Source: a virus
DNA length: 32,788 nucleotides
Strand: one strand, 5' to 3'
IMG/VR virus record: IMGVR_UViG_3300035678_000005
Span: 1-32,788 of that record
The notes beneath the pieces were generated by a model. That model was not told the origin of the DNA, did not search any database, and saw only the letters and a program-made list of their open reading frames with translations. Made by a program: the position numbers and the translations under genes. This document shows positions 1-32,788 of this stretch, one piece after another (within the stretch, counting starts at the first letter, position 1; every line of letters starts with the position of its first letter).

Positions 1-30
1 TCAAGTAATACAGGTCACGTCATGCAGTAC

Positions 31-59
31 TCGACGTGTATACCTGCCTCCTGTAATGT
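31..59 (+). promoter_or_regulatory. Promoter a, first copy of the repeated phage promoter
   Basis: A -35-like TCGACG (31-36) is followed after 17 nt by TAATGT (54-59). Directly downstream comes TACATGTCAGCAGGGAACG (62-80), almost identical to the sequence after promoters at 601 and 998. It lies 40 bp before the first short gene. The -35 is weak; the shared -10 and downstream block are the main support. Confidence 0.6.
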
Positions 60-98
60 TCTACATGTCAGCAGGGAACGCGGACGGAAGGCACGGAG

Positions 99-287
99 AT
101 GATCAAGGCGACGAACAAGATTCATGGCCACAAGATCGGGGACACGTTCCAGTACGGGGGCCGGGCATCTAAGCCCCTGCCCGAGGGTGTACAGGTCACC
201 CTGACTCGTATCTCCGGCGGGATCATCAGGCTGTCCGCTCCGGACCGTGAGATCAGCTTCGGCACTGCGATGAAGTTTTGGAGCTGA
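99..287 (+). CDS. Small hypothetical protein, 62 aa
   Basis: Function not recognised. The product is a short basic protein without Cys or a membrane segment; alternating polar and hydrophobic residues (VQVTLTRI, GGIIRLSAP) suggest a small beta-rich fold. The ATG at 99 follows purine-rich GGAAGGCACGGAG and sits about 40 bp downstream of promoter a, so it heads a short operon. The next gene starts 6 bp after its stop. The upstream promoter motif and tight spacing support a real gene. Confidence 0.7.
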   Translation: MIKATNKIHGHKIGDTFQYGGRASKPLPEGVQVTLTRISGGIIRLSAPDREISFGTAMKFWS

Positions 288-293
288 GCGGAG

Positions 294-581
294 ATGACGT
301 ACACGATCAAGAGCAACCGGACCAGCTACCACATCGATGGAATCCCGACCCGCACCAAGGGCACCGGGCAGGACAACGGCAGCGGCGCGGTCCCGTACTA
401 CGCCGAGAGCGTGTGCGGCTCCCTGACCCGTGGCGCGAAGTACGGCTTCCAGATCGGCTCGTCCGGCGATGACCTGGCAGAGATCTTGCGGTCTGCTGAG
501 CTGTCCGCCGCGATCCACAACATGAAGCTGTGCAGCAACTGCGCGAAGGCCGCCCGGGAGATCTTGGACCAGATCGCTTGA
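294..581 (+). CDS. Small hypothetical protein with C-terminal CxxC, 95 aa
   Basis: Function not recognised. It has a single Cys near residue 41 (SVCGSL) and a CSNC knuckle near residue 78 followed by a short helix (AKAAREILDQIA). The 88-aa product at 1043 has the same order of features (a CGSL motif, then a terminal CxxC), so the two may be distant paralogues or share a zinc-binding fold. The ATG at 294 follows GAGCGGAG. Promoter b begins within its last codons. Confidence 0.7.
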   Translation: MTYTIKSNRTSYHIDGIPTRTKGTGQDNGSGAVPYYAESVCGSLTRGAKYGFQIGSSGDDLAEILRSAELSAAIHNMKLCSNCAKAAREILDQIA

Positions 582-606
582 CCGGTGGAGGCCGGTCCTG
601 TAATGT
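578..606 (+). promoter_or_regulatory. Promoter b
   Basis: TTGACC (578-583), 17-nt spacer, TAATGT (601-606), then AGTACATGTCAGCAGGGAAC. The block from the -10 onward matches promoter a at nearly every base. The -35 overlaps the stop codon of the preceding gene. Confidence 0.75.
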
Positions 607-643
607 AGTACATGTCAGCAGGGAACGAGCGAAAGGCACCACG

Positions 644-838
644 ATGATCAGCTTCACGGAGACCATGTCCGTCGACGGAGTCGCCTGTGAGTGGGAGGTG
701 CGCGAGGACGGGCGCAAGCTCGGCAAGATCCTCCAGGACTCCGAAGGCACGTTCTACGCCCAGGCGCCGAACGCCGACTACCAGATGTTCGAGACCGGCG
801 GATCGGATGCCGCGATCGAGTGGCTGAAGAGCCGCTGA
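644..838 (+). CDS. Small hypothetical protein, 64 aa
   Basis: Function not recognised. The frame is open from 530, but the ATG at 644 is preferred: it lies downstream of promoter b and behind GAAAGG at 631. The product is acidic with a strand-rich look (SFTETMSVDGVACEWEVRED) and a C-terminal helix (DAAIEWLKSR). Its stop shares a base with the ATG of the next gene (TGATG), which suggests coupled translation. Confidence 0.7.
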   Translation: MISFTETMSVDGVACEWEVREDGRKLGKILQDSEGTFYAQAPNADYQMFETGGSDAAIEWLKSR

Positions 839-978
839 TGTTTCAGGTAGCCGTGGTCATCGCCCTGACCGCGTGGCACTTCGGGACCCTGTTGCGCGAC
901 GCGTACCGGACCGTCCGCCACGACAGCAGGAACAGCGAGCTTGCCCGGTCCGCCGGGTACGGCTCGCTCCGGAGTTGA
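838..978 (+). CDS. Short membrane-anchored protein, 46 aa
   Basis: Function not recognised. The N-terminus MFQVAVVIALTAWHFGTLL is hydrophobic and could span or anchor in the membrane; the remainder is basic (RDAYRTVRHDSRNSELAR). This arrangement predicts a small inner-membrane protein with a cytoplasmic tail. The start overlaps the preceding stop by one base, so it is probably translated by re-initiation. Its end overlaps the -35 of promoter c. Confidence 0.55.
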   Translation: MFQVAVVIALTAWHFGTLLRDAYRTVRHDSRNSELARSAGYGSLRS

Positions 979-1003
979 CACGCACTACGTGACACTGTAA
1001 TGT
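975..1003 (+). promoter_or_regulatory. Promoter c, best match to consensus
   Basis: TTGACA (975-980), exactly 17 nt, TAATGT (998-1003), then TCTACATGTCAGCA. Upstream TACGTGACA (986-994) and downstream TACATGTCA (1006-1014) resemble two half-sites of one binding motif. Confidence 0.8.
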
Positions 1004-1042
1004 TCTACATGTCAGCACGAGATCGACCCGAAAGCAGGAGAC

Positions 1043-1309
1043 ATGAGCAACGGCCCGAGCTACGAATACGTCAGGGACGCGAACGGCTTCCTGATCAGTA
1101 AGCGCGTCATCGTCCGGCAGAACGTACGCACGGCACACGGGACGATCCACTCGTCCACGGTCGGCAGGTCGTACACGCTGCACGGCGCGCCCCAGGTGAA
1201 CATCGTCGGGGTCGCTGCGGGAAAGGCGGACTGCGGGTCGCTCCTCTCGACCGCCGCCGAGATCGTCACTGACGCGGCGACCTGCCCGAAGTGCCGGGAG
1301 AACATCTGA
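1043..1309 (+). CDS. Small hypothetical protein with CPKC knuckle, 88 aa
   Basis: Function not recognised. The product ends in a CPKC pair a few residues from the C-terminus and has an earlier Cys in DCGSLL, a possible three-Cys metal site. The ATG at 1043 follows AAGCAGGAG, a good ribosome binding site, about 40 bp downstream of promoter c. Its stop overlaps the next start by one base (TGATGG). See the 95-aa product at 294 for a similar layout. Confidence 0.7.
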   Translation: MSNGPSYEYVRDANGFLISKRVIVRQNVRTAHGTIHSSTVGRSYTLHGAPQVNIVGVAAGKADCGSLLSTAAEIVTDAATCPKCRENI

Positions 1310-1659
1310 TGGCGCGCAAGCTCCCGAACCCACCCCGGAGGGGACTCGGCGGGTCCTGCGGGTGGTACAGGATCCCACCGCTGCTGGACTGCAAGCCGTT
1401 CAGGGGCCCGAAGCTGACCGAGGACGGCAAGCCGTTCGAGCCGACCGATCGTGAGATCGGCGCGGAGCTGACGTTCAGCTACGACGGGCGCGATATCACC
1501 GGTCAGGTCTGGAGCCTCGCCGTCGGCGGGGTGTGGGTGGTTGCCGACGGCACCGCGTACCTGCTCGGGAAGGAAGACTGGGTGAGGGAAGTGCTGTACG
1601 AGCGTAAACCTGCGGAGGACTTCCCGGTTCTGCGTGAGCTGCTGGACCTCAACGGCTGA
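1309..1659 (+). CDS. Hypothetical protein, 116 aa
   Basis: Function not recognised. The frame is open from 1291, but the ATG at 1309, which overlaps the preceding TGA by one base, fits the local coupling pattern. The sequence is strand-rich (GAELTFSYDGRDITGQVWSL, GGVWVVADGTAYLL), suggesting a small beta barrel, with a helical C-terminus. It runs head-on into the large terminase gene: the two stop codons lie in an 11-bp overlap with no visible terminator between them. Confidence 0.7.
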   Translation: MARKLPNPPRRGLGGSCGWYRIPPLLDCKPFRGPKLTEDGKPFEPTDREIGAELTFSYDGRDITGQVWSLAVGGVWVVADGTAYLLGKEDWVREVLYERKPAEDFPVLRELLDLNG

Positions 1660-4231
1660 TCCGCGCCGCTGCCAGCTTCGACCGGCCTGAGGCTTCCTTG
1701 GGCCGGTCGCTGATGTTCGTGACGAACGACTCCGCGCCGGGCATCGACGCGAGCCGGTAGGCGGCGTACACGGACGCGTCCAGGTCACCTGGCGACTCGT
1801 GACTGTCCTCCTGCCAGGTCGCCCAGGTCTCCTCCAGCCCGAGCAGTCCCAGACCGGCGAACTGGACCCCGCCGGTGATCACGAGCTGCGCGATCGGTTC
1901 GGCCCGCAGCCGTTTACCGACCTTCGCGTTCACCGGCACCAGACGCGGGCACGGACCGGCGACGACACCGCGCGTCTGGAGCTGTTCCCAGGCGGTCCGG
2001 ATCAGCCGACGGACCATGTCTTTGCCGTAGTTCTGCTCGTACACGATCTCGGCGGCCTGCACGTCGTGCGCGAGCTGACAGGCGCGCTCCGGCCACTCGT
2101 CAATGCTCATGTGGCCGGACAGGTCATGAGTCCAGACGACCCGGCCCGACCAGTCCTTGCCACCAGCAACGATTCCCGCGTTGTCGCGTCCACCGCCGGA
2201 CGGGTCCACGGCTACGACGGTCTTCACGTACTCCGGCTGCGACCCGAGCAGGCGCGCGGCGTGGATCTGTTCCTCGGTCAGCAGCGCACCTTCAGGAGGC
2301 TGCGGGTCGCACTGGTACAGGCTCGACCAGTCGCGCATGGTGGACGTGCGCCGTTTGTCGGTCCAGTGTTTCCGAGCCCCTTCGATATCGCCTTCGGGGA
2401 TCCACGGGTGCGGCAGCGGATCCCCGATCCGCCGACCGATCACGTCGTGGTCCTCGGTCGCGAACGCGGGCAGGCTGTTGACCCGCCAGCGTCCACCTTC
2501 GGTGTCGCGTCCTTCCGACTCCAGGACCCGGCCTACGAGATCGGCCTCGTGCCAGCGGGTGTTTACTATCAGCAGCGGCGCCTTCGGTCGCAGCCGCGAC
2601 AGCAGCGAGCCGGAGTACTCGTTGTACGTCGATTCCCGGATGACCCGGCTGTCGGCGTCCTCGCGTCCGCCGAACGCGTCATCGATGACCATCATCGCTG
2701 CGGGGTTGCCGGACACGCCGGTCTGCATGCCGCCGGTCACGAGACCGGCGCCGGTCGTGGTCAGCCAGTTGTTCCGGGCGGCCTGCCGCCGGTCTTTCAG
2801 GAGGCCGAACTGCGCGCCGTGGTCGTCCACCAGCGTGCGGATCATCCGGCCTCGTGTGGCGGCCAGCTGCGCGGCGTAGGACATCAGGATCGCCGGGTCC
2901 TGCGGGTGGTGCGACATCCACCAGAACACGAACCAGACCGTCCAGAAGGTGTTGTGCGTAGGCAGCAGTGAACGACCAGCCAGGTATAGATGCGACGGGG
3001 AATCGACGGTGATGCACCGAACCGGTACGGATTCGACCTGTCGAGCCGACACGTACCGGACCCCCGCAACAGATGAGTCCCGGCATCGTTCACGTTTCCG
3101 GGGCAACCACGCAGCGTCTGACAGCATGAAACCAACGCGATACTTCGGCCCGTGGTCCACGCCGTTGAGCGTGGCTCGTCCTTTCCGGACAGTGGCCTTC
3201 GACCCGAGCGTGAAAACGAGTTCCCGGACACCTTCCGCGAGCGCCTCCACGGTCGTACAGAACTCAATCCCTCCCCGGTCAGGGTCTACGTACCCGTCGG
3301 TGTCTATGAGCCCTTGCAGCAGCGCGAGCCGTTGCTGCCGTGACCCACGGAGGTACTCCGTGGGTATGTGCTTCTGCCGACTGGTCTGTGTGCCTCCGAC
3401 GGCAGCCTTCAGATCGGTGATGAACTGACTTTCGTAGCCGTTCCCGCGTTCACTCTTGGCACGATAAGTCGTGGCTTTACCGCTGTTCTGAGAGGCAGTG
3501 GGTTGCATGTTGTACCCGGCCTCCCGGAACCGATCGATGATCTCGGGGTCTGCCGTGGTGATGGCCGCGCCGGAGGTGTGTCCATCACCGAGCCATGCCC
3601 CGAGAACGTACGGGTCCATCGGAAGTACAGCGTCCGGAAGATCCAAACCGGGGCAGCTTTCGATCTGTGCGTTCTTCGCCCGCGATCTTGCCAGTACGTG
3701 AGTCTCGTGAATGGCGTACTTGTTCCGTCGATCCAGACGGGCACGCCAACGATGCTCCCGGTCCGCGATGATGCGCTCACCGTCTCCGGTGATCACCTCG
3801 TAGCACTCACGGTTGAGCCAGATGGGTGACACGTATGTCACGGTGCAGGGCTTCCCTGTCTCGTCAAAGACCTGATCGCCCACTCGGAGATCGCCCATCG
3901 TTGACCATCCGCCGGGAGTAGCTATCGGGGTATCGAGCGCAAGGGCTTTCCCTGACTGCGGAGGCTGCTCCACGATGCCCCGGTCACAGACACCGTTCAG
4001 CATGTCCACGGCCATCCGGTCGAGCACGTCGTGATAGGGCCGGTGCCGCCAGCGGTCACCGAGCATCCGGCGTGCCAGGGCTGACGGGGTGGGGTCGAGC
4101 TTGATCAGTCCGTGCTCGATCAGCTCGGAGTGCCGTCCCCGGCTGATCAGTTCTGCGAGTAGCCGTGTCTGGAGCTGAGACTTCGCTACCGGATCCAGGT
4201 GCTGGTAAGCGAGGGCTTCAGGGAGCGGCAT
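1649..4231 (-). CDS. terL: Terminase large subunit interrupted by an intein
   Basis: This is the ATPase-nuclease motor that packages DNA into the procapsid. The precursor is 860 aa: extein residues 1-95 and 428-860 (528 aa after splicing, a normal TerL length) flank a 332-aa intein. The Walker A loop is PQSGK at 91-95, completed by T428 after splicing. Walker B is MMVIDD (513-518), the coupling region is NTRWHE (557-562), and the RNase H-like nuclease shows AVDPSGGG (D676), YEQNYG (E732) and GDLD (D816/D818). Activity must therefore depend on splicing, since the uncut precursor has a split P-loop. The ATG at 4231 follows terS by 48 bp, and an in-frame stop lies two codons upstream. Portal and capsid genes are not next to it. 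Confidence 0.95.
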   Translation of the reverse strand: MPLPEALAYQHLDPVAKSQLQTRLLAELISRGRHSELIEHGLIKLDPTPSALARRMLGDRWRHRPYHDVLDRMAVDMLNGVCDRGIVEQPPQSGKALALDTPIATPGGWSTMGDLRVGDQVFDETGKPCTVTYVSPIWLNRECYEVITGDGERIIADREHRWRARLDRRNKYAIHETHVLARSRAKNAQIESCPGLDLPDAVLPMDPYVLGAWLGDGHTSGAAITTADPEIIDRFREAGYNMQPTASQNSGKATTYRAKSERGNGYESQFITDLKAAVGGTQTSRQKHIPTEYLRGSRQQRLALLQGLIDTDGYVDPDRGGIEFCTTVEALAEGVRELVFTLGSKATVRKGRATLNGVDHGPKYRVGFMLSDAAWLPRKRERCRDSSVAGVRYVSARQVESVPVRCITVDSPSHLYLAGRSLLPTHNTFWTVWFVFWWMSHHPQDPAILMSYAAQLAATRGRMIRTLVDDHGAQFGLLKDRRQAARNNWLTTTGAGLVTGGMQTGVSGNPAAMMVIDDAFGGREDADSRVIRESTYNEYSGSLLSRLRPKAPLLIVNTRWHEADLVGRVLESEGRDTEGGRWRVNSLPAFATEDHDVIGRRIGDPLPHPWIPEGDIEGARKHWTDKRRTSTMRDWSSLYQCDPQPPEGALLTEEQIHAARLLGSQPEYVKTVVAVDPSGGGRDNAGIVAGGKDWSGRVVWTHDLSGHMSIDEWPERACQLAHDVQAAEIVYEQNYGKDMVRRLIRTAWEQLQTRGVVAGPCPRLVPVNAKVGKRLRAEPIAQLVITGGVQFAGLGLLGLEETWATWQEDSHESPGDLDASVYAAYRLASMPGAESFVTNISDRPKEASGRSKLAAARISR
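2951..3946 (-). other. Class 3-type intein with LAGLIDADG homing endonuclease, in terL
   Basis: This segment encodes precursor residues 96-427. It begins with Ala instead of Cys/Ser (ALALDTPIATPGGW) and ends THN before Thr. Hallmarks of class 3 inteins are all visible: block B GDGERIIADREHRW with H160 and Trp two residues on (W162, B:12), block F VRCITVD with Cys in place of the usual Asp (C406, F:4), and block G PTHN with Thr at G:5 (T425). The endonuclease has both dodecapeptides, VLGAWLGDG (209-217) and LLQGLIDTDG (304-313), with catalytic Asp in each, so homing may still work. Class and mechanism follow the known WCT rule for class 3 inteins; splicing itself is inferred. Confidence 0.9.
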
Positions 4232-4279
4232 GCGTCAGTGCCTGCCGGATCCGCTCGTTGGCCTGCACCGGCTGTGCCG

Positions 4280-4741
4280 TCATCGCATGGCCTCCTCGGT
4301 GGAGGCGGTCATCATGAGCGTCATCAGGCGTTCGATCTCCACGTCCTGCGCGGACTTCAGCGTGACCTCGACCTTCGACGCGTTCTCCAGCCCGAGCAGC
4401 TTGCAGCGGCGTATGTGGGCATCGAGACAGATATCGGCAGCGGACTTCGACCCGGCAGCGGCAGCGGCGAGGTTGCCTCTGGTCAGTACGTCCAGGATCG
4501 CCAGCTCGTGCGCGAGGTTGTGTGTCATGTCGCTGTACCGTTCGGGGACGTACAGGTCGTGCATCCGGCGGATGATGTTGTGCACGGATGTCTTCGCAAG
4601 CCCTACCTCAGCTGCGATTGCACGTTCCGACATGCCCAGTAGCGACATGTTGAAAATGGACTCGTCCCGCTCGGTCGTGGTCTGCTCGACCACACCGGAT
4701 GTGGGAGCGTTGCCCTGTTCACTGAGTGGGTCCGTTGCCAT
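4280..4741 (-). CDS. terS: Terminase small subunit (probable)
   Basis: A 153-aa protein just upstream of terL, the expected place for the DNA-recognition subunit that docks the packaging motor. It carries a helix-turn-helix at about residues 37-60 (MSERAIAAEVGLAKTSVHNI), followed by long helices (AHELAILDVLTRGNLAAAAA) that could oligomerise into a ring, and a C-terminal tail rich in Met, Thr and Glu. No Shine-Dalgarno sequence precedes the ATG at 4741; a TATACT box ends 7 nt upstream, so the message may be leaderless. Assignment rests on fold features and position rather than a diagnostic motif. Confidence 0.75.
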   Translation of the reverse strand: MATDPLSEQGNAPTSGVVEQTTTERDESIFNMSLLGMSERAIAAEVGLAKTSVHNIIRRMHDLYVPERYSDMTHNLAHELAILDVLTRGNLAAAAAGSKSAADICLDAHIRRCKLLGLENASKVEVTLKSAQDVEIERLMTLMMTASTEEAMR

Positions 4742-4748
4742 GGTCGCC

Positions 4749-4754
4749 AGTATA
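4749..4754 (-). promoter_or_regulatory. Putative leaderless promoter of terS
   Basis: On the minus strand TATACT is followed by 7 nt (GGCGACC) and then ATG, placing the expected transcription start at or next to the start codon. No convincing -35 lies 16-18 nt upstream (GTCCGT at 17 nt). Confidence 0.45.
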
Positions 4755-4774
4755 GGGAACGACCGGCATAAACG

Positions 4775-4802
4775 GACCGGTCACCCACTTAGGCGACCGG
4801 TC
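4775..4802. promoter_or_regulatory. Two GACCGGTC palindromes upstream of terS
   Basis: The 8-bp palindrome GACCGGTC occurs at 4775-4782 and 4795-4802, 20 bp apart (about two helical turns), with a related GACCGGCA at 4761. They lie where the -35 region of the terS promoter should be, so they are candidate binding sites for a late-gene activator or repressor. Confidence 0.35.
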
Positions 4803-4825
4803 GATTGTGTGGTCAGACCTCACCC

Positions 4826-5512
4826 TCACCACGCCTTGGCGGCACAGATCGGGCCTATGCCTTCCGCTCTCGAAGCGTCATCGGTGAGTGTCTTTCCGCA
4901 GCGGCCACAGGATCCGATCTCCCGCCCGTAACGCCGGGAGGCGGCCTCGGGCCCGTCGGTCTCGACTTTGGCCAGCAGGGCGTTCCTCACGTCGGCTGAG
5001 ACCCGGTGCAGCTCGTCACCGGCCTGGACCCTGACGAAAACCCGTCCCCGGAACAGCCCCTCAGTGGGCCGGTCGACCTTCAGGAACACAGTCTGGCCGT
5101 CTTTCCCGGTGACCGCGTACCGGCCTACCGGGACGTTCGAGGTGGGTGCCCCGGTGCCGGTGGACACGACCGGCATCACCTTCAACGCGTCGATCCGCGC
5201 CGACACGGCGGCACGACCTGCGTTCCGGGCCCAGTCCAGCGCCTGCTCCGGGTCCACGTGCGGCGTCCGGGAGGCGCGGAGGCTCATCAGGAAGCCGATC
5301 TGCCGCTCGGTGGCCGGAAGGTGCCGGACCGAGGCCAGAGGCTGTTCTGCGGACGCTGAGGGCGCCACAGGCTCCTGACGGGCGATGCGCTGCGCGGCGA
5401 CGATCTCGCGCCCGAGTGCGGTGTGTCGCGCCTTCAGCGCCTCGCCGGTGAGTCCGGTGGTGCCGTAGCGGGCGTCTACCCGAGCCTGTGCGGTGCCGTC
5501 TGCGAATCCCAT
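4826..5512 (-). CDS. DUF6011-like zinc-binding protein, 228 aa
   Basis: The C-terminus reads GSCGRCGKTLTDDASRAEGI followed by GPICA, a pattern I recognise from the DUF6011 zinc-binding domain of actinobacterial and phage proteins (function unknown). The middle has a conserved-looking helix (PATERQIGFLMSLRASR) and a strand-rich stretch (GRYAVTGKDGQTVFLKVDRP), which may be a separate small domain. The frame is open to 5689, but the ATG at 5512 is preferred: it follows CAGGGAGCAGGG and promoter d lies 40-70 bp upstream. It is probably the only gene, or the first gene, of that transcript, with terS downstream. Confidence 0.75.
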   Translation of the reverse strand: MGFADGTAQARVDARYGTTGLTGEALKARHTALGREIVAAQRIARQEPVAPSASAEQPLASVRHLPATERQIGFLMSLRASRTPHVDPEQALDWARNAGRAAVSARIDALKVMPVVSTGTGAPTSNVPVGRYAVTGKDGQTVFLKVDRPTEGLFRGRVFVRVQAGDELHRVSADVRNALLAKVETDGPEAASRRYGREIGSCGRCGKTLTDDASRAEGIGPICAAKAW

Positions 5513-5541
5513 GGTCCCTGCTCCCTGTCTCGTTCCCCTGC

Positions 5542-5581
5542 TGACAAGTACTACGGTACACGGTCTAGTAGTACTTGTCAA
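5542..5581 (-). promoter_or_regulatory. Promoter d with a 12-bp palindromic operator
   Basis: On the minus strand TTGACA (5581-5576), 17 nt, TACCGT (5558-5553), then AGTACTTGTCAGCAGG, the same downstream block as promoters a-c. It is overlaid by a perfect inverted repeat: TGACAAGTACTA (5542-5553) and TAGTACTTGTCA (5569-5580), 15 nt apart. One arm covers the -35 and the other the region from the -10 end to the start site, a classic layout for a dimeric repressor. Confidence 0.75.
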
Positions 5582-5694
5582 AAACCTCTGTGCGCCGATC
5601 TCCGGGGCTTTCAGGACCCGGCACGGGTAAGGAGACCCGAGAGGGGGTGAAAAGCCGGGAGGATCGATCCTCGCGCCAATGGTGAGCACTCCCG

Positions 5695-5871
5695 CTACAA
5701 CCCCAGGAACATGACTAGCGCCTCCCGGTCCGACAGCGACAGGACAACCTCCGTCCTCCCCTCCGTCCCGGCCATCACTCCCGGCTGGACCCGGACGGAG
5801 ATCCCGGTCGGGGTCCGCAGCAGGTCCAGGCGGTTGTCGCGGTTGTCGGTGATCCGGAGTTCCTGCTGCAT
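5695..5871 (-). CDS. Small hypothetical protein, 58 aa
   Basis: Function not recognised. The frame stays open upstream to 6105, but the upstream part is a shadow of the next gene; the ATG at 5871 follows that gene's stop by 2 bp, with AGAAGGTCTGACG as ribosome binding site. The product is strand-rich (GISVRVQPGV, TEVVLSLSDREAL) without Cys or membrane segments. A 14-bp palindrome GAGGATCGATCCTC lies 23 bp beyond its stop (5659-5672). Confidence 0.6.
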   Translation of the reverse strand: MQQELRITDNRDNRLDLLRTPTGISVRVQPGVMAGTEGRTEVVLSLSDREALVMFLGL

Positions 5872-5873
5872 CG

Positions 5874-6092
5874 TCAGACCTTCTCTCGCTGTGGGATGAA
5901 CCGGACGGTGATGGAGGACCCGTCCGTGCCGATCTCGGTCAGGCACCGCAGCCGGTGCCGGGTCGCGTACATCCCCGCCGACTTCCGGACCAGCTCCGCG
6001 TCCCGCTGGTAGTGCTTCCCCCGGACCAGCTTGTGCGGCTCTCCGTCGGCGCGCTTGGCCCAGTCGATCATCGGATCGGAGTCGAGCGGCAT
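5874..6092 (-). CDS. Small hypothetical protein, 72 aa
   Basis: Function not recognised. ATG at 6092 is preferred because GGGAG sits 6 nt upstream; an alternative GTG start at 6137 would add 15 residues but has no ribosome binding site. The product is basic and rich in His and Arg (HKLVRGKHYQRDAELVRKSA), so nucleic acid binding is possible. A TTGACG box (6159-6154 on the minus strand) could drive it, but its -10 (TGGTAC) is poor. It is the first gene downstream of the AT-rich island. Confidence 0.6.
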   Translation of the reverse strand: MPLDSDPMIDWAKRADGEPHKLVRGKHYQRDAELVRKSAGMYATRHRLRCLTEIGTDGSSITVRFIPQREKV

Positions 6093-6195
6093 CACAGGCT
6101 CCCATCGTGTCGGCGTCTCATGCGACAACCGTACCACTCGGCAACATTGCCGCCGTCAACCAAGGGTTGACGATCCTGTTGCTACGGGTAGTCAC

Positions 6196-6226
6196 CGGAG
6201 TTTCCTGACAACCTGGCGCCAGGTTA
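6196..6226 (+). repeat. Left 31-bp inverted repeat of the AT-rich island
   Basis: This 31-bp sequence (begins CGGAGTTTCCTGACA, ends with AACCTGGCGCCAGGTT and A) is the exact reverse complement of 6435-6465. The inner half is the 16-bp perfect palindrome AACCTGGCGCCAGGTT, which could be bound by a dimeric protein on its own. Confidence 0.95.
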
Positions 6227-6434
6227 TCGATCAGCTTGTGAAAACGGGCTAAAACTAGCTCGCACGTAGCGTAATTCAATAAATACTTACTTATTAGTAA
6301 TATAAGGAGCTGTGACCTGGGAGTATCACAGAGAGTATATTTAAGCTATACGAAGAGTAATTTAGCTAAATTTACCGTAAAACGATAAAATCTCCCGATT
6401 TAGCTAAAAACCGGGAGATTCTTCGAAGGGGTAT
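6227..6434. other. AT-rich non-coding island between perfect inverted repeats
   Basis: These 208 bp contain about 37% G+C by hand count, far below the flanking genes, and have no ATG-started frame on either strand. They hold several small symmetric elements: AATTTAGCTAAATT (6359-6372, perfect palindrome), a second ATTTAGCTAAA (6398-6408), CTGTGA/TCACAG arms (6310-6315 and 6326-6331), and six copies of AGCT (6233, 6257, 6308, 6344, 6364, 6402). The element lies between the end of the primase-helicase gene and the next minus-strand gene. Together with 6093-6195 and 6466-6478 it makes the only gene-free stretch over 300 bp. A replication origin, a structured RNA or a protein-binding locus are all possible; an origin is my favoured inference because of the AT content and the primase next to it. 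Confidence 0.7.
6389..6420 (-). terminator. Terminator-like hairpin after the primase gene
   Basis: Arms AATCTCCCG (6389-6397) and CGGGAGATT (6412-6420) pair perfectly over 9 bp with a 14-nt loop. Read on the minus strand, the stem is followed by TTATCGTTTT, a weak U-rich tail, about 60 nt after the primase-helicase stop. It may equally be a structural part of the island. Confidence 0.5.
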
Positions 6435-6465
6435 TAACCTGGCGCCAGGTTGTCAGGAAACTCCG
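6435..6465 (-). repeat. Right 31-bp inverted repeat of the AT-rich island
   Basis: Exact reverse complement of 6196-6226, ending 13 bp before the stop codon of the primase-helicase gene. The two copies face each other across 208 bp and could form a large hairpin or cruciform. Confidence 0.95.
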
Positions 6466-6478
6466 TATGCACAGAGAG

Positions 6479-8746
6479 TTACATCGGGTACAGCATCACC
6501 GCCGGACGCCTACTGGTCTTGACCTTGCCAATCCGGATCTCTCCGCGCTTCACGAGCAGGTCCAGCACCCCGCTGTAGGCCGACCGATCACCTGTCGTCA
6601 GGAGCGCGACCATGTCAGAGTTCCGGACACCCTCCAGCCCGGCGTCGCGCACCGCCGACAGGATCCGCTCCCGGACCCGGTCACGCCGTACGGACTCCGC
6701 ATCCATGGTGTCCCGCTTCACGATCTCCGCGTGCCCGGCGGCCTCCGCAGCTCTGGTGTTGCTCTTGACCGCCTCCAGCATCAGCGCACGCTGGCACTCC
6801 GCCTGGACCTGCTGCGACTGGTGCACGAGCACCCCGGCCATCTGCCACCAGTTGTGCGAGATGTACGTCTCCCCGTGCAGGAACGCCAGCGCAGCGCCGA
6901 CCTTCAGCCGGGTCAGGTTCAGGTGCCCGGTCAGCGGGTCATCGATCTGCCCCGTCTGGACCAGGTACCGGTTCTCCCGGATCTCCTCTTTCACGTCGTC
7001 TGGGTAGTCCACGTACTTCGGCAGTGGCAGCGGCAGGGACCATTGGACGGCGCCCGGCCACTCCGGCAGCTCCCGGGGGATGTCAGAGTCCGTGGCGTTG
7101 ACCCACAGGAACCGTTGAGGGGTGCCCGCGTTCACCTCCCGGTCGTTCAGCAGCACGTCGGACAGCGCGGGCTGTACGCCGCCCATGACCACCCCTCGGT
7201 AGGCGCCCTCCGGAACGTCCCGCGTCCGCTCGGTGGTGGCGTTCTCCTGGCCCAGAGACTCTCCGGTGAGGAACTTCCGCAGTTCCGCCATGACGTGCGA
7301 CCCCGAGCGGTTGTTCAGACCGTCGAGCGTGGCGATCTCGTCAATGACCACGATCCTGCGCGGGTCGTCCACCAGTTCGGGGACCTTGGTTTTCTTGTCC
7401 CGTGTCAGGTACGTCTCAGCGAGCCCTTCGGCGGACCCGATGTTCTTCTCGATCAGACTGGAGTCGAGCGCCTCGAACCCTTCCCACAGCACCTCGCGGG
7501 ACAGCTTCCGGACCGACGACTTGCCGCCTCCGGACCGCGATACCGCCAGCGCGCCGAGATTCAGGGCCATCTCGCTGCCGACCGTCGGCGGCAGCTTCAC
7601 GCTCGCGGGGATCTCCGCCAGCACCCGGACCAGGACGTGCACGAGCAGGCAGGGCGCGCTGGCTGTCCGGGCATAGGCGGCCTGCCGGATCCGCTGGAGG
7701 ATCGGTGTCCGGTCGAACAGGTCGTAGGACGACAGCGCGCGGGTGTCGTCGGACCAGTCGTCGTTGAACTCCGGCACGTCCCACGGCGGGCGCAGCACCG
7801 CATCAGCCAGGACGGCTTTCCGCAGCGTCGGTGACCACTTCCCCTGGCACTTCGGATCCGAGGACATCGGTTCTGGCAGCAGGTCGGCGTACAGCGCGCG
7901 GGCGGCCTTCCGGTCGAGCCCTGTCCACGGCGTAATGGCGATCCGGACCAGGTCCCATGCCAGGTCGCGGGTGTACGCCTCCCACCCGCCGCGCCCGTCG
8001 TGGTGCCCGTCCGGCCAGTTCGCCACGTCGGTGAGTGTCCGCTGCCACCAGGCGGTCCGGGATGCCACCCAGGACGCGGCAGCGTCCGTCTGTGCCGGAC
8101 TCAGCCGCTCGAACTCCGGCCCGTCGTACGTGATCGTCTGATCGTCGTCGTCGGCCCTGCGGATGAGCAGGGACCGTAGCGCGCTGCCGGACAGGTCTTC
8201 GACACCGAGGACGTACAGGTCATCGATCGCACCGAAGTCGGGTTCGGTCTCCCAGACGTAGGCGCGGGCCACTCCGTCACGTGCCAGCTTGACGGTCGGC
8301 GCGATGAACACGAACATCCTCCCCGCGCCGCTCGGGAGTCCGGAGGCCACGTCCACCCCTGGCAGCTGCACCTTCCGCACCCGCAGCGGTGCTACGAGAT
8401 CGTGTGTCCCGCCGTTGGGCGTCCGGGCAGTGCCGTACGAAATCGGCATCGGCACATCACCGGCTGATCCGCCGTTCTGCGGGTCCACGTCGATCACATC
8501 TAGGGTGTGACCGGCCACCATCCCGAGGGCGTCACCTGGTTTCCAGTCGTCAAGGACCGACGGGTCCGGCGGGGTGTGCTGCCAGCGGTTCGGCAGCACG
8601 TACCCGTAGACGGCGTCGGGTTTGTCCGACGGCTTGGCGACGAACACCGGTATGCCACGCTGGATCAGTCCCCGTGCGATCTCCAGGGCGTGCGCCTGCT
8701 CGGGGGTGATGTCGGTCTGGGTGACAGTTGCCCCGTGGTCTGTCAT
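6479..8746 (-). CDS. Primase-polymerase / helicase fusion, 755 aa
   Basis: The likely role is to prime and unwind phage DNA. The N-terminal third looks like a bifunctional primase-polymerase (AEP-type) domain: AGHTLDVIDVDPQNGG with metal-binding Asp at 86 and 88, GGTHDLV with His115, and GVDVASG. The C-terminal half is a P-loop ATPase with Walker A RSGGGKSS (404-411) and Walker B RRIVVIDE (463-470), as in phage DUF3987/VapE-type helicases. The last 70 residues look like a winged helix (RNSDMVALLTTGDRSAYSGV). The frame is open from 8866, but ATG 8746 follows AGAAAGGA and is preferred. The C-terminal domain family is less certain than the fusion architecture. Confidence 0.85.
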   Translation of the reverse strand: MTDHGATVTQTDITPEQAHALEIARGLIQRGIPVFVAKPSDKPDAVYGYVLPNRWQHTPPDPSVLDDWKPGDALGMVAGHTLDVIDVDPQNGGSAGDVPMPISYGTARTPNGGTHDLVAPLRVRKVQLPGVDVASGLPSGAGRMFVFIAPTVKLARDGVARAYVWETEPDFGAIDDLYVLGVEDLSGSALRSLLIRRADDDDQTITYDGPEFERLSPAQTDAAASWVASRTAWWQRTLTDVANWPDGHHDGRGGWEAYTRDLAWDLVRIAITPWTGLDRKAARALYADLLPEPMSSDPKCQGKWSPTLRKAVLADAVLRPPWDVPEFNDDWSDDTRALSSYDLFDRTPILQRIRQAAYARTASAPCLLVHVLVRVLAEIPASVKLPPTVGSEMALNLGALAVSRSGGGKSSVRKLSREVLWEGFEALDSSLIEKNIGSAEGLAETYLTRDKKTKVPELVDDPRRIVVIDEIATLDGLNNRSGSHVMAELRKFLTGESLGQENATTERTRDVPEGAYRGVVMGGVQPALSDVLLNDREVNAGTPQRFLWVNATDSDIPRELPEWPGAVQWSLPLPLPKYVDYPDDVKEEIRENRYLVQTGQIDDPLTGHLNLTRLKVGAALAFLHGETYISHNWWQMAGVLVHQSQQVQAECQRALMLEAVKSNTRAAEAAGHAEIVKRDTMDAESVRRDRVRERILSAVRDAGLEGVRNSDMVALLTTGDRSAYSGVLDLLVKRGEIRIGKVKTSRRPAVMLYPM

Positions 8747-8781
8747 TATTGGGACGTTCCTTTCTCGCAGAGGGGTTCGGG

Positions 8782-8809
8782 CGGCGCCGATGCTTCGGAA
8801 TCGGCGCCG
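8782..8809 (-). promoter_or_regulatory. Leader stem-loop upstream of the primase gene
   Basis: CGGCGCCGAT (8782-8791) and ATCGGCGCCG (8800-8809) form a perfect 10-bp stem with an 8-nt loop, 36 nt upstream of the primase start codon. No U-run follows on the minus strand, so a translational or attenuation role, or a protein-binding palindrome, is as likely as termination. Confidence 0.5.
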
Positions 8810-8876
8810 TCTCTCGTTCCCCAGGTCGGTCCGACGATGGTAGACCTGTGAACGGGCTGAGGGCATCGGGCAACGA

Positions 8877-9098
8877 TCACGACCGGTTCGATTCCATCCA
8901 CCGGTTGGCGGCCTCCAGGTCTACCGTCTCGGACAGCGCCTGGAGGGCTTCCGACAGGGTCACCGTGCGGCCCGCGACTCCGGTCAGCCGGGCGGTGACG
9001 AGCTTCAGCGCGGCGCGGGACTCGGGACGGATGTTGATCGTGACGAACCCGCTCGTAGCGGGGGTGCGCATCTGCGTGCGCTTGCGTGTGGTGGTCAT
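8877..9098 (-). CDS. Ribbon-helix-helix-like DNA-binding protein, 73 aa
   Basis: After a basic N-terminus (TTTRKRTQMRTP) comes a strand (GFVTINIRPESRAALKLVTA) and two helices (TLSEALQALSETVDLEAANR), the layout of ribbon-helix-helix repressors of the CopG/Arc type; length also fits. It is transcribed away from the replication operon starting at 9189, so it could regulate that divergent region or the primase gene downstream. No Shine-Dalgarno sequence is seen, but a TAGCAT box ends 6 nt before the ATG, which suggests a leaderless message. Confidence 0.65.
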   Translation of the reverse strand: MTTTRKRTQMRTPATSGFVTINIRPESRAALKLVTARLTGVAGRTVTLSEALQALSETVDLEAANRWMESNRS

Positions 9099-9104
9099 AG
9101 CCGG

Positions 9105-9110
9105 ATGCTA
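9105..9110 (-). promoter_or_regulatory. Putative leaderless promoter of the RHH-like gene
   Basis: TAGCAT on the minus strand is followed by 6 nt (CCGGCT) and ATG, the spacing expected when transcription begins at the start codon. The -35 region has no good match. Confidence 0.4.
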
Positions 9111-9188
9111 CACCATCGTCGGGGATGTGGTACGGTTACCCCGTGACCGCGACAGACCAGAGCGCGGCAGACCGGAAGGACCCCGCAG

Positions 9189-9335
9189 ATGAGACGAACC
9201 GCCCAGTGCCCCGAGTGCTACCGGCGGCAGCCGGTCAAGCGTGACGGCGGCCTGTTCCTGCACACGCGCGGCCACGGGCCGAACCCGTCGGACCTGCCCG
9301 TGTGCCCCGGCAGTGGCCGCGAGGTGACCCGGTGA
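9189..9335 (+). CDS. Small zinc-knuckle protein, 48 aa
   Basis: Function not recognised. The short product has CPEC near the N-terminus, two His in HTRGHG, and a later Cys in LPVCPG, enough for one zinc site. ATG 9189 follows GGAAGGACCCCGCAG. The stop overlaps the GTG start of the UvrD-like helicase (GGTGAG), and the spacing makes it the first gene of the replication operon. It is short, but the ribosome binding site and coupling make it credible. Confidence 0.6.
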   Translation: MRRTAQCPECYRRQPVKRDGGLFLHTRGHGPNPSDLPVCPGSGREVTR

Positions 9336-10777
9336 GCCGGTTCGAGCCGACGGACGAACAGCAGGCAATTATCGATGCCTTCAGCAACGATCAGGAGATC
9401 CGGGTGCAGGCTGCCGCCGGAAGCGGCAAGACATCCACACTGCTGATGCTGGCACAGTCGAAGATCGAGGACGATTGCCTGTACGTGGCGTACAACCGGG
9501 CGATCAAGGAAGAGATGCAGCAGAAGGCGTCTCTCAACCTGACGCCGGTCACCTCCCACTCCCTGGCGTTCCGGGAGGTAGGCGTGCGATACAAGCATCG
9601 GCTGAACGGTGCCCGGCTGAACAGCACCCAGACCGCGTCCCTGCTCGGAGTGCGACCGTTCCGGGTCAGCGAGGAACGACCGCTGTTGAACCCGTTCGTG
9701 ATTACCGGACTGGTCAACGAGACGACCCGGCAGTTCACGTACTCCAGCTCGACCCGGATCTCAGCGGTGCACGTGCCGAAGGTGACCGGGTACACCGAGG
9801 AAGACAACCGCGTCCTCGCGGAGCACATCGTGCCGCTGGCACTGCGGGCGTGGAAAGACCTTCAGTCGATCGACGGGAAGCTGTATTACTCCCACGACAC
9901 TTATCTGAAGTCCTGGAGTATGACCGATCCGAAGCTGTCCGGTGATGTACTGATGTTGGACGAGGCGCAGGACGCCAACCCGTGCCTGACGGGTGTGATC
10001 CGAAACCAGACGCACATGCAGCGGATCATGGTGGGGGACAGCAGTCAGCAGCTCTACTCTTTCCGGGGCGCGCAGGACGCGCTCAAGGTGCTGCCAGGGA
10101 TCGAGCTGCCGCTGAGTCAGTCGTTCCGGTTCGGGCAACCGATCGCGGAGGAAGCGAACCTGTGGCTGGACGAGCTGCACGCGCCGCTGCGGGTCCGGGG
10201 GTTCGATCAGGTGCACTCGGAGGTGACCCGTGATCTGCCGGGCGCGAAGGCCGTCCTGTGCCGTACGAACATGGGGTGCATGGGTGAGGGCATGACGTAC
10301 CTGAACGCCGGTCAGCGGGTCGCGATGGTCGGCGGTACGGATCAGGTGGACAAGCTCGCAAAAGCGTGCCTGGACCTTCAGGAGAACGGCAAGACGACCC
10401 ACCCCGAGCTGATCGCGTTCGACAGCTGGGATGCCGTCGTGGAGTACTCCGAGGAAGCGCAGGGGTCGGACCTGAAGCCGATGGTCGGGCTGATCCAGCG
10501 CTACGGCGCGAAAGGCGTGCTGTACGCGACGCGCCGCTTCGTGGACGAGTCGAGCGCCGACGTGATCGTCAGCACGGCACACAAGGCGAAAGGCCGGGAG
10601 TGGACCGGAGTCCGGATCGGGGAGGATTTCCATCAGGAGCCGGACGACAACGGCGAGATCGTGATCAGCCGGGCGGACGCCATGCTTGCCTACGTCAGTG
10701 TCACCCGTGCCCGTGAGGAACTGGGCGTGGGTGGCCTGGACTGGATCCGCTACGGAGACGTGAAGGTGACGGAATGA
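9332..10777 (+). CDS. UvrD/PcrA-like superfamily 1 DNA helicase, 481 aa
   Basis: An ATP-driven DNA helicase for replication or recombination. Motifs in order: Q-motif region FEPTDEQQAI (4-13), Walker A AAAGSGKT (27-34), Ia region YVAYNRAIKEEM, Walker B LMLDEAQD (207-214), motif III VGDSSQQLYSFRGA (234-247), motif IV LSQSFRFG (261-268), motif V STAHKAKGREW (414-424) and motif VI YVSVTRARE (454-462). All core motifs are present, so it should be active. The GTG at 9332 overlaps the preceding stop by 4 bp and is preferred over the in-frame ATG at 9302. The nuclease domain of RecB/AddA-type enzymes is absent. Confidence 0.92.
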   Translation: MSRFEPTDEQQAIIDAFSNDQEIRVQAAAGSGKTSTLLMLAQSKIEDDCLYVAYNRAIKEEMQQKASLNLTPVTSHSLAFREVGVRYKHRLNGARLNSTQTASLLGVRPFRVSEERPLLNPFVITGLVNETTRQFTYSSSTRISAVHVPKVTGYTEEDNRVLAEHIVPLALRAWKDLQSIDGKLYYSHDTYLKSWSMTDPKLSGDVLMLDEAQDANPCLTGVIRNQTHMQRIMVGDSSQQLYSFRGAQDALKVLPGIELPLSQSFRFGQPIAEEANLWLDELHAPLRVRGFDQVHSEVTRDLPGAKAVLCRTNMGCMGEGMTYLNAGQRVAMVGGTDQVDKLAKACLDLQENGKTTHPELIAFDSWDAVVEYSEEAQGSDLKPMVGLIQRYGAKGVLYATRRFVDESSADVIVSTAHKAKGREWTGVRIGEDFHQEPDDNGEIVISRADAMLAYVSVTRAREELGVGGLDWIRYGDVKVTE

Positions 10778-11274
10778 CAGGCAGCTTGTGCAACTGCGGC
10801 GGACCGGACCCGGAAGGGGCACATGAGCCGATGTGCCCGGAGAACTCGCTGACGCAATCCCTCACAGGGCGCAAATTCTTCGGCTACCGCTGTGTCTACT
10901 GCCAGGTCGGTAGCCCGTTCCTGGAGACGCTCGAAGCTGCCCGTGTGGCGTACACCGATCACCTGACCCGGCACGGAGCAGACGGGTTCACCGAGGAGCA
11001 GCGCCGGAAGTGGTGCCGGTGCGGAGGCGCACCGGCGGACAGACAGTGGTGCCCGCTGCACGGGCGGTTCGAGGTGGAGTGGCAGAACTTCATAGACGGC
11101 AGCCCCATCGGCGTGGAGTACAAGACCGACGAGTACGCGTCCCAGAGCGGCAACCGGCGTGTAATCGCTCTTCAGAACGCGGTGTGGGAGAACATCAGCA
11201 TCCGCAATGACGACGACACCCTGCCCGAGCTGAGGTACCGCCTCCTGACGGGCTGGACGGCTCCCCGTGCGTGA
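10774..11274 (+). CDS. Cys-rich hypothetical protein, 166 aa
   Basis: Function not recognised. It has three Cys clusters: CNCGG with CPENS at the N-terminus (about 6-21), YRCVYCQVG (about 39-45), and CRCGGAPADRQWCPLHGRF (about 81-98), suggesting two or three zinc sites. The C-terminal third lacks Cys. It starts within the stop of the helicase gene (ATGA) and ends overlapping the next start, so it is cotranslated with helicase and nuclease and may be a helper in DNA processing. Confidence 0.7.
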   Translation: MTGSLCNCGGPDPEGAHEPMCPENSLTQSLTGRKFFGYRCVYCQVGSPFLETLEAARVAYTDHLTRHGADGFTEEQRRKWCRCGGAPADRQWCPLHGRFEVEWQNFIDGSPIGVEYKTDEYASQSGNRRVIALQNAVWENISIRNDDDTLPELRYRLLTGWTAPRA

Positions 11275-11536
11275 GTCAGCGGTCGAGCGTCATCTCGTCC
11301 AGCGGGTGAAGGCGCTCGGGGGCATGTGCGTGAAGCTCGCACCGACGATGACCGGACTGCCGGACCGCCTCGTGATGCTGCCGGGCGGGGGCATCTGGTT
11401 CGTGGAGCTGAAACAGCCGAAAGGAAAGGTCGCTCCGATCCAGGTCGAGATGCATCGCCGGTTGGACGTGCTCGGGCATCCGGTCGCCACGCTGTGGAAC
11501 CGTGACCAGATCGACCTGTGGCTGGAGTTCCGGTGA
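11267..11536 (+). CDS. VRR-NUC domain nuclease, 89 aa
   Basis: A stand-alone VRR-NUC domain of normal phage length. The PD-(D/E)xK core is visible: GLPDRLVMLPGG with D33, FVELKQPKG with E47 and K49, and IQVEMHRRL with Q58. Such proteins act as structure-specific nucleases in DNA repair or replication and in many phages are encoded next to an SNF2-like helicase, as here. The GTG start at 11267 overlaps the preceding gene by 8 bp; the stop overlaps the next GTG. Confidence 0.9.
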   Translation: MRESAVERHLVQRVKALGGMCVKLAPTMTGLPDRLVMLPGGGIWFVELKQPKGKVAPIQVEMHRRLDVLGHPVATLWNRDQIDLWLEFR

Positions 11537-12855
11537 CCCATCTCTACACGCTGCACGACCATCAGGTGAAGGCAGTCGAGCACCTGCACAAGAACCCGCG
11601 TGCTGGTCTCTTTTTACCGGTCGGAGCAGGGAAGACCTTATCGGTGCTGGCGGCAACGACCCCGGAGCACCTGCCGATGCTGGTCGTCGCACCGAAGCAG
11701 GTCGCGGAGCATGTCTGGCCCGCCGAGACGGCACGCTGGCGGCCAGACCTGACCATCGCACTGGCCGCCGGGACGCCCGCCAAACGTGCCGCCGCGTTCG
11801 CCCGTGAGGCCGATATCACCGTGGTCAGCCGGGACAACCTGGCGGACGCGCTGAAGTACCCGAAGCGGTTCGCGACGATCGTCCTGGACGAGTCACAGAG
11901 TTTCAAGTCCCGGTCGTCGGCGCGCTGGAAGGCGGCCCGGAAGCTGACCAAGGACGCTGCGCACGTGTGGGTGCTGACCGGCACTCCGGCGGGTAACGGA
12001 CTGCTCGACCTGTGGGCGCAGGTGTACCTGATCGACAACGGGGAGCGGCTGTACCCGCAGATCACCCGGTTCCGGCAGCGGTATTTCTATCCGGAGAAGG
12101 TGCTGCCGAATGGCGTCGTCGCGAAGTGGGGGATCAAGCCGGGCGCGGAGGAAGCTATCTACAAGGTGCTCGGAGACGTGTGCTTGCATATCCCGCTGGA
12201 TGGTCTGGACCTGCCGGAGATCACGTACAACACCGTCCCGGTCGGTCTTCCGCCGCCGGTGCAGCGGATGTACGACACGCTGAAGAAAGACGGCGTGGTG
12301 AGCCTGGAGCTGCTGGGCGGGGACGTGTACGCGGCGCCGACGGCGGCGACCCTGTCCAACCGGCTGACGCAGGTGACCGCCGGGATTTTCTACAGCGAGA
12401 ACGGCGACGGCAGCTACGAAGGGCTGCACGTGGAGAAGCTGCGGGCGCTGTCGGAGATCGTGGAGACGACCGAGGGCGGGGTGTTGGTGTTCTACCGGTA
12501 CCGGGCTGAGATGGAGCGCATTCTCCAATTGTTGCCTCAGGCACGGAAGGTCACGGACAAGGGTGCCATTGACGCCTGGAACGCACGAGAGCTTCCGGTG
12601 ATGGTGGCCCACCCTGCCAGCGCGGGACACGGGCTGAACCTTCAATTCGGGGGTTCCGTTATAGCGTGGTGTAGCCTCCCGTGGTCGCTGGAAGAGTGGA
12701 TCCAGGCGAACGGTCGGCTGCACCGGCAGGGGCAGGAGAACCGGGTGATGGTGCACATGCTGACCGTCCCGGATTCGATCGACGGGAACATCTTCGACGT
12801 GCTGCAAGGGAAGCGGACCGTCCAGCAGGCACTGCTGGACGCACTCACTAGGTAA
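11533..12855 (+). CDS. SNF2-like superfamily 2 helicase, 440 aa
   Basis: An ATP-dependent DNA translocase/helicase. Motifs: HDHQVKAVEHL (8-18), Walker A PVGAGKT (29-35), Ia LVVAPKQV (50-57), DESQ box IVLDESQSFKSR (116-127), motif III LTGTPAGN (148-155), and motif VI QANGRLHRQGQ (391-401), the last typical of the Swi2/Snf2 group. At 440 aa it is the compact phage form without accessory domains. GTG 11533 overlaps the nuclease stop and is preferred over the in-frame GTG at 11518. Partner of the VRR-NUC protein by context. Confidence 0.92.
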   Translation: MTHLYTLHDHQVKAVEHLHKNPRAGLFLPVGAGKTLSVLAATTPEHLPMLVVAPKQVAEHVWPAETARWRPDLTIALAAGTPAKRAAAFAREADITVVSRDNLADALKYPKRFATIVLDESQSFKSRSSARWKAARKLTKDAAHVWVLTGTPAGNGLLDLWAQVYLIDNGERLYPQITRFRQRYFYPEKVLPNGVVAKWGIKPGAEEAIYKVLGDVCLHIPLDGLDLPEITYNTVPVGLPPPVQRMYDTLKKDGVVSLELLGGDVYAAPTAATLSNRLTQVTAGIFYSENGDGSYEGLHVEKLRALSEIVETTEGGVLVFYRYRAEMERILQLLPQARKVTDKGAIDAWNARELPVMVAHPASAGHGLNLQFGGSVIAWCSLPWSLEEWIQANGRLHRQGQENRVMVHMLTVPDSIDGNIFDVLQGKRTVQQALLDALTR

Positions 12856-12900
12856 CTGTGCTACTCTCCCACTAAGCTACATTCTCGAAACTCTCGAAAC

Positions 12901-12915
12901 TCACTCAACTCACGA
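12901..12915 (+). repeat. Shared leader repeat, copy 1
   Basis: TCACTCAACTCACGA lies just upstream of the ribosome binding site of the gene at 12930 and recurs exactly at 14814-14828. It is preceded by two tandem TCTCGAAAC units (12883-12900). The leader is poor in G and should be unstructured. Confidence 0.7.
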
Positions 12916-12929
12916 AAGGCACGACACTC

Positions 12930-13526
12930 ATGCAGATCACGTTCGACACGGAGAACATCTCCGAGCAGGACCGGGCCGTCCTCGCGTTCATCGCGTCCGG
13001 CGAGACCGACCCCTACGCCGCGTCCCTGAGCACCCGTCCGGCTGTCTCCACCAGCCAGAAGGACGAGCCGGTTCAGGCGCAGACGGAGAAGCCGAAGCGC
13101 TCCCGCCGCACCAACGCCGAGATCGCGTTCGACACCGCGAAAGAGGCGTACGAAGCTGCCGACAGCGCCGAGAACTGGAACGCGCTCACGAGCGCGGCCA
13201 ACGAGCTGAAGTCGAAGGACCCGGACAACGACCGGCTCTCCGGTCAGTCGTTCCAGACGGCGGACGAGACCACCGCGACCACCGAGGACAGCGCTCCGGA
13301 AGAGACCCCCGACGACGCGGCCCCGGAATCTGCCGACGAGCCTGCGATCACTCCGGCGTCGGTGAAGCAGCTCGCGTCACAGCTCATCACCACCGACCGG
13401 GACGCGGCGATCGCGATTCTGCACTCTCTCGGGGCAAACAAGTTCTCGGAGCTGTCCGACGATCAGCTTCCGGAGTTCCACGCCATGGCCACCAAGGCTC
13501 TGAAGGCCGCTGCGGACCCGGAATGA
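12930..13526 (+). CDS. Acidic hypothetical protein, 198 aa
   Basis: Function not recognised. The product has a basic patch KPKRSRRTNAEI (about 50-61), a helical segment, then a long acidic, Thr/Ala/Glu-rich disordered stretch (about 108-142) and a helical C-terminal domain (TPASVKQLASQLITTDRDAA). It could be a flexible scaffold or accessory factor for the adjacent DNA-processing proteins. The ATG at 12930 is preceded by AAAGG and a leader it shares with the ssDNA-binding protein gene. The stop overlaps the next ATG (ATGATC), so it is coupled to the nuclease. Confidence 0.75.
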   Translation: MQITFDTENISEQDRAVLAFIASGETDPYAASLSTRPAVSTSQKDEPVQAQTEKPKRSRRTNAEIAFDTAKEAYEAADSAENWNALTSAANELKSKDPDNDRLSGQSFQTADETTATTEDSAPEETPDDAAPESADEPAITPASVKQLASQLITTDRDAAIAILHSLGANKFSELSDDQLPEFHAMATKALKAAADPE

Positions 13527-14755
13527 TCGAGTCCCGCAGTCATGCGCGGCTGGGTCCCTCAGCCGCGCACCGGTGGCTAGCCTGCCCGGCGTCGGTGCTG
13601 CTGTGCGAATCGCTGGAGATCACCGGCGCCGACACCGGCAGCGTCTACGCGGCGGAAGGTACGGCGGCGCACAGCATCGCCGAGATCGTCGCCAGTGAAG
13701 CGTTCGGGATGATGTCCGGTGCCATGGTCACCGCAGCCCTGGCTGCCTGGCGAGGCAGCTACAGCGACGCTCCGTGGATCCCCGAGGGTGAGACGATCTC
13801 CGACGTTCAGGACGAGATGGTCGAGCACGCACGGATGTATGTCGGCGTGCTGCGGAAGTACGTGACCGCCTCCAGCGTGATCCGGCTCGAACAGCGGGTG
13901 TCACCCGGAGTCGAGCACGTGTGGGGGACGGCGGACGCGACGATCTCGGACACCGACGTACTGACCGTGGTCGATTACAAGTACGGCAAGGGCGTCCGGG
14001 TGGATGCCATGAGCAACGAACAGCTCATGTTCTACGCGCTCGGAGCGTGGGAGGCCGATCTGATGGGGACGGCGTCTCTCGTCCGGATCGTCGTGGTTCA
14101 GCCCCGGCTCGACCATGTCTCGGTATGGGAGATCGAGACACACGAGCTGCTGAACTGGCGTGACGAGGTCGCCCGGCCTGGCGCGGCCCGCGTGCTGGAG
14201 CCGGATGCGCCGTTCGGCCCGAGCGAGGAAGCCTGCCGGTTCTGTCCGGCGCGCGGCCAGTGCAAGGCGCAGATGGAGTGGTCCGTGCGCCGCGACTTCG
14301 GCAGCGACGATGAGTCACTCGGACTCATGGATGGGGACGATTTCGCGGAGGCGATGCGGTTGGCGCCGGTCATCCGGGCGTGGCTCACCGCCGTGGAGGA
14401 GAAGGCGCTTACGCGGGTGTATGCCGACCATGAGGAGATCCCCGGCTGGAAGGTCGTGCAGTCGGGCGGTACCCGGAAGATCACCGATACCGACGACGCT
14501 ATCGGGAAGCTGGAGGCCGCCGGGCTGGACCGCCGTCAGTTCCTGCGCCCGGTCGTACCGCAGCTCCAGACGCTTGCCGTCCTGGACAAGCTGTGCGGGC
14601 GCGGGAAGACCGGGCGGGACCGTCTCCAGCACCTGCTGGGTGACACGCTCGGGGTGACCGAGGGGCGCCCGTCACTGGTCCCTGCCGACGACCCACGACC
14701 GCCGGTGTCGAACGTTGACAGCGCGGTCCTCGATTTTGCCGACCCGGACGACTGA
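13523..14755 (+). CDS. DUF2800-type PD-(D/E)xK nuclease, 410 aa
   Basis: A RecB/Cas4-like exonuclease found in phage replication modules. The active site shows GTADATI with D138 and VVDYKYGKG with D151 and K153; an N-terminal motif SAAHRWLACPAS precedes it. Cys21 plus C238, C241 and C247 (EEACRFCPARGQC) make a four-Cys set as in the Fe-S clusters of Cas4 and AddB. The C-terminus (GWKVVQSGGTRKI onward) is typical of the family. Paired with the DUF2815-type protein downstream, it probably processes DNA ends for recombination or replication. Confidence 0.88.
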   Translation: MIESRSHARLGPSAAHRWLACPASVLLCESLEITGADTGSVYAAEGTAAHSIAEIVASEAFGMMSGAMVTAALAAWRGSYSDAPWIPEGETISDVQDEMVEHARMYVGVLRKYVTASSVIRLEQRVSPGVEHVWGTADATISDTDVLTVVDYKYGKGVRVDAMSNEQLMFYALGAWEADLMGTASLVRIVVVQPRLDHVSVWEIETHELLNWRDEVARPGAARVLEPDAPFGPSEEACRFCPARGQCKAQMEWSVRRDFGSDDESLGLMDGDDFAEAMRLAPVIRAWLTAVEEKALTRVYADHEEIPGWKVVQSGGTRKITDTDDAIGKLEAAGLDRRQFLRPVVPQLQTLAVLDKLCGRGKTGRDRLQHLLGDTLGVTEGRPSLVPADDPRPPVSNVDSAVLDFADPDD

Positions 14756-14757
14756 AG

Positions 14758-14786
14758 TTGCCCCGGTAGTGGCAACGTGGTAATGT
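14758..14786 (+). promoter_or_regulatory. Promoter e, upstream of the ssDNA-binding protein gene
   Basis: TTGCCC (14758-14763), 17 nt, TAATGT (14781-14786). The -10 and spacing match promoters a-c, but the downstream block (TCCATTTGCGGCGG) has diverged from TACATGTCAGCAGG, so this promoter may lack the shared operator. Confidence 0.6.
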
Positions 14787-14813
14787 TCCATTTGCGGCGG
14801 TAAGCCGTGACCA

Positions 14814-14828
14814 TCACTCAACTCACGA
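14814..14828 (+). repeat. Shared leader repeat, copy 2
   Basis: TCACTCAACTCACGA, identical to 12901-12915, lies in the leader of the ssDNA-binding protein gene. Two tandem CACGAGAAT units overlap and follow it (14824-14841), then AGGAG. Confidence 0.7.
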
Positions 14829-14856
14829 GAATCACGAGAATCAGGAGACTCACACA

Positions 14857-15468
14857 ATGGCTGACAATTCGACCAAGGTCATCACCGGCAAGGTCCGGCT
14901 GAGCTACCCCGAGCTGTTCAAGGCGCGGAAGGCCAACGAGAACGCGGACCCGAAGTTCAGCGTTGAGGTTCTGGTGCCGAAGACCGACACCAAGACGGTA
15001 GCGAAGATCCGCGCCGCACAGAACGCGGCGGCGACCAGCGATCAGGGCGTGAAGGCGCTCGGTCCGCAGTCCCCGGCCAACACCTACGGCGGGGAGAAGT
15101 TCAACGGGAAGAAATTCGGTGATACGCTGCGCGACGGCGACGACCCGGACGAGAACGAAGGCCGCCCGGAGCGTGAGGGGCACTGGTTCCTGACCGTCCG
15201 CTCCAGCGAGCGCTACAAGCCAGGCGTGGTGGACAAGGACTCGAACCCGGTCATGGATCAGTCGGAGGTCTACGGCGGCGTCTACGCCCGTGTCTCCATG
15301 GCGGCGTTCGCCTTCAGCACCGAGGGGAACAAGGGTGTCTCGTTCGGTCTGAACAACGTCATGGTCCTGGGTTACGGCGATCCGTTCGGCGGCGCCCGCG
15401 CGTCGGCTGAGGACGACTTCAGCGACGACTTCGAGGACGACGGTCCTTCGGACGACGACCTTCTCTAG
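14857..15468 (+). CDS. DUF2815-type ssDNA-binding protein, 203 aa
   Basis: The N-terminus VRLSYPELFKARK, the middle DPKFSVEVLVPKTD and the RYKPGVVDKDSNPV region match my knowledge of the DUF2815 family, phage single-strand DNA-binding proteins. It ends in a strongly acidic tail (DDFSDDFEDDGPSDDDLL), like the C-terminal tails with which SSBs recruit partner proteins. It has its own promoter and a strong terminator hairpin directly after it, as expected for an abundant protein. The polymerase gene follows. Confidence 0.87.
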   Translation: MADNSTKVITGKVRLSYPELFKARKANENADPKFSVEVLVPKTDTKTVAKIRAAQNAAATSDQGVKALGPQSPANTYGGEKFNGKKFGDTLRDGDDPDENEGRPEREGHWFLTVRSSERYKPGVVDKDSNPVMDQSEVYGGVYARVSMAAFAFSTEGNKGVSFGLNNVMVLGYGDPFGGARASAEDDFSDDFEDDGPSDDDLL

Positions 15469-15478
15469 CCGGTCTCCT

Positions 15479-15509
15479 CGCCCCCGCCAGTACCCATCTG
15501 GCGGGGGCG
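15479..15509 (+). terminator. Strong hairpin terminator after the ssDNA-binding protein gene
   Basis: CGCCCCCGCCAG (15479-15490) and CTGGCGGGGGCG (15498-15509) form a perfect 12-bp GC-rich stem with a 7-nt loop. No U-run follows, as is common in high-GC bacteria. It lies 10 nt after the stop and 30 nt before the polymerase start, so it probably lowers polymerase expression relative to the SSB. Confidence 0.75.
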
Positions 15510-15539
15510 TGGTCGTATCCTCTGAAGGGAGGTACCCCC

Positions 15540-17417
15540 GTGGCGTTCAGGCGCTTACAGCACATCCTGTGGCTGGACACCGAATCTCGGTGCGAGCTGG
15601 ACATCCGCAAAACCAATGCCTACCGGTACGTCGAACACGAGTCGTTCGACCTGCTGATGATCGCGTACGCCCTGGACAACCAGCCGGTCCGGCTTGTGGA
15701 TGACCCTGCCGACCTGTTCGACACGATCACCGAGCTGATAGCCGGTGCCGCCCGCAACGAGTACCTGCTACTGGCTCACAACTCCGGGTTCGATCGGGTG
15801 GCCATGAGCGCCTATCTCGGCATGGGAGTCGGGCAGTACCTGCCGCCGGAGCGGTGGGACGACTCCATGGTCCGGGCGGCCAACGCGGGCTACCCGCAGG
15901 GGCTGGACAAGCTCGGGAAGACCCTCGGTGTGAAGCCGAAGGACTCGGCAGGAACCCTGCTCATCAACAAATTCTCCAAGCCGAACCGCAAGGGAGAGTG
16001 GAACGACCGCAACAGCCACCCCGAGGACTGGGAGCGGTTCGGCGCCTACTGCGTGAACGACGTGGAGACGATGCGGGAGGCGTGCGCGTTCCTGCCTCCG
16101 CAGTCCCCCGCAGAGCGGTCCGTATGGCTGGCGGACCAGCACATCAACGACCGGGGCGTCCGGGTAGACGTGCCGATGGCAGCAGCGGCGATCGTCGCGG
16201 CGTCGGAAAACAAGGCGTCCGCGCGGCGCGAGGTGATCGAGCTGACCGGTGTGGAGAACCCCGGCAGCGTTCAGCAGTTGCTCGGGTGGTTCAGCGCGCA
16301 GGGCCGGGAACTGGGAGACCTGCGGGCCGACACCGTCAAGGAACAGCTGACGATCCCCGAGCTGCCCGCCGGACAGCGTCGCGTCCTGGAGCTACGGCAG
16401 GAACTCGCACTGGCCGCCAGCGCGAAGTACGACGCCTGCGTGAACGGCGTCAACAGTGACGGACGGCTGCGGGGGCAGACACGGTACTACGGCGCACACA
16501 CGGGCCGATGGGGTGGCCGGGGCGTGCAGCTCCAGAATCTCCCCCGGATGTCCCTGGGTGAGCGTGAGCCGTTGGCGATCCTGGATCTGATGTCCGGTCT
16601 CGGGGCGTCGCCTAACGCGCTGAAGGCGCTCGTACGCCCGCTGCTGACGGGACCGCTGACCGTGGTGGACTACTCAGCAATCGAAGCGCGGGTGCTGGCG
16701 TGGCTGGCAGGGGAGCAATGGGTCCTGGACGCGTTCCGCGACGGGCAGGATCTCTACGTGGAGACCGCCCGGCGGTTCGGTCCGCAGTTCACCCGGCAGC
16801 ACGGCAAGGTTGCGGTCCTGGCACTCGGGTACGGCGGCGCGGTCGGCGCGCTGCGGAACATGGGCGCGAAAGGCGAGGACAACGAGCTGAGGCCGCTGGT
16901 CGATCTGTACCGGTCGGCAAACCCGAAGATCAAGCAGTTTTGGTACGACGCGTGGGACACGTTCCAGAGTGGCGGTGAGTGCGGTCGGCTGACCGTGAAG
17001 GCACAGCGGGGCGTGCGAACGATCGTGCTCCCGTCGGGCCGGGAGATCGTCTACAGGGGCGTACACCGAGCCACCTGGGCTGACGAGGACGGCACCGTCC
17101 GGAAGGGGATCGCGTTCCGGCACCCGACCGGTAAGACACCGAAATTGTGGTTCGGAATTATTGCCGAAAATTGCACCCAGGCGGTTGCTCGTGATCTGCT
17201 GGCGTACAGCTTACCGAAACTGGAGGCTGCCGGGGTGCCGACCGTGGCGCACGTGCACGATGAGATCGTGGCCGACGGGGATCACCTGGAGGCCATGGCC
17301 GCGACGATGACCGATCTCCCGGCGTGGGCTGCCGGTCTGCCGTTGTCGGTCGGCGGATGGTGCGATGAGCACCAACGGAACTGCCCCGGCCACGTGGTGG
17401 AGCGCTACACCAAATAG
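15540..17417 (+). CDS. polA: Family A DNA polymerase with 3'-5' exonuclease domain, 625 aa
   Basis: The replicative phage DNA polymerase. The N-terminal DEDDy exonuclease shows WLDTES (D13, E15), AHNSGFD (D85) and YCVND (Y170, D174). The polymerase domain has motif A VVDYSAIEAR (D377), motif B GKVAVLALGYGG (422-433) and motif C VHDEIV (H573, D574). There is no 5'-3' exonuclease domain, as in other compact phage polymerases. The GTG start at 15540 follows AAGGGAGGT, the strongest ribosome binding site in the window. A terminator follows the stop. Confidence 0.95.
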   Translation: MAFRRLQHILWLDTESRCELDIRKTNAYRYVEHESFDLLMIAYALDNQPVRLVDDPADLFDTITELIAGAARNEYLLLAHNSGFDRVAMSAYLGMGVGQYLPPERWDDSMVRAANAGYPQGLDKLGKTLGVKPKDSAGTLLINKFSKPNRKGEWNDRNSHPEDWERFGAYCVNDVETMREACAFLPPQSPAERSVWLADQHINDRGVRVDVPMAAAAIVAASENKASARREVIELTGVENPGSVQQLLGWFSAQGRELGDLRADTVKEQLTIPELPAGQRRVLELRQELALAASAKYDACVNGVNSDGRLRGQTRYYGAHTGRWGGRGVQLQNLPRMSLGEREPLAILDLMSGLGASPNALKALVRPLLTGPLTVVDYSAIEARVLAWLAGEQWVLDAFRDGQDLYVETARRFGPQFTRQHGKVAVLALGYGGAVGALRNMGAKGEDNELRPLVDLYRSANPKIKQFWYDAWDTFQSGGECGRLTVKAQRGVRTIVLPSGREIVYRGVHRATWADEDGTVRKGIAFRHPTGKTPKLWFGIIAENCTQAVARDLLAYSLPKLEAAGVPTVAHVHDEIVADGDHLEAMAATMTDLPAWAAGLPLSVGGWCDEHQRNCPGHVVERYTK

Positions 17418-17418
17418 A

Positions 17419-17447
17419 AACGACCCTGCTCTGAGAGCAGGGTCGTT
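17419..17447. terminator. Bidirectional terminator between convergent genes
   Basis: AACGACCCTGCTC (17419-17431) and GAGCAGGGTCGTT (17435-17447) form a perfect 13-bp stem with a TGA loop, 2 bp after the polymerase stop and 14 bp before the stop of the convergent minus-strand gene. A-rich on the left and T-rich on the right, it can serve both directions. Confidence 0.85.
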
Positions 17448-17460
17448 CGTCGTACACCGG

Positions 17461-17793
17461 TCAGTAGATCTTACCGGCGATCCAGATATCACCGGCGGCG
17501 TCGGTCAGCAGGACCCGGCCATCCTTCAAATCGATCAGGTGCGTGAAGCCGTCCTGTGCGGGTGCGTTCTCCGTCGGGTTCACCAGCTTCCAGTTCTCCG
17601 AGCTGTCGTCGGGGTCGTAGAGGTTCCAGACCTGACCGGGCGTGACGACCGTGATCGGCAGCAGGCCCTTCATCCGGTACATGGCCTGCTGAACCTGACG
17701 CTTGCTGTATCCGAGCGCCATCATGTCGGACAGGGTCACGTCGTGGCCCCAGTTCTCTCGCAGCAGCGCTTCCAGTTCGAAACGTATCGTCAT
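17461..17793 (-). CDS. Hypothetical protein with HTH-like N-terminus, 110 aa
   Basis: Function not recognised. Residues about 19-42 (VTLSDMMALGYSKRQVQQAM) could be a helix-turn-helix; the C-terminal half is strand-rich and acidic (GQVWNLYDPDDSSENWKL, HLIDLKDGRVLLTDA). The frame is open to 18129, but ATG 17793 is preferred since GGGAAAGGA precedes it by 7 nt. It is the only minus-strand gene in this block and is transcribed divergently from the excisionase-like gene at 17857, with about 60 bp between them, so it may regulate that pair. Confidence 0.65.
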   Translation of the reverse strand: MTIRFELEALLRENWGHDVTLSDMMALGYSKRQVQQAMYRMKGLLPITVVTPGQVWNLYDPDDSSENWKLVNPTENAPAQDGFTHLIDLKDGRVLLTDAAGDIWIAGKIY

Positions 17794-17856
17794 GTGCTGT
17801 TCCTTTCCCGCGTGGGTAACTTGACCACAGAGTAACACGGATGCGAACATGTCCGC

Positions 17857-18108
17857 ATGGCTCAAACGATCGCAACCGCCGCGCAGGTGGCAGCGCTGTA
17901 CGGCGTCAACATCTCCACCGTGTACCGGTGGATTCAGACCGGCCAGTTCACCCCGGCGCCGCAGCATGTCCCGTCGTTCACCGGCAAGCAGGACCGGTAC
18001 CTGTTCGATCGGGAAGCCGTCGCCCGGCAGTTCCGTGCGGAGATCCACGGGGAGCGCCTGGAGATCAGCGCCCAGCTGATTAAACGGCTGAAGGCATTCA
18101 CCGGATGA
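17857..18108 (+). CDS. Excisionase/MerR-like HTH protein, 83 aa
   Basis: The N-terminus TAAQVAALYGVNISTVYRWI reads as a helix-turn-helix of the excisionase/MerR type, followed by a wing region with GKQDRYLFDREAVARQFR, typical of such small proteins. It likely binds DNA as a regulator or as a recombination directionality factor; no integrase is seen in the window. No clear Shine-Dalgarno sequence precedes the ATG. Promoter f begins 2 bp after its stop. Confidence 0.7.
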   Translation: MAQTIATAAQVAALYGVNISTVYRWIQTGQFTPAPQHVPSFTGKQDRYLFDREAVARQFRAEIHGERLEISAQLIKRLKAFTG

Positions 18109-18110
18109 AC

Positions 18111-18139
18111 TTGACGTACTACATGACAACTGTCATGCT
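18111..18139 (+). promoter_or_regulatory. Promoter f with palindromic operator
   Basis: TTGACG (18111-18116) is followed after 17 nt by CATGCT (18134-18139), a weak -10, then GTGCATGTCAGCA, the conserved downstream block. The spacer holds a perfect 7-bp inverted repeat, CATGACA-AC-TGTCATG (18122-18137). The half-site TGTCA is shared with promoter d. Confidence 0.6.
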
Positions 18140-18172
18140 GTGCATGTCAGCAAAACCGGAGAGGAACCGAGC

Positions 18173-18409
18173 ATGAGTCGCACACCCGTGGACCCCGAGA
18201 CCTACGCAGTGACCGGTAAGCAGTACACAGCGCCGGACAGTGAAGGTCACCTACACGTCGTGGTTAAGAGTCTGGAGTCGCCGTCTGCCCCGTGGACGAC
18301 CTACACCGGAAGTGCGGCTGGCGTCTGGGTCATCACCTCCCGGCAACACCGGACTCTTGCCGATGCAAAATCTCACCTTCTGACAGTCGGCGGATGGGCG
18401 GCCAGGTGA
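18173..18409 (+). CDS. Small hypothetical protein, 78 aa
   Basis: Function not recognised. ATG 18173 follows GAGAGGAACCGAGC and lies about 30 bp downstream of promoter f, making it first in a long operon of small genes. The sequence is strand-rich (HLHVVVKSL, GVWVITSRQHRTLADAKSHL) with no Cys. Its stop overlaps the GTG of the next gene. Confidence 0.65.
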   Translation: MSRTPVDPETYAVTGKQYTAPDSEGHLHVVVKSLESPSAPWTTYTGSAAGVWVITSRQHRTLADAKSHLLTVGGWAAR

Positions 18410-18636
18410 ACGCACCCCTAGAGGCCAGAGGCGGCGTGCTGTACGTCCTCAGCCCCGCCGATAAGACCGTCCGCGTGACGCATGTCGCTGAGAAGCACCG
18501 GTGGTGCGGCGTACGCAAACACGGCACCCTCAGTGAGTTCATTGAGCCCGATAGCGCGGCAGTCATCTGGGACGACGACCCGGGCCGGTCATCGGCCCAC
18601 AACCTATCGAATCTGGAGGTATGCACATGTCAATGA
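18406..18636 (+). CDS. Small hypothetical protein, 76 aa
   Basis: Function not recognised. GTG 18406 overlaps the preceding stop by 4 bp (GTGA). The product has a strand-rich N-terminus (GGVLYVLSPADKTVRVTHVA), a lone Cys in RWCGVRKHG and a C-terminal CTC. It overlaps the start of the next gene by 10 bp. Support comes from the coupling pattern and from codon use similar to its neighbours. Confidence 0.55.
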   Translation: MNAPLEARGGVLYVLSPADKTVRVTHVAEKHRWCGVRKHGTLSEFIEPDSAAVIWDDDPGRSSAHNLSNLEVCTCQ

Positions 18637-18971
18637 CGGCGTTCCGCTACGAGGGCGGCAAGCCGGTCGGACTGGACTGGTCCGTACACAACGACGGGTC
18701 ACACGACCCAACGCTCTGGAGAAAGGCGTCTCGCATCAGCAAGGACGCCGAAGCGAAGGCCGCACGGAAGCGCGCCCGGCCCGGCGTGCAGAACCCCGGT
18801 GTCGGTCGTGGTGGTGCCCGCAAACACCCGGCAGAGGTCGAGCAGGCGGTGATCGAGGCGTACCGCGCCGGGCGCCCGATCCCGGATATCACCAACGCGT
18901 ATCCGATGTCGAACAAGACCGTCTACCGGATCCTTGACCGCAACGGCGTACCCCGCCGCAACGACCGGTGA
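18627..18971 (+). CDS. Helix-turn-helix protein, 114 aa
   Basis: The C-terminal half (KHPAEVEQAVIEAYRAGRPI, then PDITNAYPMSNKTVYRILDR and NGVPRRN) is a helix-turn-helix like those of resolvase/Hin recombinases and small phage regulators; the N-terminal half is basic. It should bind DNA, perhaps as a regulator of this operon. ATG 18627 is chosen because GGAGGT lies 6 nt upstream; the in-frame ATG at 18621 abuts that site and the one at 18633 is less well spaced. Confidence 0.75.
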   Translation: MSMTAFRYEGGKPVGLDWSVHNDGSHDPTLWRKASRISKDAEAKAARKRARPGVQNPGVGRGGARKHPAEVEQAVIEAYRAGRPIPDITNAYPMSNKTVYRILDRNGVPRRNDR

Positions 18972-19264
18972 CGGTCCGGAGGGGTACGAGCAACGGCAAC
19001 TCAGCCGGTAGCTCGGAGGACCGGCGACGGCGCCGGGCATGGCTGCTGAACACGTACCGCGCCGATGTGGACGTGTTCAGCGGGGAGCACGGCGGTGAGA
19101 GCTTCTGGGACAAGGACGGGGTTCTGGCGGCGCCACTCGGTCAGGGCGATCCGGCTTGCCGCTGCTACCGCTGTGGCCGCCTGCTCGTGCTGGAGGTCTT
19201 GACCGTGGACCGGATCCTCCCCGGCTGCAACTCCGAGACCGGGGGTGCGACCCGTGGACGCTGA
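18968..19264 (+). CDS. HNH endonuclease-like protein, apparently shortened, 98 aa
   Basis: The segment CYRCGRLLVLEVLTVDRILP (about 65-84) is the first half of a phage HNH nuclease, with its zinc CxxC and the VDRI catalytic strand. The end, CNSETGGATRGR, is the normal C-terminal motif. The usual linker of about 15-20 residues carrying the central Asn and the second zinc Cys (of the type GGTYRRxNIRPAC) is missing between them. The gene is in frame, so this looks like an internal deletion and probable loss of nuclease activity. GTG 18968 overlaps the preceding stop. Confidence 0.7.
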   Translation: MTVRRGTSNGNSAGSSEDRRRRRAWLLNTYRADVDVFSGEHGGESFWDKDGVLAAPLGQGDPACRCYRCGRLLVLEVLTVDRILPGCNSETGGATRGR

Positions 19265-19643
19265 CTCCGGTAGCGGCACGCCGTTCTGCACGTGCGGATG
19301 CCCCAACGGTTTCGGCAACGCACGCTACCGCGAGACCGGCGATCCGAAGGACCAGTGGTTGTGCGCCGACTGCCACCGGCCCGCCCAGCAGTTGTTTATG
19401 TCAACCGAGCGATGGAGGCCAGAGCGTGAAACGTATTTTGACCGTCGGACGGATCCGGACGACTTGGGCGCTCGGGCGGGAGCTGGAGCAGTCCGTAGCG
19501 CATCCGGGGCAGGGGAAAATCAAGTCCGGACGGCTGCTGGTCAGCCTCAAAGCGTTCCCGTGCCCACAGGACGCGCTCGGGCCGATGCTCCGGGAGATGG
19601 CGTATGGGCTGCGTACGCCGACGAACTCGACCGACTTCTCTGA
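19254..19643 (+). CDS. Zinc-knuckle protein with overprinted C-terminus, 129 aa
   Basis: Function not recognised. Residues about 10-40 hold CTCGCPNG and LCADC, a likely zinc site. GTG 19254 overlaps the HNH-like gene; GTG 19245 is an alternative start. The frame has no stop until 19643 and therefore overlaps the next gene by 218 bp; past about residue 58 the sequence (GARAGAGAVRSASGAGENQV) looks like an out-of-frame translation of that gene. The N-terminal part is probably genuine; the original stop may have been lost. Confidence 0.5.
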   Translation: MDADSGSGTPFCTCGCPNGFGNARYRETGDPKDQWLCADCHRPAQQLFMSTERWRPERETYFDRRTDPDDLGARAGAGAVRSASGAGENQVRTAAGQPQSVPVPTGRARADAPGDGVWAAYADELDRLL

Positions 19644-19743
19644 AGTGCCCCGGTGTCACGTCTGCCGGGGGCAGATCTGGCCGGAGGACGCATTCACCCG
19701 TGATGACAGCGGGTTCGTCCATCTCGACTGTATTGACGTGTAG
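19426..19743 (+). CDS. Hypothetical protein with C-terminal zinc site, 105 aa
   Basis: Function not recognised. GTG 19426 follows GATGGAGGCCAGAGC, a good ribosome binding site. The N-terminus is basic (MKRILTVGRIRTTWALGREL) and the C-terminus holds CHVCRGQIWPEDAF and HLDC, a likely four-ligand zinc knuckle. Codon use in the region shared with the preceding frame favours this gene. Promoter g overlaps its end. Confidence 0.65.
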   Translation: MKRILTVGRIRTTWALGRELEQSVAHPGQGKIKSGRLLVSLKAFPCPQDALGPMLREMAYGLRTPTNSTDFSEVPRCHVCRGQIWPEDAFTRDDSGFVHLDCIDV

Positions 19744-19761
19744 TGCGTGACGCGGTAACGT
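19733..19761 (+). promoter_or_regulatory. Promoter g
   Basis: TTGACG (19733-19738), 17 nt, TAACGT (19756-19761), then ACTACCTGACAGC, a slightly diverged copy of the conserved downstream block. It lies 34 bp before the GTG at 19795. Confidence 0.7.
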
Positions 19762-19794
19762 ACTACCTGACAGCCCAGAGGCAGGAGAGCCACC

Positions 19795-19998
19795 GTGAAT
19801 AACCCCTACGACCTGATCGTTGCACCGAGCAAGCTGGACAAGGCGATCGACGCAGTCGTCACCGAGCAGAACGCGGCCTATATCGACACCCTGTGCCGCC
19901 TGTGCTCGGGCACCGGCACCCGCTACACGCGGGTCACCGAGACGCACTGGGACCGGCACGCCTGCCTGACCTGTGGCGGGACGGGAGACGCCCAGTGA
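19795..19998 (+). CDS. Small zinc-ribbon protein, 67 aa
   Basis: Function not recognised. CRLCSGTGTRYTR and CLTCGGTGDAQ form two CxxCxGTG-like knuckles, reminiscent of DnaJ-type zinc repeats, in the C-terminal half; the N-terminus is helical. GTG 19795 follows CAGGAGAGCCACC and promoter g. The stop overlaps the next GTG. Confidence 0.7.
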   Translation: MNNPYDLIVAPSKLDKAIDAVVTEQNAAYIDTLCRLCSGTGTRYTRVTETHWDRHACLTCGGTGDAQ

Positions 19999-20288
19999 GC
20001 GCGAACAATTATCGGAACTGCCCACGCTGCGAGCTGCGGAACCTGGAGGCACTGCGCCAGCGGGACGCAGAGATCGAGCAGGCGTACGGCACCGTCAGCA
20101 TCGAAGAGTTCGACCGGCTGCGGAGCACGGTCCCCGAGCCCCTGAACCCCACCCTGCGTGAGGACTACGAATTCTACGGTCACGATGAACTCCTTCAGAT
20201 CAGCTACCGGGCGTCCTGCGACGTATGCGGGCTGACGGCAAAGATCTCGGTCACCCGAACCCTGTGGACGCCGGGGCAGCTCCGGTGA
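19995..20288 (+). CDS. Hypothetical protein with two CxxC motifs, 97 aa
   Basis: Function not recognised. CPRCELRNLEALRQRDAEIE at the start and CDVCGL near residue 76 could join into one zinc site, with a helical middle. GTG 19995 overlaps the preceding stop (GTGA), and its own stop overlaps the next GTG. Part of the promoter g operon. Confidence 0.65.
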   Translation: MSANNYRNCPRCELRNLEALRQRDAEIEQAYGTVSIEEFDRLRSTVPEPLNPTLREDYEFYGHDELLQISYRASCDVCGLTAKISVTRTLWTPGQLR

Positions 20289-20455
20289 GCGATCCCGTAG
20301 CCGCTGCCGTGGCGCACGCCGAATGCACAACGGAGACGTGGGAGCCCGATCTCGACAACGCCATTCTCAAAGTGGCCGCGCTCGGTCTGGCATCTCTCGG
20401 CACGACCCCGCGACCACCCGCACCGATCGAGGAGGAACCAGACGATGGCGAATGA
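20285..20455 (+). CDS. Small hypothetical protein, 56 aa
   Basis: Function not recognised. GTG 20285 overlaps the preceding stop. The product has a helical core (DNAILKVAALGLASLG) and an acidic Pro-rich tail (PPAPIEEEPDDGE). It overlaps the start of the next gene by 11 bp; the ribosome binding site of that gene lies inside it. Confidence 0.55.
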   Translation: MSDPVAAAVAHAECTTETWEPDLDNAILKVAALGLASLGTTPRPPAPIEEEPDDGE

Positions 20456-20666
20456 CCCGGTCCGGGATTGGGCGCTGACGATCAGCGCCCAGCTGGCAGA
20501 CATCGAAACCGAAGTCGGGTCGATCGGCAGCAAGGTCATGCAGGCAGCGATCCACCACCAGTGCGGGCCCGCAGACACCGCCCAGCAGCAGACCGATCGG
20601 CTGGACGACATGGTCACCGCACTGTCGCGTGACCTGCGTCAGTTCCGGAAGGCGTTGCGGCTGTGA
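20445..20666 (+). CDS. Small helical protein, 73 aa
   Basis: Function not recognised. The sequence is almost entirely helical with heptad-like spacing (TISAQLADIETEVGSIGSKV, DRLDDMVTALSRDLRQFRKA), suggesting a short coiled coil. ATG 20445 is preceded by GAGGAGGAACCAGACG, a strong site. The stop overlaps the GTG of a tiny basic frame. Confidence 0.65.
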   Translation: MANDPVRDWALTISAQLADIETEVGSIGSKVMQAAIHHQCGPADTAQQQTDRLDDMVTALSRDLRQFRKALRL

Positions 20667-20743
20667 AGGGCCATCGCCGCCGGAGACGCATCCGGGTCGG
20701 CTGGACGATCAGGTTCGGACCGTTCCGGTTCCGGATCTTCTGA
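20663..20743 (+). CDS. Tiny arginine-rich peptide, 26 aa
   Basis: The GTG at 20663 overlaps the preceding stop (GTGA) and opens a 26-codon frame: MKGHRRRRRRIRVGWTIRF followed by GPFRFRIF. It has seven Arg within the first 12 residues and then an amphipathic, Phe-rich end. The overlap matches the coupling seen in the whole operon. It is too short to be sure, and a basic RNA/DNA- or membrane-binding peptide is only a guess. Confidence 0.4.
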   Translation: MKGHRRRRRIRVGWTIRFGPFRFRIF

Positions 20744-20767
20744 CCCCGAGAGAACAGGAGAAACACC

Positions 20768-21049
20768 ATGGCTGTACCGCAGCCCAGACCACTCACCGAA
20801 GAGCTTGTGACCGTACCGGAGATCGCGTTCATCGGCGGTGTCAAGACCGGCACCGTCGAGCGCTGGAAGGTCGATCAGGAGAACCGCCCGCGCGTGCTCC
20901 CGGTGCCGGACCAGTACATCGGAAGTACGCCAGTCTGGCGACTGAAGCGCATCGTCGCGTTCTTCCGGGACTCCAACCGCCCGATGGTCGCGGTGGACGA
21001 ATACCGGAAGGCCCGCGACGCGGGCAAGTTCCGCCGTCGCGGACAATGA
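20768..21049 (+). CDS. MerR/excisionase-like winged-helix protein, 93 aa
   Basis: LVTVPEIAFIGGVKTGTVER (about 13-32) followed by WK and a basic wing (WRLKRIVAFFRDS) resembles small winged-helix DNA-binding proteins, related in layout to the protein at 17857. ATG 20768 follows AACAGGAGAAACACC. It is the last plus-strand gene of the block and ends on a strong terminator. Confidence 0.65.
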   Translation: MAVPQPRPLTEELVTVPEIAFIGGVKTGTVERWKVDQENRPRVLPVPDQYIGSTPVWRLKRIVAFFRDSNRPMVAVDEYRKARDAGKFRRRGQ

Positions 21050-21085
21050 GGAAAGCCCCCGAGTCCGAAGACCGGGGGCTTTCCT
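21049..21085. terminator. Terminator between early and late operons
   Basis: AGGAAAGCCCCCG (21049-21061) and CGGGGGCTTTCCT (21073-21085) form a perfect 13-bp stem with an 11-nt loop, starting in the stop codon of the winged-helix gene. The holin gene ends on the other strand 53 bp away, so the hairpin separates convergent transcripts. Confidence 0.85.
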
Positions 21086-21137
21086 GTGTCAGCAAGTGCA
21101 GCGACTTCCGCCCAGAGAGTCAGTAGCACCGATGCGC

Positions 21138-21428
21138 CTACAGCGTACCTGACGGCTCGGTCCGGGTCACGTCCACCTCGTGCCCGAGCGGCACCGGAGA
21201 CGCCGGGCCCGCAACGACACTGCCGTCCTCGGTCAGCCGTGCGGCTACGTCCTTCCATGGCGCCGTCTTGGTCTGCGTGACCACCCCACCGACCGCCGTA
21301 CCGACCGTGGTCACTCCGGCCAGTACGATCAGCAGCCAGCGCGGTACCGACGGTTCGGCGGCCAGTACACCGGTCAGGGCTGACGCACCGGCCACGATCG
21401 ACGCGAGCACCAGGACAGGACGGCTCAT
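21138..21428 (-). CDS. Holin (probable), 96 aa
   Basis: Two hydrophobic segments, about residues 5-24 (VLVLASIVAGASALTGVLAA) and 32-50 (LLIVLAGVTTVGTAVGGVV), with a polar C-terminal tail, fit a two-segment phage holin that opens the inner membrane at lysis. It overlaps the end of the endolysin gene by 4 bp (ATGA) and is the last gene of the late operon. Family cannot be named from sequence alone; context gives most of the support. Confidence 0.75.
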   Translation of the reverse strand: MSRPVLVLASIVAGASALTGVLAAEPSVPRWLLIVLAGVTTVGTAVGGVVTQTKTAPWKDVAARLTEDGSVVAGPASPVPLGHEVDVTRTEPSGTL

Positions 21429-22213
21429 GCCTTGGACTCGTCAATCCCGTCGGGCGTCTCGGTGGTCACCGGAGGGAGCGCCTTCAGGATCGTGTCCAGC
21501 GCAGCGTCCATCTCAGCCTGACGCTGAGCATCGGTCTCGGTGTCGGTGTTCTGGACGATCTGCCGGGTGAAGTTGTTCCCGGCAACGGTCATCTGCTGGC
21601 TGTACTTCGTGATCGCGCGGACGGCGTTCGCCACGTTCTGGCGGGTGTTGTCCTGGATCTGTACCGTGCACGCCTTCTGGTACGCCTTCAGGTCAGCGAT
21701 CGCGGCGAGGATCTTGTCCACGTCGGCCATGGTGAGTTCTCCGTTCTGTACTGCCGGGGGAGGGGTCGGCGGTGTCGGCTTGCTGCCGGAAGCACCGGTC
21801 GTGATCCAGCGGGACGTATCGCTGGCAGCGGCACGAGTCCGTTCGATCGAAATGTGCATGTGATGGATGTGCGGATTCGGGCCGGTGTACTTCCGTTTCG
21901 CGAACGCGTACGTGCGGCTGTAGATGAACCCGTCGTGGATCACGTACCAGGTGCGTAGATCGGCCTTCAGCACCTGGAGCATCCGGTTGAAGTCGATATC
22001 GGCGGTCGTGACATCGATCGCGCGGACGACACCGCCCGCGTTCCAGTCCGGGTTGTGGTCGGACGGGCGTGCCTGATGCGACGCGTCACCGATCGACCCG
22101 TCCGACGCCTTGGATCGGTTCGGCCAGAGCTGATCGATTTCCTTGATCAGCTCGACCAGCGACGGCGCGAGGTACCAGCTCCCGCCGGATCCGCGCCCGG
22201 ATGTCTGGACCAC
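21425..22213 (-). CDS. Endolysin, M15-type peptidase, 262 aa
   Basis: A cell wall peptidase. DASHQARPSDHNPDW (43-57), RAIDVT with D67, and PHIHHMHISIE with H120 match M15-type zinc D,D/L,D-peptidases; likely zinc ligands are H53, D67 and H120. After a Pro-rich linker (about 145-155) comes a helical region (about 162-240, DKILAAIADLKAYQKA) that may oligomerise or bind the wall. M162 has its own GGAG and could start a second, 101-aa product (21425-21730). The GTG start at 22213 shares one base with the preceding stop. Holin follows. Confidence 0.85.
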   Translation of the reverse strand: MVQTSGRGSGGSWYLAPSLVELIKEIDQLWPNRSKASDGSIGDASHQARPSDHNPDWNAGGVVRAIDVTTADIDFNRMLQVLKADLRTWYVIHDGFIYSRTYAFAKRKYTGPNPHIHHMHISIERTRAAASDTSRWITTGASGSKPTPPTPPPAVQNGELTMADVDKILAAIADLKAYQKACTVQIQDNTRQNVANAVRAITKYSQQMTVAGNNFTRQIVQNTDTETDAQRQAEMDAALDTILKALPPVTTETPDGIDESKA

Positions 22214-22446
22214 TACTCCCCCTCCGTGTAGAACTCGACCGACTGATACCGCTTGAATACGTCACCGATCGTGAACCCGGCGGCCTCCAGCGCGTTCCGC
22301 GCGACGATGACGGCAAGGTCTGCCGCCGATTCATCGGCGGGTGGCATTCCGTTGAGTAGCGATACCTGTAGCCGGGTGCCGTTGGGGTGAAAAGCCTGCA
22401 CTGTGTACTGACCGACAGATTCTTTGACGGGGTCTCCGAAAGACAT
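22213..22446 (-). CDS. Small hypothetical protein in lysis region, 77 aa
   Basis: Function not recognised. A strand-rich N-terminus (VGQYTVQAFHPNGTRLQVSL) precedes a helix (SAADLAVIVARNALEAAGFT) and a short end. No membrane segment or Cys. It lies between the putative receptor-binding protein and the endolysin, with 11 bp before and a one-base overlap after. Confidence 0.65.
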   Translation of the reverse strand: MSFGDPVKESVGQYTVQAFHPNGTRLQVSLLNGMPPADESAADLAVIVARNALEAAGFTIGDVFKRYQSVEFYTEGE

Positions 22447-22457
22447 TTCGCTATCTC

Positions 22458-22982
22458 CTATGCGCTTCCGCGACGTACGGCAGAAATCCGGGATCGGCCC
22501 CCACCGCTGGACAGGATATGGGTGTCTGTGCCCCCGACAGAGTTACGCTGCGCCCATAGGGTCAGCACGTCCCCGGCAGCGCACTGGATCACCCGGTGAC
22601 CGGACCCGCTGGCGTGCAACTGCAACGCTGGCTGATCGACGGTAGAGCTTCCCTGAGAGTTCAGCATCATCCGCGTTTCGGTGTTCGGGATCAGAACGCC
22701 GTTCTGGTAGACCGCGCACGCACAGGACGTGTTGACGATGTTTCCGGGGGCGGTAGATGTGTTGTTGGCGTTGCCAACGCCTGTCCAGTTCAGATCGTAG
22801 ATCCCGGCTACCCCGATGGTCAGCCCGTTCAGCTCTGTGATCTGCTCGTAGACGCCGTTCGCTCCGGAGAGCAGATGGTCGAAGTTCGTTGCAGGCGTCT
22901 GGTAGTACACGGGTTTGAGCTGGAGCCGACCGTTGCTCGGGTCAACCTTGAAGTCGTTGCTGTCGATACAGATCGACGCCAT
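22458..22982 (-). CDS. Putative receptor-binding tail protein, paralogue 2, 174 aa
   Basis: Probably a virion tip protein. It shares several blocks with the 228-aa product upstream: YQTPATNF versus YQSPDAAATF, VYEQITELNGLTI versus VWEQLTELPAVTV, NGVLIPNTETR versus NGIQVPNTETR, and GDVLTLWAQR versus NDVLTLWAKR. The spacing of strands (GIYDLNWTGVGNAN, VYQNGVLIPN, LTLWAQRN) resembles C1q/TNF-like jelly rolls found in receptor-binding proteins of phages. The pair probably arose by tandem duplication. Start at ATG 22982 behind CGGAG. Confidence 0.7.
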   Translation of the reverse strand: MASICIDSNDFKVDPSNGRLQLKPVYYQTPATNFDHLLSGANGVYEQITELNGLTIGVAGIYDLNWTGVGNANNTSTAPGNIVNTSCACAVYQNGVLIPNTETRMMLNSQGSSTVDQPALQLHASGSGHRVIQCAAGDVLTLWAQRNSVGGTDTHILSSGGGRSRISAVRRGSA

Positions 22983-22986
22983 CGCT

Positions 22987-23673
22987 CTACGCTCCGATCC
23001 GCGCGGCGACGATCCGTGCGCGCCCGCTGTCGTTCGAGATCACCTGATACGCGATACCGGTCTGTGCATTGTTCGAAGACCGCTTCGCCCAGAGGGTGAG
23101 CACGTCATTCGCTTGACATGCGATCACACGTGCTCCCTTCGCCCCACCGTGGAGCTGCATGGAAGGGATCACCATAGTGCCAGTGGGTGCGCCCTGTGAC
23201 TCCAAAATGGCGCGAGTTTCGGTGTTCGGGACCTGGATCCCGTTGCGGTACAGAGAGACGGATACTTCCGCCCGAATAGCCCCCGTTACGGTTTGGCCGC
23301 TTCCGGTTATCGGGATCGTGGCGTTACCCGCAGCTTCCCAGTTCACCAGGTACGTACCGTTCTGGAGGACTGTCACGGCTGGAAGCTCGGTCAGCTGTTC
23401 CCACACGTTCGCAGCAGAGGCAATGTCATGCGTGAACGTCGCAGCAGCGTCCGGCGACTGGTAGAACACCGCCGGGGTGTTGTTCCCGACGCAGGTTCGT
23501 ACGTCGGTGCAATCGACCCGCAGACCAGCGCCGACAGCCTTCAGCAAGTTGCCGGTAGCCGGGTCCAGGATCGGTGCGCCGCTGATGACGCCTCCGATCA
23601 GACTCAGGTCGAGCGTCGGGGTGTCCGCGACACCGACCGAGCCGGACGCACTCGAACAGCCACAACGTGCCAT
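22987..23673 (-). CDS. Putative receptor-binding tail protein, paralogue 1, 228 aa
   Basis: The N-terminal 70 residues (starting MARCGCSSASG, then strands and VDCTDVRTCVG) are absent from the shorter paralogue and may attach the protein to the tail; the C-terminal 155 residues form the shared jelly-roll-like domain (TYLVNWEAAGNA, SLYRNGIQVPNTETR, DVLTLWAKRSSN). ATG 23673 follows GGAGGGCTGACCC. Gene order after the minor tail proteins and before lysis genes supports host recognition. Confidence 0.7.
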   Translation of the reverse strand: MARCGCSSASGSVGVADTPTLDLSLIGGVISGAPILDPATGNLLKAVGAGLRVDCTDVRTCVGNNTPAVFYQSPDAAATFTHDIASAANVWEQLTELPAVTVLQNGTYLVNWEAAGNATIPITGSGQTVTGAIRAEVSVSLYRNGIQVPNTETRAILESQGAPTGTMVIPSMQLHGGAKGARVIACQANDVLTLWAKRSSNNAQTGIAYQVISNDSGRARIVAARIGA

Positions 23674-23708
23674 GGGTCAGCCCTCCAATCCGGGGAACAG
23701 TTTACGGG

Positions 23709-24752
23709 TCATGCGCTCGGGTCCGTTCCTATCGCGGCGAACACCGGCTGGACAGTTTCGCCCTGCCCGGCGGCGTACGTGACATTCAGCTGAGTCAGCC
23801 GGAGATCCTGCACGGCGGTCTTGCACGTGCAGTCGATCGCGACCGGTACCGTCACGCCGGGCACCAGATCGTTGATGCAGACCGGCGCGCTGGGTGCCAG
23901 CCCGGCCCCGTTCGGTGGCTGCACCTGGACGGGCGGTGGGTTGTTCCCGTTGACGATCCCGCGTGCCTGACTGGCCGCTGTGCCGTTCGTGGTGATCCGG
24001 TCGTCATTCACCAGCCGCTCCACCAGCCCGTAGTACGGGTCCACCCCACCGAACGACCCGACCACCCCCGATGCCTCGGAACCGGTCACGACAGCCTTTG
24101 TAGCTGCCGCTGTGCCGTCGTTGATCGTGCACAGGTCCCCCTGGAAGTCATCGCACGTCAGCAGCGTCAGACGACCGATAGAGGCTCCCGCGTTCATAAG
24201 CACGATCCGTCGTCCGATCGTGGTGAAGTCGAGCGACCCCTGCGCAAGATCCTTCAGCGCGTCATACACCAGTTTGGAGTTCGCCGGATAGTTCCGGTCC
24301 GACACCACGCCGGTGCCGTACGTCGTCAGCCATTGCAGAACATCCGGGTCGTCCGGGCCGAACGCGTCCAGCAGTAGATCCTTGGCGATCGACACGGACC
24401 CCTGCGCCGCCGACACGTGGCTGTTGTGGATCACCCGGACCGAAGACCAGTTCAGCACGTCCTTGGCGACGATCGTCACACCGGACTGGCAGAACACCGG
24501 CACCTCGATCGGCCCGCACCAGACCTCGTCACCGTTACGGCTGATGTGCAGCTCGTGTGACCAGGCATCGATCTGGTCGAGCTTCCCGCAGCAGTCCGCC
24601 GGGAGAGTCACCTTCGCGGACGAGATGTCGTCCAGGGTCCGTGACCACTCCAGCGTCTCCACGTCGAACACTCCGAGCGGGTAGCTGTCGCCCCGGTACG
24701 TCACCGAGACCTCGTACTTGACACCGTCTTCCTCGCACAGCCTGCATGTCAT
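23709..24752 (-). CDS. Minor tail protein, 347 aa
   Basis: A tail-tip protein with a strand-rich N-terminus (KYEVSVTYRGDSYPLGVFDV, then LEWSRTLDDISSAKVTLP) typical of phage tail proteins of the Gp37-like/ baseplate-hub group, a helical middle (SVSIAKDLLLDAFG), and a C-terminal strand domain after a Pro-rich linker (GNNPPPVQVQPPNG). Eleven Cys, including MTCRLCEEDG and DCTCK. ATG 24752 is preferred over the upstream TTG at 24776: it lies 4 nt after the preceding stop and behind GGGAG. Family membership is tentative. Confidence 0.7.
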   Translation of the reverse strand: MTCRLCEEDGVKYEVSVTYRGDSYPLGVFDVETLEWSRTLDDISSAKVTLPADCCGKLDQIDAWSHELHISRNGDEVWCGPIEVPVFCQSGVTIVAKDVLNWSSVRVIHNSHVSAAQGSVSIAKDLLLDAFGPDDPDVLQWLTTYGTGVVSDRNYPANSKLVYDALKDLAQGSLDFTTIGRRIVLMNAGASIGRLTLLTCDDFQGDLCTINDGTAAATKAVVTGSEASGVVGSFGGVDPYYGLVERLVNDDRITTNGTAASQARGIVNGNNPPPVQVQPPNGAGLAPSAPVCINDLVPGVTVPVAIDCTCKTAVQDLRLTQLNVTYAAGQGETVQPVFAAIGTDPSA

Positions 24753-24756
24753 CAGA

Positions 24757-26085
24757 TCAACACTCCCGGACCGCAATAGAGGCTGAGATGGACGCGTCCG
24801 GAGCGACCGTCCCGGCGTCGGCGGTCACGCACAGGGAGTACTCCACGTCACCGCAGGGGATCTCTGGGAACCGGAACGGCAGCGCGCCGCCGACGGCACC
24901 CAGCAGCGCTTTCGCGTCCGTCGGGCCGGACCCCGGACAGTTGATCGTGACTGTCTGCGTGGTGCCATCCATGACGAACGTGGAGTTCTTCGGAATCCGC
25001 GACAGCGTCACCTCGCCGCACGCGGTGCAGGGGTCGAGATCGTCCACCGGCTGGTCGAGCGGGTTCGCGATGAACGTAATCTTGACCTGACGGAGATCCT
25101 TCGACCCGGCCTTGACAGTGATGATCGGGACGCCTTCGGACCACTCCGGAATCGAGGTGCTCGGGATCGTCGCGCACGCCCGCGACTCGGTCAGCGGGAC
25201 GCAGATACAGGGGTTGATCGGCACCGGCGGTTTCGGCGGTGCGGGCGGCGCCGCGCACCCCGGGTCCACGATGCAGTCGGGCAGGTCCGCACAGAGCAGG
25301 TTGTCGGCGGGGCACACGTCCCCGGCCCCGATCGGCACCCATGTCGGGCACCCGAGATCAACGCTCGTATCGAACGGCACGTCCGTCGCGGCCACGACCG
25401 GCGGGCGGAACACGCACGGCTCGGACGCGGTCAACGTGAACCGCACCTGGAGCAGGTCAGCCGAATCCGGGTGGCAGCTGCACGACTGCCCGAACCGGTC
25501 GGTGATCTCCGGGGAGCTGGTCAGCTTGACGCCCTTGAGCGTCCTCAGGTGCGGCACGATATCGGCCACCGGGTTGGCGGTCCACGTCGGGCAGCAGTCC
25601 AGGAACAACAGGTCTTCCCCGTCGCAGTCGTCCCCGCAGACCGAGCCCCGTAGCGCGGTCTTCAGCCACCGGAACCCGTACGACACCGCGCACCCGGTCT
25701 TCCCGAGCAACAGACCGGTGACGATGACCTGTGGGCTGTTCAGCACCTCCGACCCGATGAACGATCCACGCCCGGACGCACGCTGTGTCGTCTCCCGTGT
25801 GATCTGGCCGGATCCGAGCCCGTCGATCGATGTCACATAGAACCCGCTGAAGTCGCCGCTGTACGGCTCGGAGGGGTCGTACCACGGCGCCTGATCGGTT
25901 ACCGGGTTGGTGTAGACACCGTCCGGGTCCTCCAGTGCCACGGCCATCTCGGGTCCGCAAGAGTCACACCCGAGCACGGTCCGTCCGCCGGACCCGCAAC
26001 CGCCGTTCTGGGCGTAGGCGAACGCACGCGCCTGATTCCAGATCTCTTGCCCGCCGAGACATCCGTAGCCGGGATGACCAATCAC
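24757..26085 (-). CDS. Cys-rich minor tail protein, 442 aa
   Basis: Located directly after the tape measure gene, where distal tail or hub-adjacent proteins are encoded. It has 26 Cys by hand count, many in pairs (GCDSCGP, CGDDCDGE, DCCPTW, CSCHPD, CICVP, CTACGE), and a Pro-rich linker CAAPPAPPKPPVPINPC (about 284-300) that separates two domains. No enzymatic motif seen. It overlaps the tape measure stop by 4 bp. Cys richness is shared with several other virion genes in this operon. Confidence 0.7.
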   Translation of the reverse strand: MIGHPGYGCLGGQEIWNQARAFAYAQNGGCGSGGRTVLGCDSCGPEMAVALEDPDGVYTNPVTDQAPWYDPSEPYSGDFSGFYVTSIDGLGSGQITRETTQRASGRGSFIGSEVLNSPQVIVTGLLLGKTGCAVSYGFRWLKTALRGSVCGDDCDGEDLLFLDCCPTWTANPVADIVPHLRTLKGVKLTSSPEITDRFGQSCSCHPDSADLLQVRFTLTASEPCVFRPPVVAATDVPFDTSVDLGCPTWVPIGAGDVCPADNLLCADLPDCIVDPGCAAPPAPPKPPVPINPCICVPLTESRACATIPSTSIPEWSEGVPIITVKAGSKDLRQVKITFIANPLDQPVDDLDPCTACGEVTLSRIPKNSTFVMDGTTQTVTINCPGSGPTDAKALLGAVGGALPFRFPEIPCGDVEYSLCVTADAGTVAPDASISASIAVREC

Positions 26086-29000
26086 AAGGTGCCTCCAGCA
26101 ACAGTGATCCCGATCCGGGGACCGAACGTGTTCCGCAGGAAGTTCCGCAGCTCATGCAACGTCTCGTCTTTCGACAGCCCCTTGACCACGACCGGCATGT
26201 TGATTTCGCGCGTCTTCCCGGCGTCACGACCCCGGTCGTTCATCAGGTACCGCTCGATCAGCTCGTCCCGGCGGCGCGGCTTGGTCATCGGGATTACCAG
26301 CTCCCGGCCCGCCTCTCCGGCGATCGACGGTCCGTTGGTCATGCCGCCGTTGGCGAGCTTCGGCAGCTTCACCCCTGGCAGTGTCTTGATCCCGAGCACA
26401 CGAGCAAGACTAGTGGCCAGTACCGTGGCGAGCCGGACCATCTGGGCATCTAGCGCAGACCGCTGTTGCTTCAGCCCGGCGAGGATCCCCTGAGCCGTCT
26501 TCAGCCCGGCGCCGTACAGCGCATCCGCAGCCGTCTGACCGGTGGCGTTGGCGGTCCGGTTCAGCTGCGACTGCAACCGGTTGATCTGATCGACACCGCG
26601 CTTCCCGGCGGCAAGGATGTTCTTCCCCAGCTCCAGCCCGGCTTCCGGCCCGGCGTTGGCGATCTGCTGGAGCGCGGTCGGCCCGAGACCGGCAGACTTC
26701 AGCTGCGCTAGCACCTTGTTGAACTGGGTCGCCTGCGTAACCGCCGTCGTCAGGCTCGTCACGATCCCCTTGAACGATCGGTCCTGCATCTGCGACAGGT
26801 CGCCGGTGCGTACGATGCTCTGCGCGACCTGCTGCGCGAACTGCGCCGACTGCTGGAGCAGGTTCTTGAGGTTGTCGTTGGCAACCTTGATCCGGGCATC
26901 GATCGCGTCAGCGTTCTTGGTGATCACTGCCGCCGACCGGGACGCGGCAGCAGACAGGTCGTTGATCTGCTGCTTGACGGCAGCACTGGCAGAGTTCGCC
27001 GCCTTCAGCGCGGCAGCACGCTTGGTTTTGTCAGTGATCCCGGCGACCTGCTTCTGAACAGCAGCGGACGCGGCGGTAGCCATCTTCGTGGCGACCTTCT
27101 GCACCGCCGGGATCAGCTGATCGATACCGTTCACGAACCCCTGTCCGGTCCAGACGCCGTACTGGTGCAGCAGCTTGGACGGGGACCCGATCTTCAGAAT
27201 GTTCTTCACGGCACCGGAGACCGTGGAGGCGATCTGTCCCGCGATGTCGCGGACCTTCCCGAGTCCTGATGTCAGACCGTTGACCAGCCCCTGGATCGCG
27301 TCGCGGCCTGCTGCTGCCAGTGATCCGGCCAGCCCGGACAGGGCACTGGTGAACTGCGACGGCAGCGCCCGGAACAGCGCGACCGCATGACCGGTGCCGG
27401 AGGCGATGGCGCTCACGAACCGGCCCATGTTCCCGGTCACGAGACCGACGACCGCCGACAGAATCGAGGACACGATCCCGGTGAGCCGACCGAAGTTGGA
27501 CGCCACGAACGACACGATCCCGCCGACCGAGGACGCTACCGCCGACTGGATCCGGACAAAGTTCGAGATGACTGACGCGGCCAGCCGGGCAATAGCACCG
27601 ACCACCGAGGCGGCCACTCCGATGAGCTGCGTGAACGAGTTGATCACGCCGACGACCGGCGGGATGATCAACGCCAGCGCGGGACCGAGCACCCCGGCGA
27701 TCAGTTGCGCCACTTGCACGATGACCGGGATCAGCGGCGTCAGAGCGATCAGTAGCTGAGCCATCGCCAGCGACGACTGTGCGAGGGCAGGGATCAGCGG
27801 CAGCAGCGACGGCAGCAGGACGATGAACGCCTGAGCGATCTGCACCACGGCGTTCACCAGCAGAGGAAGCATCGGCACCAGCGCGGCGATGACCGGCGCG
27901 AGACCGGAGATCAGCGCGGCGATGAACTGCGCGAGGATCGGCTGTAGCTGCACGAACAGCGGAGTGATCGCGGCCAGCCCCTGTGCGAGCGCTCCGGCGA
28001 TCAGCCCGACCAGCGGGGTGAGCCCGGACAGCAGCTGGATCACCAACGGTGCGAGCGTAGCGAACGCGGTCACGAGCAGAGTACCGAGCTGTACCGCCAG
28101 CGGAGTGATTGCCGCCAGCAACTGTGCGAGCACAGGACCGAGCTGTGCCAGTGCGGCCCCGAGCTGGACCGACAGCTGAGCGATAACAGGCACCAGTGCG
28201 GTACCTAGCGCCTGGATCGCGGGTGTCATCGCGGAGAACAGGGCCGATACCCCCTGGAGGGCAGGTCGCAGGGTCGCGAAAATGTTGCTGAGCACCTGAC
28301 CGGCGGCAGCGATCGTACCGAAGAAATTCGCCAGTGCCTGTTGTCCGGCGGGGGTCTTCAGGAACGCGGCGAAATTGCCGGTGATGTCCTTCAGCACCTG
28401 GAGCAGACCGGCCCCGGCAGCAGCCCCCGCGCCGAACGTCGTCACGAGAATGGACCCGATGTTCTTCAGCAGCCCGAGCAGCAGCGAGGCGGCCTGGAAC
28501 GCGCCCTGCATGAAGGTTTTGAAAGACCCTGACTTGGTGACCGCGTCCGCCCAGTCGGAGAACCTCTGTGCCAGCGACTGCATCGTCCCGGCGAGCCGGA
28601 CGGCGAACGGCAGCGACGCCTGGAACAGCTGGAGGAACCCGTGCAACAGCGGCTGGACCGAGGACAGCAGCTTCGGCAGGATCACGTTCAGACCGGAGAA
28701 TATGTTGTTGATCTGGTTCGACTGCGCGGGTGCCGACAGGAACTTTGCCAGTGAGTTGGCGAACAGCGACAGAGACTTCGCTGACGCCCCGAGCTGCGTA
28801 CGCAGGATCGGCAGGTACGTCCCGGCCAGCTGCTTGATACTGGCGCCGACTCCGTTGAACAGGTTCTGCTGGACGGTCTGCTGGACGGCATGCCACGCCG
28901 GACCGAGAGCGACGATCTCTTTCACAAGCGCACGAGCTGACGGAGCGAGGTTCTTCAGCGCGGCGTCCAGCTTCTGCTGTGTGGCCGCCGACACCTTGCC

Positions 29001-29531
29001 GGTGGTGGCCAGCTCCTGCTGAGCCTTACCGGTGGCCTTCATGGCGTCGCCCACCCCCTGGAACCCGAGCACTACCGTGCCGATACCGAGCCCGAGGGCA
29101 CCCAGCACGCCGCCGAAGGCCACCGAGGCGCCTGCCGCCTGACCGATCGCGCCGGTGAGCGCTACCAGAGATGCGGTGGCCCCACCGAGAATCGTTGACA
29201 GCGGCGTTGCGGCGGTGACCAGCGACGCGGCACCGGCGGCGAACACCCGGAACAGTCCGGTGCCGACGGCCCGCGCGGCGGCGGTCTCGAACGCGCGGCT
29301 GAAGCCGTTACCGGCGTCCTTGCCGCCCTTGCCGGACTCCTTTTTGGCGGCGTTGCTGACGGCCTTCCCGTACGCCTTGCCGTCGCGGTCCCCTGACTTC
29401 TGGAACTGCTTCTCGGTGTCGCGGGAAATAGAGGAGATAGCCCGGTCCATCTGACGGCGAAAGTCAGGCTCGAATTTGTCGACATTTGCAATCACGTCGA
29501 CCGCAGCCGTCGCCAAACTGCCCACGGCCAT
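26082..29531 (-). CDS. Tape measure protein, 1149 aa
   Basis: Sets tail length and guides DNA ejection. The N-terminus AVDVIANVDKFEPDFRRQMD starts a helical segment; a long hydrophobic middle (about 400-700) is built of Pro-punctuated units such as LAAITPLAVQLGTLL and LAAITPLFVQLQPIL; near residue 800 SPSKLLHQYGVWTGQGFVNG is a motif common in tape measures; and the C-terminus has GEAGRELVIPM. At roughly 1.5 angstrom per residue the tail would be about 170 nm (rule of thumb). ATG 29531 follows AAGGGGG; an upstream in-frame start at 29564 lacks a ribosome binding site. Confidence 0.93.
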   Translation of the reverse strand: MAVGSLATAAVDVIANVDKFEPDFRRQMDRAISSISRDTEKQFQKSGDRDGKAYGKAVSNAAKKESGKGGKDAGNGFSRAFETAAARAVGTGLFRVFAAGAASLVTAATPLSTILGGATASLVALTGAIGQAAGASVAFGGVLGALGLGIGTVVLGFQGVGDAMKATGKAQQELATTGKVSAATQQKLDAALKNLAPSARALVKEIVALGPAWHAVQQTVQQNLFNGVGASIKQLAGTYLPILRTQLGASAKSLSLFANSLAKFLSAPAQSNQINNIFSGLNVILPKLLSSVQPLLHGFLQLFQASLPFAVRLAGTMQSLAQRFSDWADAVTKSGSFKTFMQGAFQAASLLLGLLKNIGSILVTTFGAGAAAGAGLLQVLKDITGNFAAFLKTPAGQQALANFFGTIAAAGQVLSNIFATLRPALQGVSALFSAMTPAIQALGTALVPVIAQLSVQLGAALAQLGPVLAQLLAAITPLAVQLGTLLVTAFATLAPLVIQLLSGLTPLVGLIAGALAQGLAAITPLFVQLQPILAQFIAALISGLAPVIAALVPMLPLLVNAVVQIAQAFIVLLPSLLPLIPALAQSSLAMAQLLIALTPLIPVIVQVAQLIAGVLGPALALIIPPVVGVINSFTQLIGVAASVVGAIARLAASVISNFVRIQSAVASSVGGIVSFVASNFGRLTGIVSSILSAVVGLVTGNMGRFVSAIASGTGHAVALFRALPSQFTSALSGLAGSLAAAGRDAIQGLVNGLTSGLGKVRDIAGQIASTVSGAVKNILKIGSPSKLLHQYGVWTGQGFVNGIDQLIPAVQKVATKMATAASAAVQKQVAGITDKTKRAAALKAANSASAAVKQQINDLSAAASRSAAVITKNADAIDARIKVANDNLKNLLQQSAQFAQQVAQSIVRTGDLSQMQDRSFKGIVTSLTTAVTQATQFNKVLAQLKSAGLGPTALQQIANAGPEAGLELGKNILAAGKRGVDQINRLQSQLNRTANATGQTAADALYGAGLKTAQGILAGLKQQRSALDAQMVRLATVLATSLARVLGIKTLPGVKLPKLANGGMTNGPSIAGEAGRELVIPMTKPRRRDELIERYLMNDRGRDAGKTREINMPVVVKGLSKDETLHELRNFLRNTFGPRIGITVAGGTL

Positions 29532-29562
29532 GTTAAACCCCCTTCCAACAGAAGGGAGTCGC

Positions 29563-29661
29563 ATGCCCGCCGACTACTGCACGGGATGCCGGGAGGCAAA
29601 GACTGCCAAACATCGACCTGTGGCCGGAAGAGACCGGACGGGCCCCTCCACCGACCGGTAG
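29563..29661 (+). CDS. Possible tiny antisense ORF, 32 aa
   Basis: ATG 29563 on the plus strand follows GAAGGGAG by 4 nt and encodes a 32-residue frame starting MPADYCTGCREAKTAK. It lies in the short gap between two minus-strand tail genes. The ribosome binding site and CxxC resemble the small early proteins of this phage, but no promoter is seen and the length allows chance. Confidence 0.2.
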   Translation: MPADYCTGCREAKTAKHRPVAGRDRTGPSTDR

Positions 29662-29737
29662 CGCACCGACTGCCATGGGTCCGGGTCACCGCCTCTCACG
29701 GTTGACGCCCGGCCCACAGCCAGTCAGCACCATCAGT

Positions 29738-30540
29738 CTAATCGGTAGGGAGATCCAGGTGCTCTCGCAGGTTCTCAGAGATCCCGCGCCCGGTGACCTC
29801 CTGCGTAGCGTTCATCGCGGCCATGAAGTCGGCAGCAGCGGACGATTTCTGGGAGTCGGTCATCCCCTTCACCCATTGAGGCGGCGCGTCGAGCTTCATC
29901 TCGAACACCGACCGCTTGCCGTCCTCCAGCCCGGCGGTCAGTCGCTGACGGATTGCGGAGAGGAACCGCGACGGCGACTCGTGGAGGACCGAGAGGAGAT
30001 CGACGCCTTCGAGGATCGCGTTCCCGTCGATGATTTCCCAGTGTTCCGCTGCGGTGGCAAATAATCTTGCGGCTGTCCAGTAGGGTTTCCCGACCAGCGC
30101 TCCACCAGAGACCCCATGATCTGCGCGAGCGTAGTCACCCCGAACGGATCCCCGCCGTCCATCAGCCGCTGGGAGAGCCGGGTGTTGGAGTGCCACAGCT
30201 CGACCCCGGCGTCTGACAGTTCCTCGTCCTGAAGTTCGTCGTCGTCCTGCGGGCGCCAGCGCCCGGCCTTGTCAGCGATCAGACCGCGCCGTACGTCGTC
30301 CTCGTTCAGGCACTGGTCCAGGAACGACATCCCCCGGAGGATCTGGTCCTTCTCGGACGCGTGCGCCATGTACGCAGTCGCGGTGACGGCAACCCACGCG
30401 GCGTCAGCGGGCCGGACGGCGGCGTACTGCTCGACCCCGGTACCGTCACGGTTCGGCAGCTCGAACACCGTCACCAGGTAATCGCGCCCCAGCGCGGCTT
30501 CCTTGTCCTGGGCGGCGATCTCGAATTTCAGTTCGCTCAT
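29738..30540 (-). CDS. Tail assembly chaperone, frameshifted long form, 267 aa
   Basis: Made by -1 ribosomal frameshifting at 30085-30091 in the short chaperone gene (30085 is read twice). The fusion joins residues 1-152 of the short form to a 115-aa extension starting PYWTAARLFATAAEHWEI and ending at 29738. The layout (two overlapping frames just before the tape measure) is the conserved lambda G/GT arrangement; the long form is thought to bring tape measure and tail tube proteins together. Its frame is open from 30196 without a likely start of its own, which supports the fusion. Confidence 0.88.
29938..30540 (-). CDS. Tail assembly chaperone, short form, 200 aa
   Basis: The unshifted product. 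The folded part (LKFEIAAQDKEAALGRDYLV to about residue 150, VERWSGN) is shared with the long form; after the slippery site the remaining 48 residues (QRNTGKSSTGTRSSKASISS) are low-complexity and basic, coded opposite the more constrained extension frame. It coats the tape measure during tail assembly and is absent from the mature virion in related phages. The ATG at 30540 follows CGGAG. Confidence 0.85.
   Translation of the reverse strand: MSELKFEIAAQDKEAALGRDYLVTVFELPNRDGTGVEQYAAVRPADAAWVAVTATAYMAHASEKDQILRGMSFLDQCLNEDDVRRGLIADKAGRWRPQDDDELQDEELSDAGVELWHSNTRLSQRLMDGGDPFGVTTLAQIMGSLVERWSGNPTGQPQDYLPPQRNTGKSSTGTRSSKASISSRSSTSRRRGSSPQSVSD
30085..30091 (-). promoter_or_regulatory. Slippery heptamer G GGA AAC for -1 frameshift
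   Basis: On the minus strand the zero frame reads TCG GGA AAC CCT, so the heptamer G GGA AAC is in the correct X XXY YYZ phase. Slipping back one base gives CCC TAC TGG, opening the long-form frame. The heptamer itself is a known efficient slippery type. Confidence 0.88.
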
Positions 30541-30602
30541 GCGTGGCGCTCCGTGTCTCCGGTCGGGATGGGTTCAAGGCGAGAGTACGTGACACTCGTT
30601 CG

Positions 30603-31007
30603 TCACAGCGGGTTCACGACCACCGGCCACGGGCACCCCCTGCGCAGCGCTTCCACCAGCCACGGTTTACCCGGCACCGCCCGGACCTGTTTCGCGAACA
30701 CGAGCTGACCACCGATCCGGAAGGCCAGCACCTTGGCGTTCTTCGGGCGGATGATCCCGTGCCCTTCGTGCACGTAGATCGCGTACTCGACCCGGGCTAC
30801 CACCGTGCCAACGATCCGGACGCCCTCGTCCACGATCGTGGACGTGTGCGACCCTTTCAGCCGACCGGTGTCGACGGGTGCCGTCGCCTGTGCGATCGCG
30901 AGAGTCCGCCGGAGCGGTGCCGCGACACCGTTCTGGTACACGCCCTCGTTGGGTGAGTGGAGCAGCTCGTGAATGTTCTGCTCGTGGTAGGTGATCGACG
31001 TGCCCAC
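30603..31007 (-). CDS. HK97 gp10-like neck/tail completion protein, 134 aa
   Basis: APVDTGRLKGSHTSTI (about 43-58) followed by VARVEYAIYVHEGHGII (about 70-86) is the signature of the HK97 gp10 family, small proteins of the head-tail junction. In other phages a major tail protein gene normally lies between this gene and the chaperones; here only 62 bp separate them. GTG 31007 follows CGGAG and lies 4 bp after the preceding stop. Confidence 0.75.
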   Translation of the reverse strand: MGTSITYHEQNIHELLHSPNEGVYQNGVAAPLRRTLAIAQATAPVDTGRLKGSHTSTIVDEGVRIVGTVVARVEYAIYVHEGHGIIRPKNAKVLAFRIGGQLVFAKQVRAVPGKPWLVEALRRGCPWPVVVNPL

Positions 31008-31011
31008 CGGG

Positions 31012-31212
31012 CTACTCCGGCAGGTCTTCGGGCGCCTCTGTGGGCGTCTCGACCGGCTGCACGAGCACCAGACGCCCGGAGTCGATCAGCGTCTGTACAC
31101 GCGGCGTCAGCGCGGTCTCCAGCTCATCGCCCCGACGCAGGTTGTCGAAGGCAAGAGACGCCCGTACGCGGACGGTCGGCTCGGTCTCGGGTGTCTTCTG
31201 CTTGGTCGCCAT
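31012..31212 (-). CDS. Small connector-region protein, 66 aa
   Basis: Function not recognised. The core RVRASLAFDNLRRGDELETA, then LTPRVQTLIDSGRLVLV, resembles short proteins of phage connector regions whose sequence pattern is strand, GDE, and a helix ending in a Gly turn. The ends are disordered and rich in Thr, Glu and Pro. Encoded between a hairpin upstream and the gp10-like gene downstream. Confidence 0.6.
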   Translation of the reverse strand: MATKQKTPETEPTVRVRASLAFDNLRRGDELETALTPRVQTLIDSGRLVLVQPVETPTEAPEDLPE

Positions 31213-31229
31213 GACCTCAGGATACGGGC

Positions 31230-31262
31230 GGACCCCCGCCGTCGGGGGAGCAGCGGGGGTCC
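31230..31262 (-). terminator. Hairpin between connector genes
   Basis: GGACCCCCGC (31230-31239) and GCGGGGGTCC (31253-31262) form a perfect 10-bp GC stem with a 13-nt loop, between the stop at 31308 and the start at 31212. No U-run follows. It could attenuate transcription or protect mRNA ends. Confidence 0.5.
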
Positions 31263-31307
31263 AAATGGAGGTGATGTGGCATCGCCGGGTACGACGGTAG
31301 CACCGGT

Positions 31308-31856
31308 TCAGCCCTCAGGGCAGCACACCGGCCCGGTGAACACGGTCACGGTCATGGTTCCACCACCACACCCGCCCCGGCTCGGGAGCGGCGACCATTG
31401 GCCGGGCACCATCCGGACGAGCCCCCGGCTCGGGTCCACGTTCCAGTCGCAGCAGATGACCGTGGACAGCATTGCCTGTGCGTCGTCCAGGATCTTCGCC
31501 GTAGCCGCTTCCAGCTCCGCACAGTCCGGCGGCGTGCCGTCCTCGTCCGGGACCGGCACGCAGCGGTAGACCGTCATCACCAGATCAGCGGCCCATCCGA
31601 TGGCGCGGCAGTTGTCCGGCACGATCGCGAGCAGGGACGGGAACCGCGCCTCGTCGGTCGGGTAGATCCGGGCCACCTGAACCGACGCCTGACCCTGCGA
31701 CCCGTCCGGGCACTCACAGCAGGAATCCGCCGGTGGGGGCGTGAGTCCGGGGTACAGGCAGCAACGGCAGACCGGACCGCCAACAGTGCTCTCCAGCGCA
31801 GTACACAGGCAGTCACGGAGACGCTGTGCGAACGGCAGGACACGTACGTCGGTCAT
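31308..31856 (-). CDS. Cys-rich connector-region protein, 182 aa
   Basis: Position between the putative adaptor and gp10-like genes suggests a head-tail connector or tail terminator protein. It has 16 Cys in 182 residues (for example CRCCLYPG, DSCCECPDG, VICCDW, VCCPEG). The N-terminal helix FAQRLRDCLCTALESTVGG and the strand DLVMTVYRCVPVP fit a small alpha/beta fold. ATG 31856 overlaps the preceding stop (ATGA); the longer open frame to 32219 is a shadow of the upstream gene. Confidence 0.65.
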   Translation of the reverse strand: MTDVRVLPFAQRLRDCLCTALESTVGGPVCRCCLYPGLTPPPADSCCECPDGSQGQASVQVARIYPTDEARFPSLLAIVPDNCRAIGWAADLVMTVYRCVPVPDEDGTPPDCAELEAATAKILDDAQAMLSTVICCDWNVDPSRGLVRMVPGQWSPLPSRGGCGGGTMTVTVFTGPVCCPEG

Positions 31857-32710
31857 GCGCAGTCCGTCCTCCGTCGCGGGGGCATCCGATCGACGGAATA
31901 GACGCGGGACCGTGTCCGGGCGTCCGACGGGTTCACGGCGGACAGCCACAGATCGACTTCCGGGATCCCGGTCTTGCCGTTCATCCCGAGCACGAACGGC
32001 GCCAGGTCCAGGGTGACGCCTTCCCGCGCAAGCTGGGTGACGTTGGCCGGGAGACCACACTCTCCCAGCTCGGGCAGGCACGCCTTCACCAGCTCGCACG
32101 CCAGTAGCCCGGCCATGAAGCGGCCTTCCTCCGGAACCTGGAGGCCGCGCAGGTACTGCACCTCGAACGTGTTCGGCTCGGTCGGCGGGAGCGTCATGTC
32201 CTGGCAGACCGGCCAGCATTCGCCATCAGTCCGGACGAGCTTGCGGTGATTGTCCACTCGATAGCTCGTGTTCGGGAGGACGGCGCCGTCCAGGGTCACG
32301 GAAATGATCCGCTCCACCGGCCCGCGTAGCGTCACCTCGCAGACCGCCGTACAAGAGCAGTCCGTGGTGCGGCAGATTCCGCAGGTCTCGTTGTACCAGA
32401 CGCCTTGGTCGAGCACCGGCAGCAGCTGCCCGTCGAGCCACACGGTCGTCAGCGGGTTTCCGCTGACACACCGGTCGCGGCAGGGCCGGACGGTGCGCGG
32501 ACACAGCCCGAACTGGTTGCCGGACAACGCGTTCAGGATCCCGACGGCCATCCGCTGCGAGCGTTCGATCACTTCGGCTTGAGCTTCGGGCGTGTCCGGG
32601 CCGATGACGAGCTGTGGACAGCACGAGATGGGCACCGGCCAGCATGACGGCGCATGGTGCTCGGGGCAACCACACTCGGTAGACCATGTGCCGTAGTCGC
32701 AATCAGCCAT
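31853..32710 (-). CDS. Cys-rich head-tail adaptor-like protein, 285 aa
   Basis: First gene of the visible late operon. The region AEVIERSQRMAVGILNALSG is a long helix as at the start of head-tail adaptors, and the C-terminal half (FEVQYLRGLQVPEEGRFMAG, then LLACELVKACLPELGECGLP) is like the helical body of such proteins. It has 20 Cys in 285 residues, several in CxC, CC and CxxC pairs (ECGC, SCC, CGICRTTDCSC). ATG 32710 follows GAGAGGA. The adaptor role is inferred from position and helices; the Cys-rich insertions are unusual. Confidence 0.6.
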   Translation of the reverse strand: MADCDYGTWSTECGCPEHHAPSCWPVPISCCPQLVIGPDTPEAQAEVIERSQRMAVGILNALSGNQFGLCPRTVRPCRDRCVSGNPLTTVWLDGQLLPVLDQGVWYNETCGICRTTDCSCTAVCEVTLRGPVERIISVTLDGAVLPNTSYRVDNHRKLVRTDGECWPVCQDMTLPPTEPNTFEVQYLRGLQVPEEGRFMAGLLACELVKACLPELGECGLPANVTQLAREGVTLDLAPFVLGMNGKTGIPEVDLWLSAVNPSDARTRSRVYSVDRMPPRRRTDCA

Positions 32711-32732
32711 GGGCCCATCCTCTCAAACCGAG

Positions 32733-32784
32733 TCGCGCCCTCCGGCCCACATGGGCATCCCGACCGGAAGGCCGGAGGGCGCGA
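32733..32784 (-). terminator. Long hairpin upstream of the connector operon
   Basis: A perfect 15-bp inverted repeat, TCGCGCCCTCCGGCC (32733-32747) and GGCCGGAGGGCGCGA (32770-32784), with a 22-nt loop. On the minus strand it precedes the adaptor-like gene by 23 bp. A strong terminator after a highly expressed upstream gene such as the capsid gene would fit; that gene lies outside the window. Confidence 0.7.
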
Positions 32785-32788
32785 GACC

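Follow-up and report, generated by a model that had tools for sequence, protein, structure and literature searches.

A perfect inverted repeat flanking AT-rich DNA just past a primase-helicase gene is a likely phage replication origin

Results

An AT-rich island framed by perfect inverted arms

The window analyzed here, 32,788 bases long, is an entire virus record with about 65% G+C (65.3%). Directly past the stop of a minus-strand primase-helicase gene (6479-8866), it carries two 31-nt arms, at 6196-6226 (+) and 6435-6465 (-), that are 100% complementary and spaced by 208 nt. The proximal arm begins 13 bp past the primase-helicase stop codon at 6479, and the distal arm is its perfect inverted copy. 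No other perfect inverted pair of at least 18 bp with a spacer of 15 to 600 bp is present in the record, for which chance alone predicts about 5e-11 such pairs. Each arm holds one copy of the 16-bp palindrome AACCTGGCGCCAGGTT (6210-6225 and 6436-6451), which consists of two head-to-head 8-bp half-sites; the copy at 6210-6225 extends with its flanks to a 22-bp near-palindrome. These two copies are the only ones in the record, even when 3 mismatches are allowed. The exact inverted copies with inner palindromes described in the original prediction are thus confirmed. Each arm has one clear palindromic pair, that is, two half-sites; a putative third, outer half-site is degenerate (TTCCTGAC compared with AACCTGGC, 5/8 positions), an agreement that 12% of shuffles also attain and that on its own is not significant.

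The 208-bp interior (6227-6434) is the most AT-rich place in the record, with 37.0% G+C as against 65.3% overall (z about -7); outside the island, the lowest 208-bp window has 54%. ATG is absent from both of its strands, and there is no useful reading frame. The lack of an ATG-started frame had been noted in the original prediction, as had a surplus of AGCT sites over the roughly one expected, and we count six for 0.68 expected. The palindrome TTTAGCTAAA, also foreseen in two copies, lies at 6361-6370 and at 6399-6408 and nowhere else in the record even at 1 mismatch, with 0.02 occurrences expected. The second copy falls in the loop region of a hairpin at 6387-6422. This hairpin had been noticed as a 9-bp structure; it is real but longer, with 13-nt arms of which 12/13 positions pair (15 pairs counting G-U). 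It scores as an intrinsic terminator on the minus strand, consistent with the primase transcript ending there. We found no DnaA-like box in the island and no match of the element in an RNA family search. The segment 6190-6475 folds strongly, but DNA with perfect inverted arms does so on any strand, and a structured RNA was set aside as a reading. GC skew, proposed earlier as a source of evidence on an origin, is uninformative here because its minimum coincides with the switch in coding strand, so that it is confounded by gene orientation.

Genes around the island

The primase-helicase gene encodes a protein of 795 amino acids that matches phage primase/polymerase families (phrog_28894) and, weakly, DUF3987 in its helicase region. 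In an AlphaFold model, a confident core comprises residues from about 380 to 670, and Foldseek matched the model to MCM helicases with an E-value of about 1e-6. The C terminus (residues 747-795, encoded at 6479-6628) is a confidently predicted helix-helix-strand-strand domain with pLDDT of 90 and above. Folded separately, it retrieved various winged-helix proteins, with the weak E-values to be expected of such a small domain. The protein is thus predicted to combine an MCM-like AAA+ core with a C-terminal winged helix. For the N terminus, where pLDDT is below 50, no Prim-Pol model matched. A profile built from the primases of the window's family gives a match to the ORF904 primase domain of plasmid pRN1 (E=4e-5); the window's sequence alone gave no match to the ORF904 primase.

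Other genes of a replication module are located at 15540-17417 (a phage PolA-type polymerase) and 14857-15468 (SSB). On the far side of the island, the next minus-strand gene probably starts at 6092 (ATG, with GGGAG upstream). Between this gene and the island, a 17-bp palindrome, GTCAACCaagGGTTGAC (6157-6173), overlaps a minus-strand TTGACG hexamer and is a possible operator. Directly upstream of the primase gene, a small protein is encoded at 8877-9098 (-); it resembles ribbon-helix-helix proteins by eye, without Pfam support.

The palindromic repeats, together with this small, possibly ribbon-helix-helix protein recognized by sequence inspection, could be read as a centromere-like partition site, as the original prediction had also allowed. 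A search of the record, which is possibly partial, covered the ParB type among centromere-binding folds and detected no such protein. Since Pfam lends the small protein no support either, and we know of no need for a partition site in phages with a primase-helicase replication module, we give this reading almost no weight.

Serine invertases usually act on inverted sites with inner dyads, a layout that the arms match. The arms might then be crossover sites at which a recombinase flips the 208-bp core. Against this stand the lack of any serine or tyrosine recombinase in the record, which may be incomplete, the lack of a coding frame or clear promoter within the core, and the conserved location after primase genes described below. 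An invertible segment is, in our judgment, scarcely credible.

Searches for DNA relatives

A blastn search with the element gave no match among phages or plasmids, and direct DNA relatives were found neither in these nor in IMG/VR or GTDB contigs. The search for the repeat and the island in related phage genomes, by which the original prediction was to be checked, thus produced no DNA match. A 29-nt IUPAC pattern derived from the arm had no match in GTDB genome contigs. The 16-bp palindrome alone had one match in IMG/VR (L004), which we rejected as a relative of the element, the palindrome being placed within a probable coding gene and without a second arm. Nor is there a second copy of the element in the record, although diverged copies could escape the searches of the record, of the blastn collections, and by pattern.

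The layout recurs after primase-helicase genes

Because no close DNA relative was found, we compared layouts instead of sequences. The first clue had come from arms around AT-rich DNA right past the primase gene in three phages (L014, L016, and L050), noticed while inverted repeats were being listed in DNA-polymerase-related phages. In a first set, composed of ORFs of at least 250 amino acids in primase-helicase loci, a fixed 450 bp past each stop codon, a measure that does not depend on gene calling, was scored for its best spaced inverted repeat and its lowest 100-bp G+C content. The mean inverted-repeat score was 13.1 after 74 primases and 8.5 after 434 other ORFs (p=4e-25 without the window), in a set that is partly non-independent in that the hypothesis came from some of the same loci. 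Scores of at least 16 were reached by 16 of the 74 primases and by none of the 434 other genes. The AT dip was likewise deeper after primases (-0.196, compared with -0.080 after other ORFs; p=1e-31). With one primase per 60% identity cluster (35 versus 222), the differences persisted for repeats (p=1.9e-9) and for the AT dip (8.7e-15), and in this reduced set the primase site had the top rank in 18 of 33 loci (5.4 expected).

A second set was drawn with a three-member alignment of the window's own primase family, with control ORFs of at least 120 amino acids. Here the inverted-repeat score was 15.4 after 30 primases and 9.6 after 143 controls (p=5e-7), and the AT dip was -0.22 and -0.09, respectively (p=2e-12); these p-values are rough, as some of the high control scores stem from convergent genes that share the element with a primase, and a few loci nearly duplicate one another. 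By the measure used here, the layout is absent after some primases of the family (L089, phage Firecracker; L105-L109; L097; L102). Across phages whose downstream genes differ, the layout follows the primase-helicase gene.

This recurrence bears on two further readings. In the first, related to the acquired element of the original prediction, a small non-coding, MITE-like mobile element with 31-bp terminal inverted repeats was inserted behind the primase gene. Perfect terminal repeats, a length of 270 bp, an AT-rich non-coding body, and a foreign-looking composition would all suit such an element. However, no dispersed copies were found in the record, the blastn collections, or the pattern scans; there is no exact flanking direct repeat, the best target duplication being TAGTCAC/TATGCAC (5/7); and other phages have the same layout in the same position with unrelated arm sequences. 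We therefore disfavor a mobile insertion and hold it to be very improbable.

The second reading is a transcriptional regulatory region, in which a phage repressor would use the palindromes as operators, on either side of the primase operon's terminator and the next operon's promoter. Palindromes of 16-22 bp are operator-like, a minus-strand terminator does lie inside the element, and the further palindrome at 6157-6173 overlaps the TTGACG hexamer upstream of the next gene. A terminator plus an operator would nevertheless leave unexplained both the 208-bp AT-rich core and the perfect identity of the 31-bp arms, and the layout stays with the primase-helicase gene though the genes downstream change. 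We accordingly see only a small chance that the island is a regulatory region.

Relatives with the same arm build

The closest annotated phage relatives of the window's primase are those of Gordonia phages Bock and TinyDot and of Dulem virus 32, with 28-32% identity over half of the protein. Like the window, all three have inverted arms after the primase stop; by contrast, their arm sequences are unrelated to those of the window, and their spacers measure 72-157 bp instead of 208. In the relatives whose arms were compared with those of the window, cores of 72-176 bp are likewise shorter. The regions examined in these three phages bear no origin annotation, and we infer from their sequences that they are candidate origins.

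The arm design, in which a head-to-head pair comes after an outer half-site, is shared by L090, L103, L094, L096, L119, and L088. In Dulem virus 32, the 30-bp arm reads CGTGGCCA-AA-CGTGGCCA-TGGCCACG, with the inner 16-bp palindrome CGTGGCCATGGCCACG; in L103, TGTTGGACA occurs twice and then inverted. The arms of L094, L096, L119, and Gordonia phage Bock are built similarly to these two. In TinyDot, a dense array of CCGTGGACAC iterons (4714-4860 of L087) overlaps gene 58 of the annotation, possibly a non-coding origin region that was wrongly called a gene.

Discussion

We conclude that the island at 6196-6465 is very likely the DNA replication origin of this phage. This reading is based on the anatomy of the island, its place 13 bp past the primase-helicase stop, and a layout that recurs across phages, including one with an annotated origin. 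Of the interpretations in the original prediction, an origin next to a primase-helicase is thus the one strongly favored by position, anatomy, and comparison.

The original prediction knew of no named element with this layout. An origin directly downstream of a primase-helicase gene is, however, an already known kind, to which the window adds a probable new case; the main features of the layout recur in the origin stem-loop of pRN1 (PMC4234260), in the origins of SaPI and SCCmec (PMC7581432), and in that of Sfi21 (NC_000872). In pRN1, a stem-loop directly 3' of the orf904 primase-helicase gene is needed for replication and can be moved within the plasmid (PMC4234260). The pRN1 arrangement resembles that of the window in that an inverted repeat enclosing an unpaired interior comes right after a gene whose primase-helicase product has a C-terminal winged helix, and in that the region also contains a transcription terminator. 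The two differ in dimensions (a 21-bp stem and a 58-nt loop in pRN1, 31 bp and 208 nt in the window), in the palindromic sites of the window's arms, which are not described for pRN1, and in the helicase, which belongs to SF3 in pRN1 and has an MCM-like/DUF3987-like fold in the window. The pRN1 study also noted a stem-loop of similar form in Bordetella phage BIP-1, and its authors proposed that binding occurs via the winged helix (PMC4234260). In the related Bordetella phage BPP-1, analyzed here in place of BIP-1, we found 22-bp arms around a 60-bp spacer of 35% G+C, about 470 bp past the primase stop.

In SaPI and SCCmec (Cch2), the origin follows the helicase gene directly, and the C-terminal domain of the helicase binds to it (PMC7581432, citing Ubeda et al. 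2007); one SCCmec helicase has been described as MCM-like (Mir-Sanchis et al. 2016, cited in PMC10061031). The placement directly past the helicase gene is that of the window. These origins contain several short iterons, whereas the window's arm has one palindromic pair and at most a weak third half-site. In Streptococcus thermophilus phage Sfi21, a region starting at the end of the primase gene is annotated as "origin of replication, 302 bp non-coding region" (NC_000872, 34487-34784). Within it, 59 bp after the primase stop, we found 18-bp inverted arms with two TTAGTTAC iterons and 71 bp of AT-rich DNA between the arms. Sfi21 has another primase type and another arm sequence, and its arms are direct iterons, whereas those of the window are palindromes.

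Phage P4 provides a further comparison; its alpha protein has a bacterial Toprim primase, and its origin is made of iteron arrays. Alpha is described in PMC4234260 as a self-loading primase-helicase whose C-terminal winged helix binds origin repeats. P4 alpha and ori-crr resemble the window in the C-terminal winged helix and in a primase-helicase as the proposed initiator.

In the mechanism that we propose for the origin, the primase-helicase would act as initiator and bind both palindromic arms via its C-terminal winged helix, AACCTGGCGCCAGGTT being the putative binding site, with one assembly per arm in opposite orientations. MCM-like AAA+ rings would load at the arms and melt the AT-rich core, which would serve as the DNA unwinding region, and the N-terminal primase part would lay primers. 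The phage PolA-type polymerase and SSB would then extend two outgoing forks, and the minus-strand terminator inside the core would end the primase transcript.

Compared with known origins of this kind, the single palindrome per arm, the long core, and the terminator inside it are possible variant features. A stronger version is that they constitute a distinct design. Each arm would carry a single palindromic site in place of an iteron array, and the melting region would contain the initiator transcript's own terminator with the repeated TTTAGCTAAA motif, so that melting would be controlled or primed by transcription of the initiator gene. We regard this version as unlikely.

Few phages have mapped replication origins. 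Origins could be predicted in many uncultured phages by a simple rule, namely that inverted arms flank AT-rich DNA right past a primase-helicase gene; the rule has statistical backing in two phage sets and was checked against one annotated origin. In the phage of the window, the rule singles out one 270-bp fragment and one protein domain.

Further features were observed elsewhere in the record. A 20-bp repeat, GTAATGTNNTACATGTCAGC, is present in six copies with up to 3 mismatches (53-72, 600-619, 997-1016, 18132-18151, and 19755-19774 on the plus strand and 5540-5559 on the minus strand), where none is expected by chance. Genes appear to follow the copies, which may represent a family of promoters or operators. 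At 5543-5580, upstream of the gene at 4826-5689, there is a 12-bp inverted repeat (GACAAGTACTAC/GTAGTACTTGTC); nearby on the minus strand, TTGACA and TACCGT are 17 bp apart, and we read this region as a promoter with operator-like sites. Finally, the large terminase gene (1649-4231, minus strand) appears to hold an in-frame intein with a LAGLIDADG domain; by inspection, the first residue of the intein is Ala and not Cys.
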